The notes below the pieces were generated by a model. The model worked only from the letters and a program-made list of their open reading frames with translations. It was not told the origin of the DNA and did not search any database. Below are positions 1 through 64,000 of a stretch of 64,000 nucleotides of DNA, one piece after another. Positions within the stretch are counted from its first letter, which is position 1, and the number at the start of each line of letters is the position of its first letter. The translations under genes and the position numbers were made by a program. The stretch is from Candidatus Scalindua sp. SCAELEC01 (GTDB taxonomy: Bacteria; Planctomycetota; Brocadiia; Brocadiales; Scalinduaceae): positions 1 through 64,000 of the forward strand of contig SHMT01000020.1 in the NCBI GenBank assembly GCA_004282745.1, read 5' to 3'.

Positions 1-14
1 AGAATCTTATAAAC

Positions 15-287
15 TCAGGGAATCGGTAAAAAACAGAATTCATATTGAACAGTTTTGTTAAGTGTATACGATGTTGTGACACAGCTAGTGGCACTAAGAT
101 GTGTATACGATGTTGTGGAACTTACCACATAGGCTATGATAAATGCCTTTAAATATTTCTCAGCAGCTTGCTGATAGTGAAAGCAAATTTGAGCATAATA
201 AGTGGACTCCTCTACAACAGAGGATGCAAACCCCATATCTTCATCAGCCTTTTTTATCCACTCCTCTATTAACTGACTATCAACCAT
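15..287 (-). pseudogene. Truncated HEPN-domain protein
   Basis: From the ATG at 287 the protein begins with the usual HEPN N-terminal helices: a W-I-K-K-A-D-E-D stretch, then C-F-H-Y-Q-Q-A-A-E-K-Y-L-K-A. HEPN proteins of this class are paired with small nucleotidyltransferases as RNase toxin or substrate partners. After about 52 residues (near position 126) the similarity stops, and the remaining codons run through a short direct repeat into unrelated sequence. The conserved R-x4-6-H catalytic motif, expected in the missing C-terminal half, is absent. The start overlaps the nucleotidyltransferase stop by 8 bp, the normal arrangement of an MNT-HEPN pair. I call it a broken gene. The reading frame itself stays open to position 15. 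Confidence 0.7.
62..117. repeat. 17-bp direct repeat pair
   Basis: The sequence gtgtatacgatgttgtg occurs at 62-78 and again at 101-117, with 22 bp between. The second copy starts exactly where the HEPN reading frame on the minus strand loses family similarity, so the pair may mark an insertion or rearrangement scar. A related string (cacatcgtatgcata, opposite orientation) lies at 967-981, where a second HEPN-like frame breaks off. Confidence 0.6.
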
Positions 288-594
288 AAAGAACTTTTCC
301 TTCTTTGAATATCTTCCATAAAAATGGATCACCAATCTTCAGTCTTTCATTAACTTCTTCAGGTTTATAGACAAGCATATCAAGTGCAATATTACGTTTA
401 ATAAGCTTATCAAGTTCTCTCATACGATCGATTCCATAGTAAGGAGTATCAGACTTGATTATCAAAAAATCAATATCGTTTTTCTCTTTGTCTCCCCATA
501 CAGCAGACCCAAAAAGGATTATTTTTTCTGGCTTATACTTAATAAGCTGTTTTTTGATATTTTCTATCTCATTTATAAGTTCGTTTGCTTTCAT
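280..594 (-). CDS. MNT-type nucleotidyltransferase (HEPN partner)
   Basis: A 104-residue minimal nucleotidyltransferase. The pol-beta fold signature is visible as I-L-F-G-S-A-V-W-G followed by N-D-I-D, giving the G-S...D-x-D metal-binding motif. In MNT-HEPN modules this protein acts as antitoxin, often by adding AMP to the HEPN toxin. I chose the ATG at 594, because the earlier in-frame codons give an N-terminus unlike the family. The downstream HEPN partner overlaps by 8 bp but is truncated, so an intact antitoxin sits beside a dead toxin. The domain is clear; the toxin-antitoxin role is inferred from the pairing. Confidence 0.8.
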   Translation of the reverse strand: MKANELINEIENIKKQLIKYKPEKIILFGSAVWGDKEKNDIDFLIIKSDTPYYGIDRMRELDKLIKRNIALDMLVYKPEEVNERLKIGDPFLWKIFKEGKVLYG

Positions 595-617
595 TTTACT
601 CGTATTAAATATTTCCC

Positions 618-965
618 TCAAGTATTTTTGCAAAGAGAGGGTTTCCGTTCAAACACTACATAGTTCTCGCAGCCACTTCCACACCTCTTCATTTTACTTA
701 TCCCCTTTTTTTCATAATTAAATTTTATCGCATAACACACTAAATATTCCCCCATAACGCCTGAAGTTAGTTGTCCAGTATGGTAAGCAATGACTCCACT
801 ATATTTCTTGAATTCTAAACCTTCACATAACAAAAGTGCCGTTGCTGTGTAAAATACTGAGTAATATGCCCGTGATGTTGCAAAATCAGGATACCCTTCT
901 CGAAATAAACTCCTTGCCGCATTAATGGCTTCAGTAGCTCGATTTAGATTCGCTACTATTTCTTG
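618..965 (-). pseudogene. Degenerate HEPN (UPF0332-like) gene
   Basis: The frame is open from 965 downwards and encodes a helical segment rich in HEPN hallmarks: N-R-A-T-E-A-I-N-A-A-R-S-L-F, then S-R-A-Y-Y-S-V-F-Y-T-A-T-A-L-L-L, then K-Y-S-G-V-I. There is no start codon before the in-frame TGA at 966-968. After the S-G-V-I segment the family pattern is lost and the tail runs into a relic of the family A repeat. Only a TTG at 833 could start translation, and that would remove the conserved helices. I read it as a gene cut at both ends, possibly once next to the MNT/HEPN pair downstream. Confidence 0.6.
640..663. repeat. Relic of family A repeat end
   Basis: The stretch gtttccgttcaaacacta matches the right terminus of the 149-bp family A element (ttttcgttcaaacacta) with little change, and is followed by catag. 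Only this end is recognisable. It lies inside the degenerate HEPN frame. Confidence 0.5.
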
Positions 966-1278
966 TCACATCGTATGCATATGGTTTTGTTATTGACGAT
1001 TATACCATCAAAGGTGATTGAGATAATAGTCCTTGAGTTAACGCCTAAAAAAGCGATTGACAATTTGAAGTTAGAGTTGTCAAATTTTTAAAAATTATTT
1101 ATTTTTTATAATGTCATAGTTTGTCATATTGACATATATCAAAAAATAAAGTATTACTATAAATAAGTAATTTTCGTATCTTTGGCAATTGTACATCAAT
1201 CTCATGTTTTAGCGCCTGGTTATTTAGTCTGCGAAGTACTTAAATGAGCAGAATGTTTGGATCACAGAGGAGCATAGT
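966..1278. other. AT-rich intergenic region
   Basis: No gene is visible between the broken HEPN frame and the next plus-strand gene. The stretch is very AT-rich from about 1070 to 1170. It contains a plausible sigma-70 promoter at 1129-1157 and a good ribosome binding site (gaggag) just before the ATG at 1279. Confidence 0.5.
1129..1157 (+). promoter_or_regulatory. Candidate sigma-70 promoter
   Basis: A perfect -35 box ttgaca at 1129-1134 is followed after 17 bp by tattac at 1152-1157 as the -10 box. It faces the gene at 1279 and would give a leader of about 115 nt. In such AT-rich DNA a chance match is possible. Confidence 0.4.
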
Positions 1279-1866
1279 ATGATTCATGGCCTAACAAAAA
1301 ACAGCTCAGATACGAGAAAGCGAAAAGCCATTTTTCACTATCTTGTCTGCGGACTTCTGACGCTTATCATTCTCATACTCGATTTGTCAATCCCATTAGG
1401 AGTGGCTGTTGCGATCCCCTATATTGCCATTGTAGTGTTATCTTTTTCAAGTCCCAACAAAAAATTTACTATTTTCATGTCCATCATTTGCTCTTTGCTT
1501 ACGATTGTTGGATTTTTCTTTTCTCCTCAAGGTGAAAAAATGTGGGTAGCAATTACTAATCGATTGTTGACTTTATTTGCTATCTGGATAGTCCATTTTC
1601 TTGTATCACAAAAAAGAGAGCTTGATCGAAAATTATTGCATGGATTATTACCCATTTGCGCTTCATGCAAGAAAATCCGGGATGATAAAGGGTATTGGAA
1701 TCAAGTCGAGGCATTTATTAAAGAGCATTCAGAAGCTAATTTTAGTCACAGCGTTTGTCCAGAATGCGCAAAATTACTGTATCCGAAATTTTATGATAAA
1801 GTCTTACCTGGTGAACCTGGGGATAAAAATTCGAAAGAACCATGGTCGGACAAGGGTAACTTTTAA
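1279..1866 (+). CDS. Four-TM protein with C-terminal CxxC...CPEC module
   Basis: 195 residues. The first ~105 are hydrophobic with about four membrane segments, resembling the N-terminal membrane region of some sensor kinases. The C-terminal ~60 residues contain P-I-C-A-S-C-K-K-I-R-D-D-K-G-Y-W and, 25 residues on, a C-P-E-C-A-K-x-L-Y-P ending. This four-cysteine module is common at the C-terminus of bacterial PAS, GGDEF and histidine-kinase proteins, but its role is not established. No kinase, PAS or cyclase domain lies between the membrane part and the module, so it looks like a sensor stripped to its ends. The ATG at 1279 has a gaggag ribosome binding site. The gene stands alone. Confidence 0.75.
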   Translation: MIHGLTKNSSDTRKRKAIFHYLVCGLLTLIILILDLSIPLGVAVAIPYIAIVVLSFSSPNKKFTIFMSIICSLLTIVGFFFSPQGEKMWVAITNRLLTLFAIWIVHFLVSQKRELDRKLLHGLLPICASCKKIRDDKGYWNQVEAFIKEHSEANFSHSVCPECAKLLYPKFYDKVLPGEPGDKNSKEPWSDKGNF

Positions 1867-1924
1867 TGCTCAGTATCATTGCCCAACGATTTAATGAGTT
1901 TTCTCAGGGGTAGTTTTCCGTTGG

Positions 1925-2572
1925 TTAAAACGTATCTTTTCGCTCTTTTTGTTGTGACAATAGTATGAGATGACTGAGTGCTTTTCCAATCTCTTTTGCG
2001 GCCTCTTCATCGGTCGTGATAAGTAAGTAGGTATCTGTTTCAGAAAATGGTGGTAATGCCTTCTCCTGGTTCTGATTTATCATTGCTATTACCTGCTCAA
2101 TGTCCTTATTATATCTCTTCCATTTTTTGGTTGGCTTCGCATTTATTTTTATCTTAATGTGGGGAGGGTAGACCACATGAAGAGCGTCATCTCCCACTGT
2201 TGGACGTATTTTGTAGATTAAACTGATTTGTGGGTTTAAGTTTTCCAGCTCTATCACTTCAGTGAAATTTTCTTGTGATGTTGCAAATGACTGATTGGCA
2301 TCTCTAAAGTTTTTTGCCATTTTCCTGCTATCTTTTTCAATTATCATCAAATTCTTGTTTACTATTTTCACTTTGTACTTTTCCCGTTTTGTGCCCACCA
2401 TCTGCTTGTCTATTATTCGAGCTGAAAAGTCTGTCTCTATTCCGGTATCAAGCGGTACCGTTGCTTCTAAATAAGATATCAGCTCTTCCCTTGTCGGTGC
2501 TTCGAGGGCCATGACATAAGAACTTTTGCATGTGGTAATCAGGATTAGCAACTGAAAAATTAATCTTCTCAT
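1925..2572 (-). CDS. Exported protein of unknown function
   Basis: 215 residues that I cannot assign to a family. The first ~22 residues form a likely Sec signal peptide (M-R-R, a hydrophobic core, then M-A-L-E-A). The mature part is a mix of charged and beta-prone segments with no recognised catalytic motif. It is convergent with the upstream plus-strand gene and stands apart from the molybdate operon downstream. Composition resembles its neighbours. Confidence 0.65.
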   Translation of the reverse strand: MRRLIFQLLILITTCKSSYVMALEAPTREELISYLEATVPLDTGIETDFSARIIDKQMVGTKREKYKVKIVNKNLMIIEKDSRKMAKNFRDANQSFATSQENFTEVIELENLNPQISLIYKIRPTVGDDALHVVYPPHIKIKINAKPTKKWKRYNKDIEQVIAMINQNQEKALPPFSETDTYLLITTDEEAAKEIGKALSHLILLSQQKERKDTF

Positions 2573-2862
2573 CTGTTCAATAGATACCCATTATCAGGAC
2601 TGTGCATCTCCTCTACGTCATCGGGACAAGGAAATAATACAGCGAACGTTAAACAAGTTAAGTCTTAGTCCTATTTTATCCACAAATTCTGTTTAAAAGC
2701 CATACATATTTCTGATTTGGAAAAACACTACCGTATAGAACTGGTAACTATCCCTCTGTTCAGATGACAAATTTACCCTCGTTGTTGTTTTGATAAAACC
2801 GGAACGAGTATACGGTCAAGAAACTGCGTCTGCAATTAACCACAAAACGCCTTTAGCTTCTT
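2573..2862. other. Intergenic region upstream of the unknown exported gene
   Basis: About 290 bp between modC and the exported-protein gene. I see no RNA gene, repeat or clear hairpin terminator here. Confidence 0.4.
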
Positions 2863-3930
2863 TCAGGAGAGTAAGGAGACACTCTTGACTTGAGCATAGA
2901 TTAATTTGTTAGGTTTTAAATCAAGTTCTGAGGCGGACTTTCGTGTGATACAGGCCAACAGTGGTACCCCCCCCATCATCAAGCATATGGTAACTTGGGC
3001 ATTCCCTTCGGGCACAATCTCTTCAACGGTAGCGGGAAATATATTCTGTATACTGGTGCGGGACTGGGGTTCAAGTGTAAGGCTTACATCTCGAGCGGCG
3101 ATCCGTAACCTTACAGAACTACCCACTTGCAACTCCTTGTTGATTACGGTAAAGCGACCACCTGCAGAATCGAGGTAAGTGAGATGATAGTTCTCGTCGT
3201 GTCCGGAAACAGTAGCTTCGATAAGTGCCTCGGCATCTCGCCCGTGAGCGAGGGGGAGATCAAGCCGGGTCAGCATGTCACTTATGGCTCCGGCAGCGGT
3301 AACTCTTCCCGCTTCAAGTAGTACCAGATAATCAGCAAGACGTGCCACTTCATCAGTTGAATGACTTACATAGATCACCGGAATATCAAATTCCCGATGT
3401 AGGGATTCGATATAAGGCAGAATCTCCTGTCTGCTTTTCAGGTCCAGAGATGCCAATGGCTCATCCATGAGTAACAACTGTGGACTAACTGCGAGTGCTC
3501 GGGCGATTGCCACCCTCTGCCTCTCTCCACCGGAGAGGTAGCTGGGTTTCCGCTCAAGCAGGTGTTCAATCTTTAAAAGTCTGATGATATGCTTCAACGA
3601 AATTTTGCGTTCTGCCTCCGGTACCCTCTTGACACCATATTCCAAATTGCGCCGTACGTTGAGATGGGGAAATAAACTAGCTTCCTGGAAGACATAACCT
3701 AAGGGCCGCCTATGAGCAGGGAGAACGTGTTTATGTTCTTGCCAAACCGTACCTCCTACTTTTAAAAATCCACCAAGACTTTTTTCTAGTCCAGAAATGG
3801 CACGAAGAAGCGTGGTCTTTCCACAACCCGAAGGACCGAAAATTGCCGTTACCCCTCTTTCAGGGATATCCAGATCTACATCAAGAACAAATTCCTGCCT
3901 GGTAACCTGTAATTTTATCTTAATAGACAC
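2863..3930 (-). CDS. modC: Molybdate ABC transporter ATP-binding protein ModC
   Basis: 355 residues, full length for ModC. It powers molybdate import through ModB. The Walker A motif G-P-S-G-C-G-K-T-T lies at about residues 32-40, the ABC signature L-S-G-G-E-R-Q-R and Walker B L-L-L-M-D-E-P follow, and the last ~70 residues form the TOBE (molybdate-binding) domain. The start is GTG at 3930. It is the last gene of modE-A-B-C. The 108-bp gap to modB contains a fragment of repeat family B. Confidence 0.93.
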   Translation of the reverse strand: MSIKIKLQVTRQEFVLDVDLDIPERGVTAIFGPSGCGKTTLLRAISGLEKSLGGFLKVGGTVWQEHKHVLPAHRRPLGYVFQEASLFPHLNVRRNLEYGVKRVPEAERKISLKHIIRLLKIEHLLERKPSYLSGGERQRVAIARALAVSPQLLLMDEPLASLDLKSRQEILPYIESLHREFDIPVIYVSHSTDEVARLADYLVLLEAGRVTAAGAISDMLTRLDLPLAHGRDAEALIEATVSGHDENYHLTYLDSAGGRFTVINKELQVGSSVRLRIAARDVSLTLEPQSRTSIQNIFPATVEEIVPEGNAQVTICLMMGGVPLLACITRKSASELDLKPNKLIYAQVKSVSLLS

Positions 3931-3962
3931 ACTGTTTCTCTCATTCCATGATCATTGCAAGT

Positions 3963-3989
3963 ATACTCATCTGATAATGGTTTTCGGAT
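3963..3989. repeat. Fragment of repeat family B
   Basis: The sequence atactcatctgataatgg followed by ttttcggat matches one end of the family B element (full copies at 6288 and 28938) with one or two changes. It lies between modB and modC. Confidence 0.6.
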
Positions 3990-4038
3990 AGTCTCTCAGC
4001 TTACCCAAGAGTTCATACTCAATTACCTATCCTCCAAA

Positions 4039-4722
4039 TCACATCTGGACTACTCTAAATCGTCGATTAAGGGCATATACTGTTATCAGCATAAAAAAGG
4101 AGAGTAACAAAAGCCCTCCGGACAACCAGTGAGCGTGACGGTATTCGAGCATCTCAACATGATCGTAGATGATAATAGAAAGGACTTGGGTCTTGCCAGG
4201 TATATTTCCACCAATCATCAACACTACGCCAAATTCACCGACTGTATGGGCAAATCCAAGCACGGTGGCGGTAAGGAAACCGGGACGAGCCAGGGGAATA
4301 GCTACGGTAAGAAACCGGTCTATCGGAGAAGCCCGTAGTGTGGCGGCGACTTCAAGAGAACGATTTCCAATGGCAGTAAAAGCGTCTTGCAGTGGTTGCA
4401 CAACAAAAGGTAATGAATAGAGCACCGAACCGATGACCAGGCCGGTAAAAGTAAAGGTTGGTGGCTGCATACCGAGCAAATCAAATAGCCCTCCTATTGG
4501 CCCATTGGGTCCAAGTGTCACCAGTAAGTAAAAGCCGAGTACCGTAGGTGGCAGTACTAACGGTAAAGCCACCACACCTTCAAACAGAAACTTGAAACGC
4601 CATTGAGTACGGGACAGCCACCAAGCCAGTGGTGTTCCCAGGAACAGGAGAATGAGGGTAGTAATTCCCGCCAGTTTGAATGTGATGGCAAAGGCAATAA
4701 AATCTGGTCTACTGAGTATCAT
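4039..4722 (-). CDS. modB: Molybdate ABC transporter permease ModB
   Basis: 227 residues with five to six membrane helices, the usual ModB size. It forms the inner-membrane channel for molybdate. The EAA-type cytoplasmic loop that contacts the ATPase is seen as E-V-A-A-T-L-R-A-S followed by A-I-P-L-A-R-P-G. The ATG at 4722 overlaps the modA stop by 4 bp, indicating translational coupling. Confidence 0.93.
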
Positions 4723-5474
4723 CGTACACTATACCCATATTCACGAATAAGATTTCGCGACTCTTCACTTTTCACAAACGCAAGAAAAGAGCGTGCTATG
4801 TTGTTTTCTTTTAATAAAACAGCCTGCTGCTCGATAGGGGTATAGAGAGACTGGGGTATTTCCCAGAAAGAGCCCTCAATAGGATTACCCGGCCGCTTTA
4901 TCTGGGAATAAGCCACAAATCCTAATTCAGCATTACCACTCTTGACGAACTGAAAAGTTTGTCCAATGTTCTCGCCACGGACTATGCTTCTTTGTAAATC
5001 AACCCAGATTTTTTTTGCCTCAAGGATCTCCTGGGCCGCCCTACCGTAAGGGGCAAGTTTCGGGTTGGCTATAGCGAGATAGCGGAATTCCCTCTGTTCC
5101 AAGATTTTTCCTGCTGAATCAACATAGGCCATCCTGGGACTCCAGAGAACGACCTTACCCACGGCATACGTAAATCGGCTTCCAGATAGAGCCACCCCCT
5201 CTTTCGCCAACAATTCCGGTCTCCGAACATCAGCGGCAAAAAAAGCATCAAAGGGTGCACCATTGATAATCTGGGCGTAGTGTTTTCCCGTAGATCCGAA
5301 GATCAACGTTACTTTATGACCTGTTCTCTCGGTAAAACGTTTAGCCATATCTTGGATGACGGTGGTAAAATTACTGGCTACTGCTACTTGTATTTCGTCG
5401 GCAACCACCCGTCCTACACCGAATATCAGTACAATCGAAACCACCAGCGTAAAAACAGATAATGGTTTCTTCAT
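4719..5474 (-). CDS. modA: Molybdate-binding periplasmic protein ModA
   Basis: 251 residues from the ATG at 5474. An in-frame start at 5519 would place 15 polar residues before the signal peptide and is less likely. A Sec signal peptide occupies residues 1-24. The ModA hallmarks are the N-terminal V-A-V-A-S-N-F, then [10 protein letters not shown] and [11 protein letters not shown], which line the oxyanion site. It delivers molybdate to ModB/ModC. The gene follows modE on the same strand and overlaps modB by 4 bp. Confidence 0.92.
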
Positions 5475-5533
5475 GTGGTTGTTGATTCTTTTTGGCAAAA
5501 CCCTTCCTTTGTATGACAAACGAAAAAACAGCG

Positions 5534-5875
5534 CTACAGATCAAGTTTCCGTGAACGCTGATTCAAGAACTCCTTAAAATCACCGTAAGCCGACCAGAAA
5601 CAATCGATTGCCTCTTGTCCAGCCTTCGTCAACCTGGCCCCTCCCCCACTACGTCCCCCCGTACTCTTCTCAACCAGAGGATGGAGGCTTTGGCGGTTCA
5701 TTGAATCCACCAGCTTCCAAGCATGTCGATAAGACATCTCCATGGAACGGGCGGCCGCACTAATAGAGCCATGGTCGCGGATTCGCTCCAGCAACACAAC
5801 ACGACCATAACCCAGGAAAGTCCCCTCCTCTCCCTCTATCCAAAGCCGTCCGTGTAAACGATAATTCACACACAT
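5534..5875 (-). CDS. modE: ModE-type molybdate-responsive regulator, HTH domain only
   Basis: 113 residues, matching the N-terminal winged-helix domain of ModE, with G-S-I-S-A-A-A-R as the recognition region and S-Y-R-H-A-W-K-L-V-D after it. The C-terminal molybdate-binding TOBE domains of E. coli ModE are missing, so this is the short form known in several phyla and cannot sense molybdate by the usual route. It heads modE-A-B-C. A ModE-like palindrome 32 bp upstream of its start suggests autoregulation of the operon. Confidence 0.87.
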   Translation of the reverse strand: MCVNYRLHGRLWIEGEEGTFLGYGRVVLLERIRDHGSISAAARSMEMSYRHAWKLVDSMNRQSLHPLVEKSTGGRSGGGARLTKAGQEAIDCFWSAYGDFKEFLNQRSRKLDL

Positions 5876-5906
5876 TGCTACTCTAATAACAAGTTAAACG
5901 TTTAGG

Positions 5907-5930
5907 CGTTATGTATTTATAAATATAACG
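5907..5930. promoter_or_regulatory. ModE-like operator palindrome
   Basis: Inverted repeat CGTTATGTAT, 4 bp, AAATATAACG. The arms match at eight of ten positions and resemble the known ModE half-site pattern (CGTTATATA / TATATAACG). It lies just upstream of modE, where a repressor site would control the whole operon. Confidence 0.7.
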
Positions 5931-5961
5931 AAAATAGTATGCAACCTCAACATTAAAATTT

Positions 5962-6069
5962 TCATAGTTTACCATGTTGCCTCATCAGATTGCGTATCAA
6001 TCCCCTATCCGCTTCGCTTATTTCCGGGTCTCGGATTACGAGCTTGCGGTCTTCGGTTGACTTACCCAT
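5962..6069 (-). CDS. Possible 35-residue small protein
   Basis: A short frame with a near-perfect ribosome binding site (aggagg, 5 nt before the ATG at 6069). The product is charged: it begins M-G-K-S-T-E-D-R-K and ends M-R-Q-H-G-K-L. I do not recognise it. It lies alone in a 600-bp gap upstream of modE. The strong ribosome site is the only support for translation. Confidence 0.4.
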   Translation of the reverse strand: MGKSTEDRKLVIRDPEISEADRGLIRNLMRQHGKL

Positions 6070-6287
6070 AACGTCCTCCTGGACCCTAGTTTAACCGATT
6101 GGCTCAAAAGGCGTAAAAAAAATGTCGCGGTAGTGTTAATATACCCATTTGGAAAACAATTTTTTCCTTTACAAATGAAAATAACTTTTTACTATCACTG
6201 ATACTATTCAAATTTTACCAAGAGAATCTTTGAAGTTTATTTGATTACGGAACTGTGAATTATTGTATTCTTACTATCGAGCAATGG

Positions 6288-6426
6288 ATACTCATCTCAT
6301 AATGGTTTTCGTAATTAAATCCGAGATAAAATTGAGCGAGTAAACTCTTCGGCGTCTTCTGCCCGGGGATACCTTTACCAAGATTTGGTTTCCGATAAAG
6401 CCGAAAACCAAATCGGTTTTAGTATA
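6288..6426. repeat. Repeat family B, copy 1 (139 bp)
   Basis: Begins atactcatctcataatgg and ends with the hairpin gatttggtttccg / ccgaaaaccaaatc and a gttttagt tail. The copy at 28938-29047 matches it in the opposite orientation, except for an extra ~31 bp here (aactcttcggcgtcttctgc and following). The element contains two hairpins and has no coding capacity. It lies upstream of the receiver gene at 6498. Confidence 0.75.
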
Positions 6427-6497
6427 ATTATAATTCAGCAATTCATCTTTCATGGGGATCTGTCAGAATATTCACCCGTTTGAGGAGTGCGTCTGAA

Positions 6498-6911
6498 ATG
6501 AAAAAAGAGACAATGACAGTCAGTAAGGGTAAGGTCTTAATCATGGATGATGAGGAACCGATAAGATATACAACTGGCAGGTTACTGGATATTATGGGTT
6601 ATGATTCGTTGATTGCCGGAAATGGTTTTGAAGCGATACAGCTATACAAAAAAGAGATGGAAAACGGAAGGCCTTTCGATGCAATCATATTAGACCTCAT
6701 AATACCTGGAGGAATGGGCGGGAAAGAAGCTATGGAGAAGTTGCTTGAAATGGACAAAAATGTCAAAGTAATCTTGACAAGCGGCTATTTGGGCGATCCA
6801 ATATTATCTAGCTACCGAGAACACGGCTTTGCCGGTGTGGTTTTAAAACCCTACGCAATAGAAGAACTTGATAGGATATTGTTTAGAGTCATAACGGGAT
6901 TGCAATTGTGA
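6498..6911 (+). CDS. Stand-alone response-regulator receiver protein
   Basis: 137 residues from the ATG at 6498, with gagg about 11 nt upstream; an in-frame TTG at 6480 is less likely. It is a CheY-like receiver without an output domain. The acidic pocket is M-D-D-E-E-P, the phospho-acceptor Asp lies in I-I-L-D-L-I-I-P, T-S-G-Y is the switch Thr/Ser strand and L-K-P-Y holds the conserved Lys. Receivers of this type often serve a hybrid kinase encoded elsewhere; no kinase is nearby. Confidence 0.88.
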   Translation: MKKETMTVSKGKVLIMDDEEPIRYTTGRLLDIMGYDSLIAGNGFEAIQLYKKEMENGRPFDAIILDLIIPGGMGGKEAMEKLLEMDKNVKVILTSGYLGDPILSSYREHGFAGVVLKPYAIEELDRILFRVITGLQL

Positions 6912-6951
6912 TGATGAGTATATTGCGATAATTTGAGAATATTCATTGATT

Positions 6952-7317
6952 ATGGAACGGCCTCTTCATATTAAAAACAGCAATACAATACTCTATTGTG
7001 AGAATTGGCAACAGACGATGGAATTTTACCGTGATAAATTGAAACTTTCCATTAATTATGAATCAAACTGGTTTGTTGAATTTAAGTTGACAGATACAGC
7101 TCATGTGAGTATTGCAAACGAGAGCAGGGCGACAATTAAGAGTGGAAAAGGCGCAGGTATTACGCTTACGTTCGAGGTAGAAGATATCAATCAAACATGG
7201 CAATACATGAAGAATAACGGCATTTCCTTGGACCCAATCAAGGACAAATGGGGATCGTCGGTCTTCTATTTTCGTGATCCGGAAGGGCATCGAATAGAGG
7301 TGTGGTCAACTAAATAG
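6952..7317 (+). CDS. VOC-superfamily (glyoxalase/bleomycin-resistance fold) protein
   Basis: 121 residues from the ATG at 6952. It shows the paired beta-alpha-beta-beta-beta pattern of the vicinal-oxygen-chelate fold: N-T-I-L-Y-C at the start, F-Y-R-D-K-L, then F-Y-F-R-D-P-E-G-H-R-I-E-V-W near the end, the typical C-terminal metal-ligand strand. The substrate cannot be told from sequence. Its TAG stop (7315-7317) is the first triplet of a family A repeat. Confidence 0.82.
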   Translation: MERPLHIKNSNTILYCENWQQTMEFYRDKLKLSINYESNWFVEFKLTDTAHVSIANESRATIKSGKGAGITLTFEVEDINQTWQYMKNNGISLDPIKDKWGSSVFYFRDPEGHRIEVWSTK

Positions 7318-7463
7318 TGTCTGAACGAAAACCCTGTGTTTGAATGAAAAGTTCCCAGGTACAAGGCGCGTAACAATATCGTAACCGGAACGTACAATTG
7401 TACTTGAGGATTTCGAAATTGTTGCAGCAACGTAGTAGATGGGTAGTTTTCGTTCAAACACTA
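7315..7463. repeat. Family A repeat, copy 1 (149 bp)
   Basis: Begins TAGTGTctgaacg and ends gttcaaacacta. Length is exactly 149 bp, as for the copies at 25128 and 30613, but this one is more diverged from them. The core contains cgtaaccgg...gtacaattgtac, an imperfect palindrome. The first three bases are the stop codon of the VOC gene. Confidence 0.85.
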
Positions 7464-7473
7464 AATAGTGGTT

Positions 7474-7902
7474 TTAGACCGTACCCTTGTCGTCGATTTT
7501 TTTCTCCATCTCTTCGTCTGCACTATCATCCTCTTCTATTTTTCTCTTCTTTTGTTCTGCTTTGAGGGCTTGTTTCTCCTCTTTATGAACAGCCTTCATT
7601 GCCCTACGTTCTGCTTTCCGAGCTATTTTTTCCTTTTTCCGCGCAATCTTCTCTGCTTTCCGTTTGGCCTTACGTGCCGTCTTCTCTTCCTTTCGAGCAA
7701 TCTTTCTGGCTTCACGTTCAGCGTTACGGGCTTCTTCCCGCAATTCATTTCGATATTCTCTTTCATCTGCTCTATCAGCTTTAAATTCTTCTACCCACTC
7801 AGGTTTTCCGGCCCATTCAGGCTGACCCGCAATTGCACACTGTTTAGTAGGTAAAATAGCAAAGAAACAGATTATTGCTAACACTCCTAATCTTTCTTTC
7901 AT
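7474..7902 (-). CDS. Exported Lys/Arg/Ala/Glu-rich coiled-coil protein
   Basis: 142 residues with a signal peptide of about 25 residues ending A-I-A-G. After two short copies of x-P-E-W, most of the mature part is a run of R-K-x-A-R/E-K repeats, giving a very basic, highly charged helix of about 85 residues. The final ~20 residues are acidic (E-E-D-D-S-A-D-E-E). A strong ggagg ribosome site precedes the ATG. No known family. Such a helix could bind nucleic acid, acidic polymers or the envelope, but that is speculation. Confidence 0.65.
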   Translation of the reverse strand: MKERLGVLAIICFFAILPTKQCAIAGQPEWAGKPEWVEEFKADRADEREYRNELREEARNAEREARKIARKEEKTARKAKRKAEKIARKKEKIARKAERRAMKAVHKEEKQALKAEQKKRKIEEDDSADEEMEKKIDDKGTV

Positions 7903-8199
7903 TAAATTGTGACCTCCAAATAATTAATGTTTTAAAAAGAGCCCAAAGTCTTAACACGATGTATATCATGTAATTTCGGTAATATGTAGGAAAAGTTTAG
8001 CAGGTTATCCTTACCGTTTCTGGTACGTTAGACACCGTGTACTTTTTCCCATTGATATTCTTTAAGATGTTCTTGTAATCAGACCCCTTTTACAGTAATA
8101 AACAGCCTTGACTTTTTGACGTTAAAGTAATACACTTTGCACAATATCAATCAATGTCTAAAACTAATTTACCCCACCAAAAAAATCCATACATAAAGA
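7903..8199. other. Divergent intergenic region before the MutL-like gene
   Basis: About 300 bp between the divergent lysine-rich and MutL-like genes. It must hold promoters for both. I see no confident promoter pair, repeat or RNA gene. Confidence 0.35.
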
Positions 8200-9999
8200 A
8201 TGAAAAATAGCTTTACTGTAATTGTTGCTACAGATTGTGGCAGTACTACTACAAAGGCAATACTGATAGAAAAGAAGGGAAATGAGTATAGGCAAACCTT
8301 TAGAGGTGAAGCGCCTACAACGGTTGAGTCCCCGTTTGAAGATGTAACGAAGGGCGTTCTCAACTCGTTTGCAGAACTGGAAGAGTTGTCAGGTCGCACA
8401 TTGCTTGACGGGGAGAAGATTATTATGCCGGCCAACGACCTGACAGGAGTTGACATGTATATCTCTACCAGCAGTGCGGGTGGCGGACTTCAGATGATGG
8501 TTGCCGGTGCCGTTAAGTCGATGACGGCTCAGAGCGCCCAGATGGCGGCGCTGGGTGCAGGAGCAATCGTAATGGACATAATCGCGTCTAATGATAAACG
8601 TCTACCCCATGAAAAAATCGAAAGAATACGATATCTTCGACCCGATATGATACTGCTCGCGGGTGGGACTGATGGTGGGACGGTTACTCACGTTGTAGAA
8701 CTGGCAGAATATATCGCTGCAGCGAACCCCAAACCGAGGCTTGGTACAACTTTTCAGTTACCCGTTATTTATGCAGGTAATAAAGAGGCAAGGGAGAAGA
8801 TCAAAGAGGTTCTGGAGAGTAAGACGGCATTGAGAATAACGGAAAATTTGCGCCCACAACTTGAAAGGGAAAACCTTAACCCTGCAAGAAAAGAGATTCA
8901 AAACCTGTTCTTGGAACATGTAATGGCTCACGCTCCCGGTTATAATAAATTGATGACTTGGACAAGCGCACCCATAATGCCAACACCCGCCGCAGTTGGT
9001 AAGATTATACAGGCAATTGCCAAGAAGGATGACATCAATGTGGTTGGCGTTGATATTGGCGGAGCGACAACCGATGTATTTTCTGTATTTGATGGTATCT
9101 TTAATAGAACCGTAAGCGCTAATTATGGTATGAGTTACAGCGTATCAAATGTGGTTGCAGAAACTGGTATTGAAAATATTACCAAGTGGCTCTCTTTCGA
9201 AGCAGACGAAGCAGACGTCCGGAACCGGATTAAAAACAAGATGATTCGTCCTACTACGATACCACAGTTACTAGAAGATCTCAAGATAGAACATGCCATA
9301 GCACGTGAGGCGTTAAGGTTGGCTTTTGAACAGCATAAGTCCCTGGCAGTGAGCTTACGAGGTGTTCAGAGAGGGAAAGACATATCTGAGTCTTTTAAAC
9401 AGACCGAGGAGAAGGAAACGCTCATTGATATGAATAAGCTCGACCTCATCGTAGGCAGCGGTGGTGTCTTATCGCATGCCCCAAGAAGGTCTCAGGCAAT
9501 GATGATGATGATTGATGCATTCCAACCTCGGGGGATTACGATGCTTGCCGTGGACAGCATCTTTATGATGCCCCACCTTGGAGTACTTTCCACAATTAAT
9601 GAACAGGCTGCAACCGAAGTTTTTGAAAAGGACTGTTTGATATACCTCGGCCACTGTGTATCTTTAACAAACAGCGGGAAACTAGGCAGTAAGTGTATCG
9701 AATACCGGATTGTCTTCCATGATAAACGGGAAGAGGCAGAAACCGTTCTCTTTGGAGAACTCAGATGTATTGATTTGCCTGTGGGTAAAGAGGCTGAAAT
9801 CGAATTGACACCTACTAAAAAATTTGATTTGGGAAATGGGAAAGGGCAAAAGGTAACAGCAAAAGTTACCGGTGGTGTCGTTGGACTTGTCATTGATGCC
9901 AGGGGTAGACCACTTTCAATTTCAGGTGATAAAGGGTTGCAGAGAGGACAGATCTCAAAGTGGGAAAAGGCATTTAAAGCCTACCCAGATACAAGTTAA
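8200..9999 (+). CDS. MutL-like (glutamate mutase activator family) ASKHA ATPase
   Basis: 599 residues, matching the glutamate mutase MutL family, an ASKHA-fold ATPase. Phosphate-1 is D-C-G-S-T-T-T-K (from residue 12), phosphate-2 is D-I-G-G-A-T-T-D-V (about residue 285), and an adenosine motif G-S-G-G-V-L-S-H-A-P lies near residue 420. In clostridia MutL sits with the B12 mutase subunits. Here no mutase or B12 gene is near; instead five unfamiliar genes follow on the same strand. A role powering or assembling that membrane system is inference. A family A relic begins at its stop codon. Confidence 0.85.
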   Translation: MKNSFTVIVATDCGSTTTKAILIEKKGNEYRQTFRGEAPTTVESPFEDVTKGVLNSFAELEELSGRTLLDGEKIIMPANDLTGVDMYISTSSAGGGLQMMVAGAVKSMTAQSAQMAALGAGAIVMDIIASNDKRLPHEKIERIRYLRPDMILLAGGTDGGTVTHVVELAEYIAAANPKPRLGTTFQLPVIYAGNKEAREKIKEVLESKTALRITENLRPQLERENLNPARKEIQNLFLEHVMAHAPGYNKLMTWTSAPIMPTPAAVGKIIQAIAKKDDINVVGVDIGGATTDVFSVFDGIFNRTVSANYGMSYSVSNVVAETGIENITKWLSFEADEADVRNRIKNKMIRPTTIPQLLEDLKIEHAIAREALRLAFEQHKSLAVSLRGVQRGKDISESFKQTEEKETLIDMNKLDLIVGSGGVLSHAPRRSQAMMMMIDAFQPRGITMLAVDSIFMMPHLGVLSTINEQAATEVFEKDCLIYLGHCVSLTNSGKLGSKCIEYRIVFHDKREEAETVLFGELRCIDLPVGKEAEIELTPTKKFDLGNGKGQKVTAKVTGGVVGLVIDARGRPLSISGDKGLQRGQISKWEKAFKAYPDTS

Positions 10000-10068
10000 A
10001 CGAAAGCTACCTACCTACTGCGTTGCGGTATAAGTTTCGTAATCCTCACGTACTTAGGTGCTTAAGAT
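9997..10068. repeat. Truncated family A repeat
   Basis: From the stop of the MutL-like gene, the sequence aaacgaaagctacc ... cgtaatcctcacgtactt follows the right half of family A in reverse orientation. The left half is missing. Like copy 1, it starts at a gene's stop codon. Confidence 0.65.
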
Positions 10069-10155
10069 GTTAATTGCATCCTGATTGTTTTGTAAATCCT
10101 ATCTAGAATAAGATTCAAAAGGTAAATTTCTACACCATTAAATTAATTAAAAATT

Positions 10156-11301
10156 ATGACACACGCTTATACTCCCGGTTTACGGTTGTCTGAAAAAATG
10201 GTAATCAGGAAAAAACGGTTTCTACCACTTCCCGGTGATGTAATTGTTGCAAAAGGTGACATGGTGAAGGCTGATGATATTGTGGCGAATACAAGCCTGC
10301 CTGGAAAGGTTCATTCTCTCAATGTGGTAAATCGTCTTGGTATTTTACCAAAAGACATTCACAGTTTTATGTTAAAAGGCGAGGGTGAAGATGTTCGGAA
10401 AGACGAACCATTGGCTGAGACGAAGCCGATGATTAAGTTTTTTAAGTCAGTGTGTTTTTCTCCCATTACGGGTAAAATTGAAACAGTTTCTGACATTACC
10501 GGTCAAGTGCTCTTGAGAGAACCACCGCGTCCGGTAGAGGTAAAAGCCTTTGTTGATGGCAAGGTTATAGAGGTTTTTGAACAGGAAGGTGTGGTAATTG
10601 CGACAAAAGCAACGTTTATTCAGGGTATTTTTGGCATAGGAGGTGAAACCACCGGTGAATTAGCGATTGTTGCAAAATCAAGGCAGGACATCATCAAGGC
10701 CTCAGATTTGTGTAATGAACAGAGAGGGAAGATTATTGTTGCAGGCTCTCTCGTAGATTATAATGTGATACAGAAATCGTTAGATATCGGCATAAGAGGT
10801 ATTATCGTTGGTGGCATTAAGGATGATGATATTAACCGGTTACTTGGTTATGATCTGGGAGTCGCGATTACGGGTTCTGAAGATATAAATATTACCCTTA
10901 TCGTTACGGAAGGTTTTGGTCAAATAGATATTGCGCAAAGAACATTCGATGTATTACAATCAAGGGCCGGTTCAATAGCCTCGATAAGTGGTGCGACCCA
11001 AATTCGTGCAGGTGTTGTGAGACCGGAAATTATTATCCCCTTTAAGGATGAAAATGGTATTTCAGGGCTTGATTCTGCTGAAGGCACTCCCGTACGGGAA
11101 GAGACCGTTGGGATTTTAATTGGTGATCCTGTTCGTATTATTAGGACACCATACTTTGGAAAGATCGGCACAGTCAAAAACCTTCCCAGTGAATTAAGAA
11201 AGATCGAGACGGAAGCAGTTGTTCGGGTCATAGAAGTTGAATTTCCGGATGGTCAGTCTGTTATAATACCACGATCGAATGTGGAGGCGATTGAAGGATG
11301 A
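10156..11301 (+). CDS. Conserved protein with KOW-like C-terminus, MutL-cluster
   Basis: 381 residues, no signal peptide, soluble. The N-terminal part (about 1-170) is beta-rich with short G-x-V segments (S-L-P-G-K-V, F-S-P-I-T-G-K-I) like biotinyl/lipoyl-type barrels. The middle is alpha/beta, with repeated G-I-I-V-G-G and V-A-I-T-G-S-E-D. The last ~75 residues resemble a KOW motif (G-D-P-V-R-I-I-R ... G-K-I-G-T-V). I know of no assigned function. It follows the MutL-like gene on the same strand, and its stop overlaps the next start (ATGA). Confidence 0.7.
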   Translation: MTHAYTPGLRLSEKMVIRKKRFLPLPGDVIVAKGDMVKADDIVANTSLPGKVHSLNVVNRLGILPKDIHSFMLKGEGEDVRKDEPLAETKPMIKFFKSVCFSPITGKIETVSDITGQVLLREPPRPVEVKAFVDGKVIEVFEQEGVVIATKATFIQGIFGIGGETTGELAIVAKSRQDIIKASDLCNEQRGKIIVAGSLVDYNVIQKSLDIGIRGIIVGGIKDDDINRLLGYDLGVAITGSEDINITLIVTEGFGQIDIAQRTFDVLQSRAGSIASISGATQIRAGVVRPEIIIPFKDENGISGLDSAEGTPVREETVGILIGDPVRIIRTPYFGKIGTVKNLPSELRKIETEAVVRVIEVEFPDGQSVIIPRSNVEAIEG

Positions 11302-12530
11302 GTATAAAAATGAGCAGATTCTTTTCTCTTGTTATTTCTTTTACTGTCGTTTTCTCATACGCCTTCCCAATCTCTGCAGCTGGTGAAAAGGTGCTTATCG
11401 CCCCAACAGGTTTTGAGGCATTTGATACCCCTTCTGACGATGGGAAAAGTGTATCACTGAGATGGACAGCCTCCCCGAGTGCATCAATAGATACAGAGTA
11501 TGTTGTCTTTATGTCAGAGAACAAAGATGGCCCGTTTGTTACGGAGGCCCTGAGAATAAATTCTCTGACCATGTATGAGGACAACACGCACTCTCGGTCT
11601 CATTATGCAGAGGTAGATCCTGAAAAGATATTAAGTAAGGAGTCAGGCAGAAAAAATAACAAAAAAGAGAAGGCGAAACATTTTTTTAAGCTTGTCATTA
11701 CCTCCGGGAGTAGCGCCATGGCAACGAAACAGATCGTGTCTGCCTTCCCTGAAGGTGATTGGTTTAATTGGAAAAAACTCAATAATTTTGTGTTAATGGT
11801 CTCTTTTGTGGCTCTCTTACTCTTTTTTCTTAACCACGCTAAAAAGAGTCCCAACCTCTTTATTAGAAAGATAAGCGGTCTTGATGCTATTGATGAGGCA
11901 CTGGGAAGAGCAACAGAGATGGGAAAACCCGCACTCTTCGTTCATGGTTTGAACGGTATGGGAAGTATTTCTACCATAGCTGCGGTAAATATACTTGGAA
12001 GGATTGCTTACCGGATTGCCGAATATGATACAACACTCAAGGTTTCCAATATCGATCCAATTGTGATGTCCGTCAGCCAGGAGGTCGTCAAGGAGTCCTA
12101 CCTGGAAGCTGGAAGACCTGATGCATACGTTGAAGACAACATATTCCTGGCCGCTTCTGAACAATTCCCCTATGTTGCGGCTGTGAGCGGAATTATGGTA
12201 CGTGAGAAACCAGCGACAAATTTTTTTATGGGGTATTTCTATGCAGAATCTCTTATTCTTGCAGAAACTGGTGCAAATACGGGGGCGATTCAAATTGCGG
12301 CGACAGATTCATATACTCAGCTTCCCTTTTTTATCACAACCTGTGATTATACCCTTATTGGTGAAGAACTCTATGCGGCCAGTGCATATTTATCTCGAGA
12401 GCCCTTGCTTCTTGGCAGCCTGCGTGCACAAGATGTTGGTAAGGGAGTCTTAATCGCCGCTCTCGTCATAGGAACCATGCTGGTAACTTGTGGCGTTGGG
12501 TTTGTGAAATATCTTTTTATGGCAGGATGA
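11298..12530 (+). CDS. DUF6754-like exported/membrane protein with FN3-like N-terminus
   Basis: 410 residues. A signal peptide (to about residue 30) is followed by a fibronectin-III-like domain (about 30-145) with the typical S-L-R-W and Y-V-V-F-M-S-E-N. A membrane helix follows near 160-177, then a cytoplasmic-looking domain with G-L-D-A-I-D-E-A and F-V-H-G-L-N-G-M-G-S, and a C-terminal membrane helix. The large domain matches my memory of DUF6754; its function is unknown. ATGA overlap with the preceding gene indicates coupling. Confidence 0.72.
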   Translation: MSIKMSRFFSLVISFTVVFSYAFPISAAGEKVLIAPTGFEAFDTPSDDGKSVSLRWTASPSASIDTEYVVFMSENKDGPFVTEALRINSLTMYEDNTHSRSHYAEVDPEKILSKESGRKNNKKEKAKHFFKLVITSGSSAMATKQIVSAFPEGDWFNWKKLNNFVLMVSFVALLLFFLNHAKKSPNLFIRKISGLDAIDEALGRATEMGKPALFVHGLNGMGSISTIAAVNILGRIAYRIAEYDTTLKVSNIDPIVMSVSQEVVKESYLEAGRPDAYVEDNIFLAASEQFPYVAAVSGIMVREKPATNFFMGYFYAESLILAETGANTGAIQIAATDSYTQLPFFITTCDYTLIGEELYAASAYLSREPLLLGSLRAQDVGKGVLIAALVIGTMLVTCGVGFVKYLFMAG

Positions 12531-12713
12531 TGACGAGATGAGGAATACTGTGGTTAGGATTTGGGCTGTTTCATAGAATATTTTTTTTATATAAAATGAG
12601 TAATAAAAGATAAGATAGAGATGTGTAGGATGTACTGTTACTTGAGAATGGGTAGTTTTGTTGTCAGAGATCAGTTGTTTTCATCAGAGGTAAAGAGAGG
12701 AGCAACAGAGTAG

Positions 12714-13367
12714 ATGAATTTTTTAAAGAGGACTATTCCCTTGGCCATTGCCTTCATTATGGGGGTAATGATGGCCTTCCAATACTACGTTCCCCATGAG
12801 ATATCACAGTCCTTATTAAAGGTTGTTTCACGGTGGGGTATAACCATAGGAGGCTTTGCCGTTTTTTTAGGCGCCTATAGCCTCTTCCACCTCCACATGA
12901 CAAAAATCAGACGAAAACTTCCCGGTTGGGGATATAGTATATTTGTTTTCCTCGGTGCAGGAATTACCATAATTTTCGGCCTCTATAATGGTGGAGAGTT
13001 TTTCTGGAATGACAAGCAGGAGGGGACCATGTTTGAATGGATGTACTTTAACGTCCAGGTACCCGCTGGTGCAACCATGTTTTCTATCCTGGCATTTTTC
13101 ATGGCATCAGCTGCATACAGGACATTCAAGGCAAGGACGAATGAGGCTACGATTCTCCTTATTGCTGCCATAATAGTAATGCTTGGCCGTGTACCGATAG
13201 GCACAATGATCTCACAATATTTCCCTATCGTTGCGGATTGGATCATGTCTGTTCCTAACATGGCCGCAAAAAGAGGGATCTTAATCGGTGTATCAATCGG
13301 CGCTATTGCGACGTCATTAAAGATAATTTTTGGTATTGAAAGGGCATATCTTGGAGGTGGAGATTGA
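12714..13367 (+). CDS. Polytopic membrane protein, MutL-cluster
   Basis: 217 residues, mostly hydrophobic, with about six membrane segments and short loops. The loop between helices 3 and 4 carries G-G-E-F-F-W-N-D-K-Q-E-G and is the most polar part. No known family. A good ribosome site (gagaggag) precedes the ATG. The stop overlaps the TTG start of the next gene (TTGA). A 183-bp gap separates it from the DUF6754 gene. Confidence 0.68.
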   Translation: MNFLKRTIPLAIAFIMGVMMAFQYYVPHEISQSLLKVVSRWGITIGGFAVFLGAYSLFHLHMTKIRRKLPGWGYSIFVFLGAGITIIFGLYNGGEFFWNDKQEGTMFEWMYFNVQVPAGATMFSILAFFMASAAYRTFKARTNEATILLIAAIIVMLGRVPIGTMISQYFPIVADWIMSVPNMAAKRGILIGVSIGAIATSLKIIFGIERAYLGGGD

Positions 13368-14176
13368 TAGAGAGGTTGATTAACATTGATAGACGCTTTA
13401 TCTTTCTGCTTGTTGCAATGGCGGTAACTATACCTCTTCTTGCCAAGTTCAATTTACCCGTGCGTGCCACGAAAGACGTGGAGAGCATCTACTATAAGAT
13501 CGATTCTCTCCCGAAAAATTCACACATCCTTATAGCCTTTGATTATGACCCGGCTTCAAAGGAGGAACTGCAACCAATGGCTGACGCGTTATTGCATCAC
13601 TGTTACCGGAAAGATATCAAGGTGGTGGGCATGACGCTGAATCCTGGTGGTACCGGTTTAGCAGTGAGTGCCATAGAGAGTATTGGAAAAGAGTACGGCA
13701 AAACAAAAGGCACAGACTTTGTCTTTCTTGGGTATAAGACCGGGGTTGAATTGGTTATGATAAATATGGGGGAAAATATATTTTCAGCCTTTCCCGAGGA
13801 CTTTCATGGCAATGCGACAATCGATCTACCAGTACTGAATGGGATTGATTCCTTGGAGGATTTTGATTATGTTGTCGACTTGGCGTCTGGGTCGAGTATC
13901 GAGGCGTGGATTGCATTTGGAAAAGAGAAATACGGTTTTGATCTTGGTGCGGGATGTACCGCCGTAATAGGACCTGATATGTATCCTTTTCTGCAGTCTA
14001 AACAGCTGAATGGATTGATGAGTGGCTTAAGGGGGGCTGCTGAGTATGAGATACTTATTGATCGGGAATCAACTGCTGTTGCCGGGATGTCTCCCCAGAG
14101 TGTAGTCCACGTGCTTGTCGTCCTGTTCGTACTATTCGGAAACACTATGTACTTTATGAGCAAACGGAAGAGATAA
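13364..14176 (+). CDS. Membrane-anchored extracytoplasmic protein, MutL-cluster
   Basis: 270 residues with a membrane helix near each end (about 12-28 and 246-264) and a large domain between, which would face the periplasm. The domain has an alternating alpha/beta pattern with I-L-I-A-F-D-Y-D-P-A-S near its start and D-L-G-A-G-C-T-A-V-I-G-P-D late on. I recognise no enzyme family. The start is TTG at 13364, overlapping the previous stop, with ggagg upstream; no ATG is better placed. Only one base pair separates its stop from the next ATG. Confidence 0.67.
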   Translation: MIERLINIDRRFIFLLVAMAVTIPLLAKFNLPVRATKDVESIYYKIDSLPKNSHILIAFDYDPASKEELQPMADALLHHCYRKDIKVVGMTLNPGGTGLAVSAIESIGKEYGKTKGTDFVFLGYKTGVELVMINMGENIFSAFPEDFHGNATIDLPVLNGIDSLEDFDYVVDLASGSSIEAWIAFGKEKYGFDLGAGCTAVIGPDMYPFLQSKQLNGLMSGLRGAAEYEILIDRESTAVAGMSPQSVVHVLVVLFVLFGNTMYFMSKRKR

Positions 14177-14914
14177 ATGATAAAAAAAAACAGAGACATA
14201 TACATTATATTTTCAATCTTCATACTGTTCTTTATTGTCAATATCGTTTATCTCTCTCTTGGCTGGTTAGATCTGTGGGGCAATGGACTAGGCATAATTA
14301 CGGGCGCAGCATTTACGCTTGCCATGTATAGCTTTCTCTATAAGGATAACCCTGTATTTAAGATTGCCGAAAACCTATTTGTGGGTGTTGCTATGGGATA
14401 TTGGATCGTTATCACCTGGTTTAATATCCTCAAACCAGATGTCTTTGAAACCCTGATTGTACCAATCTTTAAGGATACGGGAAAAGCGCCTCAATTTACT
14501 ATTCTCTTTCCCACACTTCTTGGCATATTCATGCTCTTACGATTTTCTAAGAAACTGGCATGGCTGAGTAGATGGTCATTTGCATTTATTGTAGGTCTTG
14601 GGGCAGGGATTACTATTCCCAATTTTATTCATGCCTTTATCTTAAAGCAATTGACGTTTGATTCCTTGTTTAGCACAAGTATACCTGTCAGTATCAATAA
14701 CTTCCTTGTCCTTTTGGGTGTGGTTTCAGTCTTGATCTATTTCTTCTTTTCTGTTGAACACAAAGGTGTTGTTGGGGGAGTCTCTGTTATTGGTGTTTGG
14801 TTTTTAATGATAGCATTTGGCGCCTCATTTGGTTACACGGTGATGGCGAGAATGTCACTTTTGATAGGACGGATACAGTTCCTTATTCGAGATTGGCTTG
14901 GGCTGCTACAGTAA
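14177..14914 (+). CDS. Polytopic membrane protein, last gene of MutL-cluster
   Basis: 245 residues with about eight membrane segments. It starts immediately after the previous stop and is followed at once by a perfect hairpin terminator, which marks the end of the transcription unit. No family recognised. The soluble ATPase, soluble beta-rich protein, FN3-bearing membrane protein and three further membrane proteins together look like a membrane complex. Confidence 0.67.
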   Translation: MIKKNRDIYIIFSIFILFFIVNIVYLSLGWLDLWGNGLGIITGAAFTLAMYSFLYKDNPVFKIAENLFVGVAMGYWIVITWFNILKPDVFETLIVPIFKDTGKAPQFTILFPTLLGIFMLLRFSKKLAWLSRWSFAFIVGLGAGITIPNFIHAFILKQLTFDSLFSTSIPVSINNFLVLLGVVSVLIYFFFSVEHKGVVGGVSVIGVWFLMIAFGASFGYTVMARMSLLIGRIQFLIRDWLGLLQ

Positions 14915-14958
14915 AAAGAGCGAGGGTGAAAAGGGTTCTTTTCACCCTCGCTCTTTTT
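14913..14958. terminator. Bidirectional intrinsic terminator
   Basis: A perfect 21-bp stem (aaaaagagcgagggtgaaaag at 14913-14933 with its complement at 14938-14958) around a ggtt loop. It has A and T runs on both sides, so it serves both the plus-strand cluster and the convergent minus-strand gene. The minus gene's stop codon lies inside it. Confidence 0.95.
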
Positions 14959-15919
14959 ATAATTTAGAAAGGACACCGGCCCTTAAGAGGGGAACCATTA
15001 TCTCGTGGTGACCCGTAAGGGAATATCCTTTCTTACCGGGGCGTCTGACGACGTTTGTGAGCGGTCGGTAGTGTTGGACCATATCCATATTGACGGTTGT
15101 AAAATCGTCTACTTTCCGACCAAGATTTCTGGCTACTGTCAACGCCTTCAAAAAGACCTCAGGCATAATAACGGCAGATCCGACATTCAGCCATACGCCT
15201 CCTTCAAGCTCTGTAACAACGGAACAGAGTATGCGAAAATCAACATGGCTTGATTCACCCAGATATGCGGAAGATATGCTTGGGTGCATATGAATCGTAT
15301 CGGTACCTATGGCGGTATGGATTGTTGATGGGATATTTAAACTGGCGGCGTTTGCGAGAAGACTGAACTGCTTGTGTCGGTTTTCATCATCGATTATAAT
15401 ATTTCCTAGCGCCCTACCAAGGCCTGTCTCATCGACATCCCTTCCTCCCTCTTTGGAAGATCCTCGACAAGCCGCCCTCTGAAAAGCATCAACGGTTTCC
15501 GTTGCCATCCCAAAGCTTCCGTCGGTAAGGCTATGAGCAACATCTTCAGAAGTCTCCCCGATCAGTGAAATTTCATAGTCATGGATAGCCGCGGCACTGT
15601 TCATTGCTACTGCCGTTATAATGTCCCGCTCCATAAGGTCTATGAGCAGCGGAGCAAGACCACACTTTATTACGTGAGCTCCAATTGCGAGGACAACGTG
15701 ATCTCTGTGGTGTACGGCTTTCACAATGGCATCAATTACCTCCCGCAGGTAATTGCCTGCGAGGAGCTTGGGTAATGAATCAATGAATGTATCAAAGTTT
15801 CTTTGCTCAGTAACACGGGCAAACTGTTTCAGGTTTACCAGGTTCTTTCGCTTCCTGATTGAAGAGCTACGTATACCAGAAAGGTTTATTGGTCTCTGTG
15901 TTTTCTTCCGTTTTTCCAA
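14957..15919 (-). CDS. Deoxyhypusine-synthase-like protein
   Basis: 320 residues of the bacterial branch of the deoxyhypusine synthase fold. A-M-G-A-H-type sequence appears as A-I-G-A-H-V-I-K-C-G-L-A-P, followed by A-M-N-S-A-A-A-I-H-D-Y-E and, near the C-terminus, G-G-V-W-L-N-V-G-S-A-V and V-N-M-D-M-V-Q-H-Y-R-P. True DHS modifies eIF5A with spermidine and NAD. Bacteria lack eIF5A, and some family members are homospermidine synthases. I cannot identify the catalytic lysine context, so the substrate is open. The start is TTG at 15919 without a good ribosome site, so the N-terminus is uncertain. Confidence 0.72.
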   Translation of the reverse strand: MEKRKKTQRPINLSGIRSSSIRKRKNLVNLKQFARVTEQRNFDTFIDSLPKLLAGNYLREVIDAIVKAVHHRDHVVLAIGAHVIKCGLAPLLIDLMERDIITAVAMNSAAAIHDYEISLIGETSEDVAHSLTDGSFGMATETVDAFQRAACRGSSKEGGRDVDETGLGRALGNIIIDDENRHKQFSLLANAASLNIPSTIHTAIGTDTIHMHPSISSAYLGESSHVDFRILCSVVTELEGGVWLNVGSAVIMPEVFLKALTVARNLGRKVDDFTTVNMDMVQHYRPLTNVVRRPGKKGYSLTGHHEIMVPLLRAGVLSKL

Positions 15920-15968
15920 GGTTCAGAGTTATTCATTAACGTTACATAAAAAAATGGGAGATGGACTA

Positions 15969-16526
15969 TTATTCTGGTTGGGACGGGGTAACATCCAACA
16001 TCTTTATCTTTCCACTAAACGCCCCCCCCTTCTGCACAATAAATTTCCGGCACGTTATCGTACCATAGATCTCACCATGCTTTAATATCTCGACCGTATC
16101 CGTTGCGTAAACGTCACCATTTATTTTCCCCTTTATGATCGCACAACCTACGCGAATTTTCGATATCTCTATCACACCCTTTCGTTTTAAATACAATTCA
16201 CCATGTGTTTCAATGTTCTTGCCAAAAACAGACTTTATCTTGTAGTTGCTCAGATCGTTACGGTGATAACAGTGACCACACGCAACTGCCTGTGCGTTCT
16301 TATCGGTAAATACTTCCTTGCCACACTTGAAACAGAGAATTCTTCTTTTACCAACAGTTGATACTTTTTTTACTTCGGAGGGTGAAAGGATCTCTTTTAC
16401 ATTAATGTGCCGGTTACAAATACGGCACGGTATTGATACGCAATTCAAGGATACCGAAATACTCCCCTGGCAATAGGGACAGAGGATCTCTTTCGTTCCG
16501 GAAAACTCGTCTATCTTAGAATTCAT
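15969..16526 (-). CDS. Bactofilin-domain protein with two zinc ribbons
   Basis: 185 residues. Residues 1-90 contain four C-x2-C pairs (C-P-Y-C, C-R-I-C, C-F-K-C, C-G-H-C), forming two zinc ribbons. The C-terminal ~85 residues have the short beta-repeat pattern of bactofilins (I-K-G-K-I-N-G-D-V-Y-A, then I-Y-G-T-I-T-C). Bactofilins are polymer-forming cytoskeletal proteins. The zinc-ribbon head is unusual and may recruit a partner. It lies 78 bp from a second, conventional bactofilin on the same strand. Confidence 0.8.
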   Translation of the reverse strand: MNSKIDEFSGTKEILCPYCQGSISVSLNCVSIPCRICNRHINVKEILSPSEVKKVSTVGKRRILCFKCGKEVFTDKNAQAVACGHCYHRNDLSNYKIKSVFGKNIETHGELYLKRKGVIEISKIRVGCAIIKGKINGDVYATDTVEILKHGEIYGTITCRKFIVQKGGAFSGKIKMLDVTPSQPE

Positions 16527-16604
16527 AAATCAAATTTCATACGAAAGGAGCCGTAAATGAGCATGAGGGGCCAGTGTAAAATAAAATCGCAGGTAATAAA
16601 AGTA

Positions 16605-17129
16605 TCACTTTACAGAACTTGCATAACGTTCCTGCTCTTTAATTGTTCCCTCCTGCTCTCCCCGTGATTTCTCCTTTTCTAATTTAAATCCATCCGGATT
16701 AACGTCACATTGTCCCACAAAGACAACACCCTCTTCAATAACCAGGGTTCTTGCCTTAAGGTCACCGAGAAGCTGCGCCTTTTGTTTCAATTCTACCCTC
16801 TCGGTAGCAATAATATTACCGTCCACACGGCCCTCAATCGTAGCATTTTTCACTTTGACGTTTGCCTTGATACTGCCAGACTTACCAACAAATACTTCTC
16901 CTTGGTCCGTAATCATCTCACCTTCAAATTTTCCATCAATTTTCAGGGCCTTATCAAACTTAATTGTACCATTAATCTCTACATCCTGTGTTATTTTTGT
17001 GATCATATCATCGCTCATTTTTGTCTCCTTTCTCGGTTGATGTTGTTTTTCAATGTTAACAGGGTTATCGCTTGTTACTTTTTCTGATGCTACCGTTTTC
17101 TTTTCTACATTTTTTTTAAAAAGACTCAT
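16605..17129 (-). CDS. Bactofilin (polymer-forming cytoskeletal protein)
   Basis: 174 residues. A charged, disordered N-terminal tail (about 1-45) is followed by the bactofilin beta-helix core, with repeating I-N-G-T-I, I-D-G-K-F-E-G-E-M and I-E-G-R-V-D-G-N-I turns. A charged C-terminal tail follows. Bactofilins self-assemble into filaments without nucleotide and scaffold envelope or shape functions. The ATG at 17129 has an aaggag site. The second bactofilin-like gene downstream is probably co-transcribed. Confidence 0.88.
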   Translation of the reverse strand: MSLFKKNVEKKTVASEKVTSDNPVNIEKQHQPRKETKMSDDMITKITQDVEINGTIKFDKALKIDGKFEGEMITDQGEVFVGKSGSIKANVKVKNATIEGRVDGNIIATERVELKQKAQLLGDLKARTLVIEEGVVFVGQCDVNPDGFKLEKEKSRGEQEGTIKEQERYASSVK

Positions 17130-17237
17130 GTCACTCCTTATCTTATCTATGATAACGTCCCATAAGTTGCCCCTCTGCTAAAATATTACCCTTAATAGTA
17201 CTGAGGATCTCTGTCTTAGTGAACCCAAGCACATACG

Positions 17238-20200
17238 TTAACGGCAGGGTACAAATCTCACAACAGTTTTTTTGTCCCTCACCACTTCTCCAAGAAGAGA
17301 TATCGTTCGATCGATCTCCTCCATTGTGTTACCAAGGCCTAAGGAGAAGCGAAGTGAACAGTGTGCCTCTTCTTCAGACAGTCCCATTGCCAGCAAGGCA
17401 TAAGACGGTTTCGGCGATCCGGAACGGCACGCTGACCCTGATGAGAGACTGACTCCTTTCTGATCAAGGGCAAGAACTACAGACTCACCTCGAATCCCCG
17501 GTAGAGTCATATTGAGTGTATTGGGTAATCTATTTTCAGAATTTCCATTCAGTTTTGCTTCAGCAATTAAAGACCGAATACTCCTCTCCAACTTGTCACG
17601 TAGTTTTTTCACCCTGCCCATTTCATGCAATCTCTGCACAGCAAGTTCAGCTGCCTTACCGAGACCGACAATTCCTATTACATTTTCAGTTCCTGCGCGG
17701 ATTCCTCCCTCCTGCTTTCCACCATTTATCAGTGGTTCTAAGCTAACTCCTTTGCGGATATATAAAGCGCCAATCCCCTTTGGCCCATACAACTTGTGGC
17801 CAGAAAGCGTAAGAAGGTCTACATCAAGCTCCATAACATCGATCTGAATCTTACCAATTGCTTGTACACAATCAGTATGAAAAAGAACTTTCCGTTCCTT
17901 CGCCACGCGCACCAGTTCTGCAATTGGCTGTAATGAGCCAGTCTCGTTGTTGGCCGTCATCACACTTACCAGACATGTCCTATCCGTGATCGCAGAGTGT
18001 AAAGCATCGGGATTGATGTTTTTCGTGTGATCAACCTCAAGGTAGGTTACAGAAAATCCATGACTTTCAAGCCACTTGCAGGTATTCATAACTGATGGAT
18101 GTTCTATCGATGTCGTAATAATGTGGTTTTTCCTATTCCAGTTTGAAAAGGCGACACCTTTTATGGCAAGATTGTTTGCCTCAGAGCCACTGCCGGTAAA
18201 TGTGATCCGCCGTGCCGTACAGTTAAGGAGCTGTCCCACACTTCTTCGTGCAGACTCAACGGCAAACTTCGCATCCTTTCCTTCGGTATAGATACTTGAA
18301 GGGTTTCCATGGCCGTTAGCGACATAGTGCTCCATGATCTCCTTCACTTCCTGGTCAAGGGGGGTTGTTGCATTGTGGTCGAGATAGATACGTTGTTCAG
18401 TTGTTTGGGATTCCTTAAAAGAGTCTTCCACCCCGATTGGGTCACCATACTCACCAGAATCAATTACCAGCTTCTCCTCACCCGCTGAAGCAGCGACCAC
18501 CTCACATAAGAGCGTCTTGTATACAGGAAATCCAGAAATAGGATCGTAACGCTGGAGATCGGTCAATTCATTGACATTACAATTTTGCCATCGATCTGGT
18601 CCGACAGGTCCTCCGCCACCCATGTTCGCATCAACTGATCCCTGTACAATATCATCCGTGACTAACGCACGCATGGTAACCTTACCCCGCTCGTTCATAA
18701 TATGTACGAGGTCACCATTATTAATACCCCGCTTTTCTGCATCAACGGTATTTATCGTTACCGTCGGTTCTGATCTCTCACGTAATAACCCGGGTATTCC
18801 ATGATGCTGAGATCGAAAGTCGGTGGTAACTCGGGAACCCGAATTGAAGATCAGTGGGAATCTTTCTGAAAGCTCTGGTTGTGCAAGCGGTCCCTCACCC
18901 GGTTCAGTATAGACAGGAAGTGGATCATAACCGTGCTCCTCTAGAATGGTCGAGGTTATTTCAAATTTTCCTGTTGGCGTGTCGAAGCCCGGTTTGCCAT
19001 CAGCTCGCAATAACCCCTTTTCCCACTTCTTATACTGCATTATTTCCGTAGGTATCTCTACCATTCCTTTTGCACTCTTCACCTCTTCAAGGGTAAAGCC
19101 CGAGCCTTTTAATACATGTCGTAGGAGTTCATCCTCATTTTGGGGATAGAGGTGCCCATACCCAAGACGTTGCGCCAGTTCTGCAAGGATAAAGAAATCG
19201 TTACGTGCCTCGCCTATCGGCTCTACAATCTTGTCTCGTATACGAAAAATTGGACCATACGTCATATATGACTCTATTTCATACATAGTTGTTGCCGGGA
19301 GTACAATGTCAGCATATGCGGCATCTGCCGTTAGCTGGCGATCAATAGTGACGAGAAAGTCAAGGCTATTCAATGTGTTTTTCCATATGGCGGGTTGAGG
19401 CCAGGAGGTAATAATTGAACCTCCGAGGATTATGAGGGAGCGGATAGGATACGGTTTTCCTTCCAGGACCGCATCCGGTAATGCAATTGCGTGAGACTCT
19501 CCGCGATATTCACTGTAGACAGGAAATCGTTCCCGACCGAGGGCCTTTCGAACATCGGGATTGGCAATGTGTCCTTCGCGATTAATAGGAAAATGGTTCT
19601 GCCGCATCGTAAAGCAACGTCCGCCCGGTACATCAAGCTGTCCCGCAATCGCCCAGAGAGTCATCGTAGCCCGAATGGCCTGTACACCACTGTCACTATA
19701 CTCAAGTCCCGTATACATAACTTTTGATGCACCATTTGCCTCTACAATCCTCCTGGCGAGAGACCTAATTGTATCGGCCGGGATGTCCGTAATAGTTTCC
19801 ACGGTTTCTGGTGTAAAATGTTGCACATATCTGACAAAATCTTCAAAGCCTACCGTCCAATTCTTTACAAATTCCTCATCATACAACTCCTCTACTATGA
19901 GTACATTACACATTCCGAGAGCGAGGGCACCATCCGTCCCGGAGCGAATGGGGATCCACTCCGCATGGGTAAGTTTTGCTGTCATGGTTCTTCTTGGATC
20001 AATGACCACAACTTGAGTTCCCTGCTTTTGGGCTTTTATAATCCTATTGAGATCAAGCGGTGGACAATCAGTAGCGGGGTTTGTTCCCCAGACTACAATC
20101 AATTGCGAATTTTCGATGTCAGAAAACATGTTCATAAGCATCCCCCCCATGGTTACATGGGGAGCAATCATAGCGAATGATACGTAACAGAGGGCACCTA

Positions 20201-20630
20201 CTCCCAACGTATTAGGCGAACCGAAGGGAAACAAAACACTCGATGCCGAAGAGACAGCGACCCCCTTTGGTTGAAAGAGATCACACATAGCAAGCTCGAA
20301 GCTTCCTCGCCCTGTATAAATGGCAGTAGCCTCCGGACCAGATTCATCCTTAATCTTATTAAGCTTTTCTGTAATGATTTCGTAAGCGTTATCCCACGAT
20401 ATCCTTTCAAATTCGAATGTCCCCTTCTCTCCTTTTCGCCGCATTGGATATCGTAAACGATCTTTGGAATAAACAATTTCTGCAGAATATTCTCCGAGCT
20501 TACATATCATCCCTAAATGTGAGCTGTTGTCAGCATGCACCGTATCAATTTTCCCCTCTTTGTTATAGGTAACCGTAACCCAGCACCCAGCCGGGCATAT
20601 GCCGCAGATTGCGTTTTTCTCAATATCCAT
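17238..20630 (-). CDS. Fusion: molybdopterin oxidoreductase + cysteine desulfurase
   Basis: 1130 residues in one frame. Residues 1-~725 form a molybdopterin oxidoreductase of the formate dehydrogenase/polysulfide reductase class. The 4Fe-4S ligands are C9, C12, C16 and C43, a candidate Mo-ligand cysteine is C148 (A-L-C-Y-V-S), and the C-terminal molybdopterin-dinucleotide-binding domain is present. Residues 747-1130 form a complete NifS/IscS-type cysteine desulfurase, with Y-L-D-H-N-A-T-T-P, PLP lysine K946 in S-G-H-K-L-Y-G and catalytic C1068 in S-G-S-A-C-R-S-G-S. Formate-dehydrogenase-type Mo enzymes need a sulfur ligand on Mo, supplied by IscS through FdhD, so a built-in sulfur donor is a reasonable inference. 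No signal peptide is seen. Confidence 0.9.
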   Translation of the reverse strand: MDIEKNAICGICPAGCWVTVTYNKEGKIDTVHADNSSHLGMICKLGEYSAEIVYSKDRLRYPMRRKGEKGTFEFERISWDNAYEIITEKLNKIKDESGPEATAIYTGRGSFELAMCDLFQPKGVAVSSASSVLFPFGSPNTLGVGALCYVSFAMIAPHVTMGGMLMNMFSDIENSQLIVVWGTNPATDCPPLDLNRIIKAQKQGTQVVVIDPRRTMTAKLTHAEWIPIRSGTDGALALGMCNVLIVEELYDEEFVKNWTVGFEDFVRYVQHFTPETVETITDIPADTIRSLARRIVEANGASKVMYTGLEYSDSGVQAIRATMTLWAIAGQLDVPGGRCFTMRQNHFPINREGHIANPDVRKALGRERFPVYSEYRGESHAIALPDAVLEGKPYPIRSLIILGGSIITSWPQPAIWKNTLNSLDFLVTIDRQLTADAAYADIVLPATTMYEIESYMTYGPIFRIRDKIVEPIGEARNDFFILAELAQRLGYGHLYPQNEDELLRHVLKGSGFTLEEVKSAKGMVEIPTEIMQYKKWEKGLLRADGKPGFDTPTGKFEITSTILEEHGYDPLPVYTEPGEGPLAQPELSERFPLIFNSGSRVTTDFRSQHHGIPGLLRERSEPTVTINTVDAEKRGINNGDLVHIMNERGKVTMRALVTDDIVQGSVDANMGGGGPVGPDRWQNCNVNELTDLQRYDPISGFPVYKTLLCEVVAASAGEEKLVIDSGEYGDPIGVEDSFKESQTTEQRIYLDHNATTPLDQEVKEIMEHYVANGHGNPSSIYTEGKDAKFAVESARRSVGQLLNCTARRITFTGSGSEANNLAIKGVAFSNWNRKNHIITTSIEHPSVMNTCKWLESHGFSVTYLEVDHTKNINPDALHSAITDRTCLVSVMTANNETGSLQPIAELVRVAKERKVLFHTDCVQAIGKIQIDVMELDVDLLTLSGHKLYGPKGIGALYIRKGVSLEPLINGGKQEGGIRAGTENVIGIVGLGKAAELAVQRLHEMGRVKKLRDKLERSIRSLIAEAKLNGNSENRLPNTLNMTLPGIRGESVVLALDQKGVSLSSGSACRSGSPKPSYALLAMGLSEEEAHCSLRFSLGLGNTMEEIDRTISLLGEVVRDKKTVVRFVPCR

Positions 20631-20777
20631 CTGATTGTGTCCTAAACTTCAATATCCAGTCGTATATAAAAAGCAGCTTCGTATCCTTGTAAACAGCAAA
20701 ATTCAAACTCATATTGTGATGGGAATAAATTTCTCGGTAAATATGATCAATTCGTTGTCCGTAGTGGAAGTTTGACT

Positions 20778-21776
20778 TTATGTAATTGGTGCAAATATAT
20801 TTATGCTAAAATGTTTCTCCGGGTCAAAATACTGCTTTTCTACGTAAAAACCTGCTGTTTTTGCTAATTCGTTAATGTCTTCAAGAGAATATTTATATGA
20901 GCTTTCCGTATGTATCTCCTCATTTTCTGTGAATGAAACGTCTAGATTAAGTTCCTCTATAAAGACCTTCTGCTCACAGCTACTGGTTAAATACATCTCA
21001 ATGCGGCCAATTTTCTCGTTGTATCTTGCCTCATGATGAAAGGTATCAAGGTCAAAATTGCCTCCCAATTCCCGGTTAATACGAGTGAGAAGATTCAGGT
21101 TAAATTCTGCGGTGACACCTTGTTCATCATCATAGGCTTTTTCTAAGATAGCTTTATCTTTCCTCAGGTCTATGCCGATGAGTAATCGATCATTCGGACC
21201 TATGAGCTCTTGGATGCGAGTAAGTACTTTTGCTGCCTCAGGCCTATCCAAATTACCAATACTCGACCCGAGCCACGTAATGAGCTTTGTTTGATCACCC
21301 TCACTCTTTAACTGATTAAGTCCTTCATCATAGTGGGCGGCAACCGCCGTGATCTCTAGATCCGTATATGTTTTGAGTAATTCGTATGAGCTCTCCTCAA
21401 GCATCTGTCGGGATATATCAATGGGAGTATAGCAACTCAGCCCCTCTCCTTGCAGAAAGGCTTCAATCAAAATTCTCGTTTTTTTTGCACTGCCGCTCCC
21501 CAATTCAACAAGTGTAATCTCTTTTGGAAACTGCGAAATGATCTCATCCACATAGATCGTAAGAATATTCGTCTCAGCTCGTGTAAGGTAGTACTCGGGA
21601 AGTTCACAGATCTTCTCAAACAACTGAGAACCGGTGTGATCGTAAAAGTGGACAAAGGGAAGCGATTTTGGGTATGATGTTAGACCCGTATTAACATCGC
21701 AGGAAAACTCGTTTGCGGAAGTCTCCTCTTCGGTTACAATAAACGTTAACCGCTCTTCAATCGTTAAAGTTGACAT
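20778..21776 (-). CDS. egtD: L-histidine N-alpha-methyltransferase EgtD
   Basis: 332 residues from the ATG at 21776, which has an aggag site 8 nt upstream. This SAM-dependent enzyme trimethylates histidine to hercynine, the first step of ergothioneine synthesis. The SAM motif is L-V-E-L-G-S-G-S-A-K-K-T, with T-W-L-G-S-S-I-G-N-L further on and the family pattern L-P-E-Y-Y-L-T-R-A-E near residue 70. EgtB, the partner that adds sulfur, is not in this window. Closely related homologues methylate other substrates, so the exact product is probable rather than certain. Confidence 0.85.
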   Translation of the reverse strand: MSTLTIEERLTFIVTEEETSANEFSCDVNTGLTSYPKSLPFVHFYDHTGSQLFEKICELPEYYLTRAETNILTIYVDEIISQFPKEITLVELGSGSAKKTRILIEAFLQGEGLSCYTPIDISRQMLEESSYELLKTYTDLEITAVAAHYDEGLNQLKSEGDQTKLITWLGSSIGNLDRPEAAKVLTRIQELIGPNDRLLIGIDLRKDKAILEKAYDDEQGVTAEFNLNLLTRINRELGGNFDLDTFHHEARYNEKIGRIEMYLTSSCEQKVFIEELNLDVSFTENEEIHTESSYKYSLEDINELAKTAGFYVEKQYFDPEKHFSINIFAPIT

Positions 21777-22252
21777 GATCGTATACTCCTTCAAAAAACT
21801 ATACACGAGTCTAGCAAATTCTTTTTCCCTGATTCTACGAACCTACCAGGATAGTGTCAGTGAGCAGGAAGGTTTCTTCATATACATTTTTTGATAACAA
21901 TGCAACGATTAATTTACAGGCTCTGACTTAAAAATATACTCCCTATTGCTGAAATAACAGGAGAGTACACTATATAACAATTAGGTGGATAATTCAAGTT
22001 GTTTGTGTCTCCTAATCGGCTATTCCTATTGCAAATTCTCTTTCAAATTTTAGATGATAAGCTCGATTGAAATTTTAATTTCGTATTTAATTTGAGCGCC
22101 TGTGCCGATTCAAAACTGTCCAGGTATTGTAGGTACAGAGGGTAGAAACTCGATGTGAAATAACAGGTAACCTGGACGTAGTCATGGAGTTGAGGATTAT
22201 TGGATTTTGCAGCAAGGCAGGAAATGACTCGTTATTGTTTAACCATTACATA
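21777..22252. other. Intergenic region between cstA and egtD
   Basis: About 475 bp without a gene. At 22107-22150 the text caaaactgtccaggta and gggtagaaactcg faintly resembles the two ends of repeat family A, but not well enough to call a copy. I see no terminator with a clear stem. Confidence 0.3.
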
Positions 22253-23932
22253 TCAAACCAGTTCATCCATTTGCTCTCCCTTTGAACGCAAATTTCGAAT
22301 GGCTACAACAGCTTCGAGGATGATCCAGAGAGAGAATGAAAGCAGGAGTATAGATAAAATAATTAAGACCCAGTTCCTCGATTTGATAAAGTCCCCTAAA
22401 CTCATGATCATTGCAATTGATGTCATAATGACGAGAAAGATCATCGGTATCAACGTAAACAAGACCTTTCTCCCTTTTCTGAAGAGATACACGCTCAAGA
22501 TCAACAAGCTCAAACCGGCAAGTAACTGATTTGCCGCACCGAAGATGGGCCACAAACGTTTCCAGCTAAGCCCTTCGCCTCCAAAGATAAGAATGAGAGG
22601 TGTAAAGGCAGCAATTGCAGCTGCCACAAACCTATTGGTTAATATCTTTATGTTGTATATCTCTCCGAGCTCAGAGGTAATATATCTCTGGATCCGTGTT
22701 GAGGTATCAAGGGTAGTTGCGGCAAAGCTGATGACGATTACGGCAATCATTGTTGTTCCAAACCCATCAGGGAGCATCAGGCCATTCTTTAAGAAATAGG
22801 CACCCCCATTTACAAATGCGCCTATTTTGGCATCCATGCTCCCCGCTGCTCCCCAACTTGAGTAGTGGCTCTGCCAAGCGGCAGCAGTTGCGAATCCCGC
22901 AGTCGACGCAAGGACCGACATCAACCCAAGTGACCCTTCCCCCAACATAGATCCATACCCAATCATCTTGGAATCAGAGATAGCATTGATCTGTTTCGAA
23001 GTTGTTCCCGATCCAACCAGACCATGAAATCCGGAAACGGCACCACAGGCAATTGTAATAAATAAGAATGGGAACCATGGTACTCCCCCCTCTATCTCTA
23101 AATTAAGGGCAGGTGCAACCATCTGTGGGTGTACGATGAAAAGTCCCAGATACATAGCACCTAATCCAACAAACAGCTGATGGGAATTGATAAAGTCTCT
23201 GGGTTGTAGTAGCAGCCAAACGGGAAGTACTGAAGCGACAAAGGCGTAGATTAAGAGCAAGAGAACCCATGACTCAGTTTGACCACCAACAAATACGGGT
23301 AGATGTATGGGAACAAATGTGCCAAAATAGATAAAGGCGTACAAGACAAGCAATGCAATAATTGATGGAATGAGGATGCCAAACTTTGTCCTGTAGATGA
23401 TTATGCCGATAGTAACGGCAATGACGATTTGAATGTTAACGGGAAGAACCGTTGTCGGGAACTGGACAAAGAGTGAAGAGATGATATAGGCAAAGACCGC
23501 GATAACGACCCAGGTGAGAAAAAAGATAATGGTGAGGAACAGGACTCGCACCCTTTTTCCGATGACATTGCCTGCTAAATCACCAACAGAATGCCCTCTG
23601 TTCTTTGCTGAGATCACAAGGCAACCAAAGTCATGAACTGCACCAATAAAGATCGTACCGAGCATCACCCATAACACCGCTGGAAGCCACCCCCATATCA
23701 CGGCAATAGCTGGCCCAACAATAGGAGCAGCGCCTGCAATTGATGTGAAATGGTGCCCAAAAAGGACATATTTGTTGGTAGGGACATAATCAACGCCGTC
23801 TCGAAACTCATGAGCTGGTGTTCGACTATCTAAATCAATCCGAAATATTCTCTTTCCCAGGAATTTTGCATAGAATCGGTAGCCAAGAAAAAAACAGATC
23901 AGTGAAAAAAGGGCTATTAGGGCAGCATTCAT
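22253..23932 (-). CDS. cstA: CstA-family carbon starvation / peptide or pyruvate transporter
   Basis: 559 residues with at least 12 membrane segments. The family pattern is clear: an N-terminal G-Y-R-F-Y-A-K-F-L, G-V-D-Y-V-P-T-N-K near residue 48, H-H-F-T-S-I-A-G-A-A-P-I-V-G-P, and F-H-G-L-V-G-S-G-T-T-S-K-Q mid-protein. E. coli CstA and its relatives import peptides or pyruvate. At 559 residues it is the shorter form lacking the long E. coli tail. No regulatory partner is adjacent. Confidence 0.92.
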   Translation of the reverse strand: MNAALIALFSLICFFLGYRFYAKFLGKRIFRIDLDSRTPAHEFRDGVDYVPTNKYVLFGHHFTSIAGAAPIVGPAIAVIWGWLPAVLWVMLGTIFIGAVHDFGCLVISAKNRGHSVGDLAGNVIGKRVRVLFLTIIFFLTWVVIAVFAYIISSLFVQFPTTVLPVNIQIVIAVTIGIIIYRTKFGILIPSIIALLVLYAFIYFGTFVPIHLPVFVGGQTESWVLLLLIYAFVASVLPVWLLLQPRDFINSHQLFVGLGAMYLGLFIVHPQMVAPALNLEIEGGVPWFPFLFITIACGAVSGFHGLVGSGTTSKQINAISDSKMIGYGSMLGEGSLGLMSVLASTAGFATAAAWQSHYSSWGAAGSMDAKIGAFVNGGAYFLKNGLMLPDGFGTTMIAVIVISFAATTLDTSTRIQRYITSELGEIYNIKILTNRFVAAAIAAFTPLILIFGGEGLSWKRLWPIFGAANQLLAGLSLLILSVYLFRKGRKVLFTLIPMIFLVIMTSIAMIMSLGDFIKSRNWVLIILSILLLSFSLWIILEAVVAIRNLRSKGEQMDELV

Positions 23933-24025
23933 TATCGGTAAAGGTTCTTAATCTTGTATCTCTTTTGCTGAAAACTGCTAAAAAGTTTGAAAAAATCTCA
24001 GAGTTTACTATAGTATGTCATCATA

Positions 24026-24529
24026 TCAATAGAGTGTCACTTCTTTCTCTCTCTCATCTTTTACTCCCATCGCTTTGATAACACTTGCCGGTGAGAGAAC
24101 GGGTAGTCGATACTCTTCAACACAGTATACCTCTCTTTTTTGCACACCAAATTCTAAAGCATCTCTATGGTTAGGAAACCATATGTCTATGTGTTTCCCT
24201 CCGATTGCCCCACCCACATCCTCAGCCCTAAAAATAGTACAGGGAAAACCTTCGACAACGAGTGCAGATCCCAGTTTAATTACTGTCTTATCCACTGCGA
24301 CTGTCCCCCATCTTGCCTCCACCCCTATTGCCGTTATTCCGTACCACATATCTGAGGGATCTTTGTCGCAACATTTTTCACATGAACAATACGCGGTTAG
24401 CGTAAATTCATCAGCACCCGCAATATTAATAGAGAACAGGCTCAACAATAAAATCAAAATTCCAAAAGCAAGAGCTTTTTTTGCATTGCGTATAATAAAA
24501 ACTAAAATAATCTTTCTCGGTCTATACAT
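24026..24529 (-). CDS. 3D-domain (double-psi barrel) exported protein
   Basis: 167 residues. A positively charged N-terminus and a membrane segment (about 18-38) act as signal or anchor. The rest is a 3D domain: T-A-Y-C-S-C-E-K-C-C at the start, G-T-V-A-V-D, and E-D-V-G-G-A-I-G-G-K-H-I-D-I-W with the conserved Asp residues. This fold is shared with MltA-type lytic transglycosylases and resuscitation factors, so peptidoglycan cleavage is a likely role. The C-S-C-E-K-C-C cluster is typical of the subfamily. The gene overlaps the preceding one by 8 bp. Confidence 0.82.
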   Translation of the reverse strand: MYRPRKIILVFIIRNAKKALAFGILILLLSLFSINIAGADEFTLTAYCSCEKCCDKDPSDMWYGITAIGVEARWGTVAVDKTVIKLGSALVVEGFPCTIFRAEDVGGAIGGKHIDIWFPNHRDALEFGVQKREVYCVEEYRLPVLSPASVIKAMGVKDEREKEVTLY

Positions 24530-24929
24530 CCTTATTCACTTTCTTATTAAAAATCTTTAAATCAACAAAAAATACCACTGGAATTATCGGGCTTAGCGGC
24601 ATTTTAGCCATTACACGTCCATATCTATTATTTTTTTCATCTCTTATCACAATGTTTGCAAATTTCCAATCAAGAGGCCTAGTATCAAAAAGGCCACAAA
24701 TCCTTCTTTTCTTTTTCACGAAAGGAACTTTTACGTCATTAACTTCTGTGTACATAACGCGGAATTGGTCAACTCGTTTCCAAACTGCTTCATCCATTTG
24801 TAAGGGGTGCTTAAAATCGTCTTTGGTAAGGGTGATTTCGCACACCTCATAGTTCGAATCTTTTTCTAACAGCGGAACATATACATCAAATTCATATTGA
24901 ACTAAAACAGTGTATTCAGGTATTGCCAT
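24522..24929 (-). CDS. Protein of unknown function
   Basis: 135 residues from the ATG at 24929; a TTG at 24947 is possible but has no ribosome site. No signal peptide at the N-terminus. A hydrophobic stretch near residues 110-122 (P-I-I-P-V-V-F-F-V) could be a short anchor. I recognise no family. Its end overlaps the 3D-domain gene start by 8 bp, so the two are probably translated together. Confidence 0.6.
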   Translation of the reverse strand: MAIPEYTVLVQYEFDVYVPLLEKDSNYEVCEITLTKDDFKHPLQMDEAVWKRVDQFRVMYTEVNDVKVPFVKKKRRICGLFDTRPLDWKFANIVIRDEKNNRYGRVMAKMPLSPIIPVVFFVDLKIFNKKVNKDV

Positions 24930-25127
24930 GTAGGCAAAAGGCAGCAATTACAATACCAATGTAGGGAAATTTAGATTGTCAGTTGCAAGCTCTTTTTTAA
25001 TAATAGCTTCCGAAGTGTGTGAGTTTATTTGATAAAAAGCGTATCTGGCTGAATAAAGGCAATTTGATTATTAAAGCCTAATTTATACAGCTAGGAAATC
25101 GGCATTATACCGAGTTTACTACGTAAT

Positions 25128-25276
25128 TAGTGCGTGAACGAAAACCCAGTGTTTGAACCAAAACTGCCCAGGTACAAGGCGCGAAATAATTACGTAACCG
25201 GAGCGTACTCAAGTACGTGAGGATTACGTCATTGTTGCAGCAACGCCGTAGATGGGTAGTTTTCGTTCAAACACTA
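25128..25276. repeat. Family A repeat, copy 2 (149 bp)
   Basis: Begins tagtgcgtgaacg and ends gttcaaacacta. It is exactly 149 bp and matches the copy at 30613-30761 in inverted orientation at 147 of 149 positions by my alignment. The core cgtactcaagtacg is a palindrome. The termini TAG/CTA suggest TA target-site use. Confidence 0.92.
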
Positions 25277-25303
25277 ATTAAGAAATTTCCCTGAAGATCC
25301 AAT

Positions 25304-25375
25304 AGCCCGCGGGGGGATTCGAACCCCCAATCACATCATTACGAATGACGTACTCTACCATTGAGCCACACGGGC
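25304..25375 (-). tRNA. tRNA-Thr (anticodon CGU)
   Basis: A complete 72-nt cloverleaf on the minus strand. The acceptor arms gcccgtg / cgcgggc pair fully with one G-U. The D arm is gctc-aatggta-gagt, the anticodon arm is cgtca-ttcgtaa-tgatg with anticodon CGT, and the T arm is ggggg-ttcgaat-ccccc. The CCA end is not encoded. It lies 27 bp from a family A repeat. Confidence 0.95.
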
Positions 25376-25696
25376 GAAGAGTTACTATTTCTACTCGTTA
25401 GAACTTAAGGTTTGGGTGTGCAGAGCTCAAGAGAACATGAACAGATCCCCACCTTCCACCTGTTTTGCGGTGATTTTAATACCTTATGGGCCTAAATGTC
25501 AAGCCTTATCCAGGACAATTTGAAATTTTTGGGCCATTCACTACATGCAACATAGTCATTAATGGGCACAGTGATCTTGTTCCGCTGATTAATTTCCTTC
25601 ACGAAAAAAAGTGGAAGAGGGTATCAGATCATATTTCATGGAAACTATGTTCAAGACTATCTACTATTCCAAGGTGCTCAATATTCATGTAGCTCT
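25376..25696. other. Intergenic region upstream of tRNA-Thr
   Basis: About 320 bp between the tRNA and the 3' end of the exported repeat-protein gene. A 68-codon plus-strand frame here has no ribosome site and no protein-like composition, so I do not call it. The tRNA promoter presumably lies here. Confidence 0.35.
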
Positions 25697-26725
25697 TTAC
25701 ATTACTCGTATTGCCACCCACCTGGCTCGATCAGATAAGTCATGTACATCGGTGAATTTAACTTTTATTGATCCCTGCTCTCTAAACACGAGCCATTTGC
25801 TTTCATTAAACGTAGAAGAAGGGGATTGCTCGTGCATTTTTACTGTTGATCCAAATACTGCAGCTTCTGCTACCGCATGTCCTCCAAACACAAATACCTT
25901 CCATACCGCTTCATCATTAATATCAAAAATTGCTTCAGTCTGGCCACTATCCAACATGGAGGTAACCCCCTTTAGTGAGTAGAATGTAGTGGCTTTGATA
26001 TCTCCATTTACTTCCAATTCTTCAGTTGGAGCGGTGGTGTTAATACCCACTTCTCCATGCTCCAGGATGGTAAAAACCTCACCTCTATCATCGTCAATAA
26101 ACCTCAAGGCATCAGCATCTCTCGTAATTGTCGTGTGTTCTCGATACGAGCCATCCCGTGAACTATTTCCCTCAAGGCGAATTGATGTCGATTTTTCATC
26201 TATTGTATATATATGAAAATCAACTTCAGGTGAACCGGTATGGATGCCGATCTCACCGAGGCGGTTGGATGAATCTTGTGTATGCTCCAGGATGGTGAAA
26301 ACTTCACCTCCATCATCATCAATAAACCTCAGTGCATGCGCATCTCTCACTATTGTCGTATGTTCTCGATACGAGCCGTCTCGTGAACTATTTCCTTCAA
26401 GACGGATCGATGTGAAATTCTCATTTTTTGATGACAGGTGGATATCTGTTTCGGGGTTTACGGTATTAAACCCAACATTACCAATATCATCAACGAATAC
26501 CACATCAGTCGGATCTCCATCTCTAGCATCGAGTGAATTACCAGCTCCTTCCACCGCTTCTCCGCTTGGTGGTGTCACTACAGGTTCCTCTTCCACCAGA
26601 ATGCTGTCTCCTCCTGTCGTTGTGCTCGAACTGTCCACCTCATAAGAAAAACTGTATGTGGAGAAACATGCAACAGATAATACAATCACTGACAAAAAGC
26701 GAAACCACTTCATTGATTTTTTCAT
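25697..26725 (-). CDS. Exported surface protein with tandem repeats, tail-fibre-like
   Basis: 342 residues with a signal peptide (about 1-30). Two long repeats share an almost identical core, S-I-R-L-E-G-N-S-S-R-D-G-S-Y-R-E-H-T-T followed by A-L-R-F-I-D-D-D, about 80 residues apart. Then comes a segment like those in phage tail fibres and S74-type proteins: V-G-I-N-T-T-A-P-T-E-E-L-E-V-N-G-D-I-K-A-T. No S74 autoprotease domain follows. It is probably a secreted or surface adhesin-like protein. A c-di-GMP-I riboswitch with terminator sits in its leader, which fits a role in attachment or matrix. The function is inferred from regulation and repeats. Confidence 0.75.
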   Translation of the reverse strand: MKKSMKWFRFLSVIVLSVACFSTYSFSYEVDSSSTTTGGDSILVEEEPVVTPPSGEAVEGAGNSLDARDGDPTDVVFVDDIGNVGFNTVNPETDIHLSSKNENFTSIRLEGNSSRDGSYREHTTIVRDAHALRFIDDDGGEVFTILEHTQDSSNRLGEIGIHTGSPEVDFHIYTIDEKSTSIRLEGNSSRDGSYREHTTITRDADALRFIDDDRGEVFTILEHGEVGINTTAPTEELEVNGDIKATTFYSLKGVTSMLDSGQTEAIFDINDEAVWKVFVFGGHAVAEAAVFGSTVKMHEQSPSSTFNESKWLVFREQGSIKVKFTDVHDLSDRARWVAIRVM

Positions 26726-26804
26726 TTTCTTACCCCCTTGTGTTAGAAATAAATGTAAATCTGGAATGAGTATCAGAATCTATCATCAATAATTTCCTAT
26801 AAAC

Positions 26805-26859
26805 AAAAAAGCCTCACAACTAAAGATATTCACCATGAATAATCCTTGGCAGTAAGGCT
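26805..26859 (-). terminator. Riboswitch expression platform: intrinsic terminator
   Basis: Read on the minus strand, agccttac (26852-26859) pairs with gtgaggct (26810-26817; one G-U), enclosing a small hairpin attca-tgg-tgaat. A run of T residues follows at once. The upstream arm is also the 3' part of the c-di-GMP aptamer, so aptamer folding and termination compete. Confidence 0.8.
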
Positions 26860-26938
26860 GTCTCTTAAGCTTCACTTCCTTGTCAACTTACGGACCCTTT
26901 TACTTTGCGTCCCCTGATTACTCAGGGTTTGCCTTTGT
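26840..26938 (-). ncRNA. Cyclic-di-GMP-I (GEMM-I) riboswitch
   Basis: On the minus strand the conserved GEMM-I elements appear in order: ggcaaacc, then a stem cctga/tcagg capped by a GTAA (GNRA) tetraloop, then gggacgcaaag, and at the 3' end agccttactgcc. Class I c-di-GMP aptamers have exactly this order, with the GNRA loop docking on a receptor. It lies about 115-210 nt upstream of the repeat-protein ATG at 26725. Because the 3' aptamer strand is needed for the terminator, ligand binding should favour read-through (an ON switch). That last point is inference. Confidence 0.88.
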
Positions 26939-27196
26939 TATAAAGCGTATAACACACAGACTTTTATTGAATAGAGACGATTCTCTACTGCTATGTTATT
27001 AAATACAATGCTTGTTGTCAAGTATGAAAATATGTTTTACATAAAAAAAGTAGTTAAATTTAAAGTATACCCTAGGTGTGGTCAGCAAAAGAGAATGTCA
27101 TGCATTGTCATATTGACAATTGTGGTAACCTATGTTTGTAAAATATGGAAAAGGGTTGTTCTTGAGGGAATTAATAGAAAACGGGGGAATAGAAAT

Positions 27197-28738
27197 ATGT
27201 TACTTTACGCCTATATTACATTACGACAATTTACTATAAAAAGTTTTTTTTGTTTTCTCCATTTGAAAACCATATGTATTCTGCTCATTTATTTGTTCGT
27301 TGTACCTTATAGCTCAACTGCCTGTTGTTCACAAATTATGATGAAGTGGAAAGGAAACAGTGAAGACGACATTGCTGGTTATCGAGTACATTACGGTGAA
27401 ACGAGTAGGTATGGTTCGGGTGTAAGTCCCGATACGTTTAGGTATGATAAAGTAACTGATGCTGGCACCAAGACAAGCCTCATTATTCCCACAACTGTTT
27501 ATCAATCTGGTACAACTTTATACATTACTGCAACAGCCTACGATTTTTCGGGTAATGAAAGTGTTTACGCAGAGGAGTTGGTTAATGTTATTTCCAACTC
27601 GGGTAATCAACCGCCGAATGCTGTTGATGACGTGGCAACAACAGGAGAAGACACTGCCTTTAAAATAGATCTGATTCTCAATGACACCGATGCTGACGGC
27701 ATAATTGACCCTGCTACGGTAGCGATAATAGTTGGACCGACAAGAGGTACGGCTGTTGCTCGCGTAGATGGCGCTGTGGATTATACACCTCCCACGGGGT
27801 ATACGGGTCAAGAAACCTTTGTGTATACGGTGGATGACGATCTTGGGGAAACCTCTAACGAGGCAACAGTGAGGGTGATTATTGGTTCGTCAGATACGAC
27901 TGAGATAACGAGTCCGATAAGCAACTCGACATTAACAACATCGGCTGTCACGTTCCAATGGAATGCTGGAATCCTAATAGACCGGTACCGGATACATATT
28001 GGAACAACAGGACCGGGGAGTAAAAATATTTTAAAACGGAACAATCTCGCAGTAACATTGTATACGGTGACAGGGATACCCATACGTGGGAATATAGTTT
28101 ATGTTCGGTTATGGTATAGAATTGGTGCTAATTGGTCATTTAAAGATTATGCTTACCATACTACGCAGGGCAGTGGCGATCAGGCGCCTACAGCGAATGA
28201 TGATACAGCGACTACACCTGTGTATACCCGGGTTAGTATTAATGTGCTGGCCAATGACACTGAACATGATGGCACAATTGACCCTACCACGGTAAAGGTA
28301 CTCGGTGATCCGACCAATGGGACGGCTATTGTTAATGTGGATGGTACCGTGGATTATACCCCTGTCACAGGATATACGGGACAAGATTTTTTCAGGTATA
28401 CGGTGGATGACGATCTTGGGGTAACTTCTAACGAGGCGACGGTGATGGTGACTATCGGTTTGTTAGATACGCCTGAGATGACAAGTCCGAAACCAAGTTC
28501 AACATTAACAACATCAACTGTCGTCTACCAGTGGAACGCTGGCACCCACGAAAGTCTATACCGGATACATGTTGGAACAAAGGGACCTGGTAGTAAAAAT
28601 ATTTTAAAACGAAACGGTTTAATAACAACATCACATACCGTGACAGGAATACCCATTAATGGGAAAACGATTTATGTACGACTATGGTATAAAATCGGTA
28701 CTCGTTGGTACTTTAAAGATTATGCTTATCAGACCTAG
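27197..28738 (+). CDS. Exported FN3/cadherin-like repeat protein
   Basis: 513 residues from the ATG at 27197, the last start before a hydrophobic signal segment; the frame is open further upstream but that part is unlike coding sequence. After the signal come an FN3-like domain (K-W-K-G-N-S-E-D-D-I-A-G-Y-R-V-H-Y), then two copies of a two-domain unit. In each unit a cadherin-like domain (P-x-A-x-D-D-x-A-T-T ... Y-T-x-D-D-D-L-G) is followed by a domain ending R-L-W-Y-x-I-G-x-x-W-x-F-K-D-Y-A. The two units are close relatives, indicating internal duplication. No catalytic domain is seen; a surface adhesin role is inferred. It is divergent from the riboswitch-controlled gene. Confidence 0.78.
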   Translation: MLLYAYITLRQFTIKSFFCFLHLKTICILLIYLFVVPYSSTACCSQIMMKWKGNSEDDIAGYRVHYGETSRYGSGVSPDTFRYDKVTDAGTKTSLIIPTTVYQSGTTLYITATAYDFSGNESVYAEELVNVISNSGNQPPNAVDDVATTGEDTAFKIDLILNDTDADGIIDPATVAIIVGPTRGTAVARVDGAVDYTPPTGYTGQETFVYTVDDDLGETSNEATVRVIIGSSDTTEITSPISNSTLTTSAVTFQWNAGILIDRYRIHIGTTGPGSKNILKRNNLAVTLYTVTGIPIRGNIVYVRLWYRIGANWSFKDYAYHTTQGSGDQAPTANDDTATTPVYTRVSINVLANDTEHDGTIDPTTVKVLGDPTNGTAIVNVDGTVDYTPVTGYTGQDFFRYTVDDDLGVTSNEATVMVTIGLLDTPEMTSPKPSSTLTTSTVVYQWNAGTHESLYRIHVGTKGPGSKNILKRNGLITTSHTVTGIPINGKTIYVRLWYKIGTRWYFKDYAYQT

Positions 28739-28937
28739 AGGGATCGTAATCAGTCTCCTACTGCAGAGATAATGACAGGGTGTCTCCGTCTTGCCAGTGC
28801 AAGCATCTGTTATCTTCTTAAAGGGCCCCACCAGAAAGGAACTATATGTTTTTATGATAACAATACCCAACATATTCACGGTTTATAAGGAGTTAACTAT
28901 TTAAGGAAACAAGTGTAGGATGCACAATGCGGTTGTT
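28739..28937. other. Intergenic region after the cadherin-like gene
   Basis: About 200 bp with no gene or clear terminator. It runs into repeat family B copy 2. Confidence 0.3.
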
Positions 28938-29047
28938 ACACTAAAACCGATTTGGTTTTCGGTTTTACCGGAAACCAAATCTTGGTGAAGGTATACTCGC
29001 TCAATTTTATCTCGGATTTTATCCGAAAACCATTATGAGATGAGTAT
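28938..29047. repeat. Repeat family B, copy 2 (110 bp)
   Basis: Read on the minus strand it starts atactcatctcataatgg and matches copy 1 (6288-6426), without that copy's ~31-bp insertion. It contains two hairpins, ttttcggataaaatccgaga and gatttggtttccgg/ccgaaaaccaaatc. It lies between two convergent surface-protein genes. Confidence 0.75.
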
Positions 29048-29084
29048 ATCTAGAATGGTGGGCCTTAACCGTTAGTTAATGGGG

Positions 29085-30563
29085 TCAAAAATTCAACCCA
29101 ATACTGATTCCTCCACTGTTTTTAACCAAATCACCACCGGGAATATTACTGTCTCGATCCTGATACTTATAAAAAAATTCGCCAAAGAGCCATCCACGAG
29201 GTGCCGTATATCTGCCCGCTAACTCAAACTGTATGGTATCTATCTCTCGGTGCGTGCTAATGAAGGTTCCATCCTCGCCAATCAAAAAATCTCTGTCACG
29301 AAACTTTCTCCTTTGCCAGACCGGAGAAAACGTGAGAGAAATATTTCTTGAAAATTGATGAGTGTAATCGAACCCTATCTGTGTCCAGTGCTGTGGATTA
29401 TTGTCCCCTCTCCCAGGAGAAATAATATCTGTTTGATCTATTTGGGAGGGAGGGATCGTCAAATCAACAATCCTTTCTTGCTGAAATTGCTGCTCTACTA
29501 AACTTCTCTCAACTTTTAATGTCAATAGGTCCCTCCGGGTGATGTTAAACCTATATCCTAATTTTGCTTCAAAACCATGAAAATCAGCATAGATGCCACT
29601 ACCATAGTTCCTCCAATTATAAGCACTATTAAGAAAGAAATGGCTTTTAACCGTGAATCTCCATAAAATGTTAAATGGTACCCTTTTCAAGGTTGAATCT
29701 GCACCCTCTCTCACGTCATATCTTCTGGAATCATAGCTAAAACCGGTAGTTATGTTAATTTTTGGTAAGGGCTTAATCTGGACTTTACCGATAAAGAGGT
29801 TTGAGTTTCGGTCTTGTTCTCTCCGAGTAAATTCTTTATAAGAGATATCTCTATTGATATACGTTAGTGAGAAATCAATTTTGTTAAAAAAATCTGGTAG
29901 ATCTATAGTGATAGATGCCTCGTTAGTAGTAAATGTCCTTCGGGTCGTGAACGTATTAAAGCCGAACGTTTCGAGAATTTCGTCATCAACTGGTTCAACT
30001 GCGATACCGTCTTCTATATCTACAGGATCAGTAATTTGTGCATTTGAGCGACGAGTGAATCTGCCCGGCATAGTGGTCGTTTGAACCCGATCAGCGAGTT
30101 TTATGTTAAATCCGTTTGCAAAATTGAAATCTGCGGAACCTCCCCAGTTACGATTTACATGGTCTTGTTCGGTATTATGGAGTTCATATCTTCCCTGGTA
30201 GTCAAAGATTTTCATTCCATAATCAAATGCAAACGAATGATTTCTTACTGGTAATGCAAGTGAAATCTTGGGTTCATATATAAGGGCCATATCATTGTGT
30301 GCCCTGATTCTTCTGCTTGCACTATCAAAAACATTATCATCATACAGTCCTGTCAATTTAAATGAGGGACTTATCTCAATGGGACCAAGGTTGATATGGC
30401 CAGCTGATTGTGGGATACTCTCTAAAATATCGAGTATCCTCTCTTTTGCCGAAGCATCTTCCATCTCGACTGCCATAATCCCCTTAATAGACCCTAACCC
30501 AACGATTATGAAGCAGATAATGCCAACGAGGCAACCATGTATCCTAGGATTAGTCCCAGACAT
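29085..30563 (-). CDS. Outer-membrane beta-barrel protein
   Basis: 492 residues with a signal segment (about 10-30). The rest alternates aromatic and polar residues in the strand-and-turn pattern of a 14- to 16-strand barrel, and ends in I-S-I-G-L-N-F, a terminal Phe typical of BAM substrates. The phrase P-S-F-K-L-T-G-L-Y-D-D-N-V-F-D-S resembles proteins of the putative outer-membrane barrel family linked to exopolysaccharide export. A role in polysaccharide export or as a porin is possible but not shown. The ATG at 30563 has aaaggag. Family A copy 3 lies 50 bp upstream. Confidence 0.8.
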   Translation of the reverse strand: MSGTNPRIHGCLVGIICFIIVGLGSIKGIMAVEMEDASAKERILDILESIPQSAGHINLGPIEISPSFKLTGLYDDNVFDSASRRIRAHNDMALIYEPKISLALPVRNHSFAFDYGMKIFDYQGRYELHNTEQDHVNRNWGGSADFNFANGFNIKLADRVQTTTMPGRFTRRSNAQITDPVDIEDGIAVEPVDDEILETFGFNTFTTRRTFTTNEASITIDLPDFFNKIDFSLTYINRDISYKEFTRREQDRNSNLFIGKVQIKPLPKINITTGFSYDSRRYDVREGADSTLKRVPFNILWRFTVKSHFFLNSAYNWRNYGSGIYADFHGFEAKLGYRFNITRRDLLTLKVERSLVEQQFQQERIVDLTIPPSQIDQTDIISPGRGDNNPQHWTQIGFDYTHQFSRNISLTFSPVWQRRKFRDRDFLIGEDGTFISTHREIDTIQFELAGRYTAPRGWLFGEFFYKYQDRDSNIPGGDLVKNSGGISIGLNF

Positions 30564-30612
30564 TAAAATTAGCTCCTTTCAGTTACTAATTAATCCTTTA
30601 ACCAGAAGTAAA

Positions 30613-30761
30613 TAGTGTTTGAACGAAAACTACCCATCTACGGCGTTACTGCAACAATTACGTAATCCTCACGTACTTGAGTACGCTCCGGTTACGTAAT
30701 TATTTCGCGCCTTGTACCTGGGCAGTTTTGGTTCAAACACTGGGTTTTCGTTCACGCACTA
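30613..30761. repeat. Family A repeat, copy 3 (149 bp, inverted)
   Basis: Begins tagtgtttgaacg and ends ttcacgcacta. It is the reverse complement of copy 2 (25128-25276) with two mismatches. With copy 2 it brackets 5.3 kb containing tRNA-Thr and three surface-protein genes. Confidence 0.92.
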
Positions 30762-31881
30762 AATAAGTAAATTTCGGAATATTATTTATACCCCTTTTCC
30801 AATCAAAAGTAGGCAGCTTCCCATACTACCTTTCGAGCGGAATCCATAAAAATTATCTGGAGGCTGTATTTGCCTCTCCTTGGGATGAGCATGTTTGAAT
30901 ATATTATCTAACAGCACGACATTAACTGTTTGATCAAACAGGACTTAATAAGTGGACTAGTGGGATGACACATAAATTTTTTATTTTACCGCCTGGTAAA
31001 GAAAATGCAAGAGGAAAATAGCAACTACTATCTAATCAACAATAAATGCTCTTTCCTAAAAAATTATCGGTGTAAGCAGGAAAAAAAGATAAATTTATTT
31101 TAAGGGTGGATCTCCTGAGAGAGGAGAAGATAGCGATATGTGTGAGAATTTTTAAAAACCAAACCCAACTTCCATCTTAACAAGGCATTCTATAGTCTTA
31201 ATCTCCTGTTAATTCGATACATATTGGCATCTATTGGTTAAGGCACTCACGGATCTTGAGGACAAGGAATATTAAAAGCGTAAGGAGTTAAGAAAAAAAT
31301 AAAAAACAACTTGACAAAATTATCCAGAGAAACTACTATACCTAAGTATCCTCTTTCTTTTTTCGCGTCTTTATTCTGCATCTCTTGGATCCTCATTTGT
31401 TACTGCATAGGGCCCGTATTTATCGTTAAAACAAACCAATACAAAGGCAAAGGTCTTCGTTAATACAAAGCACTCACTGTATGCATTACCTATTTAAGCC
31501 GCAATTTTGTGTTACCTATGTTCCTAATATGCTAAAATAAAATAATTTCATTGGACTGAAACGTTTTTCGCCAGGCTTCTTTTCAAACAAGATACATCTC
31601 TAACTAACTAATCAAAATAAACTTAATCACGTTAACTAATTACAACGCCTAATCAACTAAAGCTTATTCATCGTGTCAAAAAGATTTCACATTAATGACG
31701 GTCATTTTCAATTTTCTCTGCCATTTTCTGCCATTAAGGGCTTAACAAGCAACGGTAGTCAACCGATAAATGTTGTGTGCAGTATCACGCTGGTATTCTG
31801 TAAAATCATAAAAGAAATCGTTCCATCTCATGTGATTAGTGCTTTTGCTGGTGATTACCCCCCCTTTTTAAGGCGCACAAA
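30762..31881. other. Long intergenic region before coaE
   Basis: About 1.1 kb, AT-rich, with no convincing gene on either strand. A 76-codon plus-strand frame (31673-31903) has no ribosome site. I see no tRNA, riboswitch or tandem repeat. It is the largest non-coding gap in the window and may hold the rho operon leader. Confidence 0.4.
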
Positions 31882-32106
31882 ATGCATTTTGCAAGATTCT
31901 TAATGAAACATCACAAAATAAACACCCTCTTCAATATACTCTTATGGTTTTACCGTAAACAGAGCTACAATTTTTTCAAATATCTCTATGAGGAATGTGA
32001 GGCAAGATTTATTAAGAGTGTTATTCCACAAGATGGGGCTTTGGTGAAGTCGATAGCAATGCAGACTATTATGGCGAACGTTTTCAAAAGAAATGGTGAC
32101 AGATAG
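31882..32106 (+). CDS. Possible small protein upstream of coaE
   Basis: 74 residues, 3 bp before coaE. Composition is plausible: a hydrophobic stretch I-N-T-L-F-N-I-L-L-W-F near the start, then a charged helical tail. There is no clear ribosome site, and an internal ATG at 31903 would serve as well. I recognise no family. The tight spacing to coaE is the main support. Confidence 0.35.
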   Translation: MHFARFLMKHHKINTLFNILLWFYRKQSYNFFKYLYEECEARFIKSVIPQDGALVKSIAMQTIMANVFKRNGDR

Positions 32107-32109
32107 CCA

Positions 32110-32754
32110 ATGAAACAAACCTGTCGGGTAATAGGTATTACCGGTGGTGTCGCGAGCGGAAAGAGTACTGTTGCTCAAATGCTTGTATCGCTGGGTGCAC
32201 ACATAATAGACGCTGATAGTATCTGTCATGACCTCTTAGAAGAGAGAGAGATAAAAAATTTAATCACTGAAAGATGGGGCAATAAGATTGAAGATGAAGA
32301 TGGCAGAATAAGCAGACAAATACTCGGGGAGATTGTATTTTCCGACAAAAGAGAATTATTAGCACTGAATCAAATTATCCACCCCAGGGTAATTCGACGC
32401 ATAAAGAGTGAAATCAACGAACTAGCGGTTAATGGAAAAACAACCCTAATAGTTATCGATGCTGCATTGCTCGTTGAAACAAACCTAATAGATTTGTGTG
32501 ACACAATACTCTTTGTGAAGACAAATCGTGATAATTGTGAAAAGAGGGCTCAAATAAACCGTATATGGACTTTGGGCGAAATAGAAAAGAGGGAAAGGTT
32601 TCAAGGTTCAGTGAACGATAAGATGCAAAACGCAGATTTCATAATAGACAATGACTTCTCGAAAGCAAATACTTTGAAGCAAGTGAAAGATTTTTGGAAA
32701 CAATTTAAAACAAATTTTCAATATGGAGGCAAAAATGGTTACAACAAAAACTAA
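32110..32754 (+). CDS. coaE: Dephospho-CoA kinase
   Basis: 214 residues. It phosphorylates dephospho-CoA in the last step of CoA synthesis. The P-loop is [12 protein letters not shown] (about residues 9-20), followed by I-I-D-A-D-S-I-C-H as the substrate motif and D-A-A-L-L-V-E-T mid-protein. The final ~12 residues overlap the start of rho by 20 bp. Co-transcription with rho is evident. Confidence 0.9.
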
Positions 32755-34123
32755 AACGGCGCGTACTACCGATAAAGATACAACTACCGACAAAGATACG
32801 GCCGCTGATAAAGATATTATAACTACCGACAAAGACACAAACGAGAGGTATGAAGAGATTAAGAAAGGGGATATGCACATAACGGCACTTCAAAAAATGA
32901 CCATAAAGGAGTTGCAAGAGACATCAAAGAAAGAGGGCATAAAGGAGTATACGGGCCTCAAAAAACAGGACTTAATCTTTAAAATACTTAAGGAACGGGT
33001 GAATCAAAATGGCCTTATGTACGGTGAAGGGGTTGCAGAAGTATTGTCGGAAGGCTTCGGGTTTTTACGTTCACCAGATTATAACTATCTACCTTGTCCC
33101 GATGATATCTATATCTCTCCATCTCAGATTAGGCGCTTTGGTATTAGGACTGGAGCAATAATATCCGGGCAAATTCGACCACCAAAGGAGAATGAAAGAT
33201 ATTTTGCCCTGCTCAGGGTAGAGGCCATAAACTTCGAAAACCCGGATATAATGAATGAAAATATTGTTTTTGATGATCTAACGCCGCTTCATCCTTCAAA
33301 CCGTCTCTTGTTAGAAGCAAAGAAAGATGAAATTGAAATGAGAATAATTGACTTGGTTACTCCGATAGGCAAAGGACAGCGAGGTTTGATTGTGGCACCA
33401 CCTCGTACAGGAAAAACTGTCTTGCTCCAAGAAATTGCCAACAGTATTACAAAAAATCACCCTGAAGTGTATCTCATTATCCTTTTAATTGACGAACGGC
33501 CTGAAGAGGTAACGGATATGGACCGATCTGTTCAAGCGGAAGTAATTGGTTCGACATTCGATGAGCCAGCGAGTCGACATGTTCAGGTAGCAGAGATGGT
33601 AATTGAGAAAGCGAAACGGATGGTTGAATACCGAAAAGATGTTGTGATTTTACTCGACTCCATTACACGCCTTGCAAGGGCATACAATACAGAAATACCT
33701 CATAGTGGAAAAATTTTGTCTGGTGGTGTAGATGCCAGTGCCCTGCAAAAGCCCAAAAGATTTTTTGGTGCTGCAAGAAATATTGAGGAGGGCGGAAGTT
33801 TAACCATTATAGCTACAGCTCTTGTCGATACGGGAAGCAGGATGGATGAAGTCATCTTCGAGGAGTTTAAGGGGACCGGTAACATGGAACTGCATTTAGT
33901 CAGAAAACTCGCTGACAGGAGGCTTTTCCCGGCCATCGACATAAATAGATCAGGTACAAGGAAGGAAGATTTGCTTCTTGACCCTGAAGAGTTGAAGCGG
34001 ACGTGGGCGCTACGTCGGGTATTGAGCGAGATGAACTCTTCAGAAGCGCTGGAACTACTCATGAAAAAATTAGGAAAGGTGCCCACCAATGCAGAGTTTC
34101 TCATGAGCATGAATCTGAAATAA
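32735..34123 (+). CDS. rho: Transcription termination factor Rho
   Basis: 462 residues from the ATG at 32735, which follows a ggagg site; the earlier ATG at 32723 lacks one. Rho is the hexameric RNA-dependent ATPase that ends transcripts. The first ~35 residues are an unusual run of T-T-D-K-D repeats. The Rho N-terminal and RNA-binding domains follow (about 45-160: G-F-G-F-L-R-S-P ... Y-I-S-P-S-Q-I-R). The Walker A motif is A-P-P-R-T-G-K-T, with [13 protein letters not shown] as Walker B/Q-loop region and [20 protein letters not shown] as R-loop. It overlaps coaE by 20 bp. Confidence 0.95.
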
Positions 34124-34192
34124 GAACAGATCAAATTGTTCCCTCTCTTGGTGCTTTTTCTCTTCACGAATGGGATCGACTGTTTATAAACC

Positions 34193-36019
34193 CTAAAGCT
34201 TTATTCGCTTTCGGTTTTTCCCCGTTAGATAAACCATTAAAATTGAAATATCAGCGGGAGACACACCTGAAATTCGTGAAGCCTGACCGAGGGAAACGGG
34301 ATGGATCTCGTGCAATTTTTGGCGAGCCTCCTTCCTTAAGCCCGGTATCTCTTCATATCGAAACCATGACGGGAGTTGGAGACTTTCCATTCTTTTGAAT
34401 TTTTCGATTTGTTGTTGCTGCCTCTCGATATATCCCTTATATTTTATCTCAATTTCTATTTGCTCTTGAGTAAGTGGTGAGATATTTAACTTTTTCAAAT
34501 CGTCATCCATCTTTAGTAAATCATCATAACCAACTTGAGGTCTTCTCAGAAGTTTTGCGAGCGAATCTGCGCCGTTACGTTTGCGTTCAAGACATTCAAT
34601 ATTTTCAGATATCTCTTTCTCCTTGGCCTGGAGCATGTGCCATTGTTCATTTTTTATTAAACCGAACTGATATCCATACTTCATAAGCCTCCTGTCGGCG
34701 TTGTCGTGTCGAAGGGTGAGGCGGTATTCAGCCCGTGAAGTAAACATTCTGTATGGTTCACTCGTGCCTTTTGTCACCAGATCATCAATTAATACTCCGA
34801 CATATGCCTCTGAACGATCCAAAATGAAAGGATCAGAACCCTCTATTTTTCGTACAGCATTTATTCCGGCCATCATTCCCTGTGCCGCTGCTTCTTCATA
34901 TCCCGAAGTTCCGTTAATCTGTCCGGCCAAGAAGAGGTTTTCAATAATCTTTGTTTCCAAAGAGTGCTTAATCTGAGTGGGTGGTACATAATCATATTCA
35001 ATTGCATAGCCGTAACGCGTGATCTCTGCCTTCTCCAACCCCTCTATAGAATGAACCATTGCCTCCTGGACATCGTATGGAATAGAGGTAGAGATGCCGT
35101 TACAATACACTTCTGACGTGTTTGTGCCTTCGGGTTCAATAAATATCTGATGCTTCTGTTTATCAGGAAATCTGACAATTTTATCTTCAATGGAGGGACA
35201 ATAACGTGGGCCGACCCCATTAATCTGTCCTGTATAGAGCGGGGAACGATCTAAGTTTGAGCGGACAATATCATGGGTAACATCATTCGTATGCGTTATA
35301 TAGCACTTCACCTGATTTTGGGAGATCTTTTTTGTCGAAAATGAGAATGCGGTAGGTTGTTCATCTCCCTTTTGTTCTTTTAACACTGTGTAATCAATTT
35401 TGTTCCCGTTTAGGCGTGGCGATGTTCCCGTTTTAAGTCTATCCATCTGGAAGCCAAAACGTTTCAAGTCATCTGAAAGTGTATCAGAAGAGGGTTCACT
35501 GGCCCTACCACCTTTTGTCGTATTTTTTCCTATGTGAATTATTCCATTCAAAAAAGTACCGGTTGTCAGGATCAGGGATTTTGCATGATATCGTATCCCA
35601 TTTTTGCTGATGAGACCAAAAATTTTTTCATTCTTGACGATAATTTTGTCGATGGTGTCCTGACGTAACGATAGATTTTCTTGCGACTCTAATCTCCTCT
35701 TCATCGAAAACTGATAGAGTTTCTTATCTGCTTGAGCACGGGGTGATCTAACCGCGTGTCCTTTACTTGCGTTGAGCAATCGAAACTGAATACCGGTTTC
35801 ATCGATTACCTTTCCCATTTCTCCTCCAAGTGCGTCAACTTCCCGTACTAATTGCCCCTTTGCAAGGCCCCCAATTGCAGGATTACATGACATTTGGGCA
35901 ACGGTATCTAAGTTGATGGAAAGTAAAGCCGTACGCATACCCATCCTTGCAGAGACCAGTGCCGCTTCGCACCCTGCATGCCCTGCTCCAACAACAACTA
36001 TGTCATAGTCCATGTGCAT
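34193..36019 (-). CDS. mnmG: tRNA uridine-5-carboxymethylaminomethyl modification enzyme MnmG
   Basis: 608 residues from the ATG at 36019; a closer ATG at 36013 is equally possible. It is the FAD-dependent partner of MnmE, modifying U34 of tRNA. The Rossmann motif is [13 protein letters not shown], followed by [11 protein letters not shown] and later [15 protein letters not shown], all typical of GidA/MnmG. MnmE is not in the window. The gene lies 47 bp downstream of rny and is convergent with rho. Confidence 0.95.
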
Positions 36020-36066
36020 TTCATTTCTCAAATTCTAAAGAGTTACCGACAAAGTTATTTAAAACG

Positions 36067-37632
36067 CTATCTGGCCTTTTCAACAATTCGCTTTTCTCTA
36101 ATAACCGTAACCGTTACCTCTCCGGGATATTCCAGTTCGTCTTCGATCCCTTTGGCAACATCATGACATATTTTTGCCGCGAGATTGTCACCGACTTTGT
36201 CTGGATGCACAATTACGCGTACCTCTCTACCGGCCTGAATGGCATAAGCGCTTTCAACACCGTTAAACGAGAGTGCAATACTTTGGAGCTTTTCCAGACG
36301 CTTAATATATTTCTCAAGTGTTTCTCGTCTCGCACCAGGTCTACTTGCCGATATCGCATCTGCAGCATTTACCAAAACTGCATATACGGTTTGGACAGGA
36401 ACCTCTTCATGATGTGAAGCAATTGCATTCACCACCTCAGGTTTTTCATCCAATCTCTTAGCAATATCAGCACCCACCAGTGCATGTGTTCCCTCAACAT
36501 CACCACTAACGGCCTTTCCGATATCATGTAAGAGTCCGCATCTTTTGGCTAGCTGGGAATCGAGATTTAATTCACCTGCAAGGATACCCATAAGCTGAGA
36601 TACTTCGATTGAGTGTTGGAGTTGATTCTGTCCATAGCTTGTCCGGTATCGCAATCGGCCAATCAAATTACTAATTTCTTGAGGCAAATCTAAGATTCCG
36701 AGATCGAAACTTGTCTGTTTTCCCGTTTCCTGAATAATTTGATCAATCTCTTTCTCTGTGTCTTTTACAACCTCTTCAATACGTGTTGGATGGATCCTCC
36801 CGTCTAAAATCAACTTATTTATGGCTACCCGGGCAACTTCCCTACGGACACTGTCAAATCCGGAAAGTACTATGCTTCCAGGAGTATCATCTACGATTAC
36901 GTCAATCCCCGTAGCCTTTTCAAATGCCCTTATATTTCTCCCCTCCCTACCGATGATACGACCCTTCATTTCATCGCTCGGTAGTGCTATCGTACTTACA
37001 ACATTGTCTACGGTGTTATTTGCCGTGCATCGTTGTATTGCCGTGCATATTAACGAAACTGCATTTGCCTCAGCGGTCTCTTTCGCTTTTTGTACATGCT
37101 TTTCAATCAGATTCGCACACTCCTGCTCCATCTCTTTTTCAAGACGGCTTAATAAAAGTTTTTCCGCACTCTCTTTTTCCAAGCCGGAAATTCTCAGGAG
37201 CGCCCCTTTCTCTTCTTGAATCAATTCATCCAGCTCTATCCTTCTCTTATTGCTCTCCCTCTCTTTGTTAGACAAGTTAGAAGCTAAATTCTCAAGGTAT
37301 TTCTCCTTTTTCGTCGAGAGATCTATCTTCCTCTCAAGGTTGTCCTCCCGTTTACTGAGGCGACGTTCCAAGTGACGTAATTCTTGTTTTGTCTCTTGCG
37401 CCTCCTTCTCAAAGGCCTCTCTTCTTTTATAAATTTCCTCTCTTGCAACAATGTCAGCATTTTTGATTATGATTTCTGACTGTGATTTTGCCTCTTTAAT
37501 TAAGTTCTTTGATGTCCTCTCATTACCGATCTGACGAAGTTTAAAAAACAGAAGGCAGATAAAAAAACCGATACCGATACAAGCAGTCAATAAAGTATAA
37601 AAAATTGCAGGATTTCTTAAGATGTCATTAAT
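36067..37632 (-). CDS. rny: Ribonuclease Y, probable AUU start
   Basis: About 521 residues if translation begins at ATT (37630-37632). RNase Y is a membrane-anchored endoribonuclease that initiates mRNA decay. Domains in order: N-terminal membrane helix, a long coiled coil (about 40-200), a KH domain (G-R-I-I-G-R-E-G-R-N-I-R) and an HD domain (L-L-H-D-I-G-K-A, then S-H-H-E-E). The only alternative start, TTG at 37590, has no ribosome site and cuts into the helix. The ATT follows an 11-nt anti-16S match (aaggaggtgat). AUU starts are otherwise known mainly for infC. mnmG follows. Confidence 0.9.
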   Translation of the reverse strand: MNDILRNPAIFYTLLTACIGIGFFICLLFFKLRQIGNERTSKNLIKEAKSQSEIIIKNADIVAREEIYKRREAFEKEAQETKQELRHLERRLSKREDNLERKIDLSTKKEKYLENLASNLSNKERESNKRRIELDELIQEEKGALLRISGLEKESAEKLLLSRLEKEMEQECANLIEKHVQKAKETAEANAVSLICTAIQRCTANNTVDNVVSTIALPSDEMKGRIIGREGRNIRAFEKATGIDVIVDDTPGSIVLSGFDSVRREVARVAINKLILDGRIHPTRIEEVVKDTEKEIDQIIQETGKQTSFDLGILDLPQEISNLIGRLRYRTSYGQNQLQHSIEVSQLMGILAGELNLDSQLAKRCGLLHDIGKAVSGDVEGTHALVGADIAKRLDEKPEVVNAIASHHEEVPVQTVYAVLVNAADAISASRPGARRETLEKYIKRLEKLQSIALSFNGVESAYAIQAGREVRVIVHPDKVGDNLAAKICHDVAKGIEDELEYPGEVTVTVIREKRIVEKAR

Positions 37633-38356
37633 AGAAAATCACCTCCTTTTATGCCAGAACCAAAAAAAAGGTCACGAAAATTTTAATTAGCTGTTATTTG
37701 TATTTAAGTGCGACAGGTCTGAGGAAAGGGAATAAACAGAGAGCTATTTCATCAAAGAAATGGTTTTAGTGCCATCATATTTATAGATAATTTAGCAACG
37801 ATTTAACATTATTTACTACAATACGCTCGTATAAAAAGTGCAAAATTAAACACATCAGGTATTCGTTAACAAAAAGCAGTTTATCAATATGACACCAAAC
37901 CACGATCAAGGATTTCTTGAATTCTTGTTACACTTTCTGCTTTTTAATAATATTCTCTTCTAAAAGCAATGGAGCTGATGATCAATGAATCATTTAAATA
38001 GCGTCCCTTTCGAACCTTTGTCAATAGAAAACCACACATAGGGTAACAGTCTCAAAACAAGTCGTAATTCTATAGTACTAAAATTCCATAGTCAAGCAAT
38101 ATTTAGACATATAATGTCAATAAAGACAATGGTAAAAAGAAGTAGAACTAAGATTATGATTAACTATTGACAACTTATTTGACCTATGTATAATCGGAAC
38201 TAATGTCGACATTTTTTTGTTCGTTGTTTTTTTCACCTTTGCACTGAGTTGTTTCGCGATATGAATCAAGAAAGGATTGATGTCGCTTAATCGGTGCTTT
38301 TTGGTATAAGATTTGGTAGGTCCCATAAAGCAACTGATTCCATTCCTCCAATTAGA
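37633..38356. other. Divergent intergenic region rny / holB
   Basis: About 720 bp, AT-rich. It contains the strong ribosome site of rny (37643-37653). A 69-codon minus-strand frame at 38117-38326 has no ribosome site and is not called. I see no RNA gene or repeat. Confidence 0.35.
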
Positions 38357-39394
38357 ATGTCATTCAATACTCTTTTATCACAAGACCACATCATTAATTA
38401 CTTCAAAAGTGTTATTGAAAGCAATCATCTGGCGCACGCATATATTTTCACGGGGCAAGAGGGTGTGGGAAAGTCGCTCTTTACGAAAGAATTTATAAAA
38501 GCCCTGACCTGTTTAGAAAATGAAAATGGTCATTGTGATGTGTGTCACAACTGCTCGAGAATCAATGGGCATAATCATCCAGACGTTCATTGGGAGGTTT
38601 TAGACAAAAAAGAAAAATTCATCAAGATAGAAAGAGTACGCAATCTCCAGCATACAGCAAGCCTTTGTCCAGTGGAATTAAACTCTAAAATTTTTGTTAT
38701 TCAGGATGCAGAGAGAATGAATGAAGAGGCTGCTAATTGTTTACTCAAGACAATTGAAGAACCCACACCAAATACCCTCTTTATCCTTATCACCAATTCA
38801 CTATCACGTTTAAAAAAGACTATTGTTTCTCGGTGCCAAGTAATAAGGTTCAAGTCCATCCACTCGCAAGTAATTAGAGAGTATTTGATGAAAAAATTCA
38901 ACAATGACGGTGAGGAGATAGAGTGGGCGGCCAAGTATAGTTGCGGAAGTATCGGTAAGGCTTGTGCATTATTGAAGGAAGACTTTTTTAAAGAAAACAA
39001 CAATGTTATAAACAAAATATCTAGATTAAACACTGAGCAGAATATTTCTTGTGCTGAGGAGTTTGTCAATTCTGCCTTAACCCCGACTCGTTCGTTAGAA
39101 GAAGGCAGACAAGTCCTTCGGGACATTCTCAATTGCATTTTACGATATTATCGCGACATGTTAATATTTAAGATTAACAAGAGAGAAAATAGCGACAAGG
39201 CAAGACTCCCCCTTTTTAATGCTAACCGTTCAGATACCATTCAGCTTCATAGTGATACCACTTCTCAGGAAACTATCGTAAAAATTATTTATGAGATTTT
39301 GTTTTCATTAGAATATCTTGATGCTAATGTAAATATTCATCTGTTAATCGAAAGTCTTTTTATCAGGATCTCGGGATCGAATAACCAGCGTTAA
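38357..39394 (+). CDS. holB: DNA polymerase III, delta-prime subunit
   Basis: 345 residues from the ATG at 38357. The clamp-loader AAA+ fold is clear: G-Q-E-G-V-G-K-S as Walker A, a zinc-binding group C-D-V-C-H-N-C with a cysteine upstream, V-I-Q-D-A-E-R-M as Walker B region, N-C-L-L-K-T-I-E-E-P, and S-R-C-Q as the sensor/SRC motif. The intact P-loop makes DnaX an alternative, but the length and the C-terminal domain fit delta-prime. No good ribosome site is visible. It is convergent with ileS. Confidence 0.85.
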   Translation: MSFNTLLSQDHIINYFKSVIESNHLAHAYIFTGQEGVGKSLFTKEFIKALTCLENENGHCDVCHNCSRINGHNHPDVHWEVLDKKEKFIKIERVRNLQHTASLCPVELNSKIFVIQDAERMNEEAANCLLKTIEEPTPNTLFILITNSLSRLKKTIVSRCQVIRFKSIHSQVIREYLMKKFNNDGEEIEWAAKYSCGSIGKACALLKEDFFKENNNVINKISRLNTEQNISCAEEFVNSALTPTRSLEEGRQVLRDILNCILRYYRDMLIFKINKRENSDKARLPLFNANRSDTIQLHSDTTSQETIVKIIYEILFSLEYLDANVNIHLLIESLFIRISGSNNQR

Positions 39395-39425
39395 TGGGTT
39401 CAAATGTGAAAGCTTTCAGAGCGCT

Positions 39426-42233
39426 TTATACCTCGATCTGCTCAATAACTTCTGCACATCGCTTACAGAGGGACGAATATTTTTCAAGCGTACCTACTTC
39501 CTTGCGGAAATTCCAGCATCTTTCGCATTTGTTGCTCTCCGACATTTTTACCGTTACCCATAAGTTATTAAAATTTTCGCCTACATGTGCAGAATCTAAA
39601 GTTTCATTACTGATCGTCACTTCAGATACAATAAATATCATGGGTAAATCACGGTGATATTTTTCTAAAAACTGAAAGAGTTCGTCGTCGTTTGTGTAGA
39701 GAGCGACCGCCGCTTCAAGAGAATTACCGATTTTCTTTTCTGCTCTCATTTTTTCCAGTTCTCGTGCAACATCTGACCGTATTTTAATTATTTTATCCCA
39801 ACTCTTATCTAACTCTTCATCAATATGTTTTTCATTAATTTCCGGCCAATCTGACAGATGTACACTAGTACTTTCACCTTCCGTCTCCATCCAAACTTCT
39901 TCTGCCGTGTAAACGAGAATTGGAGCCAATAGCCTGACCAACACACTGTTTATCCTATGCAGAACAGTCTGCGCCGCCCTTCTTTGTTGAGAATTTTTCG
40001 AAAATGTATAGAGACGATCTTTCAAGATATCAAAATAAAAAGAGCTCATCTCTACAACACAAAAATTCTGAATGGTGTGGTATACACGATGAAATTGCAA
40101 TAGCTCATAAGCTGAGGTTACTGTATTAATGAGTTTCTCCGTCTTGAGCAATGCCCACTTGTCAATCTCCCAGAGCTTTTCATATTCTATGCTGTCATTC
40201 TTTGGATCGAAATCACATATGTTTCCAAGAATATATCTAAACGTATTCCTGAACCGTCTATATGAATCTGACGTACGTTGAATAATCGCACGGGAGGTGT
40301 TCATTTCATTTCTATACTCCATCGAGGCTGTCCATAATCTGAGAACATCTCCTCCCAACTCTGTTAAAGCATCACTCACCGATACGAAATTACCCAGTGA
40401 TTTAGACATTTTTTCACCTTTTTCATCCACGACAAACCCGTGTGTCAGCACTGTCTTAAAAGGTGCACATCCCCATGCCGCAACAGAGGGAAGGAGTGAC
40501 AACTGGAACCAGCCTCTATGTTGATCGCTTCCCTCAAGATACATATCTGCTGGAAATGACAAATAATTACGCTTATGGAGAACAGAGTGATGGCTTGAAC
40601 CTGATTCAAACCACACGTCAAAGATATCGTTCTCTTTTTCAAATGTAGCGGAACCACACTTTGAACATTTTATACCTTCAGGTAGAAATTCTTGAGAATT
40701 TTTATAAAACCAACTATCCGCTCCATACTGTAAGAACATATCACGTACGTGATAGACAACATCTACATCCAAAAGTGTTTCTTGGCAATTCGTGCAATAA
40801 AATACAGGGATAGGCACTCCCCAAGATCGTTGTCTGGAAATACACCAATCGGGACGATCCTTAATCATATTAGACATCCGTACTTCTCCCCAGGTTGGCA
40901 ACCATTTTGTTTTTTTTACCTGATCTAATACCTCTTCTCGAAGTCCACAATGGTCCAAACTCACAAACCACTGCTCAGTAGCACGGAAAATCACCGGTTC
41001 TTTGCAACGCCAACAGTGAGGATATGAATGTTGTAGATTATCCTTATATAATAAAAGGCCTAATTCCTCTAATTTTTTTTGTATAGATTTATTACCTTCA
41101 GAGATATGCTGTTTTGCAAAAAGCCCAGCTTCTTCTGTAAAAAAACCTGACTTGTCAACAGGACTAAGGATAGGCATGTTATACCGTAAACCTGTTACAT
41201 AATCATCCTGTCCATGGCCTGGAGCAGTGTGTACGCAACCAGTTCCGTCAGAAAGGGTAACATAATCTGCCAAAACGAGTGATCCAGATCTTTCCATCAT
41301 CGCATGTTGGTAGGTAAGTCCTTCCAGAGAGCTACCAGTTGCAGTTCCAAGTAAATCATATTTCTCAATCTTCAGCAAATTCATGATCGAACCAACCAAA
41401 CTGTCAGCAATTATTGTAACTTCACTCTTTTCTGTTTTAGGATTTTTATACCTTACCGCTCTGTAGCTGTAGTCTGGATGCAAAGCGATTGCAAGATTAG
41501 CAGGTAATGTCCAAGGAGTGGTTGTCCAGATCAGAATAGATACGTCTTGATTTCCAATATCCGGAAAAACGGAAGAAACGTCATCAATAATCTTAAAGTT
41601 AACATAGATTGAGGGACTTGTTTCATTTCGATATTCTAATTCAGCCTCGGCAAGGGCTGTTTCACACCGCATACACCAGTGTATAGGCTTTAGTTTTCTA
41701 TATATGTAGCCCTTTTCTACGAGTTTTCCAAAAACCTCGATTATGCCTGCTTCGTACTGGGGAGTGAAAGTGAGATACGAAGATCCCCAATCGGCAGAAA
41801 CACCCAAAGATCTAAACTGCTTCATCTGAATCTTAACGAATTTTTCTGCATACTGTTTACACTTCTTTCGAATCTCAATTCTTTCCATGGCTTTTGCCTT
41901 TGAACCGATCTCCTGCAGAACCCTATGCTCTATTGGAAGACCGTGGCAGTCCCAACCGGGAATGTACGGGGCATCATATCCCCTCATGGTAAAATACCTT
42001 ATAATAATATCCTTTAAAATCTTGTTCAATCCGGTACCAATATGGAGATCGCCAGTGGGGTACGGTGGTCCATCATGAAGTATGAATTTCTTTGCACCAG
42101 AACGAGCCTTCCGTATTTTTGCATAGAGGCCTTCTGATTCCCATTTTTTCAGAAATCCTGGTTCTCTCTGCACGAGATTTCCCTTCATAGAGAATTTTGT
42201 TTTTGGTAAATTTATTGTATCTTTATAACTCAT
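39426..42233 (-). CDS. ileS: Isoleucyl-tRNA synthetase
   Basis: 935 residues, the usual bacterial length. Class I motifs: H-I-G-T near residue 63 of the P-Y-P-T-G-D-L-H-I-G-T block (the HIGH equivalent) and K-M-S-K-S near residue 600. The editing (CP1) domain lies between. The C-terminal zinc finger is C-E-R-C ... C-K-R-C, typical of bacterial IleRS. The ATG at 42233 has a gaagga ribosome site. Confidence 0.97.
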   Translation of the reverse strand: MSYKDTINLPKTKFSMKGNLVQREPGFLKKWESEGLYAKIRKARSGAKKFILHDGPPYPTGDLHIGTGLNKILKDIIIRYFTMRGYDAPYIPGWDCHGLPIEHRVLQEIGSKAKAMERIEIRKKCKQYAEKFVKIQMKQFRSLGVSADWGSSYLTFTPQYEAGIIEVFGKLVEKGYIYRKLKPIHWCMRCETALAEAELEYRNETSPSIYVNFKIIDDVSSVFPDIGNQDVSILIWTTTPWTLPANLAIALHPDYSYRAVRYKNPKTEKSEVTIIADSLVGSIMNLLKIEKYDLLGTATGSSLEGLTYQHAMMERSGSLVLADYVTLSDGTGCVHTAPGHGQDDYVTGLRYNMPILSPVDKSGFFTEEAGLFAKQHISEGNKSIQKKLEELGLLLYKDNLQHSYPHCWRCKEPVIFRATEQWFVSLDHCGLREEVLDQVKKTKWLPTWGEVRMSNMIKDRPDWCISRQRSWGVPIPVFYCTNCQETLLDVDVVYHVRDMFLQYGADSWFYKNSQEFLPEGIKCSKCGSATFEKENDIFDVWFESGSSHHSVLHKRNYLSFPADMYLEGSDQHRGWFQLSLLPSVAAWGCAPFKTVLTHGFVVDEKGEKMSKSLGNFVSVSDALTELGGDVLRLWTASMEYRNEMNTSRAIIQRTSDSYRRFRNTFRYILGNICDFDPKNDSIEYEKLWEIDKWALLKTEKLINTVTSAYELLQFHRVYHTIQNFCVVEMSSFYFDILKDRLYTFSKNSQQRRAAQTVLHRINSVLVRLLAPILVYTAEEVWMETEGESTSVHLSDWPEINEKHIDEELDKSWDKIIKIRSDVARELEKMRAEKKIGNSLEAAVALYTNDDELFQFLEKYHRDLPMIFIVSEVTISNETLDSAHVGENFNNLWVTVKMSESNKCERCWNFRKEVGTLEKYSSLCKRCAEVIEQIEV

Positions 42234-42292
42234 AAGTGTAGCTTCCTTCCATCAACGGGAGTGGCCTCATCGTACTAATCTTTGGAAAAACT

Positions 42293-42499
42293 CCTTAGGG
42301 CCCAGGCAAAAATAACTTGGCATTTTCAGGATATCTTCGTCCGCTCTTCACTCGTCGAATCCTCGGTGTAGCGCAGGCTACGCCTGCGGTTCAGCTCGAT
42401 CGGATCGACCAAACCTGACTTAAAACTGAGCGCCCGCCCGGCTCATACCGTTCGGACGGGCGATAAATTAACAAGTTACTTTTTTTCTGGCCCCTTAGC
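42293..42499. repeat. Element C: 207-bp unit with terminal inverted repeats
   Basis: The left end cttagggcccag-gc-aaaaataacttg is the imperfect inverse of the right end caagttac-ttttttt-ctggccccttag. The interior is richer in GC than the surroundings and holds two hairpins, cgcaggc-tac-gcctgcg and cgcccg...cgggcg. There is no coding capacity. The right end provides the stop codon (42495-42497) of the adjacent minus-strand gene. Only one copy is in the window. Confidence 0.7.
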
Positions 42500-42812
42500 G
42501 GGTTTGTGACCGGTCAGGCAGAACCAAATAGGTAACAAATTTATCTAGATCTTTTTTCATAAAATTACGTACAAATATTTCTTTCTCTTTTGATCTTTTA
42601 CCCGCTATTATTTCTATATCAGAATTCTTTCTCTTTAACCATTTTGCAATTATTTTTACTATAGCCTTGTTTGCCTTTCCTTTTTCAGGTGGTACTGATA
42701 CGGCAACTTTTAGTTGTTTGTTGTACTCTCCTATTATTCTCTCTTGACTTGAATTTGGTTGTACTTTTATGGGGATTACTATTCCATCATTTTTTTCTCT
42801 TATCTCAATCAT
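42495..42812 (-). CDS. DUF167/YggU-family protein
   Basis: 105 residues from the ATG at 42812, 4 bp after the acylphosphatase stop. The family pattern is clear: I-P-I-K-V-Q-P-N-S-S near the start, then V-S-V-P-P-E-K-G-K-A-N-K-A-I and I-I-A-G-K-R-S-K-E-K. The function of the family is not established. The last codons, including the stop, run into element C, so the natural C-terminus may have been altered there. Confidence 0.85.
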   Translation of the reverse strand: MIEIREKNDGIVIPIKVQPNSSQERIIGEYNKQLKVAVSVPPEKGKANKAIVKIIAKWLKRKNSDIEIIAGKRSKEKEIFVRNFMKKDLDKFVTYLVLPDRSQTR

Positions 42813-42816
42813 TTCT

Positions 42817-43104
42817 TCAAAAAGACGCTGTATCAATTGTGAATGTCTTAAATGTACCCGTTGCTTGTTCCGCTTTCACCTCAATATCGGTAACATTTGC
42901 ACCAGGCGGCCCCGTCTTACACCACTCTACCGCCTTCTCCACATTCTCTTTTCTGCCTTCAAAAACAGCTTCCACCCGTCCATCTTTACAGTTTTTGACC
43001 CAACCAGTCAAATCTAACCGACACGCCTCTTCTCTTGTTGAGGCCCTAAAAAACACTCCCTGAACTCTCCCTTTAACAAAGATGTGCGCCCTAACGTATT
43101 CCAT
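42817..43104 (-). CDS. acyP: Acylphosphatase
   Basis: 95 residues. This small enzyme hydrolyses acyl phosphates. The phosphate-binding loop is G-R-V-Q-G-V-F-F-R-A, with the catalytic Arg at its end, and the conserved Asn lies in G-W-V-K-N. Both catalytic residues are present. It is followed 4 bp on by the DUF167 gene. Confidence 0.93.
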   Translation of the reverse strand: MEYVRAHIFVKGRVQGVFFRASTREEACRLDLTGWVKNCKDGRVEAVFEGRKENVEKAVEWCKTGPPGANVTDIEVKAEQATGTFKTFTIDTASF

Positions 43105-43673
43105 AATTAATCATCTTTATTCTACCCGGTCTCGGTCTGTAACGATCTTTATAAAAAGTTTCAGTATAGAAACACCAGCTTACCCACAATTTGATTGCGT
43201 ACCTGATGACTACCAACAATTACTTTAAGATGACGATAGGTAGGTCAAAAAATGATTACCTGATGTAAATTTATAAATAACACCCTTTATAGAAAATCGC
43301 GACAATTCTCACTACTCATAATATTTATGAATGAGCGGTCGCCTTCACATGGAGAACGGAATGTTAATTGAGAGGCAAGACAAATCGTAAAGGTTTATGG
43401 TAAATCAGATACGTGTCGCAATGTTGAGGTATATGATAAGCGCTAATGAGTAAAACCAACCGTCAAAGAGGACTGTACCTGCTCCCTCTTTATCGGATCT
43501 TATCCGATACCCATAGTAAGGTAAGTATCGTATACTTCACCAATCACAAAATTCCCTGCTTACAACATGGTAAGCAGGGAATTTGCGAGCTGATTCCCCA
43601 AAATTTGGGGCAAGATTAAGGCGTATTCAAATCAATTAAGAGCAATAATATTTTACCAAAGCAGAGCTGGAGG
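43105..43673. other. Intergenic region with hairpins and a family B-like relic
   Basis: About 570 bp without a gene. At 43490-43535 tatcggatcttatccgatac and the following bases resemble one end of repeat family B, in diverged form. A perfect 15-bp stem (aaattccctgcttac / gtaagcagggaattt) lies at 43550-43585 with a 6-nt loop. A second palindrome, ccccaaaatttgggg, lies at 43597-43611. The large stem may terminate transcription coming from acyP/DUF167's opposite side or protect ccsB mRNA. Confidence 0.5.
43550..43585. terminator. Perfect 15-bp hairpin downstream of ccsB
   Basis: The stem aaattccctgcttac / gtaagcagggaattt has a 6-nt loop, with AT-rich flanks on both sides but no long T run. It lies about 90 bp beyond the ccsB stop on the minus strand, a natural position for a terminator. 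Confidence 0.55.
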
Positions 43674-44558
43674 TTAGTCAGCATAAATATGGTCACTCGT
43701 ACCCGCTGTTGGAAGCTTATGCAACCCCATAAACGTAAATATAACGGTAGGAAAAGCGACGAGCAATATTATTGAAAGCAAAACAGGACGAAAACTTTTT
43801 GAGATCTTGGTTTTTGGTAAAATTAATGGTAAATGCAAATAAGTGAGATAGATAAGCCAGTTAATCAATGACCAGATCTCTTTCGGATCCCAACCCCAGT
43901 AAGTGCCCCAGGCACCTTTAGCCCAGATAGATCCCGTAATCAATCCAATAGTCAAAAATGGAAATCCAATCGAAACGGATATATAAGCCAGCTTATCAAA
44001 GGTCATATCCTTGCCTAAATTGCTATTATCTTTAGACATAACAACTTCCTGTGTCTTACCGTGGAAAATGGCCCTATAGATAAGGTAAATAATTGCAGCA
44101 GAGAATGATATACTTAAGGCAGCATAAGATATAAAATAATTGATCACATGAGTTACCAGCCAATTACTCTGCAAGGCTGGAGGTAACTCCTTAATAGTGC
44201 TGTCTGTATTAATCGCAAAATACAAAAAAAGGGCGGACAACGCACATTGTAGAGCACCGATAATACCCAAGCGTGAACTGTGAATTCGTACAATGAATAT
44301 CGTTACAAGCTCCATAATGATATATACCAGAGCTATACTCCAGGCGAAGAATACGAAAGATTCGAACTTGTCGGACATGGGTGCGTGGCCAGCCTCAAAC
44401 CATCTCATGAGTACCAAGGTTGTATTGAGTATTAAAGCACCGGACATAACGCCGAGAGCGATATAACGCGTAGCGACAGACCTCGAAACTTCTCTTATAA
44501 CGTAAGCGATGACACCGAATATAAATGCATAAAAAGTAATGTTCAGCATGAAATCCAT
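43674..44558 (-). CDS. ccsA: System II cytochrome c biogenesis protein CcsB/CcsA
   Basis: 294 residues with about eight membrane helices. It handles haem delivery for cytochrome c maturation (system II). The tryptophan-rich haem motif is W-G-T-Y-W-G-W-D-P-K-E-I-W-S and conserved histidines lie in neighbouring helices. The ATG at 44558 has a strong aggagaggtg site. It lies 7 bp after its partner resB, so the two are an operon. Such systems are typical of bacteria that rely on c-type cytochromes, as anammox bacteria do. Naming (CcsA or CcsB) varies between groups. Confidence 0.92.
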   Translation of the reverse strand: MDFMLNITFYAFIFGVIAYVIREVSRSVATRYIALGVMSGALILNTTLVLMRWFEAGHAPMSDKFESFVFFAWSIALVYIIMELVTIFIVRIHSSRLGIIGALQCALSALFLYFAINTDSTIKELPPALQSNWLVTHVINYFISYAALSISFSAAIIYLIYRAIFHGKTQEVVMSKDNSNLGKDMTFDKLAYISVSIGFPFLTIGLITGSIWAKGAWGTYWGWDPKEIWSLINWLIYLTYLHLPLILPKTKISKSFRPVLLSIILLVAFPTVIFTFMGLHKLPTAGTSDHIYAD

Positions 44559-44565
44559 ATCTGAC

Positions 44566-46359
44566 TCACCTCTCCTTTTTCTTTGATTTCCGCCTCAAGA
44601 AAGGCTTCACATAAAAAATAAATACGACACCAACACACAAAATAATGAATCCAGTATAGACAACTATTATACCTGGATTTTTTGCCACTTGAAGTCCGGA
44701 ATATAATCCACCCTCTGGATCATAACTCGATTGATAAAAAACATATCCATCGTATTTCAAAGGATCGTTCACTTCAATGGTTTTAGACAAAACAGTTTTT
44801 CCATTGTCAACAACCCTGAGTTTACTTTTAAAATCTTTTATTTCCATACCGAATTTTTCATACAGAAGCGCAAAGTTGTTATCCGGATACCATTTTGCAG
44901 GTGTTTGTCCAAGTATCCAATCATCAACCGTACCTCTTGGACCTGCAATTTCAATGCGAAGGGCCGGATTATTTACCGTATCAGATTTTTTTATCACTTC
45001 GTTTTCAACGCTATATGAGGGGAAAAATTTTGCAATTCGCAACTGATACCCGCTTCCACCTACTTCAGACCTCTTTCCAACCTCCCAATTGACTATCTTT
45101 TTAAGCTCACCACCTTCGATGTAAGCGATTACTTTCTCTTTATCCTGATTTTGGATTATCCGTATCTTGTTCGACGTAAGGGTGAAATCGTCAGGCACAT
45201 TACACGTTACCCGTATATCTTTATATTTTGTTTGATGCGCCTGGTCCCAATAATCAGGATATTTGGAGAATGACCAACGAGAATCTACCCCCTGAGGTCC
45301 GGTAATGTCAACCATCACAGCAGGATTGCTCATCTCTTGCTCTTGTAAGGGTTTCGTACGATTCATGTAATCCAGGGCAAACTCCTTGATTTCAACCTTA
45401 TACTCTGTTCCTTCGACCTCAAAGACTGTACCCACTTCGATCGGGATGTCCAGCTTAATGCCTCTATCTTCCAGCTCAAGACCCAGTTTGGGGGGGCTCC
45501 CCTTCTCAACTATTGTCGTAAGCTTCTCAAAATCTCTATCATTGTCTACCCAGAAATACTCAACCCTCATGTTGTGGTCCGGGTCATTGTACCAGTTTAG
45601 GCCTTTTGCAAAAAGCCATCCCTCAGCGGTAATCTCTTCCGATCCAAACATCTGGACATAAATAGCTGGGTTAACGGGATCACTTGAAATATTGATCGGT
45701 TTTTGCGAATACTCAGCATCAGGATAAAAATCCTTTACCGTTACTGAGTAGTTAGAGTCCTTGATGTTGTATGTTTTTCCGACTTTAACCGTAAGGGGTG
45801 TTTGGCTGTCTTTGTCTTTGACATAGGCAATCAGCCTGTATTTTGGAGGATGTTTTTCAATGATGAAATCATCAAGATGTATCTCAAAATCCAGAGGCAC
45901 CTTTTGATAATCACCACGGGTCAAGTAGTAATCTACCGATCTCCCTTCATAAACATTTACCCCACCCTTTTCCCCAAGTTGGAGGTCGATGAAACAACCA
46001 ATCATTATGAGAATAATACTGACATGGGTAAGGATAAAGCCGATTTGAAGAACCGTATTTCTCCACCTCTTAACGGTACAACTGCCAAGATTCACACATA
46101 GGAATAGCAACAGGAGAGCAAACCAATAGGAATGGAAAATGTCTGTGAGCTGAGTCGCTATGAAAAATTTTGTAAGCCCCTCACCGTACCTTGCGACATA
46201 TTCTTCTGGTGTAAGTTGTTGAACTATTACCGTACCCAAGATGCAAGCTACCGCAAGAACCAATATGATAATAACTGCAAGCTTGACAGAACACAAAAAC
46301 TGCCAAACCCTACTCTCAACCTTACCCTTTTCTTCTTTTATAATTATCTCTTTTGACAT
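44566..46359 (-). CDS. resB: System II cytochrome c biogenesis protein ResB/Ccs1
   Basis: 597 residues. Three membrane helices in the N-terminal ~145 residues (including V-K-L-A-V-I-I-I-L), a large extracytoplasmic domain, and a C-terminal helix (about 560-580) followed by a basic tail. This is the ResB architecture. The extracytoplasmic part is longer than usual and contains three related stretches (I-Y-V-Q-M-F-G, A-V-M-V-D-I-T-G-P, A-L-R-I-E-I-A-G-P), suggesting internal repeats. It partners with the adjacent CcsA protein. No adjacent thioredoxin (ResA) gene is seen. Confidence 0.9.
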   Translation of the reverse strand: MSKEIIIKEEKGKVESRVWQFLCSVKLAVIIILVLAVACILGTVIVQQLTPEEYVARYGEGLTKFFIATQLTDIFHSYWFALLLLFLCVNLGSCTVKRWRNTVLQIGFILTHVSIILIMIGCFIDLQLGEKGGVNVYEGRSVDYYLTRGDYQKVPLDFEIHLDDFIIEKHPPKYRLIAYVKDKDSQTPLTVKVGKTYNIKDSNYSVTVKDFYPDAEYSQKPINISSDPVNPAIYVQMFGSEEITAEGWLFAKGLNWYNDPDHNMRVEYFWVDNDRDFEKLTTIVEKGSPPKLGLELEDRGIKLDIPIEVGTVFEVEGTEYKVEIKEFALDYMNRTKPLQEQEMSNPAVMVDITGPQGVDSRWSFSKYPDYWDQAHQTKYKDIRVTCNVPDDFTLTSNKIRIIQNQDKEKVIAYIEGGELKKIVNWEVGKRSEVGGSGYQLRIAKFFPSYSVENEVIKKSDTVNNPALRIEIAGPRGTVDDWILGQTPAKWYPDNNFALLYEKFGMEIKDFKSKLRVVDNGKTVLSKTIEVNDPLKYDGYVFYQSSYDPEGGLYSGLQVAKNPGIIVVYTGFIILCVGVVFIFYVKPFLRRKSKKKER

Positions 46360-46487
46360 ACCTCAGAACTTCTAACTTATCCTTTGTATCTTTACACATT
46401 TTCCACCCTTCAAAAAGGTTTCAAGTACATGCAAGAAATTATTTTATTAAAATTTAAAAAAACACAACACTACCTTTTGGCTAACAT

Positions 46488-47150
46488 CTATTCATAGATC
46501 AAAAACTCTACTCTTCCCTTTTTTACCGAATCCTTAACGACAGAGTAATGAGTTTGTGGTTTATGAGAACCGTGACCGACTACAACCATCCGCTGCGGAT
46601 TTATGCTCCCCTTCTCTATAAAGTAGTAAAGAACACTAAGAGCCCTTTCCGCCGATAAGTGACGGTTTGACAACCACCCATGCTGTGATATTACCACTGG
46701 ATCTAATCGTGAGCGTCCATCGATCCTCATGTTCAGAGTACTTCTCGTCCGAAGATGATCTGCAATAATCTCTAAAGCAGTATTTGCATCCCGTTTTAAT
46801 ACGGCCAGACCAGAATCAAACAAGAGCTCATCGGGTACCTCAATCAAGGTTCCATCATCAGAGTATTTCAGCTTTGTTCCGCCACCGATAGACACTGCAA
46901 GGCGTTCTAATTCTTTACGGTTACCCGTATTGACCGCTCTGTCACAGGTTCCCTTGTGTGGCTTACTAAGCGTCCCGTTGGGTTTTAAGCTATCGGTTAA
47001 TTTGTCTATTTCATGCAACTGATCACGAATGGTAATCGCTTGCCTGCTATTTGCTATACGAAGTCCTTCAAGTTCTGAGCATCCGGTCAAGAAACCCATG
47101 AACAAAAAAGAGAGAAGAACGAACCCGACAGGCTTTAATGAAAAATTCAA
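46488..47150 (-). CDS. OmpA-family peptidoglycan-binding lipoprotein
   Basis: 220 residues from TTG at 47150, which has ggagg 10 nt upstream; the in-frame GTG at 47174 lies before that site. A lipoprotein signal ends L-T-G-C. The C-terminal ~130 residues form an OmpA-like domain, with F-D-S-G-L-A near its start, N-R-x-L-S-A-E-R-A as the binding motif and V-V-G-H-G at its end. It anchors the outer membrane to peptidoglycan. A variation is S-N-R-H-L-S-A for the usual N-x-x-L-S motif. It stands alone. Confidence 0.83.
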   Translation of the reverse strand: MNFSLKPVGFVLLSFLFMGFLTGCSELEGLRIANSRQAITIRDQLHEIDKLTDSLKPNGTLSKPHKGTCDRAVNTGNRKELERLAVSIGGGTKLKYSDDGTLIEVPDELLFDSGLAVLKRDANTALEIIADHLRTRSTLNMRIDGRSRLDPVVISQHGWLSNRHLSAERALSVLYYFIEKGSINPQRMVVVGHGSHKPQTHYSVVKDSVKKGRVEFLIYE

Positions 47151-47265
47151 GTAGTGATTTCCTCCAACAACCACCGAACGCTACAGATCAATAAATATAA
47201 CACTAAGTAACATCCTTTTCAAGTTTATTTCTTTTTATTTGTTTCTGTGATTATGCAGGGTGTTA

Positions 47266-47646
47266 CTAATATACCGATTTTGGATCAAAGATCCGTTTTT
47301 CTGCTATTTCAACTTCACGTGTCTGTTGATTAAATCTTCGAAAATAACATGATTTGTATCCTTCATGGCATGCTGCTACTTTCTGCTCAACTTTAATCAC
47401 AAGTGAGTTTCCAGCACAATCAAAGTATATTTCCTTCAGTAATTGTATATGTCCTGACGTTTCCCCTTTTATCATCAGCCTGTTTTTTGAACGGCGAAAG
47501 AGATGTATCTTACCCGTTTCAAGCGTCTTTTCCAGTGCATCCTCGTTCATATAACAGAGCGTTAACACTTGATTGTCATCTATATCAACAATAACTGCTG
47601 GAATCAGACCTTTTTCATTAAATTTTAGCTGTTTTTGCAACTCCAT
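47266..47646 (-). CDS. hisI: Phosphoribosyl-AMP cyclohydrolase
   Basis: 126 residues, the stand-alone form without the HisE domain. It opens the purine ring of PR-AMP in histidine synthesis. The family motifs are Y-M-N-E-D-A-L, K-G-E-T-S-G-H and D-C-A-G-N-S, with Zn ligands C-H-E-G-Y-K-S-C-Y-F-R. The start overlaps the end of thiE by 22 bp and has a ggagg site. No other his gene is nearby. Confidence 0.93.
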   Translation of the reverse strand: MELQKQLKFNEKGLIPAVIVDIDDNQVLTLCYMNEDALEKTLETGKIHLFRRSKNRLMIKGETSGHIQLLKEIYFDCAGNSLVIKVEQKVAACHEGYKSCYFRRFNQQTREVEIAEKRIFDPKSVY

Positions 47647-48305
47647 TTCTTATTACCTCCCAAAATTTGATCGTCCTTTAATCTCTGATACTTTTTTATG
47701 ATATCATGCATTGTTTTGGCTGTCTGTTCTGGTCTTTTAGAACGAAGAAGAGCCGAGATAACGGCAACGCCGTCTGCTCCGTTTTCTAATACTTCTTTAA
47801 CATTAAATTCATTAATCCCACCAAGGCCGATCAGAGGTACCGAAAGATATCTCTTTATTTTCTTCAATTCAACCACGCCAAGTGGTTTTGTCGAGGGATC
47901 TTTACTCAATGTGCGGTATACTGGGCTAATACTGACATAATCTACCCCCTGAAAGCTCGCTTTTTTCACCTCGTCAAAACTGTGTGCCGAAAACCCAATC
48001 ATCATTTCAGGCCCTACCAGTTTTCGCACTACATCTATACTCAAAGATTGCCAACCGAGATGAACACCATCGGCATTAACTGCCAATGCAATATCCACCC
48101 TGTCGTTTATTACCAGATTTGCACCATGCTCTTCAGTTATAGTGCGAAGCTTCTTTGCTAACGTATATAAATCTTTGGTACTCAACTCCTTTTCTCGTAA
48201 TTGAACAGTGCTGACTCCGCCCTCCAGGGTCGATACAACGATATCACAAAGATTCTCTTCGCACGCTTTACGGTCAGTTATCAAGACGAATTCTAATGAC
48301 TTCAT
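47625..48305 (-). CDS. thiE: Thiamine-phosphate synthase
   Basis: 226 residues. It joins the pyrimidine and thiazole halves of thiamine. The TIM-barrel pattern is typical: T-V-Q-L-R-E-K, L-V-I-N-D-R-V-D-I-A, A-D-G-V-H-L-G-W, S-I-S-P-V-Y and G-L-G-G-I-N with G-A-D-G-V-A-V-I. The end overlaps hisI by 22 bp and purB lies 14 bp upstream. The three-gene order purB-thiE-hisI forms one unit. Confidence 0.92.
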   Translation of the reverse strand: MKSLEFVLITDRKACEENLCDIVVSTLEGGVSTVQLREKELSTKDLYTLAKKLRTITEEHGANLVINDRVDIALAVNADGVHLGWQSLSIDVVRKLVGPEMMIGFSAHSFDEVKKASFQGVDYVSISPVYRTLSKDPSTKPLGVVELKKIKRYLSVPLIGLGGINEFNVKEVLENGADGVAVISALLRSKRPEQTAKTMHDIIKKYQRLKDDQILGGNKKWSCKNS

Positions 48306-48319
48306 ACCCTTGTTCCCAG

Positions 48320-49768
48320 TTATACTCTAAATTCTGCCTTTAAACCAAGGATCTTTTTATACCTTTTTTGTATCGGCTTGACAATGGTTGTAATATATTC
48401 GTCGACTTGCTGAGGAGCCCTGCCAACAAAATTTTTGGGATTCATGATATTTGATATATTGTCCTTAATGTTATCGAAATCCTTATCCCTCTGAATTCTG
48501 TCTAAGAGATCGTTATCTACCCCATTTTCTTTTATCAGAGTCGCCGCTTCCATAGAATAGGTACGAATCTTTTCATGTATCTTTTGCCTGTCACTACCAG
48601 CTTTTACCGACTCCATAAGGATATCTTCAGAAGCCATAAAGGGGAGTTCTTGATTAACATGCTGTGCAATCACCTTGGGATAGACCACTAATCCCCTTGC
48701 AACTCCAAGTACAATGTTCAGCATTGCATCAGTTGCAAGAAATGTCTCAGGTATCACTAACCGTCTATTTGCAGAATCATCTAGGGTTCTCTCCAACCAC
48801 TGCGATCCACTGGTAAATTCTGTGTTAAGGCTATTACAAATTATGTAACGAGCTATCGATGCAACTCTTTCACAACGCATTGGATTTCTTTTATAAGGCA
48901 TAGCGGAAGATCCTATCTGTTTTTTCCCAAAAGGTTCTTCAATCTCTCGCAAATTTTGTAATAACCGTATATCATTAGAAAATTTGTGTGCAGATTGCGC
49001 TATACCGGATAAAACATCTGCAATTTGGCTATCGGCTTTTCTCGGGTAAATCTGTCCAGTAATTGGGAAAAGTTTCTTAAATCCCATCTTGTGGGCAATC
49101 TCTTTGTCAAGGAGTTTAACCTTTTCTTCATCATTACCAAAAAGGGACATAAAGCTATTTTGAGTCCCAATAGTTCCTTTTGCTCCCCTAAATCTTAAAT
49201 TATTAATTCGATATTCGATATCTTCAATATCAATAATGAAGTCTTGTATCCATAAACATGCCCGTTTTCCAACTGTTGTAAGTTGTGCGGGTTGATAGTG
49301 GGTAAAGCCTAAAGTAATTATGTCTCTATTATTTTTTGCAAAAGAAGCGAGTGCATCCACAATATTAACCATTTTCTCAAGCAAGATATTGAGTCCTTTT
49401 TTGATCAATATTAAGTCGGCATTGTCCTGTACAAATGCACTCGTAGCTCCTAAATGGATTATGGGCCTTGCGTTTGGACATTGATCACCAAAAGCATGAA
49501 TGTGTGCCATCACATCATGCTTTACCCTGAGCTCATGTTTCATGACAGTAGTAAAATCGATGTTACTTTGGTATTTTACCATCTCATCTATCTGTTTTTT
49601 TTTAATAGTCTTAATTCCAAGAGTACGTTGGGTGTCTGCTAATACAATCCATAGCTTTCTCCAAGTACTATACTTATTGTGATCTGAAAAATTATAACTC
49701 ATTTCCTTACCAGCGTATCTTCCCGCTAGCGGACTTTGATATGTATCAAATTCATTACTCCTTGGCAT
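48320..49768 (-). CDS. purB: Adenylosuccinate lyase
   Basis: 482 residues from the ATG at 49768, which has a good gggaggag site; the in-frame ATG at 49822 is upstream of that site. It splits adenylosuccinate and SAICAR in purine synthesis. The fumarase/ASL signature is G-S-S-A-M-P-Y-K-R-N-P, with H-L-G-A-T-S-A-F-V and T-H-Y-Q-P-A-Q as the other conserved regions. The length and the long C-terminal domain are those of the PurB subfamily with about 480 residues. Confidence 0.94.
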   Translation of the reverse strand: MPRSNEFDTYQSPLAGRYAGKEMSYNFSDHNKYSTWRKLWIVLADTQRTLGIKTIKKKQIDEMVKYQSNIDFTTVMKHELRVKHDVMAHIHAFGDQCPNARPIIHLGATSAFVQDNADLILIKKGLNILLEKMVNIVDALASFAKNNRDIITLGFTHYQPAQLTTVGKRACLWIQDFIIDIEDIEYRINNLRFRGAKGTIGTQNSFMSLFGNDEEKVKLLDKEIAHKMGFKKLFPITGQIYPRKADSQIADVLSGIAQSAHKFSNDIRLLQNLREIEEPFGKKQIGSSAMPYKRNPMRCERVASIARYIICNSLNTEFTSGSQWLERTLDDSANRRLVIPETFLATDAMLNIVLGVARGLVVYPKVIAQHVNQELPFMASEDILMESVKAGSDRQKIHEKIRTYSMEAATLIKENGVDNDLLDRIQRDKDFDNIKDNISNIMNPKNFVGRAPQQVDEYITTIVKPIQKRYKKILGLKAEFRV

Positions 49769-49897
49769 TGGTTGTTCTCCTCCCTCTCCAGGTACTATAT
49801 TTCTCCCTACTCGTTTGTCCATGCTGACTCAAACCGGTATAATTTTAGGTTGTTCTCATTATCCTTATAATAAACAGGTATCTTATAAATGGTATAA

Positions 49898-49932
49898 AAA
49901 AAATGCCATCCGTAGTGAGGATGGCATTTTTT
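49898..49932 (-). terminator. Terminator of groES-groEL
   Basis: Stem aaaaaatgccatcc / ggatggcatttttt with a 7-nt loop. The T run on the minus strand lies downstream of groEL, 43 bp past its stop. Confidence 0.9.
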
Positions 49933-49974
49933 CTTAAATTCTTTCGATCAAATCTCTAGAAGGGTCTCCTTTTG

Positions 49975-51570
49975 TTACTTTTCTTCTTTTTCTGGGATTT
50001 CACTGACTATTGCATCGGTTGTTAATAACAATCCAGAAATACTGGCTGCATTTTGCAGAGCAGTCCTCACGACCTTCGTGGGATCAATCACACCATTTTT
50101 AACCAAATCGGTATACTCACCTTTGGCAACATCGTAACCAAAATTCCCTTTCCCTTCTTTGACTTTTTGAACAACTAACTTTCCATTACAACCCGCATTT
50201 GAGGCAATTTGCTCAAGAGGCATTTCCAAAGAGTTTTTTATGATGTTGATACCAATCTTTTCATCTTCACCAGCCTTGGCCTCTAATGTTTCCAAAGCCT
50301 TTGCTGCCCTCAAGAGTGCAACACCTCCGCCCGGCAATACTCCTTCTTCAACAGCCGCTCTCGTTGCATTCATTGCATCCTCTATTCGCGCCTTCTTTTC
50401 CTTCATCTCAGCTTCTGTCGCAGCGCCAACACTTATCTTTGCTATACCTCCGGCAAGCTTTGCTAGCCGTCCCTGCAATTTCTCTTTGTCATAGTCAGAG
50501 GTCGTCATGTCAATCGCACTCCTGATCTGCTCAATTCTCCCTTGAATTGTCTTGCGAGAACCACCACCCTCAATGATCATCGTATTCTCTTTGCCGATGA
50601 CGACTCTTTTGGCTCTGCCGAGATCAGTAAGTTTGATGCTGCTCAAGTCTATTCCTAGATCCTCAAAAAGAGCAGTTCCGCCGGTCAAAGTGGCAATATC
50701 TTCAAGCATCTCTTTTCTTCTATCACCAAATTCAGGACTCTTTACTGCCGCGCACTTTAATGTACCTCTAATCTTGTTAACCACAAGGGTAGTCAAAACT
50801 TCTCCTTCGATATCCTCCGCAATGATAAGCAGTGATTTTCCCGTTTCTGAAATCTTTTCAAGTAGCGGTATGAGCTCTTTTACGGTTGAAATTTTTTTCT
50901 CATGTAAGAGTATATATGGATCTTCAAACACTACTTCTAATTTTTCAACGTCGGTTACGAAATAAGGAGAGAGAAATCCTTTATCAAACTGCATCCCCTC
51001 AACTAAATCGACTGTTGTCTCCAAACCCTTTCCCTCTTCGACGGTGATAACTCCATCTTTTCCCGCCTGCTTCATAGCATTTGATATCTGTTCCCCAATT
51101 TCCAAATCATTGTTTGCGGCAATTGTACCTACCTGCTTTATCTCTTTGTCACCACTGACTGGAATACTCATTTTACCGAGCTCTTCGATGACGGCCGTAA
51201 CTGCTTCATCAATTCCCCGTTTAATGCCAACGGGATTTGCACCGGATACACTACACTTTAGTCCTTCTCTATAGATAGCTTCTGCTAATATCGTTGCGGT
51301 TGTTGTACCATCACCCGAGGTATCGTTAGTCTTGGATGCAACTTCTATTATCATTTTTGCCCCAATATCTTCGTAGGCATCCTCAAATTCAATCTCCTTT
51401 GCAACCGTTACTCCATCTTTTGTAATTGTTGGGGAACCAAAGCTTTTTTCAATAACCACATTTCTTCCCCTTGGACCCATTGTCACCCTAACGGCGTCAG
51501 CCAACTTACTAATTCCTACCTTTATGGCCTCACCAGCATTTTGACCATACACAACCTTCTTAGCAGCCAT
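49975..51570 (-). CDS. groEL: Chaperonin GroEL
   Basis: 531 residues, full length. It is the 60-kDa barrel that folds proteins with GroES. The ATP site is G-D-G-T-T-T-A-T, and [18 protein letters not shown] and G-G-V-A-L-L-R-A are classic GroEL positions. The C-terminus ends E-I-P-E-K-E-E-K, without the Gly-Met-rich tail of E. coli GroEL. It lies 53 bp after groES. No CIRCE element is seen before the pair. Confidence 0.97.
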
Positions 51571-51623
51571 TCTATCCCCCTTTACCCCAGTAAATTATAA
51601 TAACCTCAATTATACAAAATCTT

Positions 51624-51911
51624 TTAGTCTCTTATGGCAAGAATATCATCCTCGCTCATTAAAAGATACTCATCATCATCAATTGTTATCTCAGTACCAG
51701 CGTAAGAAGAAAAGACTACCATGTCCCCTTTTTTGACCTGAAACTTTGCTCTCTCTCCATTGTCAAGAAGTTTACCATCTCCTAAAGCGATAACCGTTCC
51801 TTCTTTCGGTTTCTCTTTTGCGGAATCTGGCAAAACGATCCCTCCAGCAGTTTTTTCAACGGATTCAAGTCTTTTTATTAATATCTTTTCCCCAATTGGC
51901 TTTGTCTTCAT
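51624..51911 (-). CDS. groES: Co-chaperonin GroES
   Basis: 95 residues, the usual size. It caps GroEL. Family motifs: K-P-I-G-E-K-I-L-I-K-R near the start, the mobile loop with T-A-G-G-I-V-L-P and G-D-M-V-V-F-S-S-Y-A-G-T near the end. It precedes groEL in the same operon. Confidence 0.96.
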   Translation of the reverse strand: MKTKPIGEKILIKRLESVEKTAGGIVLPDSAKEKPKEGTVIALGDGKLLDNGERAKFQVKKGDMVVFSSYAGTEITIDDDEYLLMSEDDILAIRD

Positions 51912-51960
51912 TGTTACTATGTACCACCCTTTCTGCTAAATTATTTCCATAAAACTATTT

Positions 51961-52359
51961 CTAATAAAACTTTTCTAGCGACTGCTCAACTGCAAACTTT
52001 ATCATCTCTTTATTGATGGGTTTATAAATCATTGTGTATGCATTAGCTTCAATCGCCCCCATCTTCAACTCCTTTGATGTATCCGCAGAGACAAAGATAC
52101 AAGGCATTATGGATTTCTTCTCTTCTTTAATAAACTCAAAGGTATCGAAACCACTAAAATCCGGAAGGTGAATGTCTAGTATTAAGAGGTGAAGATATTT
52201 CTGTTTTGCAATTTCCACTGCCTCTCTTCCACAGCTTGCCAAATAGGTTATATACCCCTCAGGTTCAAAAATATCTTTTAAGCTATATCGGCAGTTTTCG
52301 TCATCATCCGTTATCAAAATGCTAAAATCTTCTTTAATATGTCTTAAAAAAGGCATCAT
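51961..52359 (-). CDS. Stand-alone receiver-domain protein
   Basis: 132 residues from the ATG at 52359; the frame extends 30 codons upstream into hydrophobic text unlike a receiver. CheY-like fold: L-I-T-D-D-D-E pocket, L-L-I-L-D-I-H-L-P with the phospho-Asp, F-V-S-A-D-T switch and Y-K-P-I Lys. No output domain. It lies 50 bp from groES but points the same way, so it may be upstream of groES in one transcript. Confidence 0.83.
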   Translation of the reverse strand: MMPFLRHIKEDFSILITDDDENCRYSLKDIFEPEGYITYLASCGREAVEIAKQKYLHLLILDIHLPDFSGFDTFEFIKEEKKSIMPCIFVSADTSKELKMGAIEANAYTMIYKPINKEMIKFAVEQSLEKFY

Positions 52360-52738
52360 AGATAGAAAAAAAATGAAATAGTCCCAACTCACTAAATCCA
52401 AGTGTTTAATAAAGGGTATTTTTCTAGAAATGAGATTTATGAAAAACAAAAAAAATAAATTATATGATAGTTAAGCTACGCAAAAAAAATGCCAATGCTT
52501 AAATATTGGGGATAGGTTATAACGTTTGTCTGAATAAACATATGTGATAATGAAACTTAAGTGTAGTTTTTACGCTCTGTGTCCTCTGCCACATTGGCGT
52601 CAAACTCAACGCTATCATTTTTTCTCTGTCATAATGGCATTGAAAAATCGAAAAATTCTTGGTAAAACTTGTTACCGGGAAATAAGACGATATTATGGGA
52701 TTTTGTTCTACAACGTATTTTTACCATGAGCATGGAAT
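52360..52738. other. Divergent intergenic region before ubiA
   Basis: About 380 bp, AT-rich, between a minus-strand receiver gene and the plus-strand prenyltransferase. I see no RNA gene, repeat or confident promoter pair. Confidence 0.35.
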
Positions 52739-53662
52739 TTGAAAGGAAAAATTATCATTTTGAAAAATGACGGAACTATCGATGACCAGCACGCTGGCAT
52801 CTTATCAAAACTCTGTTCAATATTAACATTAATTAAATTTTCACATACCATTTTCTCTCTACCGTTTGCCATTATGAGTGCATTTCTTGCTGCGAGTGGA
52901 CTACCTACACTGCGGCAGATTCTCTTGATCATTTGTGCATTGATCTTGGCTCGTAGTTGTGCGATGACGTTTAACAGGCTGGTAGACGCAAAGTACGATA
53001 TTCACAATCCAAGAACGGCTTATCGCATCAAGTTACAAAATTTTGTAGGTAAACCTACTCTTTGGATCTTTACCATCATATGTGCACTACTCTTTGTCGC
53101 TTGTGCTGCAGGATTAAATAGACTTTCATTGCTGGTATCGCCAATAGCCCTCATCATTATCTTTGGTTATTCATACACAAAACGATTCACAAATCTATCG
53201 CACTTTGTATTGGGGCTAGGATTGGCGTTTTCTCCAATAGGAGCCTGGGTTGGGATAAGGGGTAAATTTGAGATTGCACCGTTTGTTCTTGCACTCGGTG
53301 TACTTTTATGGACTGCAGGATTCGATATTATCTACTCATGCCAAGATGTGCAACACGATATAAAGGCAAAACTCCATTCCATACCTCAATGGTTAGGGAT
53401 AAAAACCTCTCTAAAATTGGCATCTTTCCTCCATTTTCTTATGCTGCTTGTTCTCTTCTCTTTTGCATTCTTTACTGAGTTGGGTAGTATCTATAGTATT
53501 GCCGTTTTCTTCGTCGGCATCATGTTATTTTATGAACATTCGCTGATTAAGCCAACCGATTTGTCAAAAATCAATCTGGCATTCTTTACCGTTAATGGCT
53601 TGATAAGTATCTTTTTAATGGTTATCACCATTGTAGACATATGTATACCCTTTACACAGTGA
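52739..53662 (+). CDS. UbiA-family prenyltransferase (MqnP/UbiA-like)
   Basis: 307 residues with eight to nine membrane helices. It attaches a polyprenyl chain to an aromatic acid for quinone synthesis. The two Asp-rich motifs are N-R-L-V-D-A-K-Y-D and D-I-I-Y-S-C-Q-D-V-Q-H-D. The sequence resembles the MqnP/UbiA group, so menaquinone synthesis by the futalosine route is likely but not certain. Start: TTG at 52739 or TTG at 52760; no ATG precedes the first helix in frame, so the exact N-terminus is unsure. Confidence 0.85.
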   Translation: MKGKIIILKNDGTIDDQHAGILSKLCSILTLIKFSHTIFSLPFAIMSAFLAASGLPTLRQILLIICALILARSCAMTFNRLVDAKYDIHNPRTAYRIKLQNFVGKPTLWIFTIICALLFVACAAGLNRLSLLVSPIALIIIFGYSYTKRFTNLSHFVLGLGLAFSPIGAWVGIRGKFEIAPFVLALGVLLWTAGFDIIYSCQDVQHDIKAKLHSIPQWLGIKTSLKLASFLHFLMLLVLFSFAFFTELGSIYSIAVFFVGIMLFYEHSLIKPTDLSKINLAFFTVNGLISIFLMVITIVDICIPFTQ

Positions 53663-53681
53663 AACGGCAACCGACGAAGTG

Positions 53682-53702
53682 CTTCTCTGTAAAACAGAGA
53701 AG
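53682..53702. terminator. Convergent-gene hairpin
   Basis: Stem cttctctgt / acagagaag with an aaa loop between the convergent ubiA-type and DUF2905 genes. T-richness after it is modest, so it is a probable terminator. Confidence 0.55.
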
Positions 53703-53918
53703 TTATCTCCTACCAAAAACTAAAAAAATGAAAGTAAGAATTATGCTGACCACAATGCACGTTGTTACGGGAAAATAAAAAAAGAAATCCTTCTTTTTGA
53801 TGGCTATATCTCCAGGCAACTTCCCAAGGAAAGGAATATTGTTACCCAAAATCAAAACGAGGCCAATAATCACAAAGAATATACCGATTAAGATGAACGG
53901 CTTTCCCAGTTCAGGCAT
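53703..53918 (-). CDS. DUF2905-family small membrane protein
   Basis: 71 residues with two membrane helices (about 7-25 and 47-66). The family signature is F-L-G-K-L-P-G-D-I between the helices. No function is established. It follows lptB by 17 bp, the last gene of lepA-lepB-lptB-DUF2905. Confidence 0.85.
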   Translation of the reverse strand: MPELGKPFILIGIFFVIIGLVLILGNNIPFLGKLPGDIAIKKKDFFFYFPVTTCIVVSIILTFIFLVFGRR

Positions 53919-53935
53919 AATTGTCTTATCTCAAA

Positions 53936-54745
53936 TCAAAACTTGTTCAAACTTTCCTTTAGCCCCTCTTTTTTTCCACTCTTTTTACCATACGATTTAA
54001 AAGATTCCGGAGCCCTAATATCATTCGTTAGGAACTTCTCACCAAAATATAATTTTTTTGCCAATGGATCGTTGACAAGTTTTGCAGTATCGCCACTTGT
54101 TACTATTGTCCCCTCACTAATTATATAAGAGTGGTCTGTAATACTCAGGGCTTCTCGAACATTATGATCTGTTAATAAGATACCAATCCCTTTGTCTTTC
54201 AGAATCAAAACAATGTCTTGGATTTCAGCAACAGCAATTGGATCGATAAATGAAAATGGTTCGTCTAAAAGAATTAATGTGGGTGAAGTAGACATCGCCC
54301 TGGCTATTTCGAGGCGCCTTCTCTCCCCTCCTGAAAGAAAATTCGCACTCTTTTTCGATAAATGAGTCAGTCCCAATTCTCCTAAAAGTTGATTCAGTTT
54401 TCTTTTCCTACCTCGATAATCAAATTTAAGTGTTTCCAAGATGGCTAAAATGTTCTCCTCAACTGTCAAGCGTTGAAAGACAGATGGTTCCTGTGAAAGA
54501 AATCCCATTCCCAGTCTTGCACGCATATATATCGGTAAGTGCGTTATCTCTTCTCCACCGAAAAATACCTTTCCGTAACTTGGCCTTATCAAGCCAATTA
54601 CCATCGAGAAAGCCGTACTTTTCCCTGCACCATTTTGCCCCAAGAGACCCGCTATCTGACCTGCATGAACTTCAAAACTCACATGATTAACAACGTTTTT
54701 CTTGCCGTATGTTTTTACTAATTCTATTGCCTGTAATAGTTTCAT
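53936..54745 (-). CDS. lptB: LPS export ABC transporter ATPase LptB
   Basis: 269 residues. LptB drives LPS extraction from the inner membrane through LptFG, and its presence supports an LPS-bearing outer membrane. Motifs: G-Q-N-G-A-G-K-S Walker A, L-S-G-G-E-R-R-R signature, L-I-L-L-D-E-P Walker B and L-T-D-H-N-V-R-E-A switch region, which distinguishes LptB from other ABC ATPases. A Lys-rich tail of about 25 residues extends it beyond the usual ~240. No lptA/C gene is adjacent. Confidence 0.92.
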   Translation of the reverse strand: MKLLQAIELVKTYGKKNVVNHVSFEVHAGQIAGLLGQNGAGKSTAFSMVIGLIRPSYGKVFFGGEEITHLPIYMRARLGMGFLSQEPSVFQRLTVEENILAILETLKFDYRGRKRKLNQLLGELGLTHLSKKSANFLSGGERRRLEIARAMSTSPTLILLDEPFSFIDPIAVAEIQDIVLILKDKGIGILLTDHNVREALSITDHSYIISEGTIVTSGDTAKLVNDPLAKKLYFGEKFLTNDIRAPESFKSYGKKSGKKEGLKESLNKF

Positions 54746-54758
54746 GGTTACCTATCAT

Positions 54759-56270
54759 TTACTTCACAAAATTAATAGTACTCAATGGCCAGAACACGAT
54801 GAAGGCTTTTCCAACCATACTATCTTCAGGAACAAACTTCCAAAATCGACTGTCATTACTGTTTCTGCTATTATCACCAAGTACAAAATACTCTTTTTCT
54901 CCTAATGTCACAGGCTCTTCTGTCCCCCATTGCCCAGAATCGGCATAATAGATATCTCGAAAAAGGGAAATATTCTTAAAAATGGATTCCGTATTCATTC
55001 CACCGATCTTCAGCTTACTGCTGAATGTATGGCGATCAACCGTTGACACATCAATATCAAATGTATGTGAAAAGACTACAGAACCGTCTAATTTGAACGT
55101 GAGGACCTTGTCGACATTTGAAAATTCAATCCTATATTTCCTATTTGGTTCCACGAAAACAGTAGTACTTTCTATCAAGTCCATATCTGTACCTTTAAGA
55201 AAGGATTTTTGTTTTTCACTCTTTGACCGTATAAAAGTTTCATAAACGCTATCGCCAGATTCCAGTATTATGGAGATTCCACCCCCGTCTCTCAAGGTGA
55301 CACAATCAAACTTTACCATTATATCTCCATCTATAACATTAGAAGTCCTTCCATTATACGCATTAGAATCAGTAATTTTCCTGGAAAATGTTGCATAGGA
55401 GGAGTGATCTTCATCATGGGGAGTAGTTAAATGCAACTCTCCGTTATCGCGTTTCCAGAAACTCTCCTCAATGTCCCAGATCCTAACAATTTCCTGTTTT
55501 GCTTGGTAATTACTATCAAAAACTGGCACCCAAAGTTTTTCTTGAACACTTTCAGGCTTTCTCTGTATCTTGCCGTTAATATAGATATCTCCATTGACAA
55601 TTTGAAGTTTTTCGCCTGGTAAGGCAATCATACGTTTAATATAATTTTTCCTTACAACATGGGTATCTGTTGAATTGCACTGCTCGCAGACAACCTTTTC
55701 TTCTACGCCACAACTTTTACAGTTTAATCTATGGTACTGTTCCAAACCCAGGTAGCTTTTGAAAGTGTTAAATTTTGCATCTATAAAATTTTCTTTCTTC
55801 AGACTTGAATTGGAACACTTCTTGCAGATCGTAGATTGTTGTGAAAAGAAACCGCACGATCTACAGGTAACATCGTTATATGGATAGATAAAAACGGTGA
55901 CATCCCATCTCTTGGGTTTTGAAAAATCGTAAATAAACTTATTAACCAAGATCCTATTGCCCCCACTCTTCCCATAATCAGACATGCGTATGCTGTAAGA
56001 GCAGTTAGAGCATTTTACATAACTGCTATTATGGTCGCAGTCAAATTTCCAAGAGCAGTTCGGGCATTTCACCACCTTGTGTAAACCTAACAGTGTTGGT
56101 GCCATTGAGCCCGTAGGTATTTTAAAGGCTTCCACAATAAATATTCTCAATACAAAAGCGAGAACGATCGCAATCAAAATTGATTCAAAGTTCTCGCGAA
56201 CAAACCCCTTGCTCTTCTTCTCTTTCTGTTTACCTTCTTTCACTCCCATATCAGTCTTTACCTTTACCAT
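54759..56270 (-). CDS. lepB: Signal peptidase I with zinc ribbons and a large inserted domain
   Basis: 503 residues, about twice the usual LepB. One N-terminal membrane helix (about 31-46) precedes the catalytic Ser55 in P-T-G-S-M-A-P-T. Between it and catalytic Lys212 (K-R-M-I-A-L-P-G-E) are six C-x2-C-type pairs forming about three zinc ribbons. Between Lys212 and the box E motif (G-D-N-S-R-N-S-N-D-S-R-F-W, about 470) lies a beta-rich insertion of about 200 residues that resembles a lectin/jelly-roll fold. Both catalytic residues are present, so it should be active. It is flanked by lepA and lptB on the same strand. Confidence 0.9.
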   Translation of the reverse strand: MVKVKTDMGVKEGKQKEKKSKGFVRENFESILIAIVLAFVLRIFIVEAFKIPTGSMAPTLLGLHKVVKCPNCSWKFDCDHNSSYVKCSNCSYSIRMSDYGKSGGNRILVNKFIYDFSKPKRWDVTVFIYPYNDVTCRSCGFFSQQSTICKKCSNSSLKKENFIDAKFNTFKSYLGLEQYHRLNCKSCGVEEKVVCEQCNSTDTHVVRKNYIKRMIALPGEKLQIVNGDIYINGKIQRKPESVQEKLWVPVFDSNYQAKQEIVRIWDIEESFWKRDNGELHLTTPHDEDHSSYATFSRKITDSNAYNGRTSNVIDGDIMVKFDCVTLRDGGGISIILESGDSVYETFIRSKSEKQKSFLKGTDMDLIESTTVFVEPNRKYRIEFSNVDKVLTFKLDGSVVFSHTFDIDVSTVDRHTFSSKLKIGGMNTESIFKNISLFRDIYYADSGQWGTEEPVTLGEKEYFVLGDNSRNSNDSRFWKFVPEDSMVGKAFIVFWPLSTINFVK

Positions 56271-56377
56271 ATCAAATTATTTGATACTCTTCCGTTACCT
56301 ATAAAACATAGTATCGTGCCACATTACTTAATGCCGTTACGCCAAACCCTATCCGGTGAAACAGGAGTAAACTCAAT

Positions 56378-58174
56378 TTATCCTTCAGTACTGAGCACAG
56401 AGAGAAATGCCTTTTGTGGGATTTCAACATTTCCCACATTTTTCATTCTTTTCTTTCCCTCTTTCTGCTTTTCAAGAAGCTTGCGCTTCCTGGTAATGTC
56501 TCCACCATAGCACTTTGCAGTAACATTCTTTGACATTGCACGAATAGTTTCTCTCGCGACAACCCTCCCTCCAATTGCAGCCTGTATGGGAATTTCAAAC
56601 ATATGGCGCGATATATCTTCCTTTAACTTTTTGACCAAACTCCTCCCTTTTGCCTCTGCCTTTTTCCTATGAACAATGCATGAAAGTGCATCAACCCTAT
56701 TTCCTGCAACAACTATATCCAATTTCACAAGATCCTCAGGTACATAACCCTTGAACTCGTAGTCTAAAGTGCCAAATCCTCTTGTTGAAGACTTTAATTT
56801 GTCATAAAAGTCAAAAATAATTTCACCCAACGGCATTTCATATGCCAGAATAGCCCTCTTTTCACTAAGATATTCAGTACCGATATATTTCGATCTTCTT
56901 TCGCTAGCGAGTTTCATAATGGATCCAATATACTCTACGGGCAGGATAATTTTTGCCTCTACCATTGGTTCTCGAAATTCATCTATCGTATTAACAGGCG
57001 GTAATTTTTCTGGGTTATGGACCATCACTTTTGCGCCGTTATGAGTAAGGATTTCATACGTCACCGTTGGAGCAGTCTGAACAAGTCCAACATTACTTTC
57101 TCTCTCAAGTCTCTCCTGAACAATCTCCATATGGAGGAGTCCAAGAAATCCACATCTAAATCCGAATCCCAGTGCCTGTGATGTCTCCGGTGAAAAAGAA
57201 AACGAGGAATCGTTAAGCCACAGTTTTTCTATTGCATCTCTTAAAGGCATAAAATCGGTGTTATTGGAAGGATATAAACCACAATAGACCATAGGAAGGG
57301 GTTTACGGTAACCTGGTAAAGCAACCTCCGCTCTCCGTTTCTCAGTGGTAACCGTATCACCTATGTGGACATCATGGATAGACTTTATGCTAGCGATACA
57401 ATACCCAACACTTCCTGTAGTCAATACTCCTTTAGCAGTCATTTCTGGTTTGAACAACCCCAACTCACTCACCAAAAATGATCTTTTCGTTTTCATCATA
57501 ACGATAGTGTCACCGACCTTGATCGATCCATCAACTACCCGGAGATAGATAATAACACCACGATAATCATCATAGACAGAGTCAAAGATAAGTGCTCGCA
57601 AAGGCGCTTCCATTGTACCTTTTGGTGGAGGTATCCGGTCAATTATGGCATCGAAGACGTCATCAATTCCATATCCTGATTTAGCACTTACCTTGAGTAC
57701 TTCTTCGATCTTAATACCAAGGATGGAAACCATCTCATTGCCAACTTCTTCAGGTCTTGCAGATTTAAGATCAACCTTGCTGAGCACGGGTATAATCTCA
57801 AGATCGTTCTCCATTGCCAAATAGACATTTGTCAAAGTCTGGGCTTCAATCCCCTGCGACGCATCCACCAGCAGTAAACTGCCCTCACAGGCACTCAGGC
57901 TTCGGGACACTTCATAGCTAAAGTCCACATGCCCGGGTGTATCAATCAGATTCAAGGTGTAAACGGAACCGTTTTTATTGTAATCCAAAGAGACCGCGCT
58001 TGCCTTAATGGTAATCCCCCGTTCCCTTTCAAGATCCATGCTATCTAACATCTGATCACGCAGTTTTCTTGTACTCACGGTATTTGCCCTTTCCATAAGA
58101 CGGTCTGCGAGGGTTGATTTTCCATGATCGATGTGAGCTATTATGCTAAAATTTCGTATTAAATTACCATCCAA
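56378..58174 (-). CDS. lepA: Elongation factor 4 (LepA)
   Basis: 598 residues, standard length. LepA is a ribosome-bound GTPase that aids stalled or back-translocated ribosomes. Motifs: A-H-I-D-H-G-K-S-T (G1), D-T-P-G-H (G3), S-K-V-D (G4), and the C-terminal domain with R-G-F-G-T-L-D-Y-E. The start is TTG at 58174, supported by aaggag with a 7-nt gap. It is followed by lepB, the classic pairing. Confidence 0.96.
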   Translation of the reverse strand: MDGNLIRNFSIIAHIDHGKSTLADRLMERANTVSTRKLRDQMLDSMDLERERGITIKASAVSLDYNKNGSVYTLNLIDTPGHVDFSYEVSRSLSACEGSLLLVDASQGIEAQTLTNVYLAMENDLEIIPVLSKVDLKSARPEEVGNEMVSILGIKIEEVLKVSAKSGYGIDDVFDAIIDRIPPPKGTMEAPLRALIFDSVYDDYRGVIIYLRVVDGSIKVGDTIVMMKTKRSFLVSELGLFKPEMTAKGVLTTGSVGYCIASIKSIHDVHIGDTVTTEKRRAEVALPGYRKPLPMVYCGLYPSNNTDFMPLRDAIEKLWLNDSSFSFSPETSQALGFGFRCGFLGLLHMEIVQERLERESNVGLVQTAPTVTYEILTHNGAKVMVHNPEKLPPVNTIDEFREPMVEAKIILPVEYIGSIMKLASERRSKYIGTEYLSEKRAILAYEMPLGEIIFDFYDKLKSSTRGFGTLDYEFKGYVPEDLVKLDIVVAGNRVDALSCIVHRKKAEAKGRSLVKKLKEDISRHMFEIPIQAAIGGRVVARETIRAMSKNVTAKCYGGDITRKRKLLEKQKEGKKRMKNVGNVEIPQKAFLSVLSTEG

Positions 58175-58204
58175 AAAGAGACTCCTTATGAGATTTCAAA
58201 TTTT

Positions 58205-58326
58205 CGATTTACGACTTACGATTTACGACTTACGATTTTTTGATGTTGTTTACGCAGCACCAAGAATTGAACATTGTTCGTAATTTTTTAAATGAAAAAA
58301 ATTAAATCGTAAGTCGTAAATCGTAA
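58205..58326. repeat. CGTAAAT/CGTAAGT tandem repeat in inverted pair
   Basis: At 58205-58236 a 14-bp unit (gatttacgacttac) is present twice in tandem plus a partial third. At 58303-58326 the complement (aatcgtaagtcgtaaatcg) appears again, so the two arrays can form a stem of over 20 bp around ~66 nt. It lies between lepA and cytochrome c. It does not code. Confidence 0.75.
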
Positions 58327-58401
58327 TTTTTCTCCAACATTTACCCTGTTTATTAAAAACAGGGATTGGTGAAAACACTTTTTCGGTGAGAGCGTTTCTA
58401 A

Positions 58402-58453
58402 CCGCCCAAACACCATCCCAAAGATGTTTTTCTGGGGGATGGCGTTTAGGCGG
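58402..58453. repeat. Long imperfect hairpin
   Basis: The arm ccgcccaaacaccatccc (58402-58419) pairs with gggatggcgtttaggcgg (58436-58453) with two mismatches. It is GC-richer than its surroundings and lies among other hairpins between lepA and cytochrome c. Confidence 0.65.
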
Positions 58454-58478
58454 ACCAAAACAAAAAAATATTCAAAAT

Positions 58479-58523
58479 TAAAATCCTCTGCAGTGCAGTA
58501 TTATAGCAAGGCAGAGGATTTTA
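58479..58523 (-). terminator. Terminator of the cytochrome c gene
   Basis: Stem taaaatcctctgc / gcagaggatttta with a 19-nt loop, 27 bp beyond the cytochrome c stop. T-rich sequence follows on the minus strand. Confidence 0.8.
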
Positions 58524-58549
58524 GATATGCTCATTAAAAGAAGTTTTTC

Positions 58550-58885
58550 TTAATGAGCGAATTTTCTTACATGTGCGGCCATAGCCTTAATTTCCTCTTC
58601 TGACAACATGTCGCCAAATGGGATGTAATTTTCATTTTCTTCTTTCCCATTCGTAATCGAATGTATAAATTCATCATCCGTATGCGCGGCTTGCCACTCT
58701 GCATCTGTGAAGTCTTGAACACCAAAATCAATTCCTTGGCTTGTACCCTTTCCATCTGCGCCATGACACATCTCACACTTTTCAGCATAAATGGTATCGG
58801 TATCTATCGCGAATGCATTCGTATTAACCAAACAAAAACAGGATACCGCAAATAAAATTAAAGCGATCATTTTGAATCTAACCAT
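58550..58885 (-). CDS. Monohaem class I cytochrome c
   Basis: 111 residues with a signal peptide (about 1-26, ending A-F-A). The haem site is C37-E-M-C-H41, and a candidate axial Met lies in G-D-M-L near residue 93, before the C-terminal helix. It is probably a soluble periplasmic (or, in an anammox cell, anammoxosome-lumen) electron carrier. It needs the system II maturation proteins encoded at 43.7-46.4 kb. It has its own terminator, so it is likely a single-gene unit. Confidence 0.88.
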   Translation of the reverse strand: MVRFKMIALILFAVSCFCLVNTNAFAIDTDTIYAEKCEMCHGADGKGTSQGIDFGVQDFTDAEWQAAHTDDEFIHSITNGKEENENYIPFGDMLSEEEIKAMAAHVRKFAH

Positions 58886-58965
58886 TCTTTAAACACTCCT
58901 TTCTAACATAATTTACAAAAACACAAAATTGATAAAACGTACATGTGCAAACAACAACAAAGAAT

Positions 58966-59565
58966 TTATTGCACAAGTTCCATCAACCTCTCACTAAAAA
59001 GTCTCAAAGCTAATGCCCTGTGGCTTATCCGGTTTTTCTCTTCAGGTTTTAATTCTGCAAAAGTTTGTCCATATTCTGGTACATAAAATATGGGATCATA
59101 CCCAAACCCCTTAAAGCCATGTGGTACAGTAGCAATGAGCCCCTCACACTTTGCTTCAACAACCAATAATAATTTATGTGGATCAGCTAATGCAATGGAG
59201 CAGCGAAATCGTGCTGTCCTTTTGTCAAAAGCCACCCCTTTCATCTCTTCTAGCAGTCTCTGACATTTCTCTTTGTAACCAGTCTCTTTACCGCAATAGC
59301 GAGCGGATAAAACACCGGGCTTCTTGCCCAATGCATCCACCTCTAAGCCTGAATCATCCGCCATTACCCACATTTTGCAATAATTTGCCAGTTCTCTTGC
59401 CTTCTTTGTTGCATTTTCTTCAAACGTCGCCCCGTCTTCAACAACATCAGGAGCATTTTTGAAATCTTCGAGATCCAATAATTTCACCGGAATTCCAGCA
59501 AGAATTTCCCTAATTTCTCCTTTTTTTTTCTGATTAGATGTTCCTATTACGATACGTTTCTGCAT
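58966..59565 (-). CDS. rdgB: Non-canonical purine NTP pyrophosphatase (RdgB/Ham1)
   Basis: 199 residues from the ATG at 59565; a GTG at 59625 would add 20 residues not seen in the family. It removes dITP and XTP. The motif G-T-S-N-Q-K-K-K opens the protein; A-D-D-S-G-L-E-V-D-A-L, G-V-x-S-A-R-Y and G-F-G-Y-D-P-I-F follow. It lies just after rph, a conserved pairing in many bacteria. Confidence 0.9.
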   Translation of the reverse strand: MQKRIVIGTSNQKKKGEIREILAGIPVKLLDLEDFKNAPDVVEDGATFEENATKKARELANYCKMWVMADDSGLEVDALGKKPGVLSARYCGKETGYKEKCQRLLEEMKGVAFDKRTARFRCSIALADPHKLLLVVEAKCEGLIATVPHGFKGFGYDPIFYVPEYGQTFAELKPEEKNRISHRALALRLFSERLMELVQ

Positions 59566-59629
59566 GGTTAAGAGAACAAAAGAAACGGACTCTGAAAAAG
59601 GTTTTCTGTTCACGCGGCTATTCACCTTA

Positions 59630-60352
59630 CTATTTTTCGAGCGCCTTCTGCTGTATTTCTGTTAGCTGGTCAATACCTCTTTTCGCCTGCTTTATCATAG
59701 CAGCGAGTTCCTCATCCGAGAAAGCGTATTCTTCTCCCGTACCTTGCAATTCAATATACTTCCCCTCACCCGTTAAAACCACATTCATATCAACTTGAGC
59801 TTCAAAATCTTCTTCATAGCAGAGATCTAACAGTGATTCACCGTTTACGATCCCAACGCTTACGGCAGCAATGCTTCCCAAGATTGGTTCACTAGCAATC
59901 TTTCCACTTTTCTTTAGACAATTAATAGCATCAACTAAGGCCACATAAGCACCCGTTATCGAGGCGACCCGTGTCCCACCATCAGCTTGAATAACATCAC
60001 AATCAATCCAGATAGTTCTCTCGCCAAGAGCTGACAAATTGACTATAGAGCGCAGTGACCTGCCAATGAGTCGTTGAATTTCTTGGGTTCGACCACTTAC
60101 TTTACCACGAGATGCCTCTCGCGAAGCCCTTCTAGAAGTAGATCCCGGCAGGAGAGAGTATTCAGCGGTTATCCACCCCTTACCGGTATTCTTTAGATAA
60201 CTGGGTACACTCTCATCTACTGAAGCGGTACAGATAACCTTCGTTTCTCCAAACCCTATCAACACAGAACCCGGTGCAAATTTAGTGAAATTTCTCTCAA
60301 CTGTTACGGGACGTAATTCGTCTGATTTTCTCCCATCTTTTCGCATCACCAT
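59630..60352 (-). CDS. rph: Ribonuclease PH
   Basis: 240 residues. It trims tRNA 3' ends using phosphate. Motifs: R-K-D-G-R near the start, [15 protein letters not shown] and D-L-C-Y-E-E-D[10 protein letters not shown]. It follows argF by 9 bp and precedes rdgB. The link with arginine genes is presumably only transcriptional. Confidence 0.95.
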
Positions 60353-60361
60353 TGTAACCTA

Positions 60362-61300
60362 CTATTCTTTTTCCTTACCACAAATGAGAAATTTTAACAG
60401 GGCCTTTTGAAGATGTAATCTGTTTTCCGCCTGATCGTAAACAATTGAACGTGGACCATCAATAACTTCATCCGTTATCTCCTCTCCCCGATGAGCAGGA
60501 AGGCAATGCATTACAAAGGCACCCTGTTTAGCAGATGCCATTAATTGACCATTTACCTGATAGGTTTTGAAATCATTTCTTCTGGTTTCGGCTTCTGCCT
60601 CTCTCCCCATGCTTACCCACGTATCGGTATAGACAATATCAGCATCTTTAATAACCTCCATTGGATTCCTTTTTTGTTCAATACAGGTACTGGGTTTTGC
60701 ACTCTTCACTGCCAATTCCAATGATTCAACTGGTAATTCATAATTTTCTGGTGAAGCTATCATAACCGAAACATCAAGTTTTGCACATAAGAAAGCCAAT
60801 GACCTCACCACATTATTGTTCCCATCCCCGATAAATGCGATTTTCACGCCATCAAGTGTGCCAATTTTCTCTTTTACTGTATAGAGATCGGTAAGTGCTT
60901 GACAGGGATGTGTGTAGTCTGAAAGGGCGTTAATAACCGGCACAGATGAATGGTTGGCCAATTCAACAATTGTTTCGTGCGCATAGGTCCTAATGGTAAC
61001 ACAGTCTACGTATCTTGATAAAATTGCAGCAACGTCTTTAATCGATTCGCGTTCTCCAAGATTAATGTCCTGCTTTGTGAGGTATATTGCATGCCCGCCC
61101 AACTGAGTCATAGCGACTTCAAAGGAGACCCGCGTTCGCATTGAACTTTTTTCAAAGATCATACCAACTGTTTTGCCGGCAAGTGAATGGTCCGTCTGCC
61201 GGTTTTTATAAGAGCCTTTTATTTGGGCCGTCAATGCAAACAACTCATTGATTTCTCGAACTGAAAGATCGGCAATGGTAACCAGGTTTTTACTATCCAT
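60362..61300 (-). CDS. argF: Ornithine carbamoyltransferase
   Basis: 312 residues. It makes citrulline from ornithine and carbamoyl phosphate. The carbamoyl-phosphate site is S-S-M-R-T-R (the S-x-R-T-R motif), F-I-G-D-G-N-N-N-V and H-C-L-P-A-H-R-G-E-E complete the OTC signature. It is third in argB-argD-argF, separated from argD by 110 bp that include a hairpin. Confidence 0.95.
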   Translation of the reverse strand: MDSKNLVTIADLSVREINELFALTAQIKGSYKNRQTDHSLAGKTVGMIFEKSSMRTRVSFEVAMTQLGGHAIYLTKQDINLGERESIKDVAAILSRYVDCVTIRTYAHETIVELANHSSVPVINALSDYTHPCQALTDLYTVKEKIGTLDGVKIAFIGDGNNNVVRSLAFLCAKLDVSVMIASPENYELPVESLELAVKSAKPSTCIEQKRNPMEVIKDADIVYTDTWVSMGREAEAETRRNDFKTYQVNGQLMASAKQGAFVMHCLPAHRGEEITDEVIDGPRSIVYDQAENRLHLQKALLKFLICGKEKE

Positions 61301-61331
61301 TTCTGTTTTATTTAGCTATACATCCCCCTGA

Positions 61332-61349
61332 TCCCCCTTCAAAGGGGGA
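61332..61349. repeat. Perfect GC-rich palindrome
   Basis: The sequence tcccccttcaaaggggga is an 8-bp inverted repeat around CA, in the argD-argF gap. T residues follow on the plus strand, so it is not an obvious terminator for the minus-strand operon; it is a short dispersed-type palindrome. Confidence 0.6.
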
Positions 61350-61410
61350 CTTTTTTCTCTATGTTGGGGTAGGTCTCTTCTTATTCCCTTGATCAATTTG
61401 CGATGTTGTA

Positions 61411-62589
61411 TCATGCTTTCAACACACTCTCTAAGATATCGAGACCTTCATCAATGTGCACCTTTTGAACATTCAATGGTGGCATAAACCTGATAACGGT
61501 TTCATGGGTACAGTTAAGCAATAGCCCGGCTTCCATACACTTCTTGACAACATCTGATGCAGGAATTTTAAGCTCAATGCCAATCATCAACCCCAGACCC
61601 CTTACGTCCGCAATGCATGATATTTCTCGTGCAAAGCGTGATAACCGATCAGTTGCATACCTACCCATTTCAACCGCATTATTCAGTAGATTCTCCGATT
61701 GAATTGTCTCAAAAACAGAAACGGCCGCTGCGCATGCCAGGGGATTTCCTCCAAACGTAGAGGCATGAGTTCCCGGTGCCAAACTTTTCGCTACCTCAGG
61801 TGTTGCCTCCATTGCGCCTATGGCTGTTCCATTTCCAAGAGATTTGGCAAGCGTCATAATGTCCGGGTGAATACCATAATGTTGATATGCGAAAAATTTT
61901 CCGGTCCTGCCCATTCCACACTGGACCTCATCAAAAATCAGGAGTATGTCTCTTTCGTCACATAATTTCCTCAGTTGAGTCATGAAATCGTAATCAGCGA
62001 CATTGATACCCCCCTCACCTTGGATAGGTTCCAGCATTATAGCACAGGTCTTATCATCAATGGCCTTTTCTACTCCTCCAATACTGTTAAAGGGTACATA
62101 GGAAAACCCTTCCAAAAGCGGCGCAAATCCCCGGTGATACTTCGGTTGTCCCGTTGCCGTTATCGTTGCAAGGGTTCTTCCATGAAACGAATCATCCATT
62201 GTAATGATCTTATACTTCCCTTTGTGTGAGTAGTGTAACCTCGCCAGTTTTATTGCGGATTCATTTGCCTCTGCTCCGCTATTACAGAAAAAGCACTGCC
62301 CCTGAAAAGAGTTCTCTGAAATATATTTTGCCAGCTGACCTTGGGGCTTCGTGTAGTATATGTTTGGCATATGCACTAACGTTGCAGCCTGTTCCTGAAT
62401 TGCCTTTGTTACCCTTGGATTACAATGTCCCAGGGAACTAACGGCCCAACCAGAAAAAAGGTCAAGATATCTCCTGTTATTTTCATCCCAGACATGAACC
62501 CCATCTGCCTTTACAAAGACTATGGGATTACGGACATAATTTGGTATTACATATTTATCGTACTGCTCAATAATTTCACTCTTCGTCAT
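61411..62589 (-). CDS. argD: Acetylornithine aminotransferase
   Basis: 392 residues. PLP enzyme of arginine synthesis. The PLP lysine lies in T-L-A-K-S-L-G-N-G, with F-D-E-V-Q-C-G-M-G-R-T-G before it, N-S-G-A-E-A-N-E-S-A-I-K-L-A-R early and T-F-G-G-N-P-L-A-C after. A good match to class III ArgD. It precedes argF on the same strand. Confidence 0.94.
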   Translation of the reverse strand: MTKSEIIEQYDKYVIPNYVRNPIVFVKADGVHVWDENNRRYLDLFSGWAVSSLGHCNPRVTKAIQEQAATLVHMPNIYYTKPQGQLAKYISENSFQGQCFFCNSGAEANESAIKLARLHYSHKGKYKIITMDDSFHGRTLATITATGQPKYHRGFAPLLEGFSYVPFNSIGGVEKAIDDKTCAIMLEPIQGEGGINVADYDFMTQLRKLCDERDILLIFDEVQCGMGRTGKFFAYQHYGIHPDIMTLAKSLGNGTAIGAMEATPEVAKSLAPGTHASTFGGNPLACAAAVSVFETIQSENLLNNAVEMGRYATDRLSRFAREISCIADVRGLGLMIGIELKIPASDVVKKCMEAGLLLNCTHETVIRFMPPLNVQKVHIDEGLDILESVLKA

Positions 62590-62764
62590 AGTAATACAAC
62601 TCCAATTTTTTCTATCCTCTCTCTTTTCAAAACGTTAGAGGATCATCTGTTTTCACACTGGGTATAAACAGCAAGGTTCACTTAGGGCTCGGCCAAAAGC
62701 ACCGTAGTATTTTGACTAAGTCCTTACCGTAACAGTATCTTCCCACTACAAACAGAAAAAAGCC
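62590..62764. other. Gap between argD and the repeat beside argB
   Basis: About 175 bp with no gene. No terminator stem is evident, so argB and argD may share a transcript across the following repeat. Confidence 0.3.
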
Positions 62765-62892
62765 CCAGTGGTTGAACCAGCTTACCAGGTACAAGGCGCA
62801 CAATAATTCCGCAACCGGAACGTACTCAAGTACGTGAGGATTAAGGAATGATTACCGTAACGCAGTAGATGGACAGTTGGTTTAACCACTGG
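62765..62892. repeat. Diverged family A relative (128 bp)
   Basis: The ends ccagtggtt and aaccactgg are perfect inverted repeats. The interior keeps family A landmarks: ccaggtacaaggcgc, cgcaaccgg, cgtactcaagtacgtgagg and gtagatgg. It is shorter by about 20 bp than full copies. It ends exactly one base before the argB stop codon on the minus strand. Confidence 0.8.
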
Positions 62893-63897
62893 TTAAACAA
62901 TAATTTGCGTTCCAACCCCCTTATCAGTAAAAATCTCCAGTAATAAAGAGTGAGGGATATTGCCATCAATAATGTGCGCTTTTCCAACACCCTCGGTTAA
63001 TGCAGATATACATGCCTTTGCTTTGGGCAGCATTCCCCCCTTGATTATGTTGCTCTCTATTAACTCATACACTTCATCCTCATGCAGTGTTGATGCAAAT
63101 GATTCAGGGTTAGAGGGATCGGTAGAAATTCCGTGGGTATTTGATATAAATACCAATTTTTCTGCTTTCAGATAGCGTGCGATAAAGCACGCTACATTGT
63201 CCGCATTTACATTGAAGTGTTCCCCAGCGGTCCCGACTGCTATTGGGGGTACGACGGCAATGTGACCGTTGTCACATAATTCACATAACTGATCACTTTC
63301 GATAGCGGTAATTTCTCCCACATAACCAAAATCATGATCCAGTGTTTTGTCGTTCTCTTTTAAGAGGTATTTCCTGGCCTTTAAAGGGCTCTCATTTCCA
63401 TTGAAGACACAAACTGCATCAGCTTGCATCTCTTTTATCTTCTTTACAATTAAGGTGCTTATCTGGTTTACGAGCACATCGATGGCTATTTCCAGAGTCT
63501 CTTTATCCGTAACACGGTAGCCATGAATAAAGACAGGATCCTTTCCCCTCTTTTTCATCTCCTCACTTATGTATGGACCTCCACCGTGTACAATTATTGG
63601 TTTCATACCAATAGCCTGCATAAAGACCACATCTTGTAAAATGCTGAGGAAAGTTTTTATGTTGACCATGGCACTACCGCCAAATTTGATTACGACTATT
63701 TTCCCCTTAAAGGACTGAATATAGGGGAGTGCCTCAATGAGGACTTTTGACTTCGTGATAGCATCTTCTATTGTAATGCCCTTCGTATCGGTATCTGCCA
63801 ACGTTTTCAGACCAACATTTGACGACATGGCCTCATCGCACAGGATGCTTGTAGCTCCGCTCATTTGGCTCTTTTCACTGGATAATTGTGTCTTCAT
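62893..63897 (-). CDS. argB: Acetylglutamate kinase
   Basis: 334 residues from the ATG at 63897. It phosphorylates N-acetylglutamate. Motifs: V-V-I-K-F-G-G-S-A-M near residue 65, I-V-H-G-G-G-P with E-M-K-K-R-G, and N-V-N-A-D-N-V-A-C. The ~60 residues before the kinase core are longer than typical and carry no known domain; part may be a start error. Its stop codon abuts a family A relative. It begins argB-argD-argF-rph-rdgB. Confidence 0.93.
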   Translation of the reverse strand: MKTQLSSEKSQMSGATSILCDEAMSSNVGLKTLADTDTKGITIEDAITKSKVLIEALPYIQSFKGKIVVIKFGGSAMVNIKTFLSILQDVVFMQAIGMKPIIVHGGGPYISEEMKKRGKDPVFIHGYRVTDKETLEIAIDVLVNQISTLIVKKIKEMQADAVCVFNGNESPLKARKYLLKENDKTLDHDFGYVGEITAIESDQLCELCDNGHIAVVPPIAVGTAGEHFNVNADNVACFIARYLKAEKLVFISNTHGISTDPSNPESFASTLHEDEVYELIESNIIKGGMLPKAKACISALTEGVGKAHIIDGNIPHSLLLEIFTDKGVGTQIIV

Positions 63898-64000
63898 TAT
63901 GCTTATGTAGTATCTCAATAAAATAAAAAATAATACACCTTAATACTTTATACAGACAGGGATTATAGTCTTTCCTGCACATGCGTGTCAAGGTTAAATC

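Follow-up and report, generated by a model that had tools for sequence, protein, structure and literature searches.

A predicted metallopterin-dependent ergothioneine synthase in the anammox bacterium Candidatus Scalindua and relatives of the enzyme that lack a desulfurase module

A 64,000-nucleotide stretch of contig SHMT01000020.1 from Candidatus Scalindua sp. SCAELEC01 (GCA_004282745.1; hereafter, the window) encodes a single protein in which a molybdopterin oxidoreductase-type module is joined to a cysteine desulfurase, raising the question of what such an enzyme makes in an anammox bacterium. The initial annotation assigned it a formate dehydrogenase/polysulfide reductase-class role, with the attached desulfurase sulfurating the enzyme's own metal site. 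Our analysis indicates that the gene very probably encodes the anaerobic ergothioneine synthase MES (metallopterin-dependent ergothioneine synthase), and we infer from the sequence that it is active in its host. MES was described in 2022 from Caldithrix abyssi as an enzyme that makes ergothioneine without oxygen, and is defined by a metallopterin module that is fused to a cysteine desulfurase and co-encoded with EgtD (PMC9516567). Its discoverers consider it to be the first Mo/W enzyme that forms a carbon-sulfur bond (PMC9516567). The enzyme class and the fusion are therefore already known, and the additions made here are its occurrence in anammox bacteria and its desulfurase-less relatives.

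As first annotated, the mes frame is continuous, running from ATG to stop over 1130 residues with no internal stop codon (Table 1). Pfam analysis of the product identified Molybdopterin (residues 58-487), Molydop_binding (594-706), and Aminotran_5 (748-1108), each well over its cut-off, and the order of the modules in the chain, i.e., metallopterin at the N-terminus and cysteine desulfurase at the C-terminus, is that of MES. Judging from the domain limits, an earlier linker estimate of 20-25 residues was too short, and a value nearer 33 is appropriate. An AlphaFold2 model of the product (mean pLDDT 84.2, pTM 0.75) matched acetylene hydratase best in its N-terminal module and NifS/IscS/Nfs1 in its C-terminal module. 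Loops at residues 121-133, 144-153, 1067-1072, and 1121-1130, which surround C148, C1068, and C1129 and hence the putative sulfur path, were modelled with low confidence, and we therefore claim no distance from C1068 or C1129 to the metal. A scan for promoters and terminators returned matches no more numerous than those in shuffled sequence. Elsewhere in the window, a c-di-GMP-I riboswitch (26845-26943, minus strand, 58.4 bits) is located just upstream of a frame for an exported protein (25697-26725).

Table 1. Coordinates of mes, egtD, and standalone MES modules. Locus identifiers precede coordinates outside the window.
Feature	Coordinates	Strand	Basis
mes, metallopterin-dependent ergothioneine synthase, 1130 aa	17238..20630	-	Continuous frame; CaMES residue set and spacing; egtD neighbour
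N-terminal Mo/W bis-MGD module, residues 1-712	18495..20630	-	Pfam PF00384 and PF01568; 2E7Z is best solved relative (sequence, fold)
Interdomain linker, about residues 713-745	18396..18494	-	Domain limits; low pLDDT at 730-744
C-terminal NifS-type cysteine desulfurase module, residues 746-1130	17241..18395	-	PF00266, TIGR03402; IscS/NifS fold match
4Fe-4S ligands C9, C12, C16, C43	20502..20606	-	Position check; invariant in 38 members
C116 in MES-specific insertion	20283..20285	-	72/73 covering members and all 5 standalone modules covering the position
C148, predicted Mo/W ligand (C153 in CaMES)	20187..20189	-	Position check, published numbering, alignment
K946, PLP lysine (K952 in CaMES)	17793..17795	-	Position check, published numbering, alignment
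C1068, desulfurase persulfide cysteine (C1074 in CaMES)	17427..17429	-	Position check, published numbering, alignment
C1129, C-terminal relay cysteine (C1135 in CaMES)	17244..17246	-	Invariant in every complete fused member; ordinary desulfurases end without it
egtD, L-histidine N-alpha-methyltransferase	20778..21806	-	TIGR03438 368.6 bits, cut-off 290.9; 4uy5 E 5e-63
Standalone MES module	L088:5962-8148		egtD directly after
Standalone MES module	L089:1918-4107		egtD directly after
Standalone MES module	L092:3123-5312		egtD directly after
Standalone MES module	L090:485-2758		egtD directly after
Standalone MES module	L095:374-2536		Deltaproteobacteria bin

The functional residues published for the C. 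abyssi enzyme (CaMES) are C14, C17, C21, C48, C153, K952, C1074, C1097, and C1135 (PMC9516567). By this published numbering, rather than by sequence alignment, their equivalents in the window protein are, in the same order, C9, C12, C16, C43, C148, K946, C1068, C1091, and C1129. Steps within each module are identical, and the spacing between the modules is shorter by one residue. The product thus carries all of the essential MES residues, i.e., the 4Fe-4S cysteines, the metal-ligand cysteine, the PLP lysine, the persulfide cysteine, and the relay cysteine. The first seven positions in the series from C9 to C1068 had been named by the initial annotation and were found where it placed them, with both active sites intact. 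It had overlooked C1129, a conserved cysteine near the C-terminus that sits in a terminal motif absent from the free-standing desulfurases compared. Among 38 aligned full-length members, every CaMES-equivalent residue other than C1091 is invariant; mutation of the corresponding C1097 in CaMES lowers activity only twofold (PMC9516567). A further cysteine, C116, lies in an insertion spanning around residues 108-127 and is nearly invariant in MES, while it is absent from the non-MES superfamily members compared. The CaMES study did not mutate its counterpart (PMC9516567), and any part that it plays in admitting sulfur or in binding the substrate would be a guess.

The initial annotation also passed over egtD, located 147 bp upstream of mes on the same strand (annotated start GTG; an ATG is available at codon 11, 21776). 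The encoded protein scores above the histidine-specific TIGR03438 cut-off and aligns with M. smegmatis EgtD (4uy5) over its length, including the segments with the known histidine-pocket residues. In about 50 of the loci retrieved, the fusion has EgtD beside it. Since no protein in the genome passes the cut-off for EgtB, there is no competing oxygen-dependent route.

By analogy with the C. abyssi enzyme, from which the flow of sulfur is taken, EgtD would trimethylate histidine to TMH (hercynine), and the desulfurase module, with PLP on K946, would transfer sulfur from L-cysteine to form a persulfide on C1068. C1129, located on the flexible C-terminus, would then hand this sulfur on to the Mo/W site, which C148 holds, and a terminal metal sulfide would form. 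Ergothioneine would result when the metal-bound sulfur is taken up by the imidazole carbon of TMH, and the relay would re-sulfurate the reduced metal, making it ready for the next turnover. In CaMES, mutating C153, K952, C1074, or C1135 leaves no measurable ergothioneine, the desulfurase fragment yields alanine from cysteine, desulfurase-inactive and metal-site-inactive chains fail to complement each other, and sulfur exchange between ergothioneine and TMH persists without desulfurase activity (PMC9516567). These results indicate that sulfur in CaMES is supplied at each turnover and inside a single chain, with a persulfide relay as the probable route. For the carbon-sulfur bond step, the same study proposes that the imidazole attacks the metal sulfide; in that study the activity levels of MES homologues also spread over a thousandfold range (PMC9516567). 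The idea of a covalent desulfurase feeding the Mo/W site, advanced in the initial annotation, therefore agrees with the homologous enzyme, whereas one-time maturation of the cofactor does not, since sulfur is a substrate in every turnover.

These observations bear on two other readings of the locus. The first takes the protein for a formate dehydrogenase or a polysulfide/thiosulfate reductase in which self-sulfuration of the cofactor, occurring a single time, stands in for the IscS-FdhD route. It does belong to the same superfamily and has a cysteine metal ligand, and FdhD (PF02634) was not found in the genome (G000, 98.6% complete). However, scores against the equivalog models for the formate dehydrogenase alpha subunit (TIGR01591, 308 bits, less than half of the cut-off of 666) and for the thiosulfate/polysulfide reductase PhsA (NF012032, 285 bits against a cut-off of 694) are far too low, the EgtD neighbourhood is constant, and the homologous enzyme requires its desulfurase for turnover rather than activation. 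Family scores and gene context thus lead us to reject a self-sulfurating formate dehydrogenase as very improbable; the sulfur acceptor is instead predicted to be TMH from the adjacent EgtD. As a separate observation, G000 encodes several other Mo/W-pterin enzymes, yet FdhD was not found.

The second reading is that EgtD and the fused enzyme sulfurate or selenate another histidine derivative, yielding a betaine thiol or selenol other than ergothioneine. Action on selenocysteine is known for some NifS-type enzymes, and Scalindua-type EgtD is 33-43% identical to its counterparts at most other MES loci, so that its substrate could have shifted. However, the score and full-length alignment of EgtD described above, together with the unchanged MES active-site residues, make such a shift most unlikely. 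With respect to gene order, egtD is upstream of mes in Scalindua-type loci (the window, L009-L016, and L058), where its products are 62-72% identical among themselves and 55% in L058. In other anammox genomes it is downstream of mes and 39-41% identical to the Scalindua type, and represents a different lineage; one methyltransferase gene may have been swapped for another.

A search for the same two-domain order, as the initial annotation had proposed, showed that the fusion recurs in the nearest relatives and in many phyla. Among 392 genomes sampled from the phylum, nine, the window's own included, have it in one frame and a tenth (G258) has it in two frames. In this anammox relative (L017, G258:C1:3234549-3237934), MES is split near residue 457 into two overlapping frames, by a frameshift or a sequencing error. 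Full-length fusions with 58-83% identity occur in dozens of named genomes, the closest being Candidatus Scalindua genomes (82-83%), and fusion-bearing genomes are labelled Planctomycetota, Nitrospirota, Thermodesulfobacteriota, Chloroflexota, Gemmatimonadota, Actinomycetota, and several archaea. Since the fusion recurs in so many genomes, an assembly chimera was rejected.

The window protein (1130 residues) and CaMES (1136) share module order, functional residues at matching spacing, and a co-encoded EgtD; the main text of PMC9516567 names no anammox host. Acetylene hydratase (2E7Z), rather than a formate dehydrogenase, is the closest solved relative of the N-terminal module in both sequence and fold, as is likewise stated for CaMES (PMC9516567), but it has no desulfurase, hydrates acetylene, and lacks the C116 insertion. 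NifS/IscS cysteine desulfurases share the fold and active site of the C-terminal module, but are free-standing, serve many acceptors, and lack the C-terminal relay motif. Like MES, the rhodanese-type EanB produces ergothioneine from TMH without oxygen; however, it is an unrelated protein whose sulfur source is polysulfide (PMC9516567).

Across all fused proteins, the desulfurase modules group as one clade (SH-aLRT 98) in which a single free-standing member (L147) is nested, pointing to one fusion event; the N-terminal modules likewise form one clade against other superfamily members. The nested protein (L147:1501-2655) is a desulfurase of the MES type that carries KFIPCR as its C-terminal relay motif, and its genome also holds a fused MES (L141). 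The desulfurase is missing from five MES members, namely L088, L089, and L092, which are archaeal and related to one another, L090 from a Nitrospirae bin, and L095 from a Deltaproteobacteria bin. On a quick tree these occupied three separate positions, and an AU test on this trait-defined group rejected a single common clade (p-AU 9.8e-9). Nested in this way among fused proteins, they are disfavoured as an ancestral unfused state, and on this tree the fused desulfurase appears to have been lost at least three times.

The standalone modules of the Methanophagales-type archaea and the Nitrospirae bin are 74-75% identical to the Scalindua N-terminal module, and no NifS was found in the flanks of L088, L089, L092, or L090. 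In the L095 genome, the sole EgtD-like gene is on a different contig and slightly below the cut-off. No NifS-like gene was detected at 1e-10 in the archaeal genomes G393 and G395, an absence that is uncertain as genome completeness is not reported, and G392 and G394 hold just a distant one. The locus in G395 looks decayed. A copy of the standalone MES and egtD with a decayed look was noted in a Methanomicrobia genome (L108:6080-8050). A frame judged by eye to be flavodoxin-like follows egtD in the three archaeal loci (L088:9278-9928, L089:5204-5854, and L092:6619-7164) and is a possible partner of the standalone module. The main text of PMC9516567 describes the fused form only, and the covalent desulfurase of CaMES is obligatory (PMC9516567). 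We give roughly even odds to a branch of MES working without a fused desulfurase, with C116 as a candidate sulfur entry point in both forms.

Our results predict that anammox bacteria (Scalindua, Kuenenia, Jettenia, and relatives), which are anaerobes, make ergothioneine without oxygen; no publication in the literature collection searched pairs anammox with ergothioneine. If the standalone enzymes are functional, their sulfur would come from another donor, such as sulfide, polysulfide, or a carrier protein. The desulfurase-less relatives allow the need for intramolecular sulfur transfer in MES to be examined in naturally occurring proteins.

Follow-up and report, generated by a model that had tools for sequence, protein, structure and literature searches.

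Among described riboswitches, the closest counterpart of the leader reported here is that of pilM (GEMM-Ib) in Geobacter metallireducens, which is likewise an ON switch and whose terminator, in the available part of its description, takes up the last aptamer strand together with the ligand-pairing C (PMC9262584); pilM senses cGAMP, whereas the present leader carries G20, the c-di-GMP form. The accessible portions of two reports identify cGAMP sensors by an A at position 20 (PMC6456294, PMC6274999), and in that portion of the former the single change A20G is said to be enough to turn a cGAMP switch from Geobacter into one for c-di-GMP. Cd1 of Clostridioides difficile belongs to the same aptamer family and has c-di-GMP as its ligand, but it is an OFF switch with a separate terminator and antiterminator (PMC9262584, available part), whereas here a strand is shared. 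In Geobacter sulfurreducens, 17 GEMM-I copies precede surface and secretion genes (PMC6456294, accessible portion), and many copies occur here too; the copies discussed there are of the cGAMP type (GEMM-Ib), whereas 108 of the 114 matches in the anammox order have G at position 20, and many copies in the order differ from those of G. sulfurreducens in sharing one nearly invariant aptamer-terminator strand. The c-di-GMP-I-GGC family (RF03167) is similar in overall sequence, but the present element lacks its G47 and scores below its cut-off.

The window, meaning the whole 64,000-nt stretch that was analysed, comes from Candidatus Scalindua sp. SCAELEC01 (GCA_004282745.1, contig SHMT01000020.1, positions 1–64,000), whose genome yielded a hydrazine synthase domain in a domain search; the host is therefore an anammox bacterium, of the Scalindua type. 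Read directly on the minus strand from 26943 to 26805, the letters comprise, in order, GGCAAACC, the CCCUGA-GUAA-UCAGGG hairpin, GGGGACGCAAAG, AGCCUUACUGCC, and GUUGUGAGGCUUUUUU (Table 1). The element is real and extends slightly beyond the interval originally proposed, as the aptamer starts at about 26943, five bases further out. Transcription would start about 50 nt ahead of the aptamer, as judged from a promoter-like site; the region has no excess of such sites (11 found vs. 11.7 expected, i.e., chance level), so the promoter is assigned by its position. The distance from the T run to the ATG of the 342-aa gene is about 80 bases.

Table 1. Features of the riboswitch locus and the evidence for each (window coordinates).
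Feature	Position	Strand	Basis
Promoter-like TTGACA - 17 nt - TAACAT, sigma-70-like	26993..27021	-	10/12 matches; upstream of aptamer
c-di-GMP-I aptamer	26845..26943	-	RF01051, 58.4 bits, model positions 1-87
Hairpin CCCUGA-GUAA-UCAGGG, GNRA loop	26912..26927	-	sequence and structure
G20-equivalent, selectivity base (G = c-di-GMP, A = cGAMP)	26933	-	mapped coordinate and literature rule (PMC6456294, PMC6274999, accessible portions)
A47-equivalent, base stacking on ligand	26906	-	mapped coordinate and RF03167 model alignment
C92-equivalent, pairs with ligand guanine; in OFF state with terminator 3' arm	26849	-	
Second aptamer helix, 3' strand GACAGCCUUACU, common to terminator	26851..26862	-	
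Terminator 5' arm AGCCUUACUGC, within aptamer	26849..26859	-	
Terminator 3' arm AGUUGUGAGGCU	26810..26821	-	
T run of terminator, six T	26805..26810	-	sequence
Ribosome-binding-like AAGGGGG, 7 nt 5' of ATG	26733..26739	-	sequence
Controlled gene, 342 aa, fibre-like	25697..26725	-	hydrophobic N-terminus; 66-aa repeats at residues 82-147 and 157-222

It is highly probable that this element is a c-di-GMP-I (GEMM-I) riboswitch acting as a transcriptional ON switch. The family assignment made in the original prediction was borne out by a covariance-model match to RF01051 (58.4 bits against a gathering cut-off of 35; E 7.8e-9 with 64 kb searched), and the match contains two helices, one of them GNRA-capped (GUAA), together with G20, A47, and C92 in what we take to be the reference (Vc2) numbering. 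Because these are the recognition bases, c-di-GMP is favoured over cGAMP as the ligand. The Vc2-like subform carries a CUAAG/UAUGG tetraloop receptor; this canonical receptor is missing from the second helix of the window element, which reads GUCCGUAAG...CUUAAGAGAC, and although the receptor is common in RF01051, membership is possible without it. The element thus has the appearance of an ordinary c-di-GMP-I aptamer, whose ligand would be c-di-GMP.

The terminator (26859–26805) is an imperfect hairpin followed by six T, and it directly abuts the aptamer with no gap. Its fold (−22.3 kcal/mol) is well below the shuffle mean of −12.8 (z −3.4), and none of 200 shuffles equalled it. As originally proposed, the terminator draws on the last aptamer strand: AGCCUUACUGC, which comprises the 3′ strand of the second helix together with the ligand-pairing C, doubles as the terminator 5′ arm, which is the pilM type of arrangement. 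Because 11 bases, C92 included, are common to both structures, aptamer and terminator are mutually exclusive. In energy calculations that leave out ligand energy, kinetics, and the loop-receptor contact, keeping the aptamer cost 2.6–3.9 kcal/mol while the terminator arm was incomplete, 6.6 kcal/mol once the arm was complete, and 9.5 kcal/mol with the T run and flank added. Since the ligand-free leader favours the terminator by 6.6–9.5 kcal/mol, ligand arriving in time should permit read-through, and the modelled energies thus agree with the earlier expectation that ligand blocks termination; the direction in the cell is probably ON. Without c-di-GMP, AGCCUUACUGC would leave the aptamer and pair with AGUUGUGAGGCU to form the terminator, which would bury the ligand-pairing C and halt RNA polymerase at the T run. 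With c-di-GMP bound, AGCCUUACUGC would be held in the aptamer, the terminator would be blocked, and the fibre-like gene would be transcribed.

Three other readings of a functional switch were weighed. It is very unlikely that the aptamer senses 3′,3′-cGAMP as GEMM-Ib: cGAMP sensors do belong to the same Rfam family, and A20 occurs in six of the 114 order matches, but the window has G20, and the single change A20G sufficed to yield c-di-GMP sensing in the Geobacter switch (PMC6456294, accessible portion). Membership in RF03167, which would imply a different ligand, is a very improbable reading, since the score of 58.7 bits, slightly above that for RF01051, is just below the RF03167 cut-off of 59, and position 47 is A in the window but G in the model. 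The letters GGC in the family name presumably denote bases 20, 47, and 92, which would make position 47 one of the name-giving positions; across the order, A occupies it in 112 of 114 matches (one G, one not parsed). An OFF switch, in which ligand promotes termination, has a precedent in c-di-GMP-I riboswitches such as Cd1 (PMC9262584, available part), and some relatives in the order (G021:C132) look OFF-like by eye; this reading is extremely unlikely for the window, where aptamer and terminator exclude each other through the 11 shared bases including C92 and no antiterminator was seen in the free fold.

Decay of the riboswitch with loss of its response is also unlikely, although the window riboswitch is a somewhat worn copy. 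Its outer helix and terminator are weakened: its outermost aptamer pair, A-C, is a standard pair in 57 of 64 copies, and the terminator (−20.3 kcal/mol in this comparison) is among the weaker ones, with 8 of 64 weaker still and a median of −24.3. By eye, the second helix also departs from that of most copies (GGGUCCGUAAG vs. GGGUCUU), so the affinity of the aptamer may be reduced. Another copy in the same genome (G000:C88:116154) is without its 3′ half and adjoins a repeat-like stretch, and the leader of the ortholog in a sister species is already a relic. That ortholog, the closest to the controlled gene (64% identical), belongs to Candidatus Scalindua sp. RBC_AMX3, and the same leader is present in the same-genus genome G001. 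The orthologous leader gave no RF01051 match, even at E 5, although it can be aligned along the window leader (GGCAAACCC to GAAAATTCC, AGCCTTACTGCC to AGCTTACCTGCA); its GNRA hairpin is broken, its T run is interrupted (TTTTTTG in the window, TATTTCT in the sister), and its fold is at shuffle level (z −0.45, equalled or bettered by 62 of 200 shuffles), whereas the window leader reaches z −3.8. A deletion of the 5′ half of the aptamer was considered for this relic and rejected, as pairwise alignment shows mainly substitutions. Unlike the relic, the window element has kept its ligand-contact bases, GNRA hairpin, and T run all intact. Joint loss of sensor and terminator fits an ON switch, whose loss could be borne only along with that of the terminator, as a terminator without its sensor is expected to shut the gene. 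The absence of a switch in the sister species also indicates that this gene can do without the control. The weakness of the copy, the sister species without a switch, and the chance-level promoter match were all counted against the ON-switch reading, which is nonetheless the one retained.

The original prediction that the switch controls a tandem-repeat protein held: the 342-aa product contains two repeats of 66 residues with 48 of 66 identical, and no tandem repeat was seen in the gene at the DNA level. Of the further proposal of an exported surface protein, export is predicted from a hydrophobic N-terminal segment recognised visually and with a crude score, and the surface location would follow from similarity to phage tail-fibre profiles, which in PHROGs amounted to weak matches (best E 5.7e-7). 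A Pfam scan of the protein gave no match, and its predicted structure, computed with seven family members, had a mean pLDDT of 42 and a pTM of 0.23 and was set aside. A related repeat unit is encoded at six other places in the genome (54–60% identity), and two of these genes, C47:74624 and C88:24841, also lie downstream of such a switch, so that three members of the fibre-like family share this control; the two proteins contain collagen-like stretches, and one has an endosialidase-type chaperone domain. N-terminal hydrophobic segments were found in 62 of 95 switch first genes and 19 of 43 window ORFs (Fisher p 0.025), a modest excess obtained with a crude score and automatic ORF choice.

Two further features of the window were noted. 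A Big_9/cadherin-like gene (26993–28738, plus strand) separates the fibre gene from a BBP2-type porin gene; at locus L125, a closely similar porin frame ends, by eye, immediately upstream of the fibre gene, which means that the Big_9/cadherin-like gene was either gained in the window or lost in L125. An interspersed repeat of roughly 140 bp with inverted ends (GTTTGAACGAAAAC) is present in three window copies (7323–7460, 25136–25273, and 30616–30754), where none is expected by chance; further copies, or partial matches to the repeat, are found close to the switches of L018 and L019.

Switches of this family are numerous in the order. The SCAELEC01 genome has 11 RF01051 matches, nine of them above the cut-off, and 114 matches were obtained from the order, where 18 of 29 genomes were positive, SCAELEC01 included, with 35 in G022 and 20 in G024. 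In a phylum sample, 57 of 149 genomes had matches; under stricter filters, the 51 positives outside the order had 1–5 each and the six inside had 5–27. A strict shared-arm test (terminator of −15 kcal/mol or lower, with its 5′ arm starting in the last 35 aptamer bases) was passed by 64 of the 114. Among the 50 that failed, 20 keep the AGCCUUACUGCC-type 3′ strand, with the terminator too distant for the test or missing, or with the element at a contig end, and 30 are without that pattern, having other architectures or being degenerate or cut. Pairing between the 12-base aptamer 3′ strand and the downstream strand reached at least 18/24 in 74 of 85 scored switches (29 were unscored, and the 85 take in at least two Vc2-like elements without such a terminator and one misplaced arm, G022:C52), compared with 24 of 1700 plain shuffles of the downstream stretches pooled over all scored switches; the window, at 18/24, is at the low end. 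Position 7 of the arm covaries with pairing kept (A-T 72, G-C 3, C-G 1), and position 5 provides one clear compensatory case, T-A to A-T in G019:C11.

Other forms were also observed in the order. Six elements (L021, L023, L025, L027, L042, and L054) represent a second c-di-GMP-I form with a Vc2-like receptor and a Shine-Dalgarno-like AAGGAGGT or AAGGAGAT near the ATG; this stretch is partly complementary to the bases directly past the aptamer, and the form looks translational. In genome G021, two tandem aptamers (L028 and L041; C132:34241–34318 and 34460–34537) differ at 5 of 92 bases, 14 following bases included, and at position 20 one has G and the other A; they would be a natural two-input tandem for c-di-GMP and cGAMP, and by eye each precedes an OFF-like terminator. 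A third aptamer of that genome (L078, C105:51555–51631) also has A20, which suggests cGAMP signalling in an anammox relative.

In the SCAELEC01 genome, the first genes behind switches encode a REC-GGDEF-EAL protein (C9), a sigma-54 activator (C85), a Zn-protease-like protein (C99), and an Ig/PKD-repeat protein (C45), and a polysaccharide-export chain-length determinant lies about 750 bases downstream of the C59 switch. The C45 copy is Vc2-like, with a Shine-Dalgarno-like stretch instead of this terminator; the C5 and C37 contigs terminate at the switch, and the truncated C88:116154 copy is the one described above. Contigs C5 (L012) and C37 (L013) each break within one and the same riboswitch and agree in all of the first 126 bases, which means that two or more copies of it show no difference across that stretch. 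The genome encodes 10 GGDEF domains for making c-di-GMP and two EAL domains for breaking it, and one of the two EAL proteins is encoded behind the C9 switch, through which the regulon would feed back on itself. Across the order, the Pfam scan of first genes covered 94 proteins (L044 and the duplicate L071 ORFs were left out), and an ORF of 100 aa was lacking at 15 of the 114 matches. In four relatives (L032, L033, L037, and L045), a switch lies ahead of a 3D-domain protein; no riboswitch was detected at the 3D-domain gene of the window (24026–24529). Large proteins lie behind switches of this kind in G001 (L099 and L100), and SpvB plus TcdB-middle domains were found in two first genes in the scan of all first genes, L099 being one of them. 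In G022, the gene behind one switch (L081, C15) encodes a contractile tail-sheath protein (Phage_sheath_1), and an injection system may there be controlled by c-di-GMP.

The riboswitch class and its ON logic are already known; what we found no report of is their presence in this lineage, or the many near-identical copies in anammox genomes, after searching open-access titles and abstracts on anammox and riboswitches. We know of no routine genetics for anammox bacteria. If the prediction is true, cell-free transcription could directly test control in these organisms, and c-di-GMP would act on cell-surface genes of an anammox bacterium through RNA alone. In anammox granular sludge, according to the available part of a review (PMC11224092), c-di-GMP and extracellular matrix are correlated; the switches name candidate target genes. 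We see about an even chance that a large c-di-GMP ON regulon operates in anammox bacteria, namely in genomes of the Brocadiaceae type and in part of those of the Scalindua type, and that it consists of near-identical copies of a single aptamer-terminator module that precede fibre-like, pilin, cell-wall, exopolysaccharide, tail-sheath, and c-di-GMP-turnover genes. If so, surface remodelling, and possibly granulation, would be a direct read-out of c-di-GMP.
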